A stretch of 64,000 bases of DNA from Prochlorococcus sp. AG-363-B05 (GTDB lineage: Bacteria; Cyanobacteriota; Cyanobacteriia; PCC-6307; Cyanobiaceae): contig QCFD01000002.1 of assembly GCA_003278445.1 (NCBI GenBank), positions 62,001-126,000 of the forward strand, in the 5' to 3' direction. This document shows, piece after piece, positions 1-64,000 of this stretch (the first letter of the stretch is position 1; the number at the start of each line of letters is the position of its first letter). A program made the position numbers and the translations under genes. Below the pieces are notes generated by a model that searched no databases, was not told the DNA's origin, and saw only the letters and a program-made list of their open reading frames with translations.

Positions 1-17
1 AATAATTAAAAAATTGT

Positions 18-1640
18 ATGGGTCTTGTTTTTACAAATTTAATATATTCAATAGTATTTATTATATTAACAACGAAGGAGTTGATTACTGATAAATATGA
101 TCACGATATAGATCAATTTATGTATTTCGGGAGCAGGGTATTACATGGCGAATTAATATGGACAACCGAATTCGACGATAAGTCACCAATTATTCAATAC
201 ATTTTTTCATTACCAGCGGCATTCAAAAATACAAGTATATTTGTTCTTATAACGTTAATAGTTAGTCTTATTTCAGCATGCCTCGGATATTTAATGTTAA
301 AAGATATACTGCAAAAAAGTGATTTAGAAATAAATAAAAATGTTGAAAGCTCAATACTATATTTTGGTATTATATTATATTTAACTTTATTAGTTTGTAT
401 ATATGGATCTTTTCATCATATAAATGCAATTAGTTCATCTCTATGTCTAATTACAATAGTGATAACTTACTTCAATAAGAAACTAAATAATAAATTATTG
501 ATAAACATATCTGCTATAACATCTGCAATCTCAATTTCCATAAGGCCTTATTACCTGCCAAGCATAATAGTTCTACCATTGTGGTTGTTTACGAGAGAAG
601 CATATAAAAATAAAAAAAACGAAAATTTTAGAATTAGAATATATTTAGATTACATAAAAAATCAGATAAACTGGATTCTATTAATAACTTTCTATATAAT
701 ACTTTTCAACCTTACACCCTATTTATTGACGGGTAACATATCGGCCTTTATATATGGCATAAAGCTAAACTCTATAGACTATATAAACCATAATATTTTC
801 GAAAGACAGTATATAAATATTGGTAGGAATCCTATCCTATATCCAATTCTATTTGGAATGGTAATTCTACCTTTGATAAGGATATATTATAGAGAAATTA
901 TTTATCAATATTATCGAAAGAAAGTAAATGGTCTTACAAATCTAAATAAAATTAATGTCGATATAATATTTTTTGGAATAGTAAGTCCTGTACTTCTAGA
1001 GATAATGTTTTACAGGAAACATTTCTTTGGACATTACTTTACATTATTCTGTCCATATATATTAATAGTTTTTGTTATATTAATAGCAATGTTATATAAA
1101 ATAAATAAATTAATTTATAATTACAATATTTACAAACAAGCAATAAAAAGCTTTTCTATAATGCTTCTGATTGCTTGCTTGCTTACGAATCAAAGCTTAC
1201 CTGACACCATAAATGAATTTGCAGATAATAAGACCTCAAGTAAATCATACAAGTTAGAATTAATCAAAGAATTTATTAATAAAGAAAGGCTAGAAAACAA
1301 AAATTTAGGATTCCTAGCACCGGAAAATAATTATATTCATTGGCAATTAGGTGAATCGCGACATGGATTCCCACAGAAAGCTGTATTTAGAAATATCTCA
1401 ACAGGAAAAATGGATGGCATGGTAAAGCAACACAACAAATTAAATTACAAATTCTTATTACCAACTAGTACTGATTTATGTGGAACTCTAAACAGCAAAG
1501 CTCCTAAATATATAATAACTAAAAACAATGATTTCTCATTCAATTGCTTAAACAAAGTCTCATCTAAATACGAGTTATTATCTACAACTGAAAATCTAAA
1601 TAAACAAAATATATTTATCTTCAAAAGATTTAAAGAATAA
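18..1640 (+). CDS. Polytopic membrane protein, GT-C glycosyltransferase-like
   Basis: 540-aa ORF with many hydrophobic segments and an acidic first extracytoplasmic loop (DHDIDQF...FDDKSPI) typical of GT-C-type proteins. Confidence 0.6.
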   Translation: MGLVFTNLIYSIVFIILTTKELITDKYDHDIDQFMYFGSRVLHGELIWTTEFDDKSPIIQYIFSLPAAFKNTSIFVLITLIVSLISACLGYLMLKDILQKSDLEINKNVESSILYFGIILYLTLLVCIYGSFHHINAISSSLCLITIVITYFNKKLNNKLLINISAITSAISISIRPYYLPSIIVLPLWLFTREAYKNKKNENFRIRIYLDYIKNQINWILLITFYIILFNLTPYLLTGNISAFIYGIKLNSIDYINHNIFERQYINIGRNPILYPILFGMVILPLIRIYYREIIYQYYRKKVNGLTNLNKINVDIIFFGIVSPVLLEIMFYRKHFFGHYFTLFCPYILIVFVILIAMLYKINKLIYNYNIYKQAIKSFSIMLLIACLLTNQSLPDTINEFADNKTSSKSYKLELIKEFINKERLENKNLGFLAPENNYIHWQLGESRHGFPQKAVFRNISTGKMDGMVKQHNKLNYKFLLPTSTDLCGTLNSKAPKYIITKNNDFSFNCLNKVSSKYELLSTTENLNKQNIFIFKRFKE

Positions 1641-1769
1641 AAATTAAATTTTCTATATTTTTTGTAGACTATCTAATAAACAGTTAAGAGGTGTATTCCC
1701 AATAGAATGTATATCACAAGGAAAAATTAATAATAAAGAAATAACAAAACTAAAATTTAATTTTTATAG

Positions 1770-2981
1770 TTACCTATTTGCATACTTCATCAACAAGAGT
1801 CCTGTAATACTTGAAATAAAAACAGGCGACCAAGCTGCTGAAATATGAGAAATGGAGCCCTTTACACCAAGTGAACTAAAGGTGAAGCTTAATATATAAT
1901 AGAATAGAATTAATATGATACTTATACCAAAACCTTGGGTTCCGTTAGTCTTAGAATTAGGAATTGAAGCCAAGCTACTCCCAATCAAAGAAAATACAAT
2001 ACATGCCATAGGTAGAGTGAATTTTTCTTGAATCCTTACTTTTAATCGTCTAACTTCCTTTATATTTGAAGTCTCTTTATAGATTTCAAGTGCTTTTTTA
2101 GCTTGAGATAAAGTCATATCATTTGCATCTTTAGGTATAGATGCAACCTTAATAGGACCGGTATTAAATGGATATATATAAGAATCAAATTTTGTTACCG
2201 TTGAATCACCTTTATCAGAGAAAAGTAGTAATTTTCCATTTAAAAATTGCCATTTATTTATATTTGAATCCCAAAATGCTTTTTCCGCTGATAAAACTTG
2301 AGTATATCCATATTTTGATAAATCCAGAACTTTTACTTTATTCATGAATCCATCTGTATAGTCCTTAGCATAAAAAATATGAGTTAGGGAGCGAGATACT
2401 TTATTATTATCAGAATCAATTATATTTCCATGACGTGAATAAATAATATCTTCTCCCTCTTCCATTGTGAAAGTTTTACCTAAAGAACTTCTAAGAACAA
2501 AATCAGCTTTACTATTTGAATATGGAACAATATTATTATTAAAAACAAAAGTTAATCCTGTCATTAATAATGCCAAACATAAAGATGGAAGAATTATTCG
2601 ATAAATTGAAATCCCGATAGCTCTTAATGCTTTCAGCTCACTATTAGAAGAGAGCTTACTATATGTTAATAAAGAGGCCAATAAAGTAGCCATTGGGAAT
2701 GATAAAACAACAAAACCAGGCAATCGAAGAATAAAGATATTAAATGCTATATTCAAAGGGAGATTAAATTCAACTATCTTTCTGACAAGATCAAACATTA
2801 CTCCAACTGATACAGAAACAACTGTAAATGCCGAGATCGAAAATATTAAAGGTGGAATTAATTGTGAGAGAATCCATCTATCAAGTAGAGGAATATAATT
2901 AATTCTTATTCGGAAATAATTTAATAATTTCATTAAAAAACTTACCATTTTAGTATGACGATTAAATATTGGATTAGTCAA
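1770..2981 (-). CDS. LptF/LptG (YjgP/YjgQ) family permease
   Basis: 403-aa ORF with typical N-terminal 'DRWILSQLIPPLIFS' and C-terminal TM block; overlaps the lptB-like ORF by 4 nt. Confidence 0.85.
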   Translation of the reverse strand: MTNPIFNRHTKMVSFLMKLLNYFRIRINYIPLLDRWILSQLIPPLIFSISAFTVVSVSVGVMFDLVRKIVEFNLPLNIAFNIFILRLPGFVVLSFPMATLLASLLTYSKLSSNSELKALRAIGISIYRIILPSLCLALLMTGLTFVFNNNIVPYSNSKADFVLRSSLGKTFTMEEGEDIIYSRHGNIIDSDNNKVSRSLTHIFYAKDYTDGFMNKVKVLDLSKYGYTQVLSAEKAFWDSNINKWQFLNGKLLLFSDKGDSTVTKFDSYIYPFNTGPIKVASIPKDANDMTLSQAKKALEIYKETSNIKEVRRLKVRIQEKFTLPMACIVFSLIGSSLASIPNSKTNGTQGFGISIILILFYYILSFTFSSLGVKGSISHISAAWSPVFISSITGLLLMKYANR

Positions 2982-3706
2982 AGTTGGAAATTTTCTCCTA
3001 AATAATATTTTTTGACAATTGGATCATTTGAAACCTCCTTAGAAGAGCCTGAACGAAGTATTCTCCCTTCAGTAATAATGTATGAACGATTAGTAATTGC
3101 TAAGGTTTCACGAACATTATGATCTGTTATCAATAGACCCATACCACTTTCTCGTAAAGTTTCAATTAAATTTTGAATATCATAAATCGCGATTGGATCG
3201 ATACCTACAAAAGGCTCGTCTAAAAGTAAATATTTGGGCCCTATACGACCAACAGCAAGGGCCCTTGCAACTTCACATCTTCGCCTCTCTCCTCCTGAAA
3301 GTTGATATCCATAACGATCAACAAAAGAAGATAAATTAAATTTATCTATCAATGCCTCAAGTCTATTTCTACATAAAGATTTAGACAAACCAGAATGGAA
3401 TAAAGCAATGTTCAAGTTTTCTCTAACTGTAAGATTTCTAAAAACACTTGGTTCTTGAGCTAAGTAACCAATACCTAATTGAACTCTTTTTGTCATCGAA
3501 AAATTTTTTATACAATTTCCATCCAAGTAGATATTTCCATGGTTCGGCTTAATTAAGCCCACAATCATATTAAAGGTACTTGTTTTACCTGCTCCATTTG
3601 GCCCCAAAAGACCAACCACCTCACCAGGATTAACATTCAAAGTAACTTTTCTTACAATATTTTTATTGGATAAGGTTAGCTCCAAACTCTCAATAAGTAG
3701 AGTCAT
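2978..3706 (-). CDS. lptB: LPS export ABC transporter ATP-binding protein
   Basis: Walker A GPNGAGKT, signature LSGGERRRCEVARAL, Walker B YLLLDEPFVGIDP. Confidence 0.9.
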   Translation of the reverse strand: MTLLIESLELTLSNKNIVRKVTLNVNPGEVVGLLGPNGAGKTSTFNMIVGLIKPNHGNIYLDGNCIKNFSMTKRVQLGIGYLAQEPSVFRNLTVRENLNIALFHSGLSKSLCRNRLEALIDKFNLSSFVDRYGYQLSGGERRRCEVARALAVGRIGPKYLLLDEPFVGIDPIAIYDIQNLIETLRESGMGLLITDHNVRETLAITNRSYIITEGRILRSGSSKEVSNDPIVKKYYLGENFQL

Positions 3707-3781
3707 TTCAATAAAACCTATCGGGGTAAATCTTATACATGATAATTATCTACTAATTAATTATACCTAATATATACAAAT

Positions 3782-5347
3782 TTAATCAATAATCCTCTCA
3801 ACCCAATATAAGTAAAACTTCTCTGAATTGTTATAGGAATTTTCAAATTTAGAATCAGCAATCAAACTAAATTTATCAAAGGAAATAGATTCGCCTGGTT
3901 CCAAATTCTTGATAGATGAATGATTACTTAAAAGAAGTAATAATTTATTTACTTTAGGGAATTTATCTAAATAAAGTTTAACTTCTTCTAGTGTTTGATT
4001 TCTATCTATGGTGATCCTGTTAGCCCATTGCGCATAGCTACCATATCCTTTTAACTCAGGAAGGTAAAATTCTCTATCAAGGTATCCAGATACTGTCGCC
4101 ACTTCAACATCTCTAGTAGCAAATATTGGAAAATCTTGCCAACCCTTAGTCTGGATATATTGAGCCGTTTCCTTTCCACTTGAATATGGCAAACGAAAAT
4201 CATTAAAGGCCATATGAACACCAACAAACATGTGTATTGCCAAACAAATAGTAAGTAAATTAGGAAAATAAAGTGAATTACCTTTTGTGAATATATTTTG
4301 CTGGCTTGATAAGACTAATTGTTCGTCGTGATTAGACAAAGATAACCAGATTGATGAAATAATCAATAGAAAATAATATCCATAGTGCCTAGATCCATCT
4401 CCCAAAAACAAGAAATAATTAAAACAGAATAAAAACGTAATTCCACTAGAAAAGAATATTAATGACGATCGATCAGATCTAATAAATGAGATTGTACTAA
4501 CCAATAATATTATAGTAAGAAGAGCACATATACCTAAATCGATATATCTACTTGAATCAGGAATAATAAGAACATAGCCACCAAATATTTGTCCTATTAC
4601 TCTAAGAAAATGACGAATATCTATAATAGAAGACAATAATTTGACTGAATCTCTTACTTGAAAAAGACTAAATGCTCCGAAACATAGCAATGAGAATGAT
4701 ATAACAATGCTTAAAGTCAAATCATAAATCCAATTTTTATTTCTCATATAAACATCTCTTTGATTAGGATTAAAAAACCAATCAAAGAGAAGGGTCACAC
4801 CTATCGCAAAAGCTAATGACCATGATAAAGCTTGAGTATTAGCCAACAGTCCTATAAAGAGGGAGAATGGTAAATATGTCTTCTTTTTAAAATGATAAAT
4901 AGAACAGAAGGCAAATATTATTAATTCTGCTATGACGTAATGTCGACAAATAAAAAAATATTCCCAGAAAGGGAAATATCCAAAAGTAAATAAAGCTTTA
5001 ATTGTTAGATTAAAAGGACTATATTTCCAAAAAATCAAAATAGCAGAGCTTCCTAAGAACCAATGCATCAACTGCATACTTAAAGGAGTTCCAGTAATAT
5101 TTTTAGAAAAATAAATCAAAACTGACCAAAGGACTGGATGTCCAGATGGAGAATTATTTTTCCATAAATCTACCAAGTTATTACTTTGCCAAGCCACAAG
5201 CCATCCTTGCATCTCATCCCTCCAAAGAGCATGATTAAATGCTGCAATTAAACCTATAATTATAAAAAGACTTGGTAAGAGTATTTCATAAAAGCGTTGA
5301 TCAGATGATTTAATTTGATTAATTCTTTTGATTTCCATTTTAATCAA
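3782..5347 (-). CDS. Polytopic membrane protein, GT-C-like
   Basis: 521-aa hydrophobic ORF with 'LWRDEMQGWLVAW' loop motif. Confidence 0.6.
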   Translation of the reverse strand: MIKMEIKRINQIKSSDQRFYEILLPSLFIIIGLIAAFNHALWRDEMQGWLVAWQSNNLVDLWKNNSPSGHPVLWSVLIYFSKNITGTPLSMQLMHWFLGSSAILIFWKYSPFNLTIKALFTFGYFPFWEYFFICRHYVIAELIIFAFCSIYHFKKKTYLPFSLFIGLLANTQALSWSLAFAIGVTLLFDWFFNPNQRDVYMRNKNWIYDLTLSIVISFSLLCFGAFSLFQVRDSVKLLSSIIDIRHFLRVIGQIFGGYVLIIPDSSRYIDLGICALLTIILLVSTISFIRSDRSSLIFFSSGITFLFCFNYFLFLGDGSRHYGYYFLLIISSIWLSLSNHDEQLVLSSQQNIFTKGNSLYFPNLLTICLAIHMFVGVHMAFNDFRLPYSSGKETAQYIQTKGWQDFPIFATRDVEVATVSGYLDREFYLPELKGYGSYAQWANRITIDRNQTLEEVKLYLDKFPKVNKLLLLLSNHSSIKNLEPGESISFDKFSLIADSKFENSYNNSEKFYLYWVERIID

Positions 5348-5454
5348 GGTGAATTGTCGATTTATATGATTTGAATTAATCAGATCTTACTTTTTTTGCA
5401 CTCATAATTAAATAAATCCCAAAAAGACTTCACAAGTAAGCTTAAATAAAATTA

Positions 5455-5835
5455 TCAAAGGAAACAAAGTACAGGCAAGCCACAAGGTGAGATATCCTTC
5501 CCAATTTGTAGAAGTTCTAATCTGTTAGTAATGCATTCACAAAGTCCTACAATATCTAAACCTAAATTAGCCAATTGAAATCTTTTTAATCTACCCAATG
5601 CTTCTCCGTAAAGTATCATCGCACCATTAATATTACTATTTTCTAAATGTACTTGTGCAACAGCCACTTGCAAAATGCCCTGTAATAATTGCCTGTCATC
5701 TCCACCTGTCTCATGCCATATCTCTTCAAAAACATCATGAGATTTATACCATTGACAAGAATTAAATAAATTCATTCCAATTTCAAAACGAGAATCATTT
5801 ACAAATGAATCATCTTGTTTATTTACAGAAATCAT
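5455..5835 (-). CDS. DUF309-family protein
   Basis: 'GMNLFNSCQWYKSHDVFEEIWHETGGDDRQLLQGILQVAVAQVH' matches the recognised DUF309 pattern. Confidence 0.8.
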   Translation of the reverse strand: MISVNKQDDSFVNDSRFEIGMNLFNSCQWYKSHDVFEEIWHETGGDDRQLLQGILQVAVAQVHLENSNINGAMILYGEALGRLKRFQLANLGLDIVGLCECITNRLELLQIGKDISPCGLPVLCFL

Positions 5836-7637
5836 TATTTTTTCAAATTTTTCTTTGCGTTAATCTTTCTAAGCCTTATTGATTCAGGAGTAACTTCCAA
5901 CATCTCGCCTGGACCAATATATTCTAAAGCTCTTTCTAATGTCATTTCTATTGGAGATTGCAATTGGTCTAGTTCATCTGCACCAGCTGAACGCATGTTA
6001 GTAAGTTGTTTAGCCCTACAAATATTTAATTCAAGATCTTGCGGACGATTATTTTCACCAATAATCATTCCTTTATAAACCTTAGCTCCAGGAGTAATAA
6101 AAAATTGGCCGCGATCTTCAGCATTTTTCAAAGAATAAAATGTAGCAACGCCCTCTTCAAATGAAATAAGGACTCCATTCCTTCTTTGTTCAAAATCTCC
6201 TACTAATGGTCTGTATTCAAAAAACGAGTGACTCATAATGCCTTCCCCTCTTGTTGCACGAATAAATTCGCCCCTAAACCCAATTAAGCCTCTTGATGGG
6301 ATAAGAAATTCAAGTTGAGTTCGATGATCAGTTCCTGTTTCCATGTTTTGCATTTCACCTTTTCTCACTCCTAAGCTTTCAATACAAGCACCAATAGAAG
6401 CCTCAGGGACATCCAGGACTAGGGTTTCAACAGGTTCGCATTTGATTTCATCAATAACCCTAAAGATGACTTGTGGTTGAGAAACTTGAAATTCATACCC
6501 CTCTCTTCGCATTGTCTCTATAAGTATTCCTAGATGTAACTCTCCTCTTCCACTAACAGAAAAGCGATCAGGAGAATCTGTATCTTCCACTCTTAATGCA
6601 ACATTCGTAAGAAGTTCTTTATTTAAACGATCTTTCAGCTGGCGACTTGTTACGAACTTGCCCTCTTTCCCTGCAAATGGAGAATCATTCACAACAAAAG
6701 TCATCTGCAATGTGGGCTCATCTACCTTAATTAGAGGTAAAGGCTTCGGCTCATCAGGACAGGCTACTGTTTCTCCAATAGAAACCTCATCAAATCCAGC
6801 TAACGCAACTATATCGCCAGCATTTGCTTCATCTATTTCAATTCTTTTTAATCCTTTAAATCCTAATAGTTTATTAATCCTTCCCTTTTTTAAACTTCCA
6901 TCCTCCTTAATTAAACTAGCCCTTTGACCATTTTTAATTACGCCATTATGAACTCTTCCAATAATAATCGTTCCTAAAAAATCTGAGTAATCAAGTGTAG
7001 TAACTTGTAATTGTAAAGGCTTATTCTGATCACCAATTGGAGGAGGAACTTGTCTAATAATTGCATCAAATAGAGGTTTCATATTATCACTTTCACTTTT
7101 CATATCGGTCTTTGCAAAACCACCTAATCCGCTCCCGAATAAATACGGAAAATCACATTGATCATCATCAGCTCCGAGTTCTAAAAAAAGATCTAACACT
7201 TTATCTACAGCACTTTCAGGTTCTACCCTTGCACGATCAATTTTATTGACAAAAACAATAGGTCTTAAACCTTGCTCTAAAGCCTTTTTCAAAACAAAAC
7301 GAGTTTGAGGCATTGGACCTTCATTGGCATCAACAACAAGAAGACAACCATCTACCATGCCCAATACCCTCTCTACTTCACCACCAAAATCAGCGTGACC
7401 TGGAGTGTCAACAATATTTATTCGTGTGTCGTTATATGTAACAGCAGTATTTTTCGAAAGGATCGTTATCCCTCTTTCACGTTCCAAATCATTTGAATCC
7501 ATTACACAAGTTGGAACCTCCTCATTCTCTCGAAAAGTACCTGATTGATTTAGAAGAGCATCAACCAAAGTTGTCTTCCCATGATCAACGTGAGCAATGA
7601 TTGCGATATTTCTTATGGCTTGTATATCAAAACTCAT
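5835..7637 (-). CDS. typA: GTP-binding protein TypA/BipA
   Basis: 600 aa; 'IAIIAHVDHGKTTLVDALL', 'RERGITILSKNTAV', 'IVDTPGHADFGGEVERVL'. Confidence 0.95.
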   Translation of the reverse strand: MSFDIQAIRNIAIIAHVDHGKTTLVDALLNQSGTFRENEEVPTCVMDSNDLERERGITILSKNTAVTYNDTRINIVDTPGHADFGGEVERVLGMVDGCLLVVDANEGPMPQTRFVLKKALEQGLRPIVFVNKIDRARVEPESAVDKVLDLFLELGADDDQCDFPYLFGSGLGGFAKTDMKSESDNMKPLFDAIIRQVPPPIGDQNKPLQLQVTTLDYSDFLGTIIIGRVHNGVIKNGQRASLIKEDGSLKKGRINKLLGFKGLKRIEIDEANAGDIVALAGFDEVSIGETVACPDEPKPLPLIKVDEPTLQMTFVVNDSPFAGKEGKFVTSRQLKDRLNKELLTNVALRVEDTDSPDRFSVSGRGELHLGILIETMRREGYEFQVSQPQVIFRVIDEIKCEPVETLVLDVPEASIGACIESLGVRKGEMQNMETGTDHRTQLEFLIPSRGLIGFRGEFIRATRGEGIMSHSFFEYRPLVGDFEQRRNGVLISFEEGVATFYSLKNAEDRGQFFITPGAKVYKGMIIGENNRPQDLELNICRAKQLTNMRSAGADELDQLQSPIEMTLERALEYIGPGEMLEVTPESIRLRKINAKKNLKK

Positions 7638-7771
7638 GATTTAAAAAAATTTAAAATTCTTTTAGCGAATAGAAACATAAAGAATATCTCACCATGACTT
7701 CATTTAGCTGTTTTTAAATGCCAATAAAAATATCGAATAGAAAGTAGAAATAAAAAATAATGAAGTCATAC

Positions 7772-8482
7772 TTATTTGAATTTTGTAATTTTATTAGCAT
7801 CCTCAAATTTCTTCAAAGCATTAACAGTTCCTTCAAATCTCCAATGCCAGGGCTCATAAGTTACTCCTTGTTTATTGTTGGAAGGGAAAGAAAGAACGAA
7901 ATGATATTTAGAAGCAAACTTCTTCATCCATTTGAAAGCAGGTGTTTGTTCAAATTCAACCTCAAAATGAGTATTTGGATAATCTCCATCACCAACATCT
8001 ATTGCATACCCTGTGCTGTGTTCAGAATATCCAGGAGGAGCTGAATCCCATGATCTTTCAATAGCGGTTTGATTCCTAATGGATTTATTTTCATAAAAAA
8101 TATCTCTTTGCAAATTGATTGATCTATATCCACTTAGTAATTGAAGAGAAATTCCTTTTTGGGCAGCCTTGAATTGCATTTCTTTAAAGTTCTCATAAAT
8201 ATCTTTATGAACATAAATACCTGGAGAAAAGAGAATTAACTCGTCTTTTGAGGCCTGAGGATAAGGAAGATGGCCCAATAAACTTTTATTCTGGATATTT
8301 TCGATCAAATTAATCGAATCTTCTAAGGACGTTGTTTGTCGTAAAACTGATCTATTAGATAGGAACGTTAACGATATTCCAACCATAAAGAATAGAAATC
8401 CGATGCGCAAAAAGGACTTAGCTGGAATGGTTCTGATGGATTTAATCCTTTTAGCCAGTGGGATGTCATCTTGATAATTCAT
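7772..8482 (-). CDS. M15 family D-alanyl-D-alanine carboxypeptidase (VanY-like)
   Basis: 'GYSEHSTGYAIDVGDGD' and 'EPWHWRF' zinc-ligand motifs; N-terminal TM. Confidence 0.85.
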   Translation of the reverse strand: MNYQDDIPLAKRIKSIRTIPAKSFLRIGFLFFMVGISLTFLSNRSVLRQTTSLEDSINLIENIQNKSLLGHLPYPQASKDELILFSPGIYVHKDIYENFKEMQFKAAQKGISLQLLSGYRSINLQRDIFYENKSIRNQTAIERSWDSAPPGYSEHSTGYAIDVGDGDYPNTHFEVEFEQTPAFKWMKKFASKYHFVLSFPSNNKQGVTYEPWHWRFEGTVNALKKFEDANKITKFK

Positions 8483-8619
8483 ACGATCTACTTATGGTCT
8501 AAACAATTGGAATTCAGAAAAATGATGTTTCGATAGTAACGAGTATCTCCAATCTTTATACTTTCGATGAGATAAGGATGTAAGTTTTATATATAGAGAA
8601 CTAAATTTTTCATCCAAAG

Positions 8620-9954
8620 ATGTTAAGAGTTGCTGTTATTGGTGGTGGTCCTAGTGGATCATGCGCCGCAGAAATTTTAGCTAAAGCAGGAATTAAAACT
8701 TGGATTTTCGAAAGAAAGCTGGATAATGCAAAACCATGTGGAGGAGCCATACCATTGTGTATGGTTTCTGAATTTGATCTTCCTGAGTCAATTATTGATA
8801 GAAAAGTCAGGAACATGAAAATGATATCTCCATCAAATAGAGAAGTCGATATCATTTTGGATGATATTTATCCAGGAAGTGATAAAGAATATATAGGAAT
8901 GTTAAGGCGTGAGGTGATGGATTCTTTCATGAGAAATCGCGCCGCAGAACTAGGGGCAACATTAGTAAATGGATTGGTATCAAAAATTGAAACCGGTACA
9001 AACAGGCAAGGTCCCTATACACTTCATTACACTGAAATACTCAATGATCAATCTGAAGAAAAAGGTAAGCAACTAGAAGTTGATTTAATTGTTGGAGCAG
9101 ATGGTGCAACAAGCAGAGTAGCCAAGGCTATGGATGCTGGTGATTACAACTATGCAGTAGCAATTCAAGAAAGGATAAAGCTTCCTAAAGAAGAAATGAA
9201 ATATTACGAAGACAGAGCTGAAATGTATGTAGGGACTGATGTATCACCAGATTTTTATGGCTGGGTATTTCCCAAGTACGACCATGTAGCAGCTGGCACA
9301 GGCACCATGAAGCAAAATGGGGCGCTAATAAAAAGCCTTCAAATTGGTGTTAGAGAAAGAGCCAAGAAAAGGTTAGTAAATGGAGAAGTAATCAAAGTAG
9401 AAGCTCACCCAATTCCTGAGCATCCAAGGCCAAGAAGAGTTGTTGGAAGGATGGCTTTAGTTGGTGATGCCGCTGGTTATGTAACCAAGAGCTCAGGCGA
9501 AGGGATTTATTTTGCAGCCAAAAGTGGAAGAATGTGTGCTGAGCAGATTGTCGAATCAAGTCAAAATGGGAAAATAATACCTACAGAAAATGACCTCAAG
9601 AAATATTTAAAAAAATGGGATAAAAAGTATGGTACAACTTATACAGTTTTAGATATTCTACAAAGAATTTTCTACACAAGTGATGGAGCGCGAGAAGCTT
9701 TTGTAGAGATGTGTGGTGACATGGATGTTCAGAGACTTACATTTGATAGCTATCTATACAAAACAGTAGTTGCAATGAAGCCGCTACAGCAATTAAAACT
9801 CACTCTGTTAACAATTGGTTCAGTTTTAAGAGGAAAAGCATTAGCACCAAGCACTTACAAACCAGTCCCAAGTGCAGTTAGGGATGATAAAGAAGTTAAT
9901 AAAATGTTATCAGCAAGTTCAATTAAAGGAGGTATAAAAGTTGGGAAGAAGTAA
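8620..9954 (+). CDS. chlP: Geranylgeranyl reductase
   Basis: 'MLRVAVIGGGPSGSCAAEILAKAGI' FAD motif; 444-aa ChlP architecture. Confidence 0.93.
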   Translation: MLRVAVIGGGPSGSCAAEILAKAGIKTWIFERKLDNAKPCGGAIPLCMVSEFDLPESIIDRKVRNMKMISPSNREVDIILDDIYPGSDKEYIGMLRREVMDSFMRNRAAELGATLVNGLVSKIETGTNRQGPYTLHYTEILNDQSEEKGKQLEVDLIVGADGATSRVAKAMDAGDYNYAVAIQERIKLPKEEMKYYEDRAEMYVGTDVSPDFYGWVFPKYDHVAAGTGTMKQNGALIKSLQIGVRERAKKRLVNGEVIKVEAHPIPEHPRPRRVVGRMALVGDAAGYVTKSSGEGIYFAAKSGRMCAEQIVESSQNGKIIPTENDLKKYLKKWDKKYGTTYTVLDILQRIFYTSDGAREAFVEMCGDMDVQRLTFDSYLYKTVVAMKPLQQLKLTLLTIGSVLRGKALAPSTYKPVPSAVRDDKEVNKMLSASSIKGGIKVGKK

Positions 9955-9972
9955 CCACCTAGATTTAATTAA

Positions 9973-12135
9973 TTAACTAAGTTTACCAAAATCAGCAATA
10001 ACTAAAGATTGATTTCTAAGTATAGTCAATAGATTTAGCCTGTTATTTCTTAGATTAATATCATCTGTCATAACCATTACACTATCTTCTCCATCAAAGA
10101 ATCGTGATAAAACTTCCGCACTTAAAAATAGTTCATCAGCCAACAATTTATATTTAAGACGATCGCCACTTATAGATAAAGGCTTTAATTTCTCCAGGAC
10201 ATTAAACATTTGAATTTCACAATCCTTCTCAAATAGAGATTTATCAATAACAAGTAAAGGATCTATTACATCCTTGGAAATAGAACTTTTAGCTGCCAAC
10301 TTAGAGGCTCGAGTTACCACAGCTTGCAACAAATTAAGTGTATTATTTTTCCTCATATCCATTAATAATGAAGCACGAAAATCAAAGTCTGTTGGATCAT
10401 CTAATAATCTTGATGTTGAAGTTGTATCTCCTGCAATTGCCTGAATAATATCAAAATCGATATTTTTCTCTTCTAATAAACTAACAATTCTTTGACGAAA
10501 GAATTCTCTTAACTCACGAGAAAGGCAACTTATATCAAAAGATAGCGAAGGGAAGAGTTGCTTCCAATGAATAAGTGAATCATTGATTATTTCATTGATA
10601 TTTAACTGCCAAGTTTTATTCCACAAAATTAAAAGTATTCCATTGGCAGCCCTTCTCAATGCATATGGATCAGATGATCCAGAAGGTCTTTCACCCTTTA
10701 CAAAAATGCTAAGAATCAGCTCAAAGCGTTCAGCTAATGAAACCGCATTGCCAAGATTATTTGATGGAAGAGAGTCTGAAGTTCCTTTAGGCTTATAATG
10801 TTCTAAAACACCAAGACATACATCTCTTGATTCACCCTCATTAAGTAAGTATTTAGATCCCATAATTCCCTGCAACTCTGGAAATTCGTCAACCATGTTG
10901 CTAACCAAATCATGTTTAGAAAAATAAGCAACTTTCAAAGATTTTTCAATGTCACTCTGATCAAATTTAAGTTTTGTTGTTAGCAAGCTAGTAAGCCATT
11001 TTATACGATTCACACGATCATATAAAGAACCTAATCCTTCAGCAAAAGTAACTTTTTTCAGTTTATTAATACGTGAGGAGCTATTTACTAATAAATCCGA
11101 CTTTATAAAAAATGAAGCATCAGAAAATCTTGCCTTTAAAACTTTTTCATTTCCTAAAATAATATTTTCTTTAGCTGAAAATAATCCATTACTAATACAC
11201 AAGAAACTAGGAAATAAAATATTTCTAGAATCAAGTGATAATGGATCAAACTCAACATTTAATTTATATAAAGGTATGTACCTTTGATGAACCTTCATCA
11301 CTGTAGACAAAACCTCAGGGGGTAAATCGAGGAATGATTCATCAAAACTCCCAGTCAAAAGCAAAGGAGACTCAACCAAATCTGTCAGCTCATTTAAAAG
11401 GGTTTCAGTCAAATCTGGCTTAACTTTTTTATTTATTTCGTGATTAAGAACTAAATCATTAATACATGAAAGGCGCCTGCTCCTATCAACTATTACTCCA
11501 ACATCCTGCAATTGATCAAAATAAGTTTTTGCATTATTTATTTGAAATGTTGATCCATACAATCTATGTGGTCTTGATATATTACCTATTTGAATTACAG
11601 GATCGCAACCAGAAATTTTAAAAGGTAAAACTTCTGAATCAAACAACGAAACAATCCAACGAATAGGTCTCGAAAAGCGAAAATCGCCTTTTCCCCATCT
11701 CATAAACCTTCTTCCTTGAATTTTGCTTATCCATACAGGTAAATAATCAGCAAGCAAACTTGCAACTGGCTTTCCTTTCTCAATTAATTTAGCAAAAACA
11801 AATAAACCCTTTGGTGTTTCTCGAATCTCTAATTTTTCAGGAGAAAGGTCATATCTTCTAGCAAAACCAATTGCTGCGTTTGTAGGCTTACCATCATGAA
11901 AAGCTTGAGAAACGGGTGGTCCTTTCCGTTCTGCAATATTATCTTCAGAAAAAAGAGAAAGACCTTCAATCGTTAATGCAATTCTTCTAGGGGTAGTAGT
12001 AACTCTTATTTCACTAAATTTTATTTGAGAAGAATTCAAATCATTATTTACATTTAACTCAAGCTGAGAAATAACAGATTCAGCCAACTCAGCTGGTAGC
12101 TCCTCAGTGCCAATTTCTAAAAGATAAGTAGACAA
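9973..12135 (-). CDS. glyS: Glycyl-tRNA synthetase beta subunit
   Basis: 'YLLEIGTEELPAE', 'RFMRWG', 'ERPSGSSDPYALRRAANGIL'. Confidence 0.95.
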   Translation of the reverse strand: MSTYLLEIGTEELPAELAESVISQLELNVNNDLNSSQIKFSEIRVTTTPRRIALTIEGLSLFSEDNIAERKGPPVSQAFHDGKPTNAAIGFARRYDLSPEKLEIRETPKGLFVFAKLIEKGKPVASLLADYLPVWISKIQGRRFMRWGKGDFRFSRPIRWIVSLFDSEVLPFKISGCDPVIQIGNISRPHRLYGSTFQINNAKTYFDQLQDVGVIVDRSRRLSCINDLVLNHEINKKVKPDLTETLLNELTDLVESPLLLTGSFDESFLDLPPEVLSTVMKVHQRYIPLYKLNVEFDPLSLDSRNILFPSFLCISNGLFSAKENIILGNEKVLKARFSDASFFIKSDLLVNSSSRINKLKKVTFAEGLGSLYDRVNRIKWLTSLLTTKLKFDQSDIEKSLKVAYFSKHDLVSNMVDEFPELQGIMGSKYLLNEGESRDVCLGVLEHYKPKGTSDSLPSNNLGNAVSLAERFELILSIFVKGERPSGSSDPYALRRAANGILLILWNKTWQLNINEIINDSLIHWKQLFPSLSFDISCLSRELREFFRQRIVSLLEEKNIDFDIIQAIAGDTTSTSRLLDDPTDFDFRASLLMDMRKNNTLNLLQAVVTRASKLAAKSSISKDVIDPLLVIDKSLFEKDCEIQMFNVLEKLKPLSISGDRLKYKLLADELFLSAEVLSRFFDGEDSVMVMTDDINLRNNRLNLLTILRNQSLVIADFGKLS

Positions 12136-12281
12136 AATTTTCCCTATGTTCTTAGCAAGATTAGATCTAAATTTGAATTACTTCTACATTCTGTGTCCTA
12201 GAAAAAATTTAATCCTCAATTTTTATATATTTGAGCGCACATTATTTCATTTGAACAATTAGACACCATCAAAGACGAAAA

Positions 12282-14459
12282 ATGATACAGTGTAGGTACC
12301 GGTGTAGGTACCATTTGTCCAGTATTATACAAATACCAGGAAGGTCAGGTTTTTACCTTAGAGTTGCCGTTCCAAGAGGTAAATTAAGGGATGCTTTTGG
12401 TACATGTGATGTCGTTAAAAAAATAGGTAACACTATAGAAGAAGCTGAAGAGAACATAAGTGCAGCAGAGATTGCTATTCAACAAAAATTCGATGAAAAG
12501 ATAAGAGAAGAAGAGACAAATAAAATCAATAAATCCTTGCAAAAAGGATTTAGAGTCGAAGAAATTAAAAATACAAGTTTAAAAGAATCACCAAAAAACA
12601 TAGAAAAAGATTTAAAAGATGCCGGGTTTAGTAATGCAGCAATTGAAGCTCTGATGAATTTCGAAGAAAAAGAAAGCATATATAAAGCAGAAACAGAAAA
12701 GACTGTATCTTCACCTTGTATAGCTAATAATTCACCTCGAGCTAAATTTGAACAATTTAAAGCCGATAGCAATTACTTAAATGAACCCCTACAAAGTGAA
12801 TTAAAGAATGAAAGTGACCACTTTACAAACGACGCAGTTCAACTTCTGAAATTTCATGGTAGTTATCAACAAGATGACCGTGAACATAGGAAAAAAGGCG
12901 GAACAGGCAAAGACTGGCAAATGATGTTGAGACTTAGGAATCCAGCCGGTTTCGTTCCAGGTCCACTGTTCATAGCATTAGATGATCTCTCTGATCGATT
13001 AGGGAATCAAACCCTTAGAGCAACCACTCGTCAATGCTTTCAAATGCATGGAATAAAGAAAAAGAATCTAAAAGAAGTTATAGGAACAATTGTTAAATCA
13101 ATGGGATCAACATTAGCAGCATGTGGAGACATCAATAGGAATGTTATGGCTCCAGCAGCTCCATACGAGCAAGGTTCTTATCCAGCAGCTAGAAAATTAG
13201 CAACCGATATCGCAGATGTTTTATCACCCAAAAAAGCAGAAATAACTTACCTAGATTTATGGGTTAACGGTGAACTCAGATATGCAATTAAACCATCTCC
13301 TGAAGTCAAGAAAAACAGAAAGAAACAGCTAAATCCAGGTGTTTTTAGCGGGGATAACAAAGAGCCCTTATATGGTTCGACCTATTTACCAAGAAAATTC
13401 AAATGTGCAACTACAGTCCCTGGAGACAATTCTGTTGATATTCTCACTCATGACATAGGATTGGTGACGTTTACTAACAAGAAAGGAGTAATTGAAGGTT
13501 GCAATGTCTATGTCGGAGGAGGGATGGGTAGAACTCATAACTTAGATACTACGTTTGCTAGGATCGCAGATCCCATTGGTTTTGTAGACGGAAAAGATGT
13601 ATTAGAACTTGTACAATCTATTCTTGCTCTTCAAAGGGATTACGGTGACAGAAAAACAAGAAGACACTCAAGGCTTAAATATGTTTTACATGATATGGGT
13701 ATTGATTGGTTCAAGAAACAGTTAACAAGTAAATATTTTACAAAAAAAATCGAACCCCTAAGGTACGAAGGGGACACAATAATTGAAGATTACTTGGGCT
13801 GGCATAAACAATCTAAGAAACTATGGTTTGTTGGGCTACCACTACTATCAGGTAGGCTTACGGGAAAAGTAAAGAAACAACTTAGAATTATAGTTGAAAA
13901 ATATGGATTGGATGTACGTTTAACTCCAAACCAAGATCTCTTATTATGTAATATTGGTAATTATCAAAAAACAAGTGTCAACAATTCTCTAATTAATATA
14001 GGTTTTTCAAACCCAAGTAGTCCCGAACCACTAGCCAGGCATGCCATGGCATGCCCAGCTCTTCCATTATGTGGACTTGCGATGACAGAAGCAGAAAGAT
14101 TTTTGCCAGAACTTTTAAATCGTATAAAAAGTCAATTAAAAAGGCTAGAGATTAACAAATCAATTTTGATCAGAGTTACAGGATGTCCAAATGGATGTGC
14201 ACGTCCATATATGGCAGAGCTAGCTCTGGTTGGTAGTGGTTTAGACCAATACCAACTATGGCTTGGTGGCAGCACTAATTTAAAAAGATTAGCAAAGCCA
14301 TATCTACAAAAAATGCCTCTCAATGAATTAGAAAAGACATTAGAGCCTTTATTCATTAGCTGGAAAAACACTGGTAAATTATCAAGTCTTGGAGATCACG
14401 TTACGAAGCTTGGAGATGAAAATGTAATGTCCTTACTGACTTCAAATGCGACTCCATAA
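12282..14459 (+). CDS. sir: Ferredoxin-type sulfite reductase with atypical ~145-aa N-terminal extension
   Basis: From about residue 150: 'KFEQFKADSNYLNEPL...LLKFHGSYQQDDREHR'; siroheme/4Fe-4S cysteines 'ACPALPLCGLA' and 'TGCPNGCARP'. The N-terminus is not typical of the family. Confidence 0.92.
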   Translation: MIQCRYRCRYHLSSIIQIPGRSGFYLRVAVPRGKLRDAFGTCDVVKKIGNTIEEAEENISAAEIAIQQKFDEKIREEETNKINKSLQKGFRVEEIKNTSLKESPKNIEKDLKDAGFSNAAIEALMNFEEKESIYKAETEKTVSSPCIANNSPRAKFEQFKADSNYLNEPLQSELKNESDHFTNDAVQLLKFHGSYQQDDREHRKKGGTGKDWQMMLRLRNPAGFVPGPLFIALDDLSDRLGNQTLRATTRQCFQMHGIKKKNLKEVIGTIVKSMGSTLAACGDINRNVMAPAAPYEQGSYPAARKLATDIADVLSPKKAEITYLDLWVNGELRYAIKPSPEVKKNRKKQLNPGVFSGDNKEPLYGSTYLPRKFKCATTVPGDNSVDILTHDIGLVTFTNKKGVIEGCNVYVGGGMGRTHNLDTTFARIADPIGFVDGKDVLELVQSILALQRDYGDRKTRRHSRLKYVLHDMGIDWFKKQLTSKYFTKKIEPLRYEGDTIIEDYLGWHKQSKKLWFVGLPLLSGRLTGKVKKQLRIIVEKYGLDVRLTPNQDLLLCNIGNYQKTSVNNSLINIGFSNPSSPEPLARHAMACPALPLCGLAMTEAERFLPELLNRIKSQLKRLEINKSILIRVTGCPNGCARPYMAELALVGSGLDQYQLWLGGSTNLKRLAKPYLQKMPLNELEKTLEPLFISWKNTGKLSSLGDHVTKLGDENVMSLLTSNATP
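12287..12311. repeat. Direct tandem 12-bp duplication GTGTAGGTACC(G/A) inside the start of the sir ORF
   Basis: 'gtgtaggtaccg' followed directly by 'gtgtaggtacca', encoding CRYR-CRYH. Confidence 0.8.
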
Positions 14460-15151
14460 ATAGCCTCAGACTGATTGCTAAACAAAGACCATAATTGATC
14501 TCCATAACTAAAATGCCACCATTCGTTTGGGTGTTGAACAAAACCAGCCTGTTCCATAACTGAAAGCAAAAGAGATCTTCTTTCATGAAAAACTTGATAT
14601 TTTGAACAAGGCATCCTTAAAGATTCTTTCTCATAAAAATCAGGTCTAGATTTAGCACCAATAAAATCAATTTCCCCTCCCATATCCAAAGGGTTACCAC
14701 TTTTATCAGCAAGAGTTAAGTCAATTGCAGCACCAGTACTATGTGGAGGTGGAGTAGAAGAATTATATGTTGGTCTCGCCCAAAAATTACCTACCTCAGC
14801 AATAATCTCAGTGATAATAGTCTTTGAAGAATGATCATTAATATCAATCCCTCTGGACTTACAAGTTTCCTGTATAGTGTAATTAAACATAAACTCTTGA
14901 ACAGAAATAGGTCTCCAGGCATCAAACAAAGCTAACTGCAAATGTGGCTTAATCTCAGCAAGATACTGCTGTGCTTCTATTAATCTTTTTATAACACTTG
15001 TACGCAAAACCCATGGATCTTCTCCATCTAGATATGGAGCACCCAATGACATATAAGGATGAGGTGTTAATCGAAATACTGATTGTGGAATAGAAATTAA
15101 AGTTTCATGGCATTCATTTATTTTTATATTATTCCAAGGTTTAAATTTCAT
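14396..15151 (-). CDS. D-alanyl-D-alanine dipeptidase (VanX-like, M15D)
   Basis: 'PPHSTGAAIDLTL' and 'EWWHFSYGDQLW' motifs; overlaps the 3' end of sir by 64 nt, convergent. Confidence 0.85.
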   Translation of the reverse strand: MKFKPWNNIKINECHETLISIPQSVFRLTPHPYMSLGAPYLDGEDPWVLRTSVIKRLIEAQQYLAEIKPHLQLALFDAWRPISVQEFMFNYTIQETCKSRGIDINDHSSKTIITEIIAEVGNFWARPTYNSSTPPPHSTGAAIDLTLADKSGNPLDMGGEIDFIGAKSRPDFYEKESLRMPCSKYQVFHERRSLLLSVMEQAGFVQHPNEWWHFSYGDQLWSLFSNQSEAIYGVAFEVSKDITFSSPSFVT

Positions 15152-15257
15152 TAGTAACAGAAAATATTATTATCAAATTCAAAAGTTTTAGAAAATATTT
15201 TTAATTAATTCTATCCTTAAGAAATCAAAAATTCAATACTAATAGCCTATAAAAAAG

Positions 15258-17798
15258 TCAATTTAATTTATTCCCAATTTTTAGTTTGTCCCACTGCTCT
15301 TTGATTGACATGCGAAGCATTGAATTATTTATAAGTTGAGGATCTAAATCTAAAATTTTTCTAGCCTCGTTCCTGGCAAGTTCAAGCAAATCTGCATCTT
15401 CAGCTAATGATGCCAGGGCAAAATCAGGTAATCCTGATTGTTTTGTACCTAAGACCTGACCAGGTCCACGAAAACGCAAGTCAATTTCAGCAATTTCAAA
15501 TCCATCATTTGAGTTAACCAAAACCTCCAATCTTTGTCTAGATAAATTGTTTTTATTTTGGTAACTTAAAAGGCAATATGACTTAGAAGCACCTCTTCCA
15601 ACACGGCCCCTTAATTGATGCAATTGAGCTAGTCCAAAACGGTCAGAATTCTCTATTAGCATTACGCTTGCATTTGGCACATCAACGCCTACTTCTATAA
15701 CCGTAGTGGAGACAAGTATATCGCTTTTTTTGTTAATAAAGTTCTGTATAACCTCTTGCTTTTCAATACTCTTCATTCTCCCATGTAGTAATTCAACTGT
15801 AAATTCAGAAAAAACATCAGTAGACAATTGATTATGTACGTCAACAGCCGCACGGAGTTCAAGTTTCTCAGATTCTTCAATTAAAGGAAGAACTACATAA
15901 ATTTGATGTCCTTTATTGATTTCACTCCTAATTAAATCATATGCATACTTTTTATTTTTTGGTGATATGATCTGAGTATTGATAGGAGTTCTACCTGGTG
16001 GAAGCTCATCTAATTGACTAACATCAAGATCACCATGCAAAGTAAGTGCCAATGTTCTAGGAATTGGTGTAGCAGTCATAGTTAGCAAGTGAGGTTGAAG
16101 GCCTTTGTTTAAAAGTTTATTTCTCTGATTAACACCAAAACGGTGCTGTTCATCGACAACAACTAAACCAAGTCGTTCAAAGACAACTGGGTCTTCAAAC
16201 AAGGCATGAGTTCCAACAAGAATATCTGTAGAACCATTCATCAAATCAATAAGAATTTGTTTGCGACGGGACTTTGACGTGGAACCAGTTAATAGATCTA
16301 CGTTTAACTCAAGCTGAGGGATCCATTTGTTTAGTGTTTGGAAGTGTTGTGTGGCTAGCACCTCGGTTGGCGCCATAAAAGCACCCTGCCATCCTGATTG
16401 AACTGCAGTGAGGAGAGCTGAAATAGCAATAACAGTTTTTCCACTACCTACATCTCCTTGCAATAGTCGAGACATTGGCTCAGGTTTGACTATATCTAAT
16501 TCAATTTCGTTCATAACTCTTTTCTGAGCATCTGTAAGAGAAAAAGGAAGAATGCTTAAAAATTTACAAACCAGGCTATTACTATTTCGCTGAATACTTA
16601 ACTGAGGAGAGTTGCATTTCTTATGTAAGTCACGTCTCAAAAGCAGACTGAGCTGTAACAATAAAAACTCTTCAAATACAATTCTTCTTTTTGCTTTAGT
16701 TAAAGTTTTTGAGTTCTCTGGATTATGAATATGAAAAAATGCATCTTTTTTAAGAGGTAGATCTAATCTATTCAAAGTGTCTGCAGGAATTGAATCATTG
16801 ATATCAGAAGTTAAATAAAGAATCGAATGTATTAAGTTTCTAAATTTGTCAGCCGTAACTCCTTCAGTTAAGGAATAAACAGGAAATATTTGGCCAATAG
16901 TTTTAGATTTCAAATAACTACTGGGATTCTCAATAATTTCTATTAAAGGATCATTTATTGTTTTACCATATCGACCTTCTTTAACTAAGCCGCTTACAGC
17001 TAGTGTCACACCAACTGGATATAAACTTTGTTGAGATTTCACATATGCAATACTGCTTCGACGATAACCAGCAAAGAACTTAGTAATTTTCATTCCTCCT
17101 GTCTTATCTTTAATAAACAATTCAAGAATTGAAAGGTTGGGATTTCTTGGACTTTTAAATGAACTGCATCGCCTAACTTTTGCTACGACCGTTACGTTTT
17201 GGCCTGATTCAGTTTTATCTATCGTTTTCAGCGAAGTGTAATCGACATAATCACGAGGAAAATAATTTATGAGGTCACGAATCAAAAAAAGTCCTAATTT
17301 GGATAATCTTTCAGCCTGTTTTATACCAACACCTTTAATTGTTGAAATCGAACTATCTAAAGTTAAAGGGCTTGACAAAGAACTTTTCTTATATAAATCG
17401 GAGATATTTAATTTTCTAATTTTTAAATTTGGTGCATCTTCCGTCTTTGATACTTGAGCATATTTGTGCAACTCATGCAAACACTGTCTTGTCTGAACTA
17501 TTAATCTACGTCTAAGATCATTAGACATAGATGGATATTCTTCATAAGTCAAAGCTAATTTCTTTAATTTGGAAATTTCATGCTTCGGTAAACTTTCAGA
17601 AGGACAAGTTAATAAATAATTACTTACGAAAGAAAAGAATTTATTTGTTCTTCCTTGAATATTAGAAAAACCATGATCAACCTCAGCAGTTAAGGCTTGT
17701 TGTAAAGATCGAATCCAAAATATTAATTCACCTGATTTCATATCAGGATTCACTTTTGAATCATTACTGCTTATATTTTTGTTGTATCCTTCCACCAT
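15258..17798 (-). CDS. recG: ATP-dependent DNA helicase RecG
   Basis: 'LLQGDVGSGKTVIA', 'VVDEQHRFG', 'TATPIPRTLALTLHGD', 'QLRGRVGRG'. Confidence 0.95.
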   Translation of the reverse strand: MVEGYNKNISSNDSKVNPDMKSGELIFWIRSLQQALTAEVDHGFSNIQGRTNKFFSFVSNYLLTCPSESLPKHEISKLKKLALTYEEYPSMSNDLRRRLIVQTRQCLHELHKYAQVSKTEDAPNLKIRKLNISDLYKKSSLSSPLTLDSSISTIKGVGIKQAERLSKLGLFLIRDLINYFPRDYVDYTSLKTIDKTESGQNVTVVAKVRRCSSFKSPRNPNLSILELFIKDKTGGMKITKFFAGYRRSSIAYVKSQQSLYPVGVTLAVSGLVKEGRYGKTINDPLIEIIENPSSYLKSKTIGQIFPVYSLTEGVTADKFRNLIHSILYLTSDINDSIPADTLNRLDLPLKKDAFFHIHNPENSKTLTKAKRRIVFEEFLLLQLSLLLRRDLHKKCNSPQLSIQRNSNSLVCKFLSILPFSLTDAQKRVMNEIELDIVKPEPMSRLLQGDVGSGKTVIAISALLTAVQSGWQGAFMAPTEVLATQHFQTLNKWIPQLELNVDLLTGSTSKSRRKQILIDLMNGSTDILVGTHALFEDPVVFERLGLVVVDEQHRFGVNQRNKLLNKGLQPHLLTMTATPIPRTLALTLHGDLDVSQLDELPPGRTPINTQIISPKNKKYAYDLIRSEINKGHQIYVVLPLIEESEKLELRAAVDVHNQLSTDVFSEFTVELLHGRMKSIEKQEVIQNFINKKSDILVSTTVIEVGVDVPNASVMLIENSDRFGLAQLHQLRGRVGRGASKSYCLLSYQNKNNLSRQRLEVLVNSNDGFEIAEIDLRFRGPGQVLGTKQSGLPDFALASLAEDADLLELARNEARKILDLDPQLINNSMLRMSIKEQWDKLKIGNKLN

Positions 17799-18976
17799 TC
17801 TTTATTAACCTCTTCTGCTATAGATCGACCTTTCCAATATCTTTGCTGTTTAATCATACCCAAAAGTACATTTTGATAATATCTAATATGAGCTCTATTT
17901 TTTCTAAGTTTTGGATTATCAAATTCCATATCCGAAGGAGTAATTAGCAAACAATCAATATCTGACCCTCCAGAATCTAATGAACTATTAGCTGTTAATT
18001 TTAAAGTTAGAATATTTGATATAGATTTAGTTGAAATCAATTGACCTGCCAAAGCAGCATCTAAAATACTAATAGGGACAAGAGTATTCACCAAGCCTGA
18101 TTTCAAAAGTTCAGTATTAATGGAATGGGAAAGATCACGCAATCTTCGAATCAAAGCTGTATCTATAGATATCATCCAATCATGCAAACCTATTGGTGAC
18201 TGTGGTAACAAACGATTATTTTTCAGATCTTCATAAGAGTAAGATTTATAAGAAGAATCATCTTTTTTTTTGTCTAAATCACTTAAGTTTGAATCTTCAG
18301 TTAACGCAAATATTGATTGTAAGACTTCCATATCATTACTTTTTAAATTAAAAGCATCAAGACTCATTTCATCATCTTTCATAGAATCATTTTCTTTGAA
18401 TGTATTTTCAATAAAATCATCATTTTCATTTATTATATTATTAATGTAATGTTCTTTTTCATCAATTGAATATGGCGCTTTTAATTCTCCATGCCAACCT
18501 TCAGTAATTAATAAGTTATCCAATGGATGGTTAGCACTTATATTAATTGAATTATCAACATTAAACTCTTCTGATTTTTCAGAAGAATTTTTCATATTTA
18601 GAGCATTCACCATTTCATATTTAGCATTATTTAAATGACGAATATTTTCTTCATCAATTTTTTTTGCTAATTCATTTAAATGTTCAATTGTTAAAAGTGA
18701 TATGTTGTCTGAAACTAATTTATCTATTTTCAACTGAAATCTTTTTCTTGATTTTATTGTCGAGAACCCAACATCCTCTCCAAGCCTATCAGTAATAAGA
18801 GATAATAATGAAGTTCTTATTACTTGAGGTAAAAGCTTTCTTAATTCTTCAAGATATAAAGATCTAACATTGTATAAATGCAAAGATATATTATTACACT
18901 TTTCTTTGAGCAACTTTAATTGATCTAAAGGATCAAAATTTGAATCAAAGAGAGACTGATTCTCTGACAATGTCAC
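17771..18976 (-). CDS. Conserved-looking protein of unknown function in the rpsB-tsf-recG cluster
   Basis: 401-aa ORF with a 4-nt overlap to tsf and 28-nt overlap to recG; acidic variable middle, conserved-looking C-terminus. Confidence 0.8.
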
Positions 18977-19629
18977 GCTGAGGTCATAGAGGCTACTTCT
19001 TCTGCGAAGTCTGTTCCCTGGACCTCAATTCCTTCTCCAAGTGTATATCTAGTAAATCTTCTAACTTTTACATTTTCACCTATTTTGCCAGCAACTTGCT
19101 TTACAAGTTCTTCAACATTTATTGAACTATCTTTTATGAATGGCTGCTCAAGAAGAGCCATTTCTTTTAATCTCTTTCCTATTCTTCCTTCTACAATTTT
19201 AGCTTTTATCTGATCTGGCTTTCCTGAGAGATCATCTCTTCCCATTTCTATTTCTTTCTCCTTGCTGCAAATTGCCTCAGGGATTTGATCAACACTTACA
19301 TATTCAACATTCGGACAAGCTGCTACTTGCATAGATAGATCTCTCAAAAGGCCTTGAAACAAATCTCCTCTAGCTACAAAATCCGTCTCACAGTTCAATT
19401 CTAGAAGGACACCTACACGAGAACCGGTATGGATGTAACTCCCTACCGCACCTTCAGCGGCAACTCTTCCAGATTTCTTTTCAGCACTCGCGATACCTTT
19501 TTGTCTTAACCACTCAATAGATTTGTCCATATCACCCTTATTTTCGATTAGGGCTTTCTTGCAGTCCATCATTCCTGCAGATGTCTTGTCTCGCAATTCT
19601 TTTACGAGTTTAGCTGTTATTTCCGGCAT
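18973..19629 (-). CDS. tsf: Translation elongation factor Ts
   Basis: '[20 protein letters not shown]', '[10 protein letters not shown]'. Confidence 0.97.
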
Positions 19630-19689
19630 TTTATTTAGAAGTAGTGAGAGATAAAGTGAATAAAGATTTATTGAGTAAGTTTGCTATTT

Positions 19690-20382
19690 TCAATCATTAG
19701 ATCCATGCCTTCCTTCATTAATAGCATCAGCCAATCTACCCAAAACAAGTTGAACAGATCGAACAGCATCGTCATTACATGGTATGGGGATTTCACAAAG
19801 GTCTGGATCACAATTGGTATCTAGCATTGATACCAATGGAATATCCAGTTTTCGAGCCTCCAAGACAGCATTTGTCTCTCGCCTTTGATCAACCAAAACA
19901 ACCACATCAGGCAAACGTCTCATTCCTTTTAATCCACCTAAATATTTTTGCAATCTTTCTAATTCTCTACGCAATACAGCGCCTTCCTTCTTAGGGCGCA
20001 TTGCTATAGCACCACTAGATTCCATTCTTTCTAGATCTTTAAGTCGGTCAATTCTTGCTTTCATAGTTGTCCAATTTGTGAGCATCCCTCCTAACCATCT
20101 TTGATTAACATAGGAAGCTCCACACCTCATAGCTTCTTGAGCAACTACTTCTGAGGCTTGTTTTTTTGTACCTACAAAAAGAAATCTTTTACCACTTCGT
20201 GCTGCTCCACGAGTCCATTTATATGCACTGTTCATACAAACAGCAGTTTTGACAAGATCAATAATATGAACTCCATTACGAGCAGAATAGATGTAACGAG
20301 ACATCTTTGGATTCCATCTTCTTGTCTGATGCCCAAAGTGAGCACCAGCTTCCATCATCTCAGAGAGAGATACAACAGCCAT
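19690..20382 (-). CDS. rpsB: 30S ribosomal protein S2
   Basis: '[24 protein letters not shown]', '[11 protein letters not shown]'. Confidence 0.97.
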
Positions 20383-20524
20383 GTTTTTTGAGGGGTTCCG
20401 GGTTCGCCTCCACCCAACAGGGATAAGCTAAACATTGAATCTGAAGATCAATATTTACTTATCACCCGAAACAGTCAGGTGTGCGGTTTTAATTTACCAA
20501 TATAATCTAACAAACAATTGCTCT

Positions 20525-21454
20525 TCAAAGTCCTATTAATGATGCTTCTCTGAAAATTTGTCTCACTCCAATCAAATTAAGAGGAAGTCTTAGCAATTCC
20601 ATTGCCAGTCCAGATTTACCATTTTTAATGAGAAAAGCTAAAAGAGGTCTAATTGAACTGGTATTAATAAGTCCTCCTAGAGTTAAAAATTCCCAAAGGA
20701 AACGATGAATAAAAGTATATTGAATAATAAATTTAACTCTCAAAGTTGGATGCTTCCTATAAAAAACCAATCCCATCTTTGCTCTCTCCTTTTCAATTCG
20801 AATCAAATTAGGAATTTGTTCTAAATCCAATGCTGGATGCCAATGGTATCCAATGGCTTTTGGACATTTAATGAGCTTAACGCCCATATTTCTTAACCTT
20901 TCTCCTAATTCCAAATCTTCCCATCCATATAATCGAAAAGAAGGGTCAAAAAGACCTGATTTTTCTAAAACCTTTTTATCAATAGCAACATTACCCGTAG
21001 CGAAGTAAGCCCAGGACAAGTCTTGCAACTTGAAGGGTTCAGACTTCGGATTATTGAAATTAGATGTATTAATTACAGAACCATATGTAAAACATTTTTT
21101 AGTGCCATTTGTTTTCCATGCTTTAGTTAGAGAATTAACATGGTTAACCAAAAAATACTTTTCAACAATTAGATCACTATCAATGAAAACAATTAAATCA
21201 CCATTTGACTTATCCACCCCTAGGTTTCTTCCGATAGCGGGACCACAATGAGATTGTTCAAAAAGTTTTAAATGAGGAAAATTCTCAATATTTTTCTCTA
21301 ACCAATCGACAGTCCCATCAGTAGATCCATCATCTACGAGAACTATCTCATAATCATCAATTTCATCTATCAAAAATTGATTTTCTAATGAAACCAGACA
21401 CTTTTTTAGTATCGGAAGCCTATTATAAGTTGGTATAACAACACTTACTAACAT
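20525..21454 (-). CDS. Family 2 glycosyltransferase
   Basis: 'VSVVIPTYNRLPILKKCLVSL', 'IVLVDDGSTDGT', 'FIDSDLIV'. Confidence 0.88.
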   Translation of the reverse strand: MLVSVVIPTYNRLPILKKCLVSLENQFLIDEIDDYEIVLVDDGSTDGTVDWLEKNIENFPHLKLFEQSHCGPAIGRNLGVDKSNGDLIVFIDSDLIVEKYFLVNHVNSLTKAWKTNGTKKCFTYGSVINTSNFNNPKSEPFKLQDLSWAYFATGNVAIDKKVLEKSGLFDPSFRLYGWEDLELGERLRNMGVKLIKCPKAIGYHWHPALDLEQIPNLIRIEKERAKMGLVFYRKHPTLRVKFIIQYTFIHRFLWEFLTLGGLINTSSIRPLLAFLIKNGKSGLAMELLRLPLNLIGVRQIFREASLIGL

Positions 21455-21540
21455 CCTAAATCAAAAACATTAAAAGATTTTGTTCAAACACTTTAAATTA
21501 TTAAGTAATTAAAAAATATTTTTTAATTTAAAAAAGGATA

Positions 21541-21696
21541 TTAATCGGCAGCTCCGCCGTTGTTTGCGGTACCAGTTACACCATTACCTGCCCCCTCACC
21601 TCTACCGTCATTACGAAGCTTACGCTTCTTGAATTTCCTTGCATAAGCGCGATTTCTCTCTTGCTTTTCTTTCTTAAGATTGCGTCTTTTAGACAT
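21541..21696 (-). CDS. Small basic protein, 51 aa (not in supplied ORF track)
   Basis: Hand translation: MSKRRNLKKEKQERNRAYARKFRKRKLRNDGRGEGAGNGVTGTANNGGAAD*; locally GC-rich, strong codon structure. Confidence 0.75.
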   Translation of the reverse strand: MSKRRNLKKEKQERNRAYARKFKKRKLRNDGRGEGAGNGVTGTANNGGAAD

Positions 21697-21733
21697 GCTT
21701 TAATTTGACAGAATTTTATATATTTCCAATTTA

Positions 21734-22426
21734 CTAAACAGAGGGCAATAATTGGCCATCTTCCATTCGCAAGAGACGATCTGCTACATCTAATATTCTC
21801 GGATCATGAGTAACCATCAATACTGAACAGGATTGTTCTATAGCTAGTTTCTTTAATAAAATAACGATCTCTCTACCAGTTGAACTATCTAATGCAGAAG
21901 TTGGCTCATCCGCTAATAATAATTTTGGTCTTGCTGCGAGAGCTCGAGCAATAGCAACACGTTGTTTTTGGCCACCTGATAAGTCATGAGGTAGCTTTGC
22001 CATTTGATCTTCTAATCCGACAGCTCTTAGCCATTCTCTAGACTGTGCCCTGCGAGCCTTATATGAAAATCCATTTAAAAGGTCAGCACCCATTTGGACA
22101 TTTTGTTCAGCAGTTAGACATCTCAAAAGATTATGGCCCTGAAAAATCATGCCAATATTTTTTCTAAGATTCTGCCTGGTTTTTCTGCTGGCGCCGCAAA
22201 GCTGTTTCCCAAAGACTCTAAGATCTCCATCCTGAACTTTACGAAGTGCTCCAATTAAAGTCAGAAGAGTAGTTTTTCCACATCCAGAAGGTCCCGTAAG
22301 TAAAACAACTTCACCAGGGAAAATTTCCATTGAAATAGATTGAAGAACATGTCTTTTCATCTCTCCTTGACCATACCAATGATTCAGGGAAACAATTTTC
22401 AAAGTATTATTAACTAAATTGTTCAT
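21734..22426 (-). CDS. devA: DevA-type ABC transporter ATP-binding protein
   Basis: 'GPSGCGKTTLLTLIGALR', 'LSGGQKQRVAIARAL', adjacent devC/devB-like ORFs. Confidence 0.85.
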   Translation of the reverse strand: MNNLVNNTLKIVSLNHWYGQGEMKRHVLQSISMEIFPGEVVLLTGPSGCGKTTLLTLIGALRKVQDGDLRVFGKQLCGASRKTRQNLRKNIGMIFQGHNLLRCLTAEQNVQMGADLLNGFSYKARRAQSREWLRAVGLEDQMAKLPHDLSGGQKQRVAIARALAARPKLLLADEPTSALDSSTGREIVILLKKLAIEQSCSVLMVTHDPRILDVADRLLRMEDGQLLPSV

Positions 22427-22458
22427 AAATATGTAATTTTAAGTATTAAAATTTTTCA

Positions 22459-23634
22459 TTAAAATATTTCAGCTGGATCAGCATCTGCCAATTTTTTCAT
22501 AGCCGCCAATGCTGATCCCATACACATAAAAAGTATCAAGAAAAATATAATTGATGCTCTACTAAAGCTCATTTCAACAGGCAATTTAGTTGACGATCGA
22601 ACTAAAGCATATAAAGCTTGACCTGAAATATAGGCTGGAATGTAACCCATAATTGATAATATAAAACCCTCTCTAGCGACAACGCCTAAAAGACTTCTTA
22701 GGTTATATCCCATTGCCATTAATGTTGCATATTCTGGCAAATGATCACTAACATCACTATAAAGTATTTGATAAACAATTACACAACCAACAATAAATCC
22801 CATTGCTGCACCCAAAGTAAAAATAAAGCCAATAGATGTACTACTTTTCCAATAATTCTTCTCAAAATCTATAAATGATTTTAAAGACATAACCTTAACA
22901 TCACTGGGTAAACTTAAATTCAAAGAGCGAACAACTTTTTCAATATCAGAGCCTTTCTTTAACCTTACCAAGCCAATTTCAATACTCCCTTGAGGATTAC
23001 CAGGTGATAATCCTAAGTAAGTCTCGCTACTAGTTATTAAATTTCCATCTGCGCCAAAAGACGGCCCTAAACTAACTATTCCAGAGACTCTGACTCTTTT
23101 TCCGGAAACTTCAGTTTCCACCAAACGACCAGACTTAAACCATGCGGAAATAGGACCAAATTCATCTCTTGAAAGATCGTCAAACAAAACCCTCCCTTTG
23201 TTTTTTAGAGTTGCAGCTTTTCTTTCAAAATCAGAATCAACTAATAGCGGCTTGCTTGGTTCAAAACCCAAAGCAAGAATGGATCTTGTTGATAAATTCT
23301 CAGGATTTCGCCAAAGAAGAAAATTCCAATTAACTGCAGTTGTTCCGATAACATCTTTATGTGCCATTGATTGAACTAATCTTCTACGAGGAAACCCACT
23401 CATACTTATTGAACTTTTTGAACGAGGACTAATTAAAACCAGATCAGCATTAAACAACTTATGAACCGTAACACTTGCGTCAAATAAACCATCTCTAAAA
23501 CCTAGTTGCATAAACATCAATATTCCTGCAAAAGATATTCCAGCAATAGCAACCAATATTCTTAAAGGTTGTCTTGTAAGCAAAAGCCAAGCAAGAGGTA
23601 TTTTTCTTTTTTCAAAAAATCTTTTTAACTTCAC
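22459..23634 (-). CDS. devC: DevC-type ABC transporter permease
   Basis: 391-aa FtsX-like permease, 'LAWLLLTRQPLRILVAIAGISFAGILMFMQLGFRD'. Confidence 0.85.
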   Translation of the reverse strand: MKLKRFFEKRKIPLAWLLLTRQPLRILVAIAGISFAGILMFMQLGFRDGLFDASVTVHKLFNADLVLISPRSKSSISMSGFPRRRLVQSMAHKDVIGTTAVNWNFLLWRNPENLSTRSILALGFEPSKPLLVDSDFERKAATLKNKGRVLFDDLSRDEFGPISAWFKSGRLVETEVSGKRVRVSGIVSLGPSFGADGNLITSSETYLGLSPGNPQGSIEIGLVRLKKGSDIEKVVRSLNLSLPSDVKVMSLKSFIDFEKNYWKSSTSIGFIFTLGAAMGFIVGCVIVYQILYSDVSDHLPEYATLMAMGYNLRSLLGVVAREGFILSIMGYIPAYISGQALYALVRSSTKLPVEMSFSRASIIFFLILFMCMGSALAAMKKLADADPAEIF

Positions 23635-24542
23635 TATGGCTGGAAACGAGCGATTACCTTCATTCCAGTCAAATGCGAAACATTTTTGGCTGACGAAGTA
23701 TCAAGTTTAACCCTAACCTCAACAACTCTTGAATCAGCATCACCCGTAGGATCGGTTGAGAGAACACGCCTTTGTCTGACTTGTGGACTGATCAAACTTA
23801 CTTGACCTCTTAAAGACCCATCAAAACCGCCATTCTCACTAATTAAATCAACAATCTGGCCTATTTCGACTCTATCAATATCAGATTCATATACTTCTAT
23901 AAGTGCTTCCATTGATTGGTTAGCGCCAACATTAATAACTCCAGACGAAGTTGGTCTCTCTCCCTCTCGAGCTAGGATTTGGAGAACAATTCCATCAATT
24001 GGACTTTTTAATTGTGTTTGTTCTAAGTCAAAGTTGATTGCATCAATAGCTGATTTAATCTTTAATATCCTTGCCTCTAAAATAACAAGATCATCCTTCA
24101 TCTTATCTAAAACAATAACTGCCAACGCACCTTTATCGAAAAGCGTTTGATATCTTTTTATTTCCCTTTTCTGAATTCTTATTTCATTCTTCAATATATT
24201 TAAATTTGCCTTTTCAACTGCTAAATCAGCTTCAAGTTTAGGTCGATTGTCAAAAACAGCCAAGATTTGCTCCCTAGAAATTGAATCTCCTTCTTGGACT
24301 AATAGTTTAGATAATCTTGGTGTGCCACCCTTTCCACTTGTTGGAGCTGCTAATTTTCTTACTTCACCAAGAGGATTTAGTTGCCCAAGAGCTGCCACTC
24401 CTTCTATCTTCTCTACAATTTCAATAGTGTTAGAACGTTTATTTTCATTTAGATTTTTATTATTGCATCCATAAACTATAAGCACGAAAAAAGGTGCTAT
24501 GGAGTAAAGAAATATAGATTTAAAAGAAAAGTATTTAAACAT
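23634..24542 (-). CDS. devB: DevB-type membrane-fusion (HlyD-family) protein
   Basis: N-terminal lipoprotein-like/TM segment, coiled-coil and 'LKSPIDGIVLQI' barrel-sandwich motif. Confidence 0.82.
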   Translation of the reverse strand: MFKYFSFKSIFLYSIAPFFVLIVYGCNNKNLNENKRSNTIEIVEKIEGVAALGQLNPLGEVRKLAAPTSGKGGTPRLSKLLVQEGDSISREQILAVFDNRPKLEADLAVEKANLNILKNEIRIQKREIKRYQTLFDKGALAVIVLDKMKDDLVILEARILKIKSAIDAINFDLEQTQLKSPIDGIVLQILAREGERPTSSGVINVGANQSMEALIEVYESDIDRVEIGQIVDLISENGGFDGSLRGQVSLISPQVRQRRVLSTDPTGDADSRVVEVRVKLDTSSAKNVSHLTGMKVIARFQP

Positions 24543-25268
24543 TTAACAAGAAAAAAGAATTTCCTCTATATATTGATCTGTCCAAGATGAACCAAAAAAC
24601 TTAGATAAAATAACTCTAGTTTTATCATTCTTTTTTTGATTCGAGCAATATTGTTTTTGATATTCAAATCGACTAATAGTATCTGATGAATTAATTTCAT
24701 CCCTTCTTACAACTACAACCAAAGATAATAATATAGATAAATATTTATCTATAAGTGTTAAGAATGACTTTTCTTCGTAGGAATCAACTGGACGAATAAA
24801 ACATACATATGGAGAAAAAATATATCCCCAATCTGGAAGCATCCTAGGATCTTTAAATTTAGGGATATGCAATGATGCCATTTGAGAACTCATGGATTGA
24901 GGGATGTACTTCCAAACAGGTGACAAGTCAACAATGGCAGCAGAAATATTATTAGAACTAAAAACCAAGTCAGCTCCAAATATTGGCAGGTCAAAACATG
25001 GGTCAGGAAAAAATACACAGTGCAGTATTTGAAATGGGCTCCCCAGTTTTGCAACTTCCAAATGTATTTTTCTAAACCCTTTAGCTTTATAAAATTCGTT
25101 TATAATAAAAAATTCCTCCTTTTTAAGGTTCCTGTAGATCTCACTAGATTTTGGATCAAAGGCTAGAGATTTAACATCAGGTAATGCATTGATTCTATTT
25201 TTTATAAGCTCTATAGCCTCAAGCAAAAGAGGATGAAATTTACTTTGAGTGCAAAAACCTGACTTCAA
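24543..25268 (-). CDS. pcyA: Phycocyanobilin:ferredoxin oxidoreductase
   Basis: 'LGSPFQILHCVFFPDPCFDLPIFGADLV' bilin reductase motif. Confidence 0.9.
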   Translation of the reverse strand: MKSGFCTQSKFHPLLLEAIELIKNRINALPDVKSLAFDPKSSEIYRNLKKEEFFIINEFYKAKGFRKIHLEVAKLGSPFQILHCVFFPDPCFDLPIFGADLVFSSNNISAAIVDLSPVWKYIPQSMSSQMASLHIPKFKDPRMLPDWGYIFSPYVCFIRPVDSYEEKSFLTLIDKYLSILLSLVVVVRRDEINSSDTISRFEYQKQYCSNQKKNDKTRVILSKFFGSSWTDQYIEEILFSC

Positions 25269-25620
25269 AACTAATAACTCGAGTTAAGGGACTTGACGAG
25301 GAGGATAAAAAATCTTTGTTTCTAGATATGCCTATACAACATTATATAAGTATTAAGACACAAAAAAAGAGAAAATGAATTTTTCATGCCTAGCAAAGTA
25401 AATAAGAACTATGATTCATAGTTGAATTCAGAAAGAAATAACATATTATTAATGAAATTAATATATGCTTGATTTCAATATTGAGATAGAATTCATCTAT
25501 GTCTTAAATTTATAATTCTAAAGATTAAGATATCAAAAGCTTCACCATTATATAAATTTTAAATCTAATTCCTAAATATTCATATAGCATAAAGAATTAG
25601 TATCTATTAAAATATTTGGA

Positions 25621-26853
25621 ATGAAAGTCAATCATTGGACATTACCTAATGGTGCTACATGTGTTGTAGCTAATATTGAGGACTCTACATTGACATGTAT
25701 TGACTTTTGGTGCAAAGGAGGAAGTAATTATGAAATGAAAAATGAAGAAGGAATAGCACATTTCTTAGAACATATGATATTTAAAGGGAGCAAAAACCTG
25801 AAAGAAGGTGAATTTGATTTAAAGATTGAATCCTTAGGTGGAAGTAGTAATGCTGCAACTGGTCTTGATGATGTTCACTATCACGTTCTAGTACCACCTG
25901 AAAACACAGTAGAAGCACTTAATCTTCTATTAGAATTGTTATTATTTCCAGAAATTGAAAGAAATGCTTTTGAGATGGAGAAAGAAGTAGTTTTAGAAGA
26001 AATTTCACAAAATATTGATCAACCAGAAGAAATAATTTATATGAAATTATTAAAAGAATGTTGTTCACCTCATAGATATTCCAGGCCAATACTTGGTGAC
26101 AAGAAAACTGTTAGAAAAATATTTCCTGAACAAATGAAAGCATTTCACAAAGATCATTACGTAGGTAAAAATTGTAGTTTATGTATAGCAGGAAAGGTCC
26201 CAAATGAAATTCATTCGATAATTAATAACAGTCAACTTAAGCAATTAAAATCTAAAACGGAAAAGTTCAATATTGATAAACAAATCACTTTTAATAAAGG
26301 CTATAAAAAAGAATCCATACCAAGACTTGAAGGTGGAAGAATCTTAAAAGCTTGGAAACTGCCTCCCGCAAAAGAAAATCTGATAATTTTAGGTGCAGAA
26401 ATTGCTGCAACAATTTTATGCGAAGGCAGAAGCAGCCTTATGGTCAAAAAATTAAGAGAAGAAAAACGCATTATTGAATCAATAGAAATAGATTTACAAA
26501 TTCTTGAAAAAGGTGGATTAATAATTTTGGATGTATGTTGCCCGATAGAAAATCTTAAAATTGCTGAAAATGAAATCAACAATATTCTTAATCAATCGAC
26601 TAAAGTTTTATTCAATAAAAAAGATTTGGATCGTGCTAAAAAATTAGTCAAAAATAATATTTATTTTGGTCTGGAGTTAAGTAATCAAATTGCATCAACA
26701 CTTGGTGGTCAAGCACTTTGGGGACGACATGATTCTATACTAAAATCAATAAAAGAAATTTCTTTTTGGACATCAGAACGTCTAAATAAATTAATATTTC
26801 CATTATTTAATCCAGAAGAATCATTTACATTAATAGCTGAACCAGAGGATTAA
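25621..26853 (+). CDS. M16 family zinc peptidase
   Basis: Inverted zinc motif 'HFLEHMIFKG' with downstream Glu region. Confidence 0.9.
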   Translation: MKVNHWTLPNGATCVVANIEDSTLTCIDFWCKGGSNYEMKNEEGIAHFLEHMIFKGSKNLKEGEFDLKIESLGGSSNAATGLDDVHYHVLVPPENTVEALNLLLELLLFPEIERNAFEMEKEVVLEEISQNIDQPEEIIYMKLLKECCSPHRYSRPILGDKKTVRKIFPEQMKAFHKDHYVGKNCSLCIAGKVPNEIHSIINNSQLKQLKSKTEKFNIDKQITFNKGYKKESIPRLEGGRILKAWKLPPAKENLIILGAEIAATILCEGRSSLMVKKLREEKRIIESIEIDLQILEKGGLIILDVCCPIENLKIAENEINNILNQSTKVLFNKKDLDRAKKLVKNNIYFGLELSNQIASTLGGQALWGRHDSILKSIKEISFWTSERLNKLIFPLFNPEESFTLIAEPED

Positions 26854-26855
26854 AG

Positions 26856-28106
26856 ATGAACATCATTCTAGATAAATTCAATAGCAAAGAAATAATAGCA
26901 GCTAAACTATGGATAGAAGATGGAAGTCGAGCCGACCCAAATGATAAAAAAGGTATTCATCAAATTTTATTTTCAACAATAATTAGAGGTTGTGGGCCAT
27001 ACAATAATAATCAACTCTCAGAAATAGTAGAAAGTGCAGGGGCAATTTTAAACTGTGATACATTCGAAGATGGTCTACTAATAAGTCTTAAGTGTATAAA
27101 AGGCGATGCTTATAAACTTCTTCCTATACTTGGTTGGATGATTACAAAACCATCTCTAGAAATAGATCAAATTGAATTAGAAAAAGATCTAACTATAAAA
27201 GCAATTAAAAGACAACAAGAAAGTCCATATCAACAAGCATTTGATGGATGGAGAAAAATGATATATTCAGATGGGCCATATGGGCATGATCCACTTGGAT
27301 CAATCCAAGATATAAAAAGAATCGACAGAGAAGATATCTTATCAATCGCAAATTCATTATTATATAGAAATAAAAACTTAGTAATTGCAGGAAATTTACC
27401 TATTAATATCAAAGAATATTTAAAAGAATCTATTACTTTTATGGAAATTAATAAAATTGGATTGGATCAAAATAAAGAAAAGCAAACTATTAATAAATCA
27501 GGCCTTTTAGGTACACAAAAAAGAAATTTTATCAAGAGATCTATAAATACACAACAAGTCATTCTTCTATTAGGTAAGGCAACAATTAAGTACAATCATA
27601 AAGCTGATATCTTGCTTAGATTAATATCATGTTACTTAGGATATGGAATGTCAAGTTTATTATTTAAGGTTCTAAGAGAGAAATATGGAGTTGTTTATGA
27701 AGCAGGAGTTTATCATCCTATTAGAGAGAATCAAACACCATTTGTAATACATGCTTCTACTAGTGAAGATAAAGCTTCTCTTACTCTTAAGCTTCTCAAA
27801 GAATGTTGGGAAAAAGTTATTGATACTGAAATATCAGACGAAGAATTAAATCTCTTGAAAATAAAATATAGAGGGCAAATGGCTCATTCATTACAAAGTA
27901 TTAGTCAAAGAGCAGAACACAAAGCTCATCTTTTAGGAATTGGTCTAACAAAGAATCACGATAAAGAAATCCTAAAACGTGTTGAAAGTATAAGTAGTAA
28001 AGAGATCAGAGATGCTGCAAAAATATATTTAAGGAACCCTTCACTAAGTGTTTGCAGTAACAAAAATATTATTCAAAAAATTAGTCACCAGTGGAGTAAT
28101 TGTTAA
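26856..28106 (+). CDS. M16-family peptidase-like protein, lacks HxxEH
   Basis: Paired with upstream M16; 'REKYGVVYEAGVYHPIRENQTPFVI' typical of the non-catalytic partner. Confidence 0.8.
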   Translation: MNIILDKFNSKEIIAAKLWIEDGSRADPNDKKGIHQILFSTIIRGCGPYNNNQLSEIVESAGAILNCDTFEDGLLISLKCIKGDAYKLLPILGWMITKPSLEIDQIELEKDLTIKAIKRQQESPYQQAFDGWRKMIYSDGPYGHDPLGSIQDIKRIDREDILSIANSLLYRNKNLVIAGNLPINIKEYLKESITFMEINKIGLDQNKEKQTINKSGLLGTQKRNFIKRSINTQQVILLLGKATIKYNHKADILLRLISCYLGYGMSSLLFKVLREKYGVVYEAGVYHPIRENQTPFVIHASTSEDKASLTLKLLKECWEKVIDTEISDEELNLLKIKYRGQMAHSLQSISQRAEHKAHLLGIGLTKNHDKEILKRVESISSKEIRDAAKIYLRNPSLSVCSNKNIIQKISHQWSNC

Positions 28107-28333
28107 AAATCATTGTCTTTAACAATAAGTTTAAGTCTTTCAGCCGGGATCAAGAAATTTCCCCTTCTAAATTCTACTTCTAATAAATCCTTTGGCCTTA
28201 TTCCGATTACCACCCCTACCTCATCAAGAGATACAAGGTCTGGAGGTCTTATCATAGAGACAGAATCTATGGTTTTCAAATAAGGCATAGGAACTTGTAA
28301 GGATACTTTTTCTCCAATTGAAAAATTCATCAT
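28103..28333 (-). CDS. sipA: DUF3148 / SipA-like regulatory protein
   Basis: 'GEKVSLQVPMPYLKTIDSVSMIRPPDLVSLDEVGVVIGIRP..LEVEFRRGNFLIPAERL'. Confidence 0.75.
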   Translation of the reverse strand: MMNFSIGEKVSLQVPMPYLKTIDSVSMIRPPDLVSLDEVGVVIGIRPKDLLEVEFRRGNFLIPAERLKLIVKDNDF

Positions 28334-28405
28334 ACCTCAATGATTTTTATTGACATCTCTATCAATTAGTAAATAATACTAGATAAGATCTACTAATTAA
28401 ATTCA

Positions 28406-28978
28406 TTGAACATATTTAGTAGTGCGTTAAAAGCAATAACAGGCGTTATGTTAATCATAATCTGCGCAATGATACAATCATCTATCATTTTACCCCAACA
28501 AGACCTCTCTCTCTCAATTATTCCTCTTAATAGCACCTGGCAAATACAGGGTCTTCTTATGACTTCTCTTCTTTGCGGACCTCAGATAGGGATAATATGT
28601 GCTATTTCATATCTGATTATAGGTTTATTTTATTTACCTGTTTTTCATGGAGGAGGAAGTGTTGGTTATATTTTAACTCCTGAATTTGGATACTTATTAG
28701 GATTTATTCCTGCAGCCTGGATATGTGGTTTTTTATCTAAGAAAACATCAAGTGCTAATTTAATCAATTATTCATATTATACGTGTTTCTCATTATTCAT
28801 TTTGCACCTTACAGGTATTATTTACTTGTTTCTTGGTGAATTATTTGGAAATTGGATAGATAATGTATTTGATCTGATTTTAATCAATACATTAATACCC
28901 TTTCCAAATCAATTATTACTATGCATACCAATAAGTCTAATTTCAATATCCTTAAAACGTATACTAATACTAAAATGA
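28406..28978 (+). CDS. bioY: Biotin transporter BioY
   Basis: 'LTSLLCGPQIGIICAISYLIIGLFYLPVF..GGGSVGYILTPEFGYLLGFIPAAW'. Confidence 0.85.
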   Translation: MNIFSSALKAITGVMLIIICAMIQSSIILPQQDLSLSIIPLNSTWQIQGLLMTSLLCGPQIGIICAISYLIIGLFYLPVFHGGGSVGYILTPEFGYLLGFIPAAWICGFLSKKTSSANLINYSYYTCFSLFILHLTGIIYLFLGELFGNWIDNVFDLILINTLIPFPNQLLLCIPISLISISLKRILILK

Positions 28979-29445
28979 AACCATCTAAGAAAATAAGATT
29001 GAAGATAATAATTTATGCTTTTTATATTATTTTAATAGATCAGGTAACTAAGTTTTTAGTCTTAGTTGGCTTGGGATATGAAAGATCTATAAATCTTATT
29101 CCTAATTTATTAAACATAACTCTTGTAAAAAACAAAGGTGCCGCATTTAGTCTTTTTACCAATGCGACAACTTTTCTTACCTTTACAAGTTTTTTTGCTT
29201 CTTTTTTATTAATTATAATTATATTAAAATCCCCGCCTAAATCTTATTGGAATTCAATTGGAATTGCATATCTTTTAGGTGGTACAATAGGCAATGGAAT
29301 AGATAGGCTTGTTAAAGGATTCGTCCTTGATTTTATACAGATAGTACCTATTGATTTTCCTATTTTTAATGTAGCAGATATATCTATAAATATTGGTATA
29401 ATATGTTTTATAGCTGATCTGATATTAAAAAAAGATCAATCTTAA
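28975..29445 (+). CDS. lspA: Signal peptidase II (track start 28921 is probably too early)
   Basis: 'IDQVTKFLV', 'LVKNKGAAFS', 'GGTIGNGIDRLVKGFVLDFI', 'FPIFNVADISINIG'; ATG at 28975 overlaps bioY stop as ATGA. Confidence 0.9.
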   Translation: MKPSKKIRLKIIIYAFYIILIDQVTKFLVLVGLGYERSINLIPNLLNITLVKNKGAAFSLFTNATTFLTFTSFFASFLLIIIILKSPPKSYWNSIGIAYLLGGTIGNGIDRLVKGFVLDFIQIVPIDFPIFNVADISINIGIICFIADLILKKDQS

Positions 29446-29485
29446 ATACTTTATATATCAAAAACAAACACATAAAACATTATAT

Positions 29486-31030
29486 ATGAAATTCAGAGAT
29501 TCAAACCCAATAATATTTTATATATTTCTATTTTTCATCTGCTTACTTCTTGTAGGCCTGCTTGGAGCAATAATTAGATTAATAAATATACCTGCTATAA
29601 TAATTACACTTCTACTAGTAATTGGCACATTTTATTACAAAAAGACTGGATGGATAAAAATTTTATTTAATTCATTATTAAAAAATAAAAGTGAGCATAG
29701 ATTACTAGATATATCACTCTTAAGCAAAAAACAAGCTGCAGGAGAGTCATTAAAAAGTATTGAAAATTTAATCGAATTAATTAATGACAAAGTTAAAGCA
29801 AAAGCTCTAAAAGAAGAAAAAAATAGAGTTTCATTAGAGCTAGAAAGAGGTGATATTATTTTAGTAGTTTTTGGAATTGGCTCGAGTGGTAAAACGTCAT
29901 TAATAAGAGCTTTATTAAAAAGAATTGTTGGTGATGTTAGCCCTGAATTTGGTTCAACTAAGACCGAAGAATCTTTCAGGCTAAAACTTAAAGGTCTTAG
30001 CAGAGGAATAATAATTATTGATACACCAGGGATATTAGAGCCTGGGGAAGAAGGTAGAGAGAGAGAAAAAAGTGCCTTGCTTCAAGCACAAAAAGCTGAT
30101 TTGATGTTAGTCGTAATTGAAGGTGACTTACGCTCAACAGAAACAAAAACCATTAGGAATTTATCTAAATTAGGGAAAAGACTTTTAATTGTACTTAACA
30201 AAATAGATTTAAGAGGAGAAAATGAAGAAAAAAGATTATTAGATATTATAAATTCTAGATGTAATGATTTTATTGAGAAGGAAGATATTATTTGTACATC
30301 AGCATCACCTCAGACAATTGCACTACCTGGCAAAAAGCCTTATCAACCTGATCCTGAAATTAATAATTTAATTAGAAGATTAGCAATTATATTACATCAA
30401 GAAGGTGAAGATCTTATTGCAGATAATATTTTACTTCAATGTAGTAATTTGGGTAAAGAGGGCAAAAGATTATTAGTTAATCAAAGAAGTCAATCTGCAA
30501 AAAAATGTATTGATAAATATGGCTGGCTTAGTTGTGGAGCTCTAATACTATCGCCCTTACCAGTTATAGATATGATCGCTGCAGCGGCTGTAAATGCACA
30601 AATGGTAATAGAAATAGCAAAAATCTATGGAGTTGAACTAACAAAGGAAAGAGCAAAGATTTTAGCATTTTCGGTAGGAAAGATACTTGCAACTATGGGT
30701 CTAGTTAAAGGTGGAGTTTCTTTAATAAGTTCAACATTGAGTCTTTCATTACCAACCTATATTGTTAGTAAAGTAATTCAAGGTATAAGCGTATCCTGGC
30801 TTACTAGAATTGCTGGAGCAAGTTTCATAACTTATTTCCAACAAGATCAAAGTTGGGGAGATGGAGGAATCCAAGAGGTTGTTGAGTATCACTACAAGTT
30901 AAATAAAAGAGATCAGTATTTTAAAAGTTTTATTAGAAGAGCCTATGAAAGAGTTATTGATCCATTAGTTGAAAAGAAATTCAAAAAGCTACCGCCGAAA
31001 GCAAGGCCTCCGAGGGAGGAGGAACCATAG
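29486..31030 (+). CDS. Membrane-associated Era-like GTPase with DUF697-type C-terminus
   Basis: 'FGIGSSGKTSLIRALL', 'IIDTPGILEPG', 'LNKIDL'; N-terminal TM and C-terminal 'PVIDMIAAAAVNAQMVIEIAKIYG'. Confidence 0.83.
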   Translation: MKFRDSNPIIFYIFLFFICLLLVGLLGAIIRLINIPAIIITLLLVIGTFYYKKTGWIKILFNSLLKNKSEHRLLDISLLSKKQAAGESLKSIENLIELINDKVKAKALKEEKNRVSLELERGDIILVVFGIGSSGKTSLIRALLKRIVGDVSPEFGSTKTEESFRLKLKGLSRGIIIIDTPGILEPGEEGREREKSALLQAQKADLMLVVIEGDLRSTETKTIRNLSKLGKRLLIVLNKIDLRGENEEKRLLDIINSRCNDFIEKEDIICTSASPQTIALPGKKPYQPDPEINNLIRRLAIILHQEGEDLIADNILLQCSNLGKEGKRLLVNQRSQSAKKCIDKYGWLSCGALILSPLPVIDMIAAAAVNAQMVIEIAKIYGVELTKERAKILAFSVGKILATMGLVKGGVSLISSTLSLSLPTYIVSKVIQGISVSWLTRIAGASFITYFQQDQSWGDGGIQEVVEYHYKLNKRDQYFKSFIRRAYERVIDPLVEKKFKKLPPKARPPREEEP

Positions 31031-31145
31031 GCCCCCTAAAATCTAAAACAAAAACCAATGCTAAATAAAGAAGACCAATAAAGATTGAGATAAAAGCTGT
31101 TATTAGAGCTAACATATTTTTTTTATTAAAAAATTTTTTATTCAT
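30981..31145 (-). CDS. Small single-TM protein, 54 aa (not in supplied track)
   Basis: Hand translation: MNKKFFNKKNMLALITAFISIFIGLLYLALVFVLDFRGPMVPPPSEALLSAVAF*; antisense overlap with the GTPase 3' end. Confidence 0.6.
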   Translation of the reverse strand: MNKKFFNKKNMLALITAFISIFIGLLYLALVFVLDFRGPMVPPPSEALLSAVAF

Positions 31146-31149
31146 TTAG

Positions 31150-32520
31150 TCAGAAAATTGAATGATTAATAAGGTTTGCTAGAAGTTTTAAATCTTCAAA
31201 TTTAGTATTAGGGTTTCCCATAACAGCTTTTAAATAATACCTATTTCTATACATTGGTCTTGAAAGCATAAACTTACTTGTTAATAATGATCTTCGTGTC
31301 CTTATAGACCAATCTGAAGATTTATAAGAAGTATTATCAAGCGGTGTAAAGGCTAAAAGATGAAGTGGCCCTGATATTATTCGAAATTTTGATGAATCAA
31401 TCAGTGATTCTAAATAACATTTTCTTTTTATTGAATCAAGAAGTATTTTCTCAATACCATCCTCACCTAATTGTCTTAAACCAATCCATAATTTCAAAGA
31501 CTCCGCTGATCTTGTACCTTGAATTCCAAGTTCTCCTCCATGCGAGTCATTTCCTGTAAGTGGCTCCGCATAAGGTAATCCAGTTGAAAAAGCAGAAGAA
31601 AGATGACTTTTATTCGCCACTAAAAGTAAAGAGGATGTTTTTGCGATACCTAATAATTTTTGAGGATTAACAGTTATCGAGTCGGCGGAAGCTAAACCTC
31701 CAAGAACTCCTGAAGTAATTGTTGAGAGACAATAAATTCCACCAATAGCTCCATCAACATGAAGCCAAATATTTTCTTTTTTGCAAAACTGATCAATTTC
31801 AGAGAGTGGGTCAATAGCTCCTCTAACCGTAGTTCCCGCAGTTGCGACTACTGCAAAGCATTTCTTACCCTCAGACTTTATTTTCTTAAAAATTGACTTT
31901 AAATAAGAAATATTTAATTTACCTTTTTCATCAGTAGGAACTTTTTGTAAAGATTCTTGCTTCAGACCCATAATTCGAACAGCTTTTAATAGTGAGACAT
32001 GACAATCTTCACTGGCAAAAAAGACTGCACTTGGATCACTTTCTAGACCAGCAATATTTCTAGCCATTACTAATGCCATTAAATTACTTAAACTTCCTCC
32101 GCTTGCAGCTACGCCTCCAGACAAATTACCAAGACCTAATTTCTCACAAAACCATTTACAGAGCTTCCTTTCTAATAACGACAAACTAGGTGAAAGTTCT
32201 TCAGCTAAAAGATTATTATTTAAACCTGCACAAATTAGTTCTCCTACAATTGATGCTGATAAAGGAGGGGGATCTAAATGAGCAAGCGCTCCTGGATGAG
32301 ATGGCCTAAAGGAACCATTCATTAATAATTGCAGCTCCTTCAACAAAACTGAATTAGGGATACCTTCTTTCTTTGGAAAAACCTCTGGTAAATCAAATGA
32401 AGATGGCATTGGACCTTGACTGCCTGATTCAGCCAACCAATCACAAAGATTACTAGAGGCTTCTCCAAGTAAAGAATGCAATTGTCTATCTAAATTGTGA
32501 GGTGATGCAAAAGGGTCCAA
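31150..32520 (-). CDS. PLP-dependent group II decarboxylase
   Basis: 'FFASEDCHVSLLKAVRIMG', 'WLHVDGAIGG', 'SITVNPQKLLGIAK'. Confidence 0.85.
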   Translation of the reverse strand: MDPFASPHNLDRQLHSLLGEASSNLCDWLAESGSQGPMPSSFDLPEVFPKKEGIPNSVLLKELQLLMNGSFRPSHPGALAHLDPPPLSASIVGELICAGLNNNLLAEELSPSLSLLERKLCKWFCEKLGLGNLSGGVAASGGSLSNLMALVMARNIAGLESDPSAVFFASEDCHVSLLKAVRIMGLKQESLQKVPTDEKGKLNISYLKSIFKKIKSEGKKCFAVVATAGTTVRGAIDPLSEIDQFCKKENIWLHVDGAIGGIYCLSTITSGVLGGLASADSITVNPQKLLGIAKTSSLLLVANKSHLSSAFSTGLPYAEPLTGNDSHGGELGIQGTRSAESLKLWIGLRQLGEDGIEKILLDSIKRKCYLESLIDSSKFRIISGPLHLLAFTPLDNTSYKSSDWSIRTRRSLLTSKFMLSRPMYRNRYYLKAVMGNPNTKFEDLKLLANLINHSIF

Positions 32521-32607
32521 AGGAAATAATTCTCTATTTGTAGTATTTGATGATCCAGTTCAAATAAAAAAAAATGATTAATGATTAATATTAAGTGAAT
32601 ATTTTAT

Positions 32608-33120
32608 TTGATAATTCTCCAAACTCCTAAAAATTTGTCAAAACCAACCTCTCTGAGTCAACAAGAAAAAATCAATTGGATGAAAAGATTGCTATCAAGA
32701 GCAAAACTTGTAGGCAAAAGAGGAGAGGTTCCTATTGCTGCAGTTATTCTCGACAATAAAGGCAGATGTATTGGCTATGGTGCAAATAGAAGAGAAACGA
32801 TGAAAGACCCATTAGGCCATGCTGAGTTAGTTGCTCTTCGTCAAGCTGCTTGGATAAATAATGATTGGAGATTTAACAACTGTACATTGATAGTAAATCT
32901 TGAACCATGCCCAATGTGCGCGGGCGCACTAATCCAGGCAAGAATGGGGAGAATTATCTATGGGTCTTATGACCACAAAAGAGGAGCGCTTGGAGGGACT
33001 ATGAACTTAGCCGAACATAAAAGTGCTCATCATAAGATGTTAGTTGAAGGTGGGGTAATGAAAGAAGAGTCAACAAAAATAATCGTAGATTGGTTCAAAG
33101 ACAAAAGGAAAAGCAGCTAA
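32608..33120 (+). CDS. tadA: tRNA-specific adenosine deaminase
   Basis: 'PLGHAELVALRQAA', 'NLEPCPMCAGALIQARMGRIIYG'. Confidence 0.9.
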   Translation: MIILQTPKNLSKPTSLSQQEKINWMKRLLSRAKLVGKRGEVPIAAVILDNKGRCIGYGANRRETMKDPLGHAELVALRQAAWINNDWRFNNCTLIVNLEPCPMCAGALIQARMGRIIYGSYDHKRGALGGTMNLAEHKSAHHKMLVEGGVMKEESTKIIVDWFKDKRKSS

Positions 33121-33130
33121 AGAAAATTTA

Positions 33131-34291
33131 TCATCTAAACTTAGGTAATTCAGTTTCAAAAATATTTATTATCTTATCTACATTCTTAGAAGTTGAGTTA
33201 TATCCCATCAGACCAATTCTCCATACTTTTCCAGCAAGGTCACCAAGTCCGCCCCCTATCTCAACACCAAAATTATTTAATAAATGTTTAGTAAAAGCCT
33301 TACCATCAAGTCCCTCAGGTATTTTTACTGTTGTTAAAGTAGGCAAACGCAATTCTTCTTTAACTTGTAATTCCAAACCAATATTTTCTAAAGAATTCCA
33401 AAGTGATTTAGCATTCTTTTTATGCCTATCCCATGAAACTTCTAAACCTTCTTCTGCTAACAATCTAAGAGCTTCTCGAATTCCAAAGTTCATATTTACT
33501 GGAGCAGTGTGATGATATACACGATCACTTCCCCAATATTTATTTAATAAAGATACATCTAAGTACCAATTGGGGACTTTATCTTTCCTATTAATCATTT
33601 TCTTTTCAGCCCTGTAATTCATTGAAAAAGGGCCTAATCCAGGGGGGCAACTTAATCCTTTTTGACTACAGCTATAAGCTAAATCAATTTTCCACTCGTC
33701 TAAATAAAGAGGAACTCCACCCAAAGAAGTTACTGTGTCAACCAAAAGTAAACAATTATATTTTCTACATAAATCACCTATCCCATCCATAGGTTGGCAA
33801 ACACCTGTTGAGGTCTCTGCATGAACAATTGCGAATACAGCTGGATTATGCTCTTTAAGAGCATCTTCAATTTCTTCAAGAGAAAATGCATTACCCCAAT
33901 CCTTTTGAATGGTTGCAACATTTGCCTTATATCTTCCTGCCATGTCTGCAAGTCTATGACCAAAATATCCTTTTATAGCTACTAGAACCTTGTCATCTGG
34001 CTCAACAACATTAGCTAATGTTGCTTCCATTGCTGCACTTCCAGTACCACTCATGGGAAGTGTTAAACGATTACTTGTTTGCCAAGCATATCTAAGTAAC
34101 TCTTGCACCTCACTCATCAAATCCACATAAAAAGGATCTAAATGACCTATAGGAGGTTGAGAGAGTGCTTTCAAAACTGCAGGATCTGCATTTGATGGGC
34201 CAGGCCCAAGCAACAACCTTTCAGGAGAGACAGTTGGACCAAAATCTTTGCGATGTTGATTATCAACAGAAGGAAGAATTTGAGTGGCCAA
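33131..34291 (-). CDS. Alanine-glyoxylate / serine-pyruvate aminotransferase family
   Basis: 'LLLGPGPSNADPAVLKALSQPPIGHLDP', 'SCSQKGLSCPPGLGP'. Confidence 0.88.
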   Translation of the reverse strand: MATQILPSVDNQHRKDFGPTVSPERLLLGPGPSNADPAVLKALSQPPIGHLDPFYVDLMSEVQELLRYAWQTSNRLTLPMSGTGSAAMEATLANVVEPDDKVLVAIKGYFGHRLADMAGRYKANVATIQKDWGNAFSLEEIEDALKEHNPAVFAIVHAETSTGVCQPMDGIGDLCRKYNCLLLVDTVTSLGGVPLYLDEWKIDLAYSCSQKGLSCPPGLGPFSMNYRAEKKMINRKDKVPNWYLDVSLLNKYWGSDRVYHHTAPVNMNFGIREALRLLAEEGLEVSWDRHKKNAKSLWNSLENIGLELQVKEELRLPTLTTVKIPEGLDGKAFTKHLLNNFGVEIGGGLGDLAGKVWRIGLMGYNSTSKNVDKIINIFETELPKFR

Positions 34292-34448
34292 GAAAACAGA
34301 TCAGTTCATATAGTTATGAGCCTAAACAGCGATGGGCAATGTCTGGGTGTTTTTTTTAGGGATTGCAATAGGAATTAGTTAGATTTTTTCTAAAAAACAG
34401 AAAAAATTCAAAAAACAAACAAAGTTTTCTGTTAAAAGTCTAAAAAAA

Positions 34449-34490
34449 GTGCTTCTTAATACAAAAAGAGATTCGATCGCTAATTACGTT
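34449..34490 (+). promoter_or_regulatory. NtcA-type activator site plus -10 element upstream of glnA
   Basis: GTG-N8-TAC at 34449-34462, then 22 nt, then TACGTT (TAN3T) at 34485-34490; glnA ATG at 34527. Confidence 0.65.
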
Positions 34491-34526
34491 CATAATTAAG
34501 TATCTCTGTTGTAAATCAAATTAACC

Positions 34527-35948
34527 ATGAGTAAGACCCCTCAAGATGTTCTTCGTCAAATTAAGGACGAGGGCATTGAGCTTATAGATTTAAAATTCAC
34601 CGACCTTCATGGAAAGTGGCAACACTTAACCGTAGCTTCAGAACTTATTGAAGAAAGCTCTTTCTCAGAAGGACTTGCTTTTGATGGCTCTTCCATACGT
34701 GGTTGGAAAGCTATAAACGAATCAGATATGGCAATGGTGCCTGATCCTTCGACAAGCTGGATTGACCCTTTTTACCATCACAAAACTCTTAGTTTGATTT
34801 GTTCAATTCAAGAACCAAGAAGTGGTGAGCCATATGCAAGATGTCCAAGAGCATTGGCTCAAAAAGCTTTGGATTATTTAGGAAGCACAAGTGTTGCTGA
34901 TGCTGCTTTCTTTGGTCCTGAGCCAGAGTTCTTTATTTTTGATGATGTGAGATATAACTCTGGGGAGGGTGGAAGTTTTTATAGCGTTGATACCATCGAA
35001 GCCCCGTGGAACACAGGAAGAGTTGAAGAAGGTGGCAACCTTGGATACAAAATCCAACTAAAAGAAGGGTATTTCCCAGTATCTCCTAACGACACTGCTC
35101 AAGACATGAGATCTGAGATGCTTCTTTTGATGGGCGAGTTAGGTATACCGATTGAAAAACATCACCACGAAGTAGCAGGGGCTGGACAACATGAATTAGG
35201 CATGAAATTTGCTCCTCTCATTAATGCAGCCGACAATGTAATGATTTATAAATATATTGTCAGGAATGTAGCCAAAAAATATGGTAAAACTGCAACTTTT
35301 ATGCCTAAACCAGTCTTCAATGACAATGGTACAGGAATGCATGTACACCAGAGTTTATGGAAAAGTGGAGAGCCTTTATTTTATGGAGAAGGTACTTATG
35401 CCAATCTTTCTCAAACAGCCAAATGGTATATAGGAGGAATTCTTAAGCATGCTCCTTCATTCCTTGCATTTACAAATCCAACTACCAATAGTTACAAAAG
35501 ATTGGTACCGGGATTCGAAGCACCAGTAAATTTAGTTTATTCACAGGGTAATAGATCAGCTGCTGTAAGAATTCCTTTGACAGGTCCAAGTCCAAAAGCG
35601 AAGAGACTTGAGTTCCGATCGGGAGATGCATTAGCCAATCCTTATATTGCTTTTTCAGCAATGATGATGGCAGGTATTGATGGAATCAAAAATCAAATTG
35701 ATCCTGGGGATGGAGTTGACGTTGACCTTTTTGAACTTCCAGCAGAGGAATTATCAAAAATAGATACTGTTCCTTCCTCATTGAATGATGCATTAGAAGC
35801 ATTAAAAAGCGATAACAAATATTTGACGGAAGGTGGTGTATTTACAAACGATTTTATTGATAATTGGATCGATCTTAAATACGAAGAAGTTCAACAGCTA
35901 AGACAAAGGCCACATCCTCATGAATTCACTATGTACTATGACGCCTAA
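34527..35948 (+). CDS. glnA: Glutamine synthetase type I
   Basis: 473 aa; '[11 protein letters not shown]', '[17 protein letters not shown]', 'NRSAAVRIP'. Confidence 0.98.
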
Positions 35949-35968
35949 AAAAGTTAATTAGAGAATAA

Positions 35969-36013
35969 AAATTTAGGTCTATGCACAAATTTTGCGTAGA
36001 CCTTAAATTTTTT
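35969..36013 (+). terminator. Rho-independent terminator after glnA
   Basis: GGTCTAtGC-N8-GCgTAGACC stem followed by TTAAATTTTTTAT. Confidence 0.8.
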
Positions 36014-36075
36014 ATGATTAATTCGTCACTAATCAATCAAATCTGTTAGATAATAAAGAAATTAAGAATTGGTTT

Positions 36076-37137
36076 ATGGCTGCGCCAAGCCTTAGAAAAA
36101 TTGCATATCACACTCTTCAACAGGGCAAAACACTTGCTGGATTAGCTCATAAGGAATTGAGTACAAAATTAATGGAGTATTTTGCGCCTGAAGCAGCTAC
36201 AAGAAATTTTCCAATCGATCAAGACCTTATAAAAGAAGTTAGGAGGTCAATGGAAAGTTTAGAAAGAATTGATTGGCAAGAAGCGGAATCAGGGGTTTAT
36301 CCAAAGTCTCAACTATTTGAAGCCCCATGGTTGGAGTGGGCAAAAAAATATCCTTTGGTTTGGCTCGACATGCCGCTAACTTGGGAAAGAAGAAGAAAAA
36401 ATAAAACAAGAGAAATCCCTAAGAATGTAAAAGAGGACGATTACCCTAATTACTATTTACAAAATTTTCATCACCAAACAGATGGTTACTTAAGTAGTCA
36501 TTCTGCTGAAATTTACGACTTGCAAGTTGAGATTCTTTTCAATGGAACAGCAGATTCTATGCGAAGAAGAGTTTTAGCTCCTTTGAAGAGAGGTCTAAAG
36601 AAATTTTTATCTAATAAATCAAAGCGAGTCAAAGTTTTAGACATCGCCACAGGGACGGGAAGGACACTCCAACAAATACAAAGTGCTTTACCAGAAGTAG
36701 AACTTTATGGGATTGATTTGTCAGGATCATACTTAAAACAGGCTAGTAAATATCTAAGCTCCAGAAGTGGCGATCTTGTGCAATTGACAAAGGGAAATGC
36801 AGAAAACATGCCCTATGCATCAAGCAGTTTTCAGGCATTAACATGTGTTTTTCTATTTCATGAACTTCCTAGAGATGTCCGACAGAATGTTCTTAAAGAA
36901 TGCTTTAGATTATTAGAACCTGGAGGCACTCTTATACTTGCAGACTCAATACAAATAGAAGATTCTCCAAAATTCACCCCAATCATGGAAAACTTCCATA
37001 AGATATTTCATGAACCATATTATAGAGACTACATAATTGATGATATAAATTTAAGATTAGAGGAAAGTGGTTTTTCATCAATTTCTTCTGAATCTCACTT
37101 TATGACTAAAGTATGGAAAGCAAACAAACCAAGCTAA
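36076..37137 (+). CDS. Class I SAM-dependent methyltransferase
   Basis: 'KVLDIATGTGRTLQQIQSALPEVELYGIDLSGSYL'. Confidence 0.85.
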   Translation: MAAPSLRKIAYHTLQQGKTLAGLAHKELSTKLMEYFAPEAATRNFPIDQDLIKEVRRSMESLERIDWQEAESGVYPKSQLFEAPWLEWAKKYPLVWLDMPLTWERRRKNKTREIPKNVKEDDYPNYYLQNFHHQTDGYLSSHSAEIYDLQVEILFNGTADSMRRRVLAPLKRGLKKFLSNKSKRVKVLDIATGTGRTLQQIQSALPEVELYGIDLSGSYLKQASKYLSSRSGDLVQLTKGNAENMPYASSSFQALTCVFLFHELPRDVRQNVLKECFRLLEPGGTLILADSIQIEDSPKFTPIMENFHKIFHEPYYRDYIIDDINLRLEESGFSSISSESHFMTKVWKANKPS

Positions 37138-37158
37138 ATTCAATCAAAATTTAAAACT

Positions 37159-37449
37159 ATGGGAATAAATAATACCAGTAATTCTGAAATCATGAAAAAG
37201 AAAAATAAATCAATATGGTCAGAAAAAACAAGGTTACTTGTGAAAGATCTTCATAGTGAAATTAGTCTTGATAATTACAATTGGCATCATTTTAGGGGAA
37301 ACAAACAAAGAAGAAGCGCGGAATTAATTATTTCAGCAATTTCACAATTAATTAACGATGGAGATGAAGTAGAAATAGAAGACTTACTTAATCAAGCAAT
37401 ATTATGGATAAAAGAAGAAGTAAAAGATACAGGCTGCAAAAGTCATTAA
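37159..37449 (+). CDS. Small conserved-looking protein of unknown function
   Basis: 96-aa ORF, co-oriented directly after the methyltransferase. Confidence 0.65.
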   Translation: MGINNTSNSEIMKKKNKSIWSEKTRLLVKDLHSEISLDNYNWHHFRGNKQRRSAELIISAISQLINDGDEVEIEDLLNQAILWIKEEVKDTGCKSH

Positions 37450-37453
37450 AGAC

Positions 37454-37846
37454 TTATTTCTTAATTGATAGCTGAAGTCTATTTCCTTTCCTGCTCCATC
37501 TCACATCATCAAAACACTTATGAATTAAATAAATCCCTCTTCCACTATTAGCATCTATTTCAAGAGGTAAAGAAACTAATCTTTTATTTTTAACTATACC
37601 TATTCCTTCATCTTGAACTTGCCAGACAAACCAATTAGGAGTAAGAATTCTTCTAACACGAATAACTTTATTAGGATTAGATAAGTTCCCATGCACTACT
37701 GCATTAACAAGAGCCTCATGAAGTCCCAATTCAATTCTCTTTGCAGTTTCTCTACAGATTACAGGCTCTAAAAGAGTTTCAACAAATGATGCTAGTTTTA
37801 AAGTAGAGGGATGAATAAATACAGCCCAATTTTTAGAAGGCTCCAC
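37454..37846 (-). CDS. Anti-sigma-factor-type (RsbW-like) histidine kinase ATPase domain protein
   Basis: 'IELGLHEALVNAVVHGN', 'VQDEGIGI', 'SGRGIYLIHKCFDDV'. Confidence 0.8.
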   Translation of the reverse strand: MEPSKNWAVFIHPSTLKLASFVETLLEPVICRETAKRIELGLHEALVNAVVHGNLSNPNKVIRVRRILTPNWFVWQVQDEGIGIVKNKRLVSLPLEIDANSGRGIYLIHKCFDDVRWSRKGNRLQLSIKK

Positions 37847-37981
37847 AATTAATTAAAAAATTCTTAGTAAATTCATCTTTTAATTAAGTAAAAAAAGAAC
37901 CTAAAAATAGAAATATATTTTATGATCATTTGAAAAATATTTATTCGATAAGAAAAAAAACAACATTAATAATTAAAAAAA

Positions 37982-38698
37982 TTAACTTTTAGCAATTAAT
38001 GCTTGATGATTTAGCAAAGAATCCATCAATCTAACTCCTCTAAGCTGATTAACCAAAGGCATGTGGCCATTTGGTGCTTCAATTGACCAATTAAATGCAT
38101 TGGGATATCGAGTCCATATACCATCTTTTTTCCACCCTATTCGAGGCCAAAGTTTGTCATATCTCCCTCCTACTGAGTCTAATATTTTAGCTTGAACTGT
38201 GAACCCAAATTTTCCTCTTGAATAAACAATCCAAAGTTTATTCAAAGTTGATAAATCACTATCAGGAATGGAATCAACCTCAGAAAAATAAACATATCCT
38301 CTTTTTACAGCCTTTTCACCAGCAAGTTCTCTAAGTTTTGAACTTGTAAAGCGATCAGCTTCCTCATAGCTTTCATTTAATAAATATTTCTGTAGAGGTG
38401 AATAATCAAAACCAACATCAGATGGAGCAGTAAACCATGAGAAATCATTGCAATTAAGATTATTTTTTATGAAATTCTCATCAGTTTTATGAATGAGTTG
38501 CAAAATAAAACCTGGAGTCCAGTCGCAAAGATCAGGATCAAAACCAGACATCAAACATGAGCCAAGCCCAATAAGCTCCTTAACACGTTCTTCCAAGGCA
38601 GTTAATAAACCAAGCCTTTTCCTATCTGAAGCCATCTTAAAAGACTCCAATAACTCATTTATGCTTTCTTTTTTTTGATTTTGTTTTTCTTCAGTCAT
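37982..38698 (-). CDS. GUN4-domain protein
   Basis: 'SPLQKYLLNESYEEADRFTSSKLRELAG', 'DSDLSTLNKLWIVYSRGKFGFTVQ'. Confidence 0.85.
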   Translation of the reverse strand: MTEEKQNQKKESINELLESFKMASDRKRLGLLTALEERVKELIGLGSCLMSGFDPDLCDWTPGFILQLIHKTDENFIKNNLNCNDFSWFTAPSDVGFDYSPLQKYLLNESYEEADRFTSSKLRELAGEKAVKRGYVYFSEVDSIPDSDLSTLNKLWIVYSRGKFGFTVQAKILDSVGGRYDKLWPRIGWKKDGIWTRYPNAFNWSIEAPNGHMPLVNQLRGVRLMDSLLNHQALIAKS

Positions 38699-38737
38699 GA
38701 TCTACTGCTGGCCTAGAATGACCTAAGCACTAATACT

Positions 38738-39790
38738 ATGTCAGAGAAACCTACCAATTCAGTTTATCCCGTAACGGATTTCCTGGATGGAACCAGTCCA
38801 ATTATTGATGTAAGGAGTCCTACCGAATTTTCCCAAGGTCATATGCCAGGTGCTATTAATATTCCTTTATTTTCAGACAGTGAACGAACGCTAATAGGGA
38901 GAAGTTATAAAAAAGAAAGTCGTTTAAAAGCAATATTCAATGGATTGAAAGTGACTTTACCAAACACCACAAAGTTGCTGGAAATAATCATAGAAACAAC
39001 TGCAAAAAATAAAAATGGAAAAAAATCATTACGTATATATTGCTGGAGAGGTGGAATGAGATCGAATGCTTTTGCCTGGCTTGCAAGAACAATTGGCATT
39101 AAAACTTATCTGCTAAAAGGTGGGTACAAAAGTTATAGAAAATGGGTTTTAAATCAATTTGAGGCTGATTTTCCTATAAGACTGCTCGGAGGTAAAACAG
39201 GAACCAGAAAAACTGATCTACTCAAACAAATAAATAATAAAAATATATATGTAATTGATCTAGAAGGAATTGCTAATCATAGAGGAAGTAGTTTTGGTTC
39301 ATTAGGTATGGGAAAACAACCATCAACACAACAATTTGAAAATATCCTCGCAGAATTGCTTAATGAATTTCTTAAGAGCAAAGCTATTGAGATATGGCTA
39401 GAGGCTGAAAGTTCAAACTTAGGGAAGTGCCGCATTCCAAATAGCTTGTATACAAAAATGAAAAAAGCACCAATTCTAGAAATAATTAAAACAAAAAATG
39501 AGCGTGTAGATAATTTAGTGAATGTTTATAGTCAAAATTCTCAAAATGAATTAAAAGAAGCTGTGAATAGAATAAGCAAGAGATTAGGGCCACAAAGAAC
39601 AAAAGAGGCTTTAAATGCAATTACAAGAAAAGAATGGTCAAAAGCTTGTAGAGCCATGCTTGATTATTATGATAGATGCTATGAATATGAACTTGAAAAA
39701 AACAAAAATATCCATTCAATCGATCTGAGTGGACTTAATTTGAAATCATCATTGATCAAAATTTTGAATGAGAAGCTCAATCCTTTATAG
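38738..39790 (+). CDS. mnmH: tRNA 2-selenouridine synthase family (rhodanese + P-loop)
   Basis: 'PIIDVRSPTEFSQGHMPGAINIPLFSDSERTLIGRSYKK', 'YCWRGGMRSNAFAWL'. Confidence 0.88.
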   Translation: MSEKPTNSVYPVTDFLDGTSPIIDVRSPTEFSQGHMPGAINIPLFSDSERTLIGRSYKKESRLKAIFNGLKVTLPNTTKLLEIIIETTAKNKNGKKSLRIYCWRGGMRSNAFAWLARTIGIKTYLLKGGYKSYRKWVLNQFEADFPIRLLGGKTGTRKTDLLKQINNKNIYVIDLEGIANHRGSSFGSLGMGKQPSTQQFENILAELLNEFLKSKAIEIWLEAESSNLGKCRIPNSLYTKMKKAPILEIIKTKNERVDNLVNVYSQNSQNELKEAVNRISKRLGPQRTKEALNAITRKEWSKACRAMLDYYDRCYEYELEKNKNIHSIDLSGLNLKSSLIKILNEKLNPL

Positions 39791-39830
39791 TTGATATAAG
39801 GATTATCTATTATTTAAATCTCAAGAAGAA

Positions 39831-40172
39831 ATGACTAGAAACAATGAAGTTGTAGCTATTCAATTTCTAAAAGGAAAGAATGAAAAAGATCTACCAGAAA
39901 TACGTTTATTTAGAAATCTTGATGGAAAAAAAGGGAAAGCAATATATAAATTCAATAAACCTACAACAATAACAATGGAAAATTTTAATTCAATACAAAA
40001 AATGTATCTCATTGATAAAGAAGGTGAGCTGACAACAAGGAAAATAGATCTATCGATATCAGGAAATAATATAGCGGAGGTTAAGTCAACATATAGTTGG
40101 CATTCAGAAAAAGAGTTTGAAAGATTTATGCGTTTTGCTAAAAGGTATGCAAATTCCCTTACTAATCATTAA
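39831..40172 (+). CDS. psb28: Photosystem II assembly protein Psb28
   Basis: 'IQFLKGKNEKDLPEIRLFRNLDGKKGKAIYKF', 'MYLIDKEGELTTR'. Confidence 0.92.
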   Translation: MTRNNEVVAIQFLKGKNEKDLPEIRLFRNLDGKKGKAIYKFNKPTTITMENFNSIQKMYLIDKEGELTTRKIDLSISGNNIAEVKSTYSWHSEKEFERFMRFAKRYANSLTNH

Positions 40173-40181
40173 ATATTAAAT

Positions 40182-41258
40182 TTGAAATCAACTAACTTGT
40201 TCTCAATTATAGCTGCAATATTTTCCATAATTATCTTATGGAGTTTGAAAGACATTCTAATACTCTTTTTTGCTTCAATAATAATAGCAATGGCACTCTG
40301 TACTCTTACTGGGAGGCTTCGAGATTTTTTTCATATACCCAGGTGGGTCTCAGTGGGAATAACCTTAACATCTATAACATTGATCTCAAGTGTTTCAATA
40401 GTAATAATAGTCCCACAGTTTGCCAGTGAATTCCAAGAACTAATCAATCAAATACCATCAGCCATAGGAAAACTATGGGAACTTTCAATAGATATATTTT
40501 TAAATCTTTCAAATATTATATATAAAGATAATATACCTAATTTAGCTGATAGATCGATATTAATTAATAGGCTTAGCATAATCCCTGATGGAAGTACACT
40601 TGCTAATGGTGTAACAGAAAGTATTTCAAAATTAATTAGCCTAGCAGGTAATGTTGGAATAGGAATACTTCAAGTCTTATTCATAATCTCTGTAGGATTA
40701 ATGATAACATTACAGCCAAACTCCTATAGAGAGGTAGCAATCTTATTAGTTCCTTCTTTCTATAGAAGGCGTGCAAGAAATATTTTATTAAAATGCGGAA
40801 ATGCCTTAAGCAACTGGATGATAGGAGTTGTACTTAGCTCAATATGTGTTGCAATTCTTGTGTCAATAGGACTATATTTATTAGGAATAAAATTAGTAAT
40901 TGCTAACGCATTAATAGCTGGAGCTTTAAATATTATACCTAATGTAGGCCCAACAATAAGTACTATATTCCCTCTTTCAGTTGCCCTACTAGACACCCCA
41001 TGGAAATCACTCGCAGTTCTAGGTTTATATATACTAATCCAAAATATTGAGAGCTATATAATAACTCCTTCAATAATGCACAAACAAGTTAAGTTACTTC
41101 CAGGTTTAACAATTACCGCACAGTTTATATTTACTATTCTTTTTGGACCACTTGGTTTACTATTAGCAATTCCAATGGCTGTAGTAATTCAAGTATTCGT
41201 TAAAGAAATAATTATTCATGATATATTAGAAAAAAATTACTCTACAAATCAGACTTAA
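40182..41258 (+). CDS. AI-2E family transporter / permease (TTG start)
   Basis: 358-aa polytopic ORF with 'GALNIIPNVGPTIS', 'LPGLTITAQFIFTILFGPLGLLLAIPMAVVIQVFVKE'. Confidence 0.83.
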   Translation: MKSTNLFSIIAAIFSIIILWSLKDILILFFASIIIAMALCTLTGRLRDFFHIPRWVSVGITLTSITLISSVSIVIIVPQFASEFQELINQIPSAIGKLWELSIDIFLNLSNIIYKDNIPNLADRSILINRLSIIPDGSTLANGVTESISKLISLAGNVGIGILQVLFIISVGLMITLQPNSYREVAILLVPSFYRRRARNILLKCGNALSNWMIGVVLSSICVAILVSIGLYLLGIKLVIANALIAGALNIIPNVGPTISTIFPLSVALLDTPWKSLAVLGLYILIQNIESYIITPSIMHKQVKLLPGLTITAQFIFTILFGPLGLLLAIPMAVVIQVFVKEIIIHDILEKNYSTNQT

Positions 41259-41615
41259 AAAAGAATAATATATAGTTTTAATATTCCTATTACTAGATTA
41301 AGAAAAAATTTTTTTATATCTCAGAAATAATTATTCTTTCAAACCAATCCATATAATCAAAATTTAGTTTACGAAAAACATAACCTGATTTATAGTAAAT
41401 TTTCACAAGAATTTAATTTATCAATCTTGATAGATTTAATAATATTTATAAATTATGTTTTAAGGGTTTGTTGCAAAATTAAGTAAAATTAAAGAGTTAT
41501 ATATATTACTAGAAGTTTTTCTTACTAAACGCAAAATACACCGGTAAATCAAGCATAAAATTAGCTAGTTAATTCATTAATTTCAGAAGTAATATTGAAA
41601 GATTAATTCATTATA

Positions 41616-41819
41616 TCAATCATCAAACTCGGGCTTAGGTTTCTTTTTAACTTTCCCTGAAAGCAATTGATGTAAAGCGTCTAAAGAATTATAGACCTCT
41701 TTAAGCTCAGACATTTCAGGAAGCAGGCCATGCTTACCAAGCATTTGATCCAAGTCTCGAAGTTCTTGTCTGATATAACGCAAATGCGAACTAACTTCCT
41801 CTCTCTTACTGGTAGACAT
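41616..41819 (-). CDS. Small coiled-coil protein, paralogue A
   Basis: 67 aa; aligns with 44815..45033 product. Confidence 0.7.
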   Translation of the reverse strand: MSTSKREEVSSHLRYIRQELRDLDQMLGKHGLLPEMSELKEVYNSLDALHQLLSGKVKKKPKPEFDD

Positions 41820-42043
41820 TACAAAATAGATTGACTGCTATTAAAACTAACTTTAGCCTAAGATATGAATATTAAGCATTTATTAATTTACAAAGTTTAT
41901 AAACCCTCAATTTATGAAGAAAATTTCAAGCTAACAAAGTACTTAAAATATATACAGCTATTAATTACCTAAAAATATGGAAAATTTTGAACTCATAAAA
42001 CAAAGTACAAACAATTTATAAGCCTATAGCAAAGAAATACTTA

Positions 42044-42403
42044 GTGATTTGTAAAAAAATAAGAAATATCTTGTTCCATATCTTAGATATGGTTAAAAAT
42101 ATATGTATGGATCTAAAAAAAAGAAAAGACCTCAATTTGAGGCTAGGCAATTTAATACTTGCTATATTCCTTGCTACTGTACCAACAGCTATCACGTATG
42201 GAACTCTTAGCATTCATGGCTTAAATATCTGTAGAAGCCTTAGTAGCAAAGTAAGCGACTCACAAAAAATCAAAGAAAAATGTGATGAATCAGCATGGGA
42301 TACTACAAAAAGTTATATTATTTTGATAGGATTTTTTATTACTTTGCCAACTTGGATGTGGTTCTATTTATCAGTGAAGAAAAAAGAAATTAATGTTAAA
42401 TAA
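42044..42403 (+). CDS. Small membrane protein (start may be ATG at 42104)
   Basis: Two hydrophobic segments. Confidence 0.55.
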   Translation: MICKKIRNILFHILDMVKNICMDLKKRKDLNLRLGNLILAIFLATVPTAITYGTLSIHGLNICRSLSSKVSDSQKIKEKCDESAWDTTKSYIILIGFFITLPTWMWFYLSVKKKEINVK

Positions 42404-42415
42404 TATTTTAATTAA

Positions 42416-42967
42416 TCATGAAGATAAGAAACTAGAGAAAGGAAATGATTTTTTTTGATTATCAGGAATAGTTATTTTTTTATTTTCAGATAAAAAGATA
42501 TTATTAAATTTTCTTTGAGTAAAAATTAAATCAATAAATTCAGGTTTTGTTTTAAAAATTTCTTTAACAAGATAATCAACTGAAAACATACCAGGACCTA
42601 ACAAAAATATTGAGAACGCAGATGAAAAGTAAAGAACTAAAAGCTCTAATAAATAAATGTTAAATCCAGATGTAGCAATTGCATGGTAGATAGCAACACT
42701 CATAGTTCCAATTATCGCAGTCGCGCCTAACCTAGTACCAAACCCAAGAATCAACATCCAACTACCGACAATTTCAGACCCTGCAGCAAAATAAGACAGA
42801 GTAACGGGGAATGGTAAGTGAAGAGGTCGCACAAATGCATCTGCAAAATTATTTATATCATTTAATTTTTCAAAGCCATGATGAATCAACAATGCTCCAG
42901 TAAATACTCTTAAAACAAGAAAAGCAAAATCCTTAAAAGCTGATTCATAGAAGATCGAATTAAGCAA
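42416..42967 (-). CDS. DoxX-family membrane protein
   Basis: 'LRVFTGALLIHHGFEKLND', 'LLILGFGTRLGATAIIGTMSVAIY' pattern. Confidence 0.8.
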   Translation of the reverse strand: MLNSIFYESAFKDFAFLVLRVFTGALLIHHGFEKLNDINNFADAFVRPLHLPFPVTLSYFAAGSEIVGSWMLILGFGTRLGATAIIGTMSVAIYHAIATSGFNIYLLELLVLYFSSAFSIFLLGPGMFSVDYLVKEIFKTKPEFIDLIFTQRKFNNIFLSENKKITIPDNQKKSFPFSSFLSS

Positions 42968-43263
42968 TTTAACCTACGTTAATTTAATGAGCTTTAGTTG
43001 CACTAAAGCTAAAGCGTGGCAAAAAGGCGAATTTTCTTTAGCGAGTACTAATACTCACAGCAAAGCCTAATCTTATGCTGTTGAGGTGATAACTAAAACT
43101 TCTTTAAATGGTGAGTTCGAATATAGGTTTAATAAATGTAATGCAATCTCACTGATAAGCCTTACCAAACATTAGAGAATTAAAACAATCACTTAAATTA
43201 GTATTAATACTTACAAAATGGTTTAAGTCAATTACTTAAAATCAAATAAAGCAAATATTTAAA

Positions 43264-43350
43264 TTGATCACATCACTACTTACTGCCACAGCTGCTGTGG
43301 GTCTAATAGTTGTTGCAATACCAGTATTAATTGCATCTCTTAATTAGAAA
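43264..43350 (+). CDS. Candidate 28-aa single-TM peptide with TTG start
   Basis: Hand translation: (M)ITSLLTATAAVGLIVVAIPVLIASLN*; not in track. Confidence 0.4.
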
Positions 43351-43396
43351 TAAAATATCAATACTATTAAAGTTTTAACAAACAATCAAAATAAGT

Positions 43397-44611
43397 TCAG
43401 ACAACTGCATTGCCTGCTACCCATCCACTTGTCCAGCAATGTTGAAAATTAAAACCTCCTGTAATACCATCAATATTTAACACCTCACCCGCGAAAAATA
43501 GCCCTTTACAAATCTTACTTTCCATAGTTTTAAAATTAATTTCTTTAAGTGATACCCCACCCGCAGTCACGAACTCTTCGCCGAAAGGGCCTCGACTATT
43601 TATTGAATAACTTTTCAAAATTAAACTTTTGACAATAGACTCTTTGTCATGCTTGGTTAACTCACACCATCTTAACTGACTATGAATTTTCTCACTTAAA
43701 AGAAGAGCTCTCCACAAGCTTTTAGGTAAATGATTAAAAGGCTTATTATTTAAAACAAGTTTCTTACCATTTTCTATTTTATATAAATCTATTTTCATCC
43801 GAACCTCATTCTCACACATGCAAAGCCAATTTATTTTTAAGTCACCTATATATTTATTAGCGTGTAAATCTCTTGCACTAAATGCAGAAAGTCTTAAAAT
43901 AACTGGGCCGCTAAAGCCTTTATGAGTAATTAATATAGGACCAGTTTCATTATATTTTTTCTTAAGAACAGTAAGTTTTGTTTGAACATTCACAGTAATA
44001 CCTGAACAAGACTCTAATGATTTTTCAGAAGTAGATAAAGAAAAAAGTGATGGTACAGGCTGGACAATTGAGTGTCCAAGACTCTTGGCTAATTTACGCC
44101 CACTAGGGTGACCGCCAGTGCAAACAAGAATGTTTTTTGTATTAAAGTAATTATTTCCTTTAACAAATAAATCAAACCCGTCGCTAGTTTTATTTATTTG
44201 CTTTACATGAGAATTAGTAAATACCTTTACACCAGATTTATCAGCAAAATCTTTCAAACATTTCATCACATCATAAGATGAATCGGAACAAGGAAATATA
44301 CGCCCATCTTTCTCTATTTTTAAACTAAGTCCTCTATTTTGGAACCAATCATAAGCTTCAGTTGTAGAGAACCGATTAAATAAGCCTATTAGTTGTTTTT
44401 CCCCTCTAGGATAATTACTTACTAAATCAGAAATATCCCAACATGAGTTGGTTACATTACATCTCCCACCGCCACTAATTCTAACTTTTTCCAATACCTT
44501 TGAAGTACTTTCTAGTATTACAACAGACCTAATTCCATTACTAGCTGCTGTAATTGCACCCATAAAGCCAGAGGCACCTCCACCAATAACAACAAGATCT
44601 GAAATCATCAA
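43397..44611 (-). CDS. HI0933-family NAD(P)/FAD-dependent oxidoreductase
   Basis: 'LVVIGGGASGFMGAITAA', 'KVRISGGGRCNVTN', 'FAGEVLNIDGITGGFNFQHCWTSGWVAG'. Confidence 0.9.
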   Translation of the reverse strand: MMISDLVVIGGGASGFMGAITAASNGIRSVVILESTSKVLEKVRISGGGRCNVTNSCWDISDLVSNYPRGEKQLIGLFNRFSTTEAYDWFQNRGLSLKIEKDGRIFPCSDSSYDVMKCLKDFADKSGVKVFTNSHVKQINKTSDGFDLFVKGNNYFNTKNILVCTGGHPSGRKLAKSLGHSIVQPVPSLFSLSTSEKSLESCSGITVNVQTKLTVLKKKYNETGPILITHKGFSGPVILRLSAFSARDLHANKYIGDLKINWLCMCENEVRMKIDLYKIENGKKLVLNNKPFNHLPKSLWRALLLSEKIHSQLRWCELTKHDKESIVKSLILKSYSINSRGPFGEEFVTAGGVSLKEINFKTMESKICKGLFFAGEVLNIDGITGGFNFQHCWTSGWVAGNAVV

Positions 44612-44814
44612 ATAATAAAATCTATCTTAATAAAAAATATATGTTACTTCTATTTATTGAGGCAAGGATGAATTTAAAATTCGATAACTAATAACAATTA
44701 ATTTAAATTAAGAAGAAGAAAATAATTAATTTTGCAAGACATTGTCTTGATACCCAGTTCAAATTTTTATTTAGTTCATTTTTGTTGTATCTTTTCCACA
44801 TACAAAAAAAAAAT

Positions 44815-45033
44815 ATGGCTGGCCCTAAAAGAGATGAAGCAAAGTCTATTCTCTCGTATGTGAGGCAAGAGCTTAGGTATATGGATGAAGACCTAAGAAA
44901 CGATGGCTTGTTACCTGAACTTTCTTCGCTTAGATCAGTATATGAACAACTTTCAACATTACTAGAACTTTCAGACGGCAGAAGAAAAAAGAAAGAGAAA
45001 CCGGAATTCCCTGAAGACAAAAAAAAATTATAA
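44815..45033 (+). CDS. Small coiled-coil protein, paralogue B
   Basis: Start at MAGPKRDEAK; shares RQELR-x-(L/M)D...GLLPE-(L/M)S...KKK-x-KPEF with paralogue A. Confidence 0.7.
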   Translation: MAGPKRDEAKSILSYVRQELRYMDEDLRNDGLLPELSSLRSVYEQLSTLLELSDGRRKKKEKPEFPEDKKKL

Positions 45034-45204
45034 AAAGCACATTATTGACTAGCACTATCTAAAATCATCCAATTTATATTCTAAGCCAAAAAGAATAATT
45101 TAAATTTATTCATAGTTTTTTCAATAGAGAAGCTCAATAGTATATTCTGGAAAAAAATAATATACGACTTCAATTCAATAAATAGCTCTTCTATTTTTGA
45201 ACGA

Positions 45205-45390
45205 ATGCCAAAAAAACATCCTATTTCCGGTGGTGAATCTAATCTTCTAAATCCTATAAATCACATTCGTTTTTGGGAGAAAGGAGAAATGGCATATTCA
45301 GCACTAAAAAGAATAAATGAGCTCAAAGCTAATAATGAATTCAAGAAAGCAGATATAATGTTAGATGAATGGATTTTGCAAGAGATCTAA
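45205..45390 (+). CDS. Small hypothetical protein
   Basis: 61-aa ORF. Confidence 0.5.
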   Translation: MPKKHPISGGESNLLNPINHIRFWEKGEMAYSALKRINELKANNEFKKADIMLDEWILQEI

Positions 45391-45448
45391 CGTCAAGAAA
45401 TAAATAAAATATTTTGAATTCAATCAAAATTTAAAGTAAATTAAGGTT

Positions 45449-45859
45449 TTGCGAGTAAGTATGCCCTCCATAAGAAAAAGGATTGGCTATCTTCCTTCTC
45501 ATAATATTCAGGAGATAATAACCAATATTGCAAAGCAAGAAAATTTAAGTCAATCAAAGGTTGTAGGGGTGTTAGTTGAAGAGGCATTAATATCCAGAGG
45601 TTTATATGACCTTAAAAATAAAGATAATTTCATTAGGAAGGACATTTATGATAATGAAGCTAAAATGAAAAATTCATATTTAAAATATAATGATATTGAT
45701 GAATTGATATCAGATAAAGGTATAACTTACAATACAAAAAAGTACACATACAAATCTGATGACTTCTCAACCGAGCATAAAGAAAAATTTAATCAACATT
45801 TATTTGAGCAATTCAAACAGTTTATTCTCTTTCAAAAGATGATAGAAGAAGAAAAATAA
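45449..45859 (+). CDS. Putative ribbon-helix-helix-type protein
   Basis: 'RKRIGYLPSHNIQEIITNIAKQENLSQSKVVGVLVEEALISRGLY' resembles RHH/CopG-type N-termini. Confidence 0.5.
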   Translation: MRVSMPSIRKRIGYLPSHNIQEIITNIAKQENLSQSKVVGVLVEEALISRGLYDLKNKDNFIRKDIYDNEAKMKNSYLKYNDIDELISDKGITYNTKKYTYKSDDFSTEHKEKFNQHLFEQFKQFILFQKMIEEEK

Positions 45860-46043
45860 TAAACTATTTTCTAATTAGATTTAATTTAAAGTTACTACGA
45901 ATAAAAGAGTGCCACAGCAAAAAAGAATCTAGAGATCAACAAAAACAACGCATAAAGCAAACTTATGCACTAGAACTTAAAGGTATTAGTTCTTCTAAGG
46001 ATTACTAAAATAGTTTTTTTTATAAGAAATCTAAAATATAAAC

Positions 46044-46310
46044 ATGACATCAACAACAATTCGTACAAAATCAAACGAATCAAATCTCCTTGAAGAAGCT
46101 TTGAATCAACCGCCCATTGGAGAAACAGCAAATTTCGCTTGGAACGCAACACCACTTGGTATTGCAGCAATTTACAAAGGAATTTCTCCGTCAAAGCCTC
46201 CTTATGACCAAGCAATTAAAGAAGGTGAAGAATTATCGATGGATTTAAGTAGAGAAGAAAAAGAATTCCATCTAACTGAAAAAGGTTTGGCACTAATCTT
46301 TTACTCTTAA
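46044..46310 (+). CDS. Small hypothetical protein
   Basis: 88-aa ORF with soluble composition; opposite-strand ORF looks like its shadow. Confidence 0.55.
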   Translation: MTSTTIRTKSNESNLLEEALNQPPIGETANFAWNATPLGIAAIYKGISPSKPPYDQAIKEGEELSMDLSREEKEFHLTEKGLALIFYS

Positions 46311-46349
46311 ATTTGAATAAATTAATCTTTAGCTGATTTTAATAAAATA

Positions 46350-46685
46350 TCATTTGTCTTCGACAGAGGAGTCTATAACCCATTCATCGTTTATACCAAG
46401 AAGAACAAGAGCTTTATCCTCCCAATCTGTATCAATAGACCAGTCGTAAGGCACATCAAACGATAGCGATAATTCATTTTTATTCTTTTTATAGTTTTTA
46501 CTAATTGGAAGAGTAGTATGAGAGATATTATTTTCAGGCAGATATAAATCATCTGAGGTAACATACTCTTGATAACCTAAATTTTTAATATTCTCCTCAA
46601 ATTTAAGTTCAATTCTTACATTAAAACAATGTGCATCATCCCAATCGGAGTAATGAGAAAAATAATTATCCCAAGAATTTGTCAT
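46350..46685 (-). CDS. Hypothetical acidic protein
   Basis: 111-aa ORF. Confidence 0.5.
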   Translation of the reverse strand: MTNSWDNYFSHYSDWDDAHCFNVRIELKFEENIKNLGYQEYVTSDDLYLPENNISHTTLPISKNYKKNKNELSLSFDVPYDWSIDTDWEDKALVLLGINDEWVIDSSVEDK

Positions 46686-46814
46686 TTTTAATTTTCAACA
46701 GATTAAATTTAAGGGCATAGTCAAGTATTATTCCATATTTACACACAAAATATTTCAACAAATTCATTACTAAAAAAATATTTTATATTTTATGTCTCAA
46801 AATCAACTATTCAT

Positions 46815-47021
46815 TTAATTGGTAAAAGTAAGAAAATTAAAATCATTAAGAACCCATGTTCCTAAAGTGAGTAGTCCAAAACCAGCAATAAACATCATTA
46901 GAGCTACAACCTTATATCTTGTAGCCTCTGAACCCCTTCTAAGTAAAAAGGTTTCAGCAGCAAAAGTACTGGTTCGAGGAATTGAAGTTTGCAAAGTTTT
47001 TTTCCATGATGACGAAAACAT
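46815..47021 (-). CDS. Small single-TM protein
   Basis: 68 aa with clear TM 'KVVALMMFIAGFGLLTLGTWVL'; preferred over plus-strand shadow 46819..47028. Confidence 0.6.
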   Translation of the reverse strand: MFSSSWKKTLQTSIPRTSTFAAETFLLRRGSEATRYKVVALMMFIAGFGLLTLGTWVLNDFNFLTFTN

Positions 47022-47096
47022 TAACTAAAAATCTCTACTAAATTAAAATTAATCGAAATTCCTATCGACCGCGAAGTAGCGACCAAGAAAGCTTGC

Positions 47097-47282
47097 TCAA
47101 AAGCAAGGTGTGACACCTAAGAGACAACGTTCACATGAAAAATCAAAGAAACTAAAATTAAAAAATAAAAAAGCAAGACCAAGAAAAGGAATAGATTGAG
47201 TCATTACAAAAGAAATGACCTCTAAAGCTAATCCGAACAAAAGCTGCTTAAGCAATGATGGACAGGACACGATGAAGAGCAA
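47097..47282 (-). CDS. Small hydrophobic protein with C-terminal Cys cluster
   Basis: 61 aa; LGLALEVISFVMTQSIPFLGLAFLFFNF-like hydrophobic core, CERCLLGVTPC tail. Confidence 0.4.
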   Translation of the reverse strand: MLFIVSCPSLLKQLLFGLALEVISFVMTQSIPFLGLAFLFFNFSFFDFSCERCLLGVTPCF

Positions 47283-47296
47283 AAGAATGCAAGAGC

Positions 47297-47325
47297 TTTA
47301 CAAATAGTCGTATTTTTGTTATATT
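47297..47325 (+). promoter_or_regulatory. Sigma70-like promoter TTTACA-N17-TATATT
   Basis: -35 at 47297-47302 and -10 at 47320-47325 with 17-nt spacer. Confidence 0.55.
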
Positions 47326-47327
47326 AG

Positions 47328-47382
47328 GCAACAATGGTTAACAATTGGTAGTTTTTGTTGCTGAGAAAGCAGTAATTTCTCA
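47328..47382 (+). ncRNA. Candidate structured leader/sRNA with two perfect stems
   Basis: GCAACAA...TTGTTGC (47328-34/47355-61) and TGAGAAA-GCAGTAA-TTTCTCA (47362-82) directly after the promoter. Confidence 0.45.
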
Positions 47383-47448
47383 AGGTATCCAAAAGTCAAA
47401 AAACCAAGCGTCTTATCAGAAATCACTACAAATCAAAATTCTCTAAAA

Positions 47449-47574
47449 ATGGAAATGAATCCTTTTAAGCCCTTAATACAGTTCTATGAGGGATATTATG
47501 AAAAAAGACTCTCTGCAAAGATTTCTTTAAGCAAATTATTTCTAAAATTAAGCAAGTTTAAGGCAGCTACATAA
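47449..47574 (+). CDS. 41-aa mini-ORF (not in track)
   Basis: MEMNPFKPLIQFYEGYYEKRLSAKISLSKLFLKLSKFKAAT*; lies downstream of the promoter/hairpins. Confidence 0.45.
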   Translation: MEMNPFKPLIQFYEGYYEKRLSAKISLSKLFLKLSKFKAAT

Positions 47575-47709
47575 TTTTTTTTAAAATGCAAAAAACATAT
47601 ATATAAATACAATATAAAAGGAATGAAATATATTTATTAATCAGATAAATTATCGCGCATAAGGAAAAAATTACTAAATATTTGATAAGAATATAGATTG
47701 TTATAGCAA

Positions 47710-48558
47710 TTAGTTTATTAGAATATTTTGCAATAAATTTAATTTACCTTCTGTTGAGACATCAGTCTCAATTATTGGATTAATATTATGTCTCTTATAA
47801 GTTATTAATAACTTCTTAATAAGATTATTAGCATAGTCAACAGATTCTAAAAACTTATCTGAGCAATATACTCCTTTCCATGGTCGAAATTTGAACCTAG
47901 CTAAAAATTGTTTAGAAGGAATTAAAATACTACCAAACAACTTAATCTTATATGCTCTAGAAAAATCATCTTTTTCAGAAAATGAAATTGTGTTTTTTAT
48001 TGTTTGTATTCTACTTTCAAGAAGCTTATAGTCAGTTCCAAATTGAATCCAAATAGATTTTACAAATCCTGATTGAACCTTTTTCTCTAATTTAATAATT
48101 TCTTCTTCAAATAAAAAGCTGGAGAGATACGGATTAAATGCTACACCAATTGAAAAATCACTATTAGAAAATCTAGTATTATCTTTTAAATAACTTAAAG
48201 TAGAAACAGAGTCTAATGTTGATCTTCTTTGAGAACCTGAAACAAGAAGGACTTCCTTGCAACCAAAGCTTTTTACAGAATTCATAAATAAAACAAAAGA
48301 ATTTATTGTATTAATTCTATTTCTTCTAAATTCATTTAAGATACTAAAATGAGGTATAATATCAAAAATCGGAAACTCTTCTCTTGATATCTTAATTGAA
48401 TTTAATAAGAAATCCTTTTTCAAATTATTTTTACATGGTATATTAATTTTATTAATATTTCTCTTCTGAAAAAAAGAGAGAATTAAGCGAAGCTCCTCGT
48501 ATGATTTAAATGATATTTCCATTCTTATGTTATTTAAATCAAATATAATTTCTTTCAT
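47710..48558 (-). CDS. Divergent methylenetetrahydrofolate-reductase-like protein
   Basis: 'FDIIPHFSI', 'FGCKEVLLVSGS', 'SIGVAFNP', 'EEEIIKLEKKVQSGFVKSIWIQF' follow MetF strand order. Confidence 0.6.
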   Translation of the reverse strand: MKEIIFDLNNIRMEISFKSYEELRLILSFFQKRNINKINIPCKNNLKKDFLLNSIKISREEFPIFDIIPHFSILNEFRRNRINTINSFVLFMNSVKSFGCKEVLLVSGSQRRSTLDSVSTLSYLKDNTRFSNSDFSIGVAFNPYLSSFLFEEEIIKLEKKVQSGFVKSIWIQFGTDYKLLESRIQTIKNTISFSEKDDFSRAYKIKLFGSILIPSKQFLARFKFRPWKGVYCSDKFLESVDYANNLIKKLLITYKRHNINPIIETDVSTEGKLNLLQNILIN

Positions 48559-48693
48559 TTTTTGAAATGGAAATATTATTTATAAAAATCAAATCATATC
48601 ATATAAAAGAAACTCTAAAAATAACTTCCATATAAAGAGGAGGTTTAAATCAGAAATTTATTTATTTTAAAAGTAAAGTTTTTTATAAGAGAT

Positions 48694-49158
48694 TTAATTA
48701 TTTAACCATTTATAAATCGCTTTATATTTATTATCTATCTCATCAAGAGAACTATAATAATAATCTTTCCAATTTTCATAAGGAATGCCCTTAAAGATCA
48801 TTAAATTAAGGGGATACTCATCAGAGTCAGAACATTTACGGAAATCATCTCTAAATAAAAATGTAGGTTTACCTAACGCAATAGCCACCCCAAGCTCAAC
48901 CATTACGCCCTCATCTGGGGGAGATCCATTAACTATTGCAAATAGTCCATCAGAATGAATCAAATCTCTAAAGTTGGAACAAGCCACTTTATTAGCCCAG
49001 CCTGGTGTAGAAATATCAACATGACTATTCCGAAAAAAAGGTTCCCAAACATCTACTCCCATTAATTCAAGTTTACTTATAAAATCAGGCAAAAGCTTAA
49101 CTCTCCAATGCTTAGAAAATCCATATGGAGAAGCCAAGTATAGTTTTTTTTTCGACAT
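48694..49158 (-). CDS. Nucleoside 2-deoxyribosyltransferase-like protein
   Basis: 'LYLASPYGFS', 'GLFAIVNGSPPDEGVMVELGVAIALGKPTFLFRDD'. Confidence 0.8.
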   Translation of the reverse strand: MSKKKLYLASPYGFSKHWRVKLLPDFISKLELMGVDVWEPFFRNSHVDISTPGWANKVACSNFRDLIHSDGLFAIVNGSPPDEGVMVELGVAIALGKPTFLFRDDFRKCSDSDEYPLNLMIFKGIPYENWKDYYYSSLDEIDNKYKAIYKWLNN

Positions 49159-49218
49159 AATTTATTATCTCCAGATTAATATTAGTAGTGTTAAATAATT
49201 AATAACATGATAAATGAT

Positions 49219-49497
49219 CTATTTTTTAGAATCATCTTTCATGTTATTAAATTGAAAACTATCTTGATTGTTGTCAGAGAATCGTTCATTGGCATCTTTT
49301 ACCAACAAAATTGATAAATCCTTTACATTAAAAATAAAATTCTTTTGATTTAGATACATTTTATATATTATTTCCTTAATCTCAAAATTAAAAGTTGTAT
49401 TCGAACACAAGAGAATTAATGTCCATCCACTAATTACAGCTGAGAATGTAATAATCAATTTAAAGATTTTATGGAAAATTTTTAGCAATTTATACAA
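49219..49497 (-). CDS. Small membrane protein, unknown
   Basis: 92-aa ORF with N-terminal TM. Confidence 0.45.
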   Translation of the reverse strand: MYKLLKIFHKIFKLIITFSAVISGWTLILLCSNTTFNFEIKEIIYKMYLNQKNFIFNVKDLSILLVKDANERFSDNNQDSFQFNNMKDDSKK

Positions 49498-49608
49498 TCA
49501 TCAATAGTCAAATCAATAATAACTAGTTTAAAAATGAATGCACATTTTAATTAAATATAAAAACTAATCTCTGAAAATCCATAATGCAATCAAAGATAAA
49601 GCTAGATT

Positions 49609-49878
49609 TCATGCAATTTTAATCTTTTCAATATCTAATTGAACCCAATTTGAAGCAAGCAATTGTTTCCATGTCTTAAGTGAATCTTGTTTTGTAGTTT
49701 TTCTTCGACTTTTAAACTCCATAGGTTTCCCGTTTGGGAGCAAACCCCACATATCGATAGTAAAGTCTGTTCCAATATCCTCATTAGAATTTTTTTTAAA
49801 GTCAAAATGAATGGCCCATTTGCTATGAGGATCTATAAGCCAACCAATAGGGGCATCAAGTTTTTCTATTTTTGCCAT
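49609..49878 (-). CDS. DUF1651-like small protein
   Basis: 'GWLIDPHSKWAIHFDF...WGLLPNGKPMEFKSRRKTTKQDSLKTWKQLLASNW'. Confidence 0.6.
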   Translation of the reverse strand: MAKIEKLDAPIGWLIDPHSKWAIHFDFKKNSNEDIGTDFTIDMWGLLPNGKPMEFKSRRKTTKQDSLKTWKQLLASNWVQLDIEKIKIA

Positions 49879-50205
49879 CTAAAAACAATGTCTTAATTTT
49901 GTTTTTAAATAAAAAATCACCTTTCGTCAAGGCTAAGAATCTAAAACGAAGGTAAAGAATGGTAATGCTTAAATAAAGAAAAAGGCAAAAACCTATAGAC
50001 AGATCTGAGAAAGACTAAATCTCTTATGTCTTGAAAGGATTTCAAAAATGTCATCATATTATTTTTATTAATAGAAAAAATATAAAAAAAGCACAAATTT
50101 AATTATTTTACTCGGAAGGCAAGAGAAATTATTTAGAAAGGTTGAAAGAGAATTACTCTTTTAGAAGAGTAGATATAATATTTATAAATAAATAAAAAAG
50201 CTAAT

Positions 50206-50397
50206 ATGTCCTATGAAGCTGGTAGCAATGAATGCAGAGGGTTGATAGAGGCAAAAGAAAGCCTAATAAAAGCAATGAATTCTCTTGCAACTATCAAAAA
50301 TCTAGATCATATACAACAAAGATTACGTGAGATCTACAATGAATTAGAAAAACTTCATGACTCCAGGAGAATAAAAGAATCAAATGATCTCAATTGA
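50206..50397 (+). CDS. Small helical hypothetical protein
   Basis: 63-aa ORF. Confidence 0.5.
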   Translation: MSYEAGSNECRGLIEAKESLIKAMNSLATIKNLDHIQQRLREIYNELEKLHDSRRIKESNDLN

Positions 50398-50638
50398 GTC
50401 TAAACAAGTCATACTTAAATTAAGATAAGAATAATAATAAAAACACAGATAAAGTACTCTATAGCTATTTTTCAGATCGATTCAAACAACTATTCATTAT
50501 GAAAATATAGTAATTTAAGTTGATTTTATAATAAAGATTATACTCAAAAAATATTTAAGTGAAGAGATAATCGCGTAAATGTTTTTTCATAAATTATATC
50601 TATAGGATCGTTTCCTGTTAGTATGATAAAAAAATTAT

Positions 50639-51049
50639 ATGTCTAAAAAAGATTGCGAAATTTCAAAATTAGAAGATCTTGACAAATTAAGATCTGCGCC
50701 AATATTAAACTCAAAACAAATAGAATTACTAACGAAACAAGTTGAAGATATTATATATAAAACAGATTGGGTAACTATAGGAGTTATGTCTCCCTGCATC
50801 GAAGCAGGAATAGAGGCGGTTAGAAGAATAGAAAAAAGGTTTAATTATATTGAGATGAAATGCATCACATTACCTAGCTTAAATGGTCCGATTTTCTTAA
50901 AGGCGAATCAAAATACAGGTGAAATACATGCAAGGATAGAGTATGGGCTAGGAGAAGGTATATTAATTAGTTGTCATAATGAGGATATTACATTACCAGC
51001 GAGAACGATTGGACCTTTCCCATTGGATTTCTTTAATTATAAGCAATAA
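50639..51049 (+). CDS. DUF1824-like protein
   Basis: 'LDKLRSAPILNSKQIELLTKQVEDI..TDWVTIGVMSPCIEAGIEAVRRIEKRF'. Confidence 0.6.
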   Translation: MSKKDCEISKLEDLDKLRSAPILNSKQIELLTKQVEDIIYKTDWVTIGVMSPCIEAGIEAVRRIEKRFNYIEMKCITLPSLNGPIFLKANQNTGEIHARIEYGLGEGILISCHNEDITLPARTIGPFPLDFFNYKQ

Positions 51050-51266
51050 TTAATAGCTTATAATTTAAGATTCATATCTAAAATAAATAAGTAGAAAACA
51101 AAAAAAAAGAAAAATAATGCTAATATATAATTAAACTTATATTACAATTAACAAATAAAATAAATTATTTATAAATTACTAAAATGAAATTTAGAAATTC
51201 ATAACTTAATCAAATGGTTTACGCCTTTAAACCAGATATTCGTAATGAATGCACCCTTTAATATAA

Positions 51267-51722
51267 ATGGATAAAGAAAGAGCTAAGTTTTATCAATCAG
51301 GTGATGGATCCTATTTTTATTCAGCCGAAGATGCCTCCAAGTGGGATCTTCTAGATAGAATGGGACAACTAAACCTCCTTCATGTATTAAAAAAAGAGTG
51401 GGCGCCAGAAGAATCCAGTCAAAGTAAATTAAGAAAAGCCCTTCAACAAATAAATATTGATGAGTTTGAAGATTTCATGGCAGATATATTGGGCATATGT
51501 GAATCATTCGAGGAAATGGTATATGAATTTGAGGGCAATATAAATTTAAGCCCAGAATACTTAGAAAGGGTATACCCAGAAGAAAAAGAAAGTCTTGAAA
51601 AGTTGAAACAACAAATCAAAGAACATAAGGAATGGAAAGAAAAGCATCAAGCTTCATATTCTTTCCTTACTAGAAAACTATTAGAGAAAGATGAGAAAGA
51701 TAGCAATGAAAATAGCTTTTAA
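51267..51722 (+). CDS. Hypothetical charged protein
   Basis: 151-aa ORF with good codon structure. Confidence 0.6.
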   Translation: MDKERAKFYQSGDGSYFYSAEDASKWDLLDRMGQLNLLHVLKKEWAPEESSQSKLRKALQQINIDEFEDFMADILGICESFEEMVYEFEGNINLSPEYLERVYPEEKESLEKLKQQIKEHKEWKEKHQASYSFLTRKLLEKDEKDSNENSF

Positions 51723-52308
51723 CTTAATTTTTTCATCATTAATTAAAATAATTAGCATTGATTATTATTTAAAAACTTTCTGAATCAGAACTTATCTATT
51801 TAGTTTTTCAACAGAATTTGCTTGGTAATACTATAAAATTTATCAATAATAATCTATCAAGATTTTATTATTTGATACAAATAGTAAATTAGAAAAAGTA
51901 TTTATAAAATTAATTACTATAAATAGTAAATGTTAACGAACATAAAGTTAAAATCCAGCAACATACTCTAGTTATTTAAAAATAGGTGGAAATAATCATG
52001 AAAAAACATATTAAGTAAAACCCTGCCAATAATATGAATATATAAAATAAATAAACAAAAGGACTTAAAAACATTAATTAGTCAATACAAGGTTTTGAAC
52101 GTCACTAACAACAGTCCAAAGATCTAAAAGTCTGCTCAAATTCGGATTAAAGTGATTTTACCTACACAATTCTTTAAAAAATCCATTATAGTATTAACAA
52201 ATATTTACAAAATGTATCTATGTGTTTCCCTGCCTTAACTGTTAGTGCAGATTTACAATCTCTAAAAAGTTAGGCATAGCAGCTTTTCCTCGTCATTGCA
52301 GTCCTTGA

Positions 52309-52530
52309 TTGGATCCGACAAGGCAACCCGAAACATCTAATTACATAAAACAAATGACTTCTACAAATCCAAAATCAAAAAATCTAATAGATAGAGATGT
52401 GGTAAATGAGATGATAGAGAATGCAATAAGGAGACATAATAGAAGGTCAACAATTATCTCAGCAATACTTGGATGGATACTGATAGGAGGATATTCATTT
52501 GGTCTATTTCATGTAGTACAGAATATTTAG
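52309..52530 (+). CDS. Small single-TM protein (TTG start, or ATG at 52354)
   Basis: C-terminal TM 'STIISAILGWILIGGYSFGLFHVV'. Confidence 0.55.
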   Translation: MDPTRQPETSNYIKQMTSTNPKSKNLIDRDVVNEMIENAIRRHNRRSTIISAILGWILIGGYSFGLFHVVQNI

Positions 52531-52584
52531 AAAATTAAGTATTAATTTAAAGTAGTTATATTTAAAAATCTAAAAACAAAAAAA

Positions 52585-52616
52585 GCTTAGTTGATCGGCA
52601 TTAAAGAATACTAAGC
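52585..52616. terminator. Candidate bidirectional terminator between convergent small ORFs
   Basis: A-tract + GCTTAGT-N18-ACTAAGC. Confidence 0.4.
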
Positions 52617-52665
52617 TATTCTTATGAATATAAGAAAAATCAATCAATTCTAATTAATTGATTCT

Positions 52666-52812
52666 TCACCATCTATCTTGATATGGAAGTTGATAATCCT
52701 CTTTATTCATAGGGATCCAACTCCAGTCTAAACAAATAGAAAATTGATATCCAATTACATATAGAGCTAATATTGCATTGAATAAATTTATATGAGTGAT
52801 CGGGGGATACAT
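52666..52812 (-). CDS. 48-aa small membrane protein (not in track)
   Basis: MYPPITHINLFNAILALYVIGYQFSICLDWSWIPMNKEDYQLPYQDRW*. Confidence 0.55.
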   Translation of the reverse strand: MYPPITHINLFNAILALYVIGYQFSICLDWSWIPMNKEDYQLPYQDRW

Positions 52813-52977
52813 AATTTGGTAATATTTTCATAATCATAACTAATTAAAAACTACAACAAAGCTTCCAATAATCAAAGTGACCATGTAATTAGAAAAGAAT
52901 CTCTAACTATAATTAGAAAATCTTTTCCAAACAATTATATTAATATGATTTAGTCTGTTAGAAAATTATTCAGTTAA

Positions 52978-53121
52978 TCAATTTTTAATTAGTGGGACTG
53001 TAGGATGATCAGAAGGGTCATCATTCAATATAGGCGCACATACTTGGCGGCAAGACATTCCTTGCTCATCTTCAATACAAACCTCCAAACATTCAAAATA
53101 TCTATCCTGTGCTGTTTTCAT
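52978..53121 (-). CDS. 47-aa twin-CX3C microprotein (not in track)
   Basis: MKTAQDRYFECLEVCIEDEQGMSCRQVCAPILNDDPSDHPTVPLIKN*. Confidence 0.6.
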   Translation of the reverse strand: MKTAQDRYFECLEVCIEDEQGMSCRQVCAPILNDDPSDHPTVPLIKN

Positions 53122-53206
53122 ATTTTCAAAACTAGTAGTACCTAAACATACTATTGAACGATTATATTTCTAGATAAATTAACAAAACTTTTTTAGGTAA
53201 ATGCAC

Positions 53207-53389
53207 TTATCCGCGCTCTTTTAAATGAAATAATATCTCTGAAGATTTTTTATTTGCATCACAAGCTAATACACACTGTGTTAATTCTTTATTTGCAAGA
53301 AGTTCTAGAATCCTAGCCATATCAATAGAAGACAGTTCTCCATCAGAACTCCATTTAAGAGTAGTTTTTCTTTGAATGGGTTTCTTCAT
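53207..53389 (-). CDS. Small hypothetical protein with CX3C
   Basis: 60 aa; 'LTQCVLACDANKKSSEI'. Confidence 0.5.
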   Translation of the reverse strand: MKKPIQRKTTLKWSSDGELSSIDMARILELLANKELTQCVLACDANKKSSEILFHLKERG

Positions 53390-53427
53390 ATCTCTCCAAT
53401 AAAACTAAGCTACAAATAACATATGCT

Positions 53428-53616
53428 TTAGTAAATTTTTTTAATTTTTATATTATTTTTATTTTCATGAAAAGCATAGGTATTAATTACATAGTCACTG
53501 TTATTGACTTTTGCAAAAATAAACTTTCTAGGTTCATAATTCAAAATATTAAAGAAATTATCCTGATCTGGTTTTATTAGTCTCAAGAAACGATAAACAT
53601 GTAAATTTTTGTACAA
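53428..53616 (-). CDS. Small hypothetical protein
   Basis: 62-aa ORF. Confidence 0.4.
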   Translation of the reverse strand: MYKNLHVYRFLRLIKPDQDNFFNILNYEPRKFIFAKVNNSDYVINTYAFHENKNNIKIKKIY

Positions 53617-53688
53617 AAAATTAACTCTAAAAAAAATTTAATAAAAGAAAATTTATTAAAAAGGCTTACAAAGATAAACTAATTAATT

Positions 53689-53805
53689 TTAAAATAAGAT
53701 ATTTGATTCATTAAATGAATTTATTTTATTTTGATCTTTTTGTGGTTTAACTTTGACATCTTTAAGATAAAATTTGGAAAATTGTTGTGTTTTTTGTTCT
53801 TGCAT
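53689..53805 (-). CDS. 38-aa mini-ORF (not in track)
   Basis: MQEQKTQQFSKFYLKDVKVKPQKDQNKINSFNESNILF*. Confidence 0.35.
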   Translation of the reverse strand: MQEQKTQQFSKFYLKDVKVKPQKDQNKINSFNESNILF

Positions 53806-54173
53806 TGTAAAAGTAAGTTTTAAATCCCTAGAATTTAGTTATGTTTGATTGTAAGATTACATCAATTAATCAAACGAACTTTATAAATATAGCGAAATTA
53901 TTAGTCTAACGTGACTGAAAGCCGAACATCAAGAAAAAATGTTTAATTAATTTCATTGAATTAAGTGTCCTTAAAATTAAATCTACATATTGTAAAAAAT
54001 AGGAAATTTATAAATAAAAAAATCAAATAATTATCTAGAAATTAAATATTTATTTTAAGTATTCACAGCACTTTCTAGATTTATATATTAAAAATAAAAA
54101 AATCAGCAACATACATGAAAAGCCTCTATCAAGTCAGAACCAAGATAAGTTTAACTTATGCTTCTAACGATTT

Positions 54174-54308
54174 CTAATTAATAGACCTTGTCCAGCTTTT
54201 TGTGCGTTTTGTTTTTTTTTCTCCTTTTAATATGAAAACCATTAGCAAAGGAGCTATTCCCATCAAGGGAACTACCAGGTTCATCGCGTAATTATGGGTT
54301 TCCTCCAT
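54174..54308 (-). CDS. 44-aa single-TM protein with basic tail (not in track)
   Basis: MEETHNYAMNLVVPLMGIAPLLMVFILKGEKKTKRTKSWTRSIN*. Confidence 0.5.
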   Translation of the reverse strand: MEETHNYAMNLVVPLMGIAPLLMVFILKGEKKTKRTKSWTRSIN

Positions 54309-54460
54309 TTCAGGCTCAAAATATTATTTTTAATTTTAATTCAATTAGATTTCATGTTAATGCGTAAAAATTCTTATTTGCAAGAATTTTCTCCTATTAT
54401 GGAATAAATAAAAGTTCTTGGAAATAAATTAGTCTTACTTTTCTCATTATTATAGATAGA

Positions 54461-54703
54461 ATGGGAAAACAAATACCATACATGAATAATAATTTCATCA
54501 ACCTTCAATACCTTGCTCCTAAAGGTTTTATAGGCTTTTGGATTCTATTTATAGGTCTGATTTTTACAGTAGTTATTTTCAATTTTGTTTTTTTTAGACT
54601 TAATGAAGACAACTATTCATACAAGGATAGAGAAAGAAAATATCTTGAGAAAGAAAAACAGAAAAATAAAATAGCTAGGCTTTATCCAAAAAAAGAAGAT
54701 TAG
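54461..54703 (+). CDS. Small single-TM protein
   Basis: 80 aa; TM 'GFIGFWILFIGLIFTVVIFNFVFF' followed by charged tail. Confidence 0.55.
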   Translation: MGKQIPYMNNNFINLQYLAPKGFIGFWILFIGLIFTVVIFNFVFFRLNEDNYSYKDRERKYLEKEKQKNKIARLYPKKED

Positions 54704-55037
54704 ATTTAAAAATCATTATCTATAATTAAATATTTTAAAATTATCAGCTTAAGTAGCTCAAATAACTTTCATAAAAAATATATGTTTATCCATTAACAAA
54801 TCAATGATTTAAAGGCTATTCATATATTTTTATATATAAAATTATTAGTTTAAACATCTTAATTTCATCAAAATTCTAAAAAGATAGTAATACTTCAAAA
54901 TAAGCTAAAAAAGCCAACCTGAATTCAAATACTATTACAGCTCGTATTTCTTCAGAAGGTTTTCATTTATTGAGCAAATTAAAAGAGATAATAATAAAAC
55001 AAAGAAAAAGGCTTTTAATTAAATCAAGCCTAATGTA

Positions 55038-55397
55038 ATGAAACCTATGGCTTCGAATCGAGCAAACCCTAGTATCAGTCTTAATGAGCAGGCCCCTCTT
55101 TCCGATTCTGGGAAGCAAGTTCCTGCAGCTTTATCAATGATGATGGACTCAATGACAAGCATGGTAGAAAGAGCAAAAATAGATTTAGAGAATGTTGATC
55201 AAAGAGCAAGAGCTGACCTTGAGAACATCGACCAAAGAGCAAGAAAAGATGTTGCCCTCCTCGATCAAAGAGCAAGAGAAGATATTCAAAAAATTGATCA
55301 AAAAGCCAGAAAAGATATAGCTATTCTTGATCAAAGAGCAAGAGCTGATCATGACCTATTGAGAAAGGTAAGAAAAGCTAGAGAATTAACCTCTTGA
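55038..55397 (+). CDS. 11-residue-repeat (hendecad) amphipathic helix protein
   Basis: Repeats DQRAR-x-D-xxx-(I/V/L) tandemly arrayed; 119 aa. Confidence 0.7.
   Translation: MKPMASNRANPSISLNEQAPLSDSGKQVPAALSMMMDSMTSMVERAKIDLENVDQRARADLENIDQRARKDVALLDQRAREDIQKIDQKARKDIAILDQRARADHDLLRKVRKARELTS
55197..55361 (+). repeat. Five in-frame 33-bp tandem repeats (GATCAAAGAGCAAGA...)
   Basis: Unit starts at 55197, 55230, 55263, 55296, 55329. Confidence 0.9.
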
Positions 55398-55497
55398 AAT
55401 AAGATATTCAATAGAGGCTAAAGGAAAAAAATCATAGACCTTAAACAATTTAACTCTTAAAGAAACAAGAACATTGCACCGCAATCAATCAGAAGAT

Positions 55498-55675
55498 AGT
55501 ACCGCTTTGCCGTAAGGCCCAAGAAGCATCGACCTGGAAGAACCAGAAGGGGAATCAAAGTGAGGCTTCGTTTCCAGGACAAAGCTGGTATACGTTGCTT
55601 TCACGACAGTTTCCCCAAATCGAAAGAGAGTCAGATCAGAGCACTTGAGAAGGCCTTTACCAACAAAGCAGTACT
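55498..55675 (+). ncRNA. ssrS: Probable 6S RNA (strand tentative)
   Basis: GC-rich island next to purK; AGTAC-C-GCTTTG...GTAAGGCC pairs with GGCCTTTAC...CAAAGC-A-GTACT closing a ~178-nt element with inner GGGGAA/TTCCCC stem. Confidence 0.6.
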
Positions 55676-55699
55676 AACATTAATCTAAACAAAATATCA

Positions 55700-56845
55700 T
55701 TAAGAGGTAGGCCAAATTGACCTTATAGTTTTTAAAACTTCTAGAGCTTCTTTTCTTCTAGAAGTCACATCTTTATTATTCAAAAGATAAGTGACGTGGC
55801 CAAGCTTTCTACCTATTTTTTCTTCTTCTTTTTCATACCAGTGTATATTCAAGCCAGGAATAGCCCTTAAATTATCCAACCTTTGACTCAGTGATATCGG
55901 ATAGTTACTTTTCAAACCAAGCAAGTTAACCATTAAAGCACCATCAACAAGCATCTCAGGCATGGGTACATTAATACCAGACGTGATACAAATTTGTTGA
56001 TCAAACTGACTGCTACTACATGCATCTATAGAAAAATGACCTGAATTATGAGTTCTTGGCGCTATTTCATTCACCAGCAATCCTTCAGCTCCATAAAAAA
56101 ATTCAATTGCAATAACACCAACATAATCCAACTCAGCCAGCAACGAAGAGACGATGTTTTTCACCAAAAGATCAACGTCATGGTCAATATCAGCTGGAGC
56201 AAGCACCCAGTCACAAACTTGCCTTGTTTGGTAAGTTTCTACAATTGGCAAACTACGAACTATACCTTTTGAATCCCTACTAGAAACAACAGACAATTCT
56301 TTTTCGAAAGGAACCCACTTCTCCAGCATCCATTGTTCGTCAGTCTCAACTTCAATTAATTCTTCCAGTTGTTTGAAATTTTTAATAATTTTTGTTCCTT
56401 TGCCGTCATATCCACCTTTAGCAGCTTTTGCCATCAGTGGGAAGGTCCATTCGTCAGGAAGATCAACTTTTGATACTTTCTCTAAAGGGATAGGTAACCA
56501 TTCAGGACAGGGTATATCAAGACTGTTCAATAACTCTCTTTGAGTTATTTTATTAATTAAAGGACTTATGGATTGAAGTCTAGGAATAAACGACACTCCA
56601 TTATTTTGAAGAAAAAGCAAACTTGGTATATCAACCCATTCATTCTCAAAGGTTATCAATCTTGACTTTTCGGCAAGAAGTTTTGTGCCCTCAGCGTTTT
56701 TGGGATCATGCAATATGACTTGATTCGTCTTTTTTGCAGCAGGATCAGTTTTGGCTGACGTCTGCACAACGACATCAACATCTCTTTTCTTTCCAGCCTC
56801 AACAAGAAGCATTGCAAGTTGTCCACCACCCACAACCCCAATCAT
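55700..56845 (-). CDS. purK: N5-carboxyaminoimidazole ribonucleotide synthase
   Basis: 'IGVVGGGQLAMLLVEAGKK', 'NEIAPRTHNSGHFSIDACSSSQFDQ'. Confidence 0.95.
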   Translation of the reverse strand: MIGVVGGGQLAMLLVEAGKKRDVDVVVQTSAKTDPAAKKTNQVILHDPKNAEGTKLLAEKSRLITFENEWVDIPSLLFLQNNGVSFIPRLQSISPLINKITQRELLNSLDIPCPEWLPIPLEKVSKVDLPDEWTFPLMAKAAKGGYDGKGTKIIKNFKQLEELIEVETDEQWMLEKWVPFEKELSVVSSRDSKGIVRSLPIVETYQTRQVCDWVLAPADIDHDVDLLVKNIVSSLLAELDYVGVIAIEFFYGAEGLLVNEIAPRTHNSGHFSIDACSSSQFDQQICITSGINVPMPEMLVDGALMVNLLGLKSNYPISLSQRLDNLRAIPGLNIHWYEKEEEKIGRKLGHVTYLLNNKDVTSRRKEALEVLKTIRSIWPTS

Positions 56846-57130
56846 TAGTTCAAGTCCTCATTTTTAGAGCTTTGGTCACTTGCAGAAAACGAAAAAAAAG
56901 TAATACAAATAAATACCAATAATGTATGAAATGCAATTTTAATAAAAACATCCTTCATAGACAACCAAAATAATATTCCAATATGAGATTATTTTGATCC
57001 GGCAATAAATACTAAAAATATAAGAACATATATCAATGATTTATTAAATGTGTTAATCAACCATATAATTACTTTCATATTTTGATGATTTAACCTAATA
57101 AGTTATCAAGAATTTAATACTCTAAAAACT

Positions 57131-58237
57131 GTGAATAAAGACAAACTCCATATTAAAGTCTCGTTAACTAGAAACCCATACGAAATAGTTATTGGGGAAA
57201 GTAGTCTTGAATATATAGGTAATGAGCTAAGTAGAATTGGTTTTAAGAAAGGGCTAAAAATATTAGTTGTATCAAATAAGGAAGTCTCAGATCATTATGG
57301 TGATTGCGTAATTGAAAGTCTAATTAAAAATAATTACAATCCAAAACTATTGATATTAAAGGCTGGAGAAGAACAAAAAAACCAATCCTCTATTGATTTA
57401 ATTCACGATGCGGCCTATGAAGCCAGGTTAGAGAGGGGGTCTTTAATGATTGCCCTTGGAGGTGGCGTAATTGGTGACATGACTGGTTTTGCGGCTGCTA
57501 CTTGGTTAAGAGGAATTAATGTTGTCCAAATTCCTACAACCTTACTCGCCATGGTTGATGCCTCTATTGGAGGTAAAACAGGTATAAATCATTCAAAAGG
57601 TAAAAATCTAATAGGTGCATTTCATCAACCTAAATTAGTGTTGATTGACCCTAAAACACTAATAACTCTCCCAAATAGAGAATTCAAAGCAGGTATGGCC
57701 GAAATAATCAAATATGGTGTTATATCAGACCTCAACCTATTTGAAATTCTAGAGAATCAAGAGAATATTTCTAATCTATCCAGCATTGAAGACCAACTGC
57801 TAAAAAAAATAATTGAGCGTTCTGCTAGATCTAAAGCAGCAATTGTAATGAAAGATGAAAGAGAAAGTGGGGTCAGAGCATTTTTAAATTATGGACATAC
57901 TTTTGGCCATGTAATAGAAAATCTTTGTGGATATGGAAAATGGCTACATGGTGAAGCTGTTGCAATGGGTATGGTTGCAGTTGGTCAGTTAGCAGTTCAA
58001 AGAGGTCAATGGAAAGAGATTGACGCCAAAAGACAGAGACAACTAATAGAGAAAGCAGGCTTACCCTCAAAGTGGCCAGGACTTCAACTGGAAAATGTTC
58101 TAAGCTCACTTCAAGGAGACAAAAAAGTCAAAGATGGAAAAATTAGTTTCGTTATGCCCTTAAGAATTGGTGAGGTTAAAATATTTAATAATATCTCTAA
58201 TCAAGAAATATATGAATGCTTGCAAAAACTTAACTAA
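57131..58237 (+). CDS. aroB: 3-dehydroquinate synthase (GTG start)
   Basis: '[47 protein letters not shown]'. Confidence 0.95.
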
Positions 58238-59435
58238 TTGGCTCTTCAAGAAAACGATTTCGTAAATTCAAATTATTACGATTATCACGCTGAAAAGCTA
58301 GCCACCTGAATTCTCCAAGTCCCATAGGATCAACAAGTCTCAACAATGACTCTCTTCGATTCAATGCTGCCGAGAGATCCTCACTAGTTGTATTCTGAAG
58401 AGAATAAATAAATTTTGAAAGTCCCAATGCCAATAGAGCTTGTCCCTGCCTTGTCTCACCCATAAACTTCCAACCATTAGTTTGAGCATAATTAATGGTT
58501 GATTCAATACATAAATGTGCGGTCAAATCACAAAAGCCAGCATCTTTCAAAATATTGGCATTTGCTTCTTGATTCGAATAAGCAATAACAGTTCCGTCTT
58601 TTCTCATCGAGTTATAATAACGTTTTGACTCCAACGCATAATCGACGAGTAATAGTGAGCCATTAATTAAAACTTTAGATAATTTGCTAAACCACGTTGG
58701 CACATCACAATGCCATTCTGTAACCCATCCATTGCCTATATCCTTAGGTGGGAACTCAATATTTAAAATACTCATAGAATCCTTTATAAACTGTTTAATC
58801 GCAGAAGTAGGCTTTAGATCAACAAGCTCCAAAAAATGTTCATCATTTCTCTTTTTCAAAGAAACTCCCTGCCTAAAAACTTTTTCATCTCTAAAGACCA
58901 ATCTCTCTACTGGGAATGCATCCAAAACCTCATTAGCAATAACTACACCTGTTACTGGTTTTAGCATTAGCTCGTCGAGGTCAGTCCAACGACAATTAAC
59001 CCCTTTAAAATTATTAACTACATTTTCTTGTCGTTTCCTCATCCCAATATTTTTCTCAACTAAAATAAGCTCAATTTTACTGATTAAAGCAGGTTCAATT
59101 TCATAAATAGCATCTATTAAATCTCTAGCCAAAGAGCCTTCGCCTGGTCCAATCTCAACAAGAGAAAACAACTCACAAGCACTTCCTGCTTTTTCTAGAT
59201 CAAGAAACCATTCAGCGACTTGAATAGCTAATAAATATGCAAAATCGTTACTTAAAGATGGTGAAGTACAAAAATCTCCATCTTTTCCAATCTTTAATCT
59301 TCCAGTTGAATAAAAACCATTATCCGGATCATTTAAAGCTAAATCCATAAACTCATAGAAGCTGATTACACCACCACGAGCCATCATGGGACCAATCAAC
59401 CATTCAGAACATCTCGCAGTAGGATCAGTCATCAT
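58230..59435 (-). CDS. MidA/NDUFAF7-family SAM-dependent methyltransferase
   Basis: '[41 protein letters not shown]', '[16 protein letters not shown]'. Confidence 0.88.
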
Positions 59436-59464
59436 GGAGAATACGTTCAGAGAACAAAAAGTTC

Positions 59465-60268
59465 ATGCTCAAACAATTATTTAAAAAATCCATAATTTTT
59501 TTTCTTGGACTCTTACTAATGTTTTCTATGGAGGGAATCGCATTTGCTTACGATAATCCTGATCTTTTGCCAAAAGAACAAACGCCCATAATCGATCTTG
59601 CAAAAGCCCTAAGTGAAAAACAAAGATTAGATTTGGAGTCCTCACTAAATTCATATGAAGAAGAAACCGGGTGGAAAATAAGGGTATTGTCACAATATGA
59701 AAAAACACCTGGTTTAGCGGTTAAAGATTACTGGGGGCTTGATGAAACAAGCCTACTTATAATTGCAGACCCAAGAGGAGGAAACCTACTTAGTTTTAAT
59801 GTTGGTGACGCATATTTTGCTCTCATGCCAAGAATCTTTTGGGTGGAATTACAAACAAGATTTGGAAATCAATTTTATGTAAGAGATAACGGTGAGGATG
59901 GTGCGATTCTAGCTTCAATAAAAGCTGTAGAAACTTGTTTGGACAAAGGTGGTTGCGAGGTCGTACCAGGGTTACCTAAGGAACAATGGCAATGGACATT
60001 ATTAACATCTTTGCTGGGAGGATTTATTGCAGGCTTTGCAGCATCACCGAGAAAAGCCAATGAATCTTTCTCTATAGGATGGTTATTGCTCCTATCTCCT
60101 CTTTGGATAATGCTATTTGGGATTTTTGGAGTTGCTTCTGTTATGACAAGAACCAATGATATTCTTCCTTTAATGAGAAATATTCTAGGATTTATAGGCT
60201 CAGCTATTGGTGCGTATCTGATTGCAGAAAGAAAATTTAAGGATCCTAATTTAAATGAACAAGATTAA
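59465..60268 (+). CDS. TPM-domain (Psb32-like) membrane protein
   Basis: Signal peptide, 'DLAKALSEKQRLDLESSLNSYEEETGWKIRVLS', C-terminal TMs. Confidence 0.78.
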   Translation: MLKQLFKKSIIFFLGLLLMFSMEGIAFAYDNPDLLPKEQTPIIDLAKALSEKQRLDLESSLNSYEEETGWKIRVLSQYEKTPGLAVKDYWGLDETSLLIIADPRGGNLLSFNVGDAYFALMPRIFWVELQTRFGNQFYVRDNGEDGAILASIKAVETCLDKGGCEVVPGLPKEQWQWTLLTSLLGGFIAGFAASPRKANESFSIGWLLLLSPLWIMLFGIFGVASVMTRTNDILPLMRNILGFIGSAIGAYLIAERKFKDPNLNEQD

Positions 60269-60308
60269 TATCAATTGATATTATATAAATAATAGAAATC
60301 TAAAATAT

Positions 60309-61121
60309 TTATTTATTTAATAATATTTCTTTATAAGCAATAGATGCATCATTTCGGAACCATCTATGTGAAGCATGAATAAGTTTGCCTTTTGAAAACT
60401 CAACCCAAGAAAAATGACACAAATTCTCCCCCGTAGAGTCGATGCCTCTTCTTGGAACACACGCTGCGTTTAAATATGAAGTTCCCCATATATCTTTCGC
60501 GAAAGTCTTTCTTGTTCGATTACCACCAATTCTTAATTGATGGTGTGTATGACCAAAAACAACTAATTCTGGAATCCTAAACTTACGAATTTGATCTATT
60601 GCAATACCAAGATCTTTATCTCCCCAATCCATAGATGGCAATTTCCAATCTCTGCCACATAAACTTGAAGACTCCGAACCAAGACCAACTGGTCCTGAAT
60701 GAGCAAGAAGTAATAGAGGAAATTCTAGAGGTGCTGACTTGGCTGCAGAAACAATCCTAAGGACAGACTCATCAAGACTAACCTCGCCAAACACCTCCTT
60801 AACCTCTGGGGCCAAGAAAAAGCCTCCTCCTGCACTGCAAGGCCTAGCTCCAACAACAGAAAGTTCATTCAATTTCCATTTAGATAAATTCCAAGAACAA
60901 TTTTTTTCGCCAAGTAAGTCCAATTGAGCTCTTAAAATATCTCCTGATCTGTCTTGCCCTCTATCATGATTTCCAAGTATTACTGATGTGGGAATAGAGA
61001 TTTTACTTATTGCCTTAGCAATTCTCAAATCACCATCTGACAAGTCACCAACAAATAAAACCCCATCAGGATTCAGTTCCAAAAGCAAGTCCAGGTCATC
61101 CTGACTCCAGGACCCATGCAA
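60309..61121 (-). CDS. Metallophosphoesterase; real start probably upstream of 61121
   Basis: 'VLFVGDLSDGD', 'VILGNHDRG', 'VVFGHTHHQLR'; first motif 'IAIAGDLHGSW' lies partly upstream of the track start. Confidence 0.85.
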   Translation of the reverse strand: MHGSWSQDDLDLLLELNPDGVLFVGDLSDGDLRIAKAISKISIPTSVILGNHDRGQDRSGDILRAQLDLLGEKNCSWNLSKWKLNELSVVGARPCSAGGGFFLAPEVKEVFGEVSLDESVLRIVSAAKSAPLEFPLLLLAHSGPVGLGSESSSLCGRDWKLPSMDWGDKDLGIAIDQIRKFRIPELVVFGHTHHQLRIGGNRTRKTFAKDIWGTSYLNAACVPRRGIDSTGENLCHFSWVEFSKGKLIHASHRWFRNDASIAYKEILLNK

Positions 61122-61285
61122 ATCTCCAGCGATAGCAATTCGGATAACTGACAGATTTTTTAGGAAATTACACCCTATACTGCCCGAACACCTTCACATG
61201 GAAACTAATTACCACTGTTTCCTATTACGAGACTGATACATCAGTCTCAAATACACGCAAAAATCTCACTGATGAGATCAATTTT

Positions 61286-62179
61286 TTGCGAGAAAAAAGA
61301 AATGCAATAATTCTTGCTCATTATTACCAAGAACCTGCAATACAAGATATTGCAGATTTTATTGGTGATTCACTCGAATTATCGAGAAAAGCCTCTGAGA
61401 CAAACGCTGACGTGATTGTTTTTTGCGGCGTTCATTTTATGGCTGAGACAGCAAAAATATTATGTCCGGAGAAAACTGTCCTTCTTCCTGATTTTGATGC
61501 TGGATGCACACTTGCAGACGACTGCCAACCTGATGAATTCCAACATTTTTTAGATAAACATCCCGACCATTTTGCTATAAGCTATATAAATTGCAGTGCA
61601 GCAGTAAAGGCAAAAAGTGACCTGATCTGCACAAGTAGCAATGCAGTTGATCTTGTAAAGAAATTACCCAAAGATCTACCTATATTATTTTCACCTGATA
61701 GGAATCTTGGTAGATGGGTTGAACGTCAGAGTGGCAGAAAATTAACCCTATGGCCTGGAAGATGCCTTGTTCATGAAACTTTTAATGAAGAAGCTTTAAT
61801 TAAATTAAAAATCAAACATCCAACAGCTGAAGTTCTTGCCCACCCCGAATGTCAAGAAAATTTATTAGATTTAGCTGATTTCATAGGTTCAACAAGCAAA
61901 TTGCTAAATTATTCTCAAAATAGTAAAAATAATAATTTTATTGTGCTTACAGAGCCAGGAATAATTCATCAAATGAGATTGAAAGACCCCGTAAAGACAT
62001 ATATAGAAGTACCTGGAATTGATGGTTGTAGTTGCAATGTATGTCCATATATGAGAATGAACACCTTAGAAAAAGTATATAAGTGCCTAAAAGATATGAA
62101 GCCAGAATTACTCATGGATGAAAAGATCAGATCAATGGCATATAAACCTCTGCAGAAGATGCTTGACATGAGTAATTAA
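61286..62179 (+). CDS. nadA: Quinolinate synthase
   Basis: '[31 protein letters not shown]', '[12 protein letters not shown]'; TTG start in track, N-terminus uncertain. Confidence 0.93.
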
Positions 62180-62187
62180 TTAATAGT

Positions 62188-62745
62188 ATGAATTTATCCC
62201 TTTTTATTGTTGTATTAGGGGGGAGAAGTTTAAAAAGTAATATAGAGATTCACGATGTAAGGTGGGTTTTAGGTGAATCATTAGAAGATACATTTCTTGA
62301 ACTTAGGGAACAATGGATAGGGAAAATAGGTGGACTTCATATTGATAGTTATAAGCGTATTGAATATGTTGATGGGTATAAAATAGAAATATCTAACTGC
62401 AATAAAAACAATTTAATTAATACAAAAAGAGAAGATCAATCACTTTGGTTCATTAACTTAGGTGGATACAATCCGGAAAAAATGTATGAAGAACATGAAT
62501 TTACTCTAGTAGTCGCTAAAAATGCTAGAGATGCGAAAAAAAAAGCAAAAACAAATTGGGTCTCAAACTTAAAGAAGAAACATAATGATGACATCTCAGA
62601 TATAATGAATTTTGCAAAAATAGATGATATTCATTCAATTAAGAAAATAAGTAACTGGGAAATAAAATTAATTTCTGACCCTGAAAGGAGAAATGATAAA
62701 CTCACTCCTGACTGGTATGGTTACATGAGGATTGATAACTTTTAA
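62188..62745 (+). CDS. DUF1543-family protein
   Basis: 'EIHDVRWVLGESLEDTFLELREQWIGKIGGLHIDSYKRI', 'FINLGGYNPEKMYEEHEFTLVVAKNARDAKKKAK'. Confidence 0.75.
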   Translation: MNLSLFIVVLGGRSLKSNIEIHDVRWVLGESLEDTFLELREQWIGKIGGLHIDSYKRIEYVDGYKIEISNCNKNNLINTKREDQSLWFINLGGYNPEKMYEEHEFTLVVAKNARDAKKKAKTNWVSNLKKKHNDDISDIMNFAKIDDIHSIKKISNWEIKLISDPERRNDKLTPDWYGYMRIDNF

Positions 62746-63966
62746 CTATTTTTTAAGAGCATATTTTATATTAGATTTCTTAGGATTATAAGTATTTTTA
62801 TTATTTTCAACTTTATACTTTTTAAGTAATATATTTTCAGCCACAACATACTGACTATCTTTTAACGTACCCAAATCTGAATTTTTCAATTTATCTTTAT
62901 CATTCAACAAAAGATCTGCTCGAATATCAGGTTCTATACCATTTTTATTAATATCCTTTCCACTAGGTGTCAAATATTTAGCGACAGTAACCGTCAATCC
63001 TGAGCCATCAGATAGAGATCTTACCGACTGAACAAGTCCTTTTCCAAAAGTTTTTTTCCCAACTAAAACCCCTCTATTATTATCCTGAATTGCTCCAGAG
63101 AGGATCTCACTAGCACTCGCAGATCCTTCATCAATTAAAACAACAACTGGTCTATTAGTTAAGGCCCTACTATTTGCTTTCCTAACATCAGTAATTCCAT
63201 CTTTTGTTTTAGTACTAACAATAATTCCAGTATTTATCCATTGCCTAGCAATTTCAATGCTTGCCTCTAGCAATCCTCCTGGATTACTTCTAAGATCTAA
63301 TACATAACCAAAAGGTTTTTGTTTTTCTAATTTCTTAATCGATAAGCTCATCTCTTTTGGAGATTTTGCATTAAATTGTTTTAATCTTAGATATCCAATT
63401 TTTGCACCTACAATTGTATTATTTATTCGACTATCAACTACATTAATCTCTATTCTATCTCGTATTAATGAGACGTTTAAAAGTTTATCGTCTCTAATTA
63501 TGCCTAGTTCAACCTTAGTTCCTTTTTTTCCTCGAATAAGTTTAACAGTGCTATCTATACTCAAACCTTCTATAGGCATACCATCGATTGATACAATGAT
63601 ATCCTTCGGTTTAACACCTGCAAGGAAAGCTGGTGTTCCTTCTATGGGAGAGACAACAACAATTTCTTTAGTAACTTCATCTAAAGAAATTTGAATACCC
63701 ACTCCCATCAATTCTCCTGTTGTCTCTATTCTCATTTCATCAAATTCTTTGGGATCTAAAAACCTTGTATAAGGATCATCTAATTTTGTCAATATTTCTT
63801 TTATAACAATATAAGCGTCGTCGTTATTCAGATATTTAGTTGACAGTATTTCCTTTCTTAATTTAATCCAATCCTCAACATTATATTTCCCTGAATAGTC
63901 TAAAAAATCTCTATATATTATTTGCCATACTTGATCAATAATCTCCTTTGGATTATCAGTAACCAA
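62746..63966 (-). CDS. ctpA: Carboxyl-terminal processing protease (may extend past window edge)
   Basis: PDZ domain plus 'IDEGSASASEILSGAIQDNNRGVLVGKKTFGKGLVQ' Ser/Lys dyad. Confidence 0.92.
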   Translation of the reverse strand: MVTDNPKEIIDQVWQIIYRDFLDYSGKYNVEDWIKLRKEILSTKYLNNDDAYIVIKEILTKLDDPYTRFLDPKEFDEMRIETTGELMGVGIQISLDEVTKEIVVVSPIEGTPAFLAGVKPKDIIVSIDGMPIEGLSIDSTVKLIRGKKGTKVELGIIRDDKLLNVSLIRDRIEINVVDSRINNTIVGAKIGYLRLKQFNAKSPKEMSLSIKKLEKQKPFGYVLDLRSNPGGLLEASIEIARQWINTGIIVSTKTKDGITDVRKANSRALTNRPVVVLIDEGSASASEILSGAIQDNNRGVLVGKKTFGKGLVQSVRSLSDGSGLTVTVAKYLTPSGKDINKNGIEPDIRADLLLNDKDKLKNSDLGTLKDSQYVVAENILLKKYKVENNKNTYNPKKSNIKYALKK

Positions 63967-64000
63967 AGTAGAAGAATTAGCCTGAAAAGAAAAAGATGGG

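Follow-up and report, generated by a model that had tools for sequence, protein, structure and literature searches.

The sulfite reductase gene (sir) of Prochlorococcus sp. AG-363-B05, located at 12315-14459 on the plus strand of the 64,000-nucleotide stretch of contig QCFD01000002.1 analysed here (the window), encodes about 143 additional N-terminal residues before the KFEQFK motif of the enzyme. The first ~65 of these residues are homologous to the N-termini of ~440-residue tyrosine recombinases found in the same family of cyanobacteria, and two tandem repeats resembling recombinase arm-type sites stand directly in front of the start codon. We propose, with a probability of roughly 55%, that the 5' end of a recombinase gene was captured by sir, and that Sir would bind its own repeats and repress its own transcription. 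The homology, the single origin, the clade-wide conservation, the selection on both domain and repeats, and the combination of repeats and domain in the recombinases are directly supported, while we infer binding and repression from sequence comparison.

Architecture and start codon of the fused Sir

The sir gene is oriented divergently to glyS (9973-12135, minus strand), and the features of the locus are compiled in Table 1. The whole fused protein scores above the curated TIGR02042 cut-off of 731.5 bits and departs from the usual sulfite reductase layout by the 143 residues that precede KFEQFK. No comparable N-terminal extension was present in the unfused Sir proteins examined from other genera, which have short N-termini ending in SPCIAN..KFEQFK, a stretch that is retained in the fused proteins. 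The initial annotation had described a long extension before the enzyme start within the open reading frame 12282-14459 (725 amino acids, with KFEQFK at residue 155), which is present as described, and had taken the ATG at 12282 as its beginning, which does not stand. Although invariant in the genus, this ATG does not share the reading frame of the enzyme in 24 of 29 genomes, and in one (L029) the frame that it opens ends with a stop at the third codon; it is therefore probably not the real start of Sir. Frame conservation favours the TTG at 12315 (GTG in two genomes), which directly follows the second repeat and agrees with the frame of the enzyme in each of the 29 genus genomes and in Prochlorococcus AG-404-P15 (G082). 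It always precedes GRSG by seven codons when the distance is measured from the P of PGRSG. Translation from this codon results in a protein of 714 amino acids in 27 of the 29 genus genomes. Neither the TTG start nor the tandem repeats had been noticed in the initial annotation. Its statement that no ATG, GTG or TTG occurs in frame between the Met codon at 12654 and KFEQFK holds in the window; this Met, codon 114 counted from the TTG, is no conserved internal start, since it is missing in five relatives (L005, L013, L029, L030 and L042).

Table 1. Features of the sir locus, in coordinates of the window.
Feature	Position	Strand	Remarks
Candidate extended -10 promoter element TGATACAGT (TGn-TAnnnT)	12283..12291	+	conserved block
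Direct repeat 1, TGTAGGTACC (candidate operator half resembling a recombinase arm-type site)	12291..12300	+	
Direct repeat 2, TGTAGGTACC	12303..12312	+	period 12
TTG start codon of fused Sir	12315..12317	+	GTG in two relatives; in frame and at fixed distance from GRSG in 29 genus genomes and G082
Recombinase-type N-terminal domain (arm-binding-like, DUF6538-related), residues 1-72	12315..12530	+	hhalign, AlphaFold, omega
Linker, residues 73-143	12531..12743	+	pair of short helices around KNIEKDLKDAGFSNAAIEALM (about 12591-12656); native Sir N-terminus SPCIANNSPRA
Ferredoxin-dependent sulfite reductase body	12744..14459	+	TIGR02042, 733.7 bits; NIR_SIR and NIR_SIR_ferr in Pfam

Relationship of the extension to tyrosine recombinases

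The link to the recombinases was obtained through intermediate sequences and profile comparison. In a profile-profile alignment with hhalign, the extension matched the recombinase N-termini with a probability of 99.5 and an E-value of 1.1e-22 over 64 columns, and the best single-sequence match had an E-value of 1.5e-11; by these measures the resemblance exceeds chance. Scans of the extension itself against Pfam, PHROGs and NCBIfam matched no recombinase family; in Pfam, the search suggested in the initial annotation, DUF6538 had no match to the extension. Of the homologous recombinases, all sampled from one family of genomes, four were scanned; PF00589 passed the Pfam cut-off in three of them, SAM-like domains were mostly present as well, and PF20172 (DUF6538) matched below threshold, with an E-value of about 1e-3, also in three. 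The relation of the extension to DUF6538 is thus an indirect one, reached through these recombinases at scores below threshold. Of the earlier claim of a DUF6538-type recombinase domain joined in frame to Sir, the recombinase-type piece and the junction are supported by the profile comparison, and the family label applies in this indirect sense. The catalytic domain PF00589 is absent from the fused Sir according to Pfam. Searching 398 genomes of the family with a profile of the N-domain retrieved only reading frames of recombinase length, shorter fragments and the Sir fusions, and a comparison of the recombinase N-terminus with phage records found nothing.

AlphaFold confidently predicts a beta-beta-alpha-beta-alpha arrangement with a long last helix for the N-domain (mean pLDDT 88) and two helices in the linker (residues 93-102 and 107-114). 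A Foldseek comparison of the N-domain model with the PDB and viral models gave no significant match and no solved arm-binding domain, and a PDB sequence search did not find such a domain either. The helical pair of the linker is weakly similar to recombinase L135 (shuffle p 0.004-0.025), which is only suggestive of homology.

Distribution, origin and selection pressure

The extension was found in 30 of 41 genomes of the genus, which covers all genus genomes with an assembled sir, and in 17 of the 17 genomes that are at least 90% complete. It also occurs in one sister lineage assigned to another genus, AG-404-P15. The comparison of Sir N-termini among relatives, which the initial annotation had recommended, confines the extension to these two among the genera sampled, the others being devoid of it. 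The other genus records named are Prochlorococcus single-cell genomes, and the genus carrying the fusion may correspond to the low-light I clade. A tree based on the Sir body unites the fused proteins in one clade (support 99/97) that is sister to an unfused lineage, and a single origin of the fusion would be the simplest reading.

Mean omega values were 0.067 (residues 8-70), 0.13 (extension as a whole) and 0.081 (Sir body), and among the closest pairs they came to 0.089, 0.17 and 0.089, respectively. Since the N-domain is thus constrained about as strongly as the enzyme, the extension is very likely translated and useful, with a looser linker. Two possibilities had been offered in the initial annotation, a scar left by an integrase gene and a functional fusion at a former integration site. 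That the extension is a tolerated integrase remnant without function is extremely unlikely: the C-terminal end of the linker does evolve faster, with an omega of 0.22-0.44 over the last 20 codons, but the N-domain values equal those of the enzyme, the repeats are near-invariant, and every near-complete genus genome has the extension. Clade-wide presence, one origin and purifying selection on the codons do not fit a scar and agree with a functional fusion. A former integration site finds no support at the locus, since no second repeat array was found in the fused genomes, no attachment-like core was seen at sir, and the glyS-sir neighbourhood is unchanged in AG-404-P15.

Conserved repeats in the sir leader

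Directly before the TTG, the leader reads TGTAGGTACC-GG-TGTAGGTACC, i.e., two 10-bp repeats with a period of 12 bp. When up to three mismatches were allowed, this tandem pair occurred once per genome in 30 of the 41 genus genomes and always before sir, and the pattern read backwards, used as a control, gave a single match across all 41 genomes combined. No further tandem sites that would form a regulon beyond sir were found in the genus at the same threshold. The pairwise difference per site is 0.007 in each 10-mer, as opposed to 0.277 in the 2-nt spacer and 0.271 in the 60 nt upstream. In AG-404-P15, both copies read TGTTGGTACC and have the same A-to-T change in each.

A single conserved site bears on the question of whether Sir sits on DNA generally via its new domain, as a bacterial counterpart of the chloroplast sulfite reductase DCP68. 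In plastids, this enzyme compacts the DNA to which it binds and reduces transcription (PMC4154389), and the fused Sir is likewise a ferredoxin-dependent sulfite reductase with a putative role at DNA. General binding is nevertheless very unlikely in the present case, as one specific conserved site per genome points to site-specific binding and, unlike DCP68, the fused Sir implies a recombinase-type domain with a specific single-copy site. We know of no plant Sir that carries a recombinase domain.

The nine nucleotides upstream of repeat 1 differ by only 0.015 per site, compared with 0.271 for the 60 nt further upstream. We regard TGATACAGT in this block as a candidate -10-like promoter element; a consensus scan of the sir leader called no sigma-70 promoter. 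The leader motif CGCTACGGT (up to one mismatch) is present in 16 of 27 unfused sir genes and absent from all 30 fused loci, which is consistent with a replacement of the old sir control region. In the unfused sir genes of other genera (L076-L101), an upstream motif TTTCGCTACGGTG is located at a mostly fixed distance, in many cases 112 nt before KFEQFK.

In an alternative reading, the domain would have been kept for a task at the protein level, such as oligomerisation, stability, or docking to ferredoxin or a different partner, and the repeats would belong to a captured recombinase promoter or leader on which sir depends. The purifying selection on the N-domain acts at the protein level, the block immediately before the repeats varies almost as little as they do, and the loss of CGCTACGGT in all fused loci means that sir needs a new promoter. 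We consider this possible but rather unlikely, as neither a promoter nor a leader would call for two identical 10-mers around a freely varying 2-nt spacer, or for the identical change in both copies of AG-404-P15.

Control by RNA or by a leader peptide was also considered. The GGTACC of the repeats is self-complementary, and pairing of the two GGUACC copies gives a predicted 6-bp stem (-10.7 kcal/mol) beside the start codon; alternatively, a cysteine-bearing peptide starting with MIQCRYRCRYHC.. could sense cysteine, and 29 genus genomes show no variation at the ATG at 12282 or at either TGT codon. A peptide starting at this ATG was rejected as the cause of repeat conservation. Because there are no synonymous changes within the repeats and the peptide frame is not kept, the constraint, as read from the substitution pattern, acts on the DNA (or RNA) and not on a peptide. 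In particular, the peptide would be cut short by a stop at codon 3 in L029, the reading frame following the repeats is not constant, and AG-404-P15 does not have the ATG. The hairpin, for its part, is not general among the recombinase repeats, and the flank of copy 1 outside the stem is equally conserved, so that this type of control is quite unlikely overall.

Repeat arrays of the related recombinases

Tandem repeats of ~10 bp with a period of 12-13 are also located just before the start of related recombinase genes, namely in 9 of 14 loci in each of two tested sets (p about 0.01 or less), some of these loci being close relatives and hence not all independent. About a third of the related recombinases had no significant repeat within the interval tested. 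The repeat sequence varies among the recombinases, with three copies of TGTGGGTACC in G191, two copies of TGGTAGGACC in G006, G181 and G389, and two copies of TTTGGTTCTGCAG in G181, and it mostly differs from that of the sir repeats. An intact element of ~7 kb in G006 contains two copies of TGGTAGGACC at its int end (C1:130251) and a four-copy array in the same orientation at its other end (C1:123166). Two recombinase loci of G181 share an attachment-like core, past which each has an array of four copies of the repeat that belongs to the other: in L043 (C26) and L147 (C20), a TTGGTAGGACC array stands beside a TTTGGTTCTGCAG-type int and vice versa, with the same core in between. This pattern reads as tandemly integrated elements, and we infer that the recombinase repeats are cognate arm-type sites at the ends of (adjacent) elements.

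Further observations were made around these genes. A conserved stretch similar to GTGCCGTGCGAGCCCCAGTGATCGACCTG lies ~80-150 bp before most recombinase starts (e.g., L137, L142 and L147) and may be an attachment core; no Rfam family matched it, and the recombinase flanks gave a single 6S RNA match in Rfam. The stretch G061:C2, 87000-94000 (L106) contains a 6S RNA match together with a 111-residue recombinase remnant and a single TGGTAGGACC repeat. At L150 (G092:C1:547231), a four-copy array of the TGGTAGGACC type is located by an attachment-like core, similar to the element ends of G006 and G181.

Proposed capture of domain and operator

The course of events that we propose begins before this Prochlorococcus genus and the AG-404-P15 lineage diverged, when, in their common ancestor, the 5' end of a tyrosine recombinase gene would have become fused in frame with sir. 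This captured fragment would have comprised the tandem arm-type sites, the start codon and the N-terminal arm-binding domain, and would have displaced the old leader and start of sir, so that the descendants would make a Sir of ~714 residues from the TTG behind the repeats. The N-domain would have kept its cognate site, with autoregulation as its most likely use. Sir, or a Sir oligomer, would bind both TGTAGGTACC repeats, which are situated between the -10-like TGATACAGT and the start codon; the promoter would thereby be blocked and sir transcription repressed at high enzyme levels. Binding to arm-type sites is a function of integrase N-domains (PMC2951348); the putative DNA-binding role of the Sir N-domain is derived from its homology to a recombinase domain that is itself a putative DNA binder.

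The closest parallel is intS of KplE1, which is repressed by its own product and in which an arm site overlaps the -10 box (PMC2951348). Both proteins have an N-terminal domain for arm-type sites (putative in Sir), and both genes have such sites, or in sir arm-type-like tandem repeats immediately upstream, at their own promoter near the start codon. Unlike IntS, the fused Sir has a metabolic enzyme in place of the SAM-like and catalytic recombinase domains, the locus has no attachment core, and autoregulation, demonstrated for intS, is proposed for sir.

Among enzymes, PutA and NadR have a DNA-binding domain with which they repress their own gene. The fused Sir resembles them in that an enzyme with a putative DNA-binding domain would govern its own promoter, but differs in that the domain is of the recombinase type and appears to have come with its candidate binding site. 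The domain and repeats may stem from tycheposon-type tyrosine recombinases of picocyanobacteria, which we take to be a possible source family. The G006 element, with its ~7 kb and its occurrence in Prochlorococcus, may belong to this class; unlike such recombinases, the fused Sir has no recombinase catalytic domain. The term tycheposon appears in PMC10872708. In a literature search limited to open-access sources, no report of a recombinase-Sir fusion was found.

We see about an even chance that a core metabolic enzyme acquired control over its own transcription in a single step, when an arm-binding domain and the arm sites it recognises were captured together from a mobile element, the two being kept as a unit throughout the clade and replacing the ancestral leader. 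If true, this would be a clean bacterial case in which a DNA-binding domain and its operator were domesticated together from a mobile element onto a core enzyme, and in which a new regulatory circuit arose from a single event. The arrangement also supports a concrete reading of a poorly described recombinase N-domain, in which the repeats before the recombinase start would be its cognate arm sites. For Prochlorococcus, the fusion offers a testable handle on the control of sulfur assimilation.
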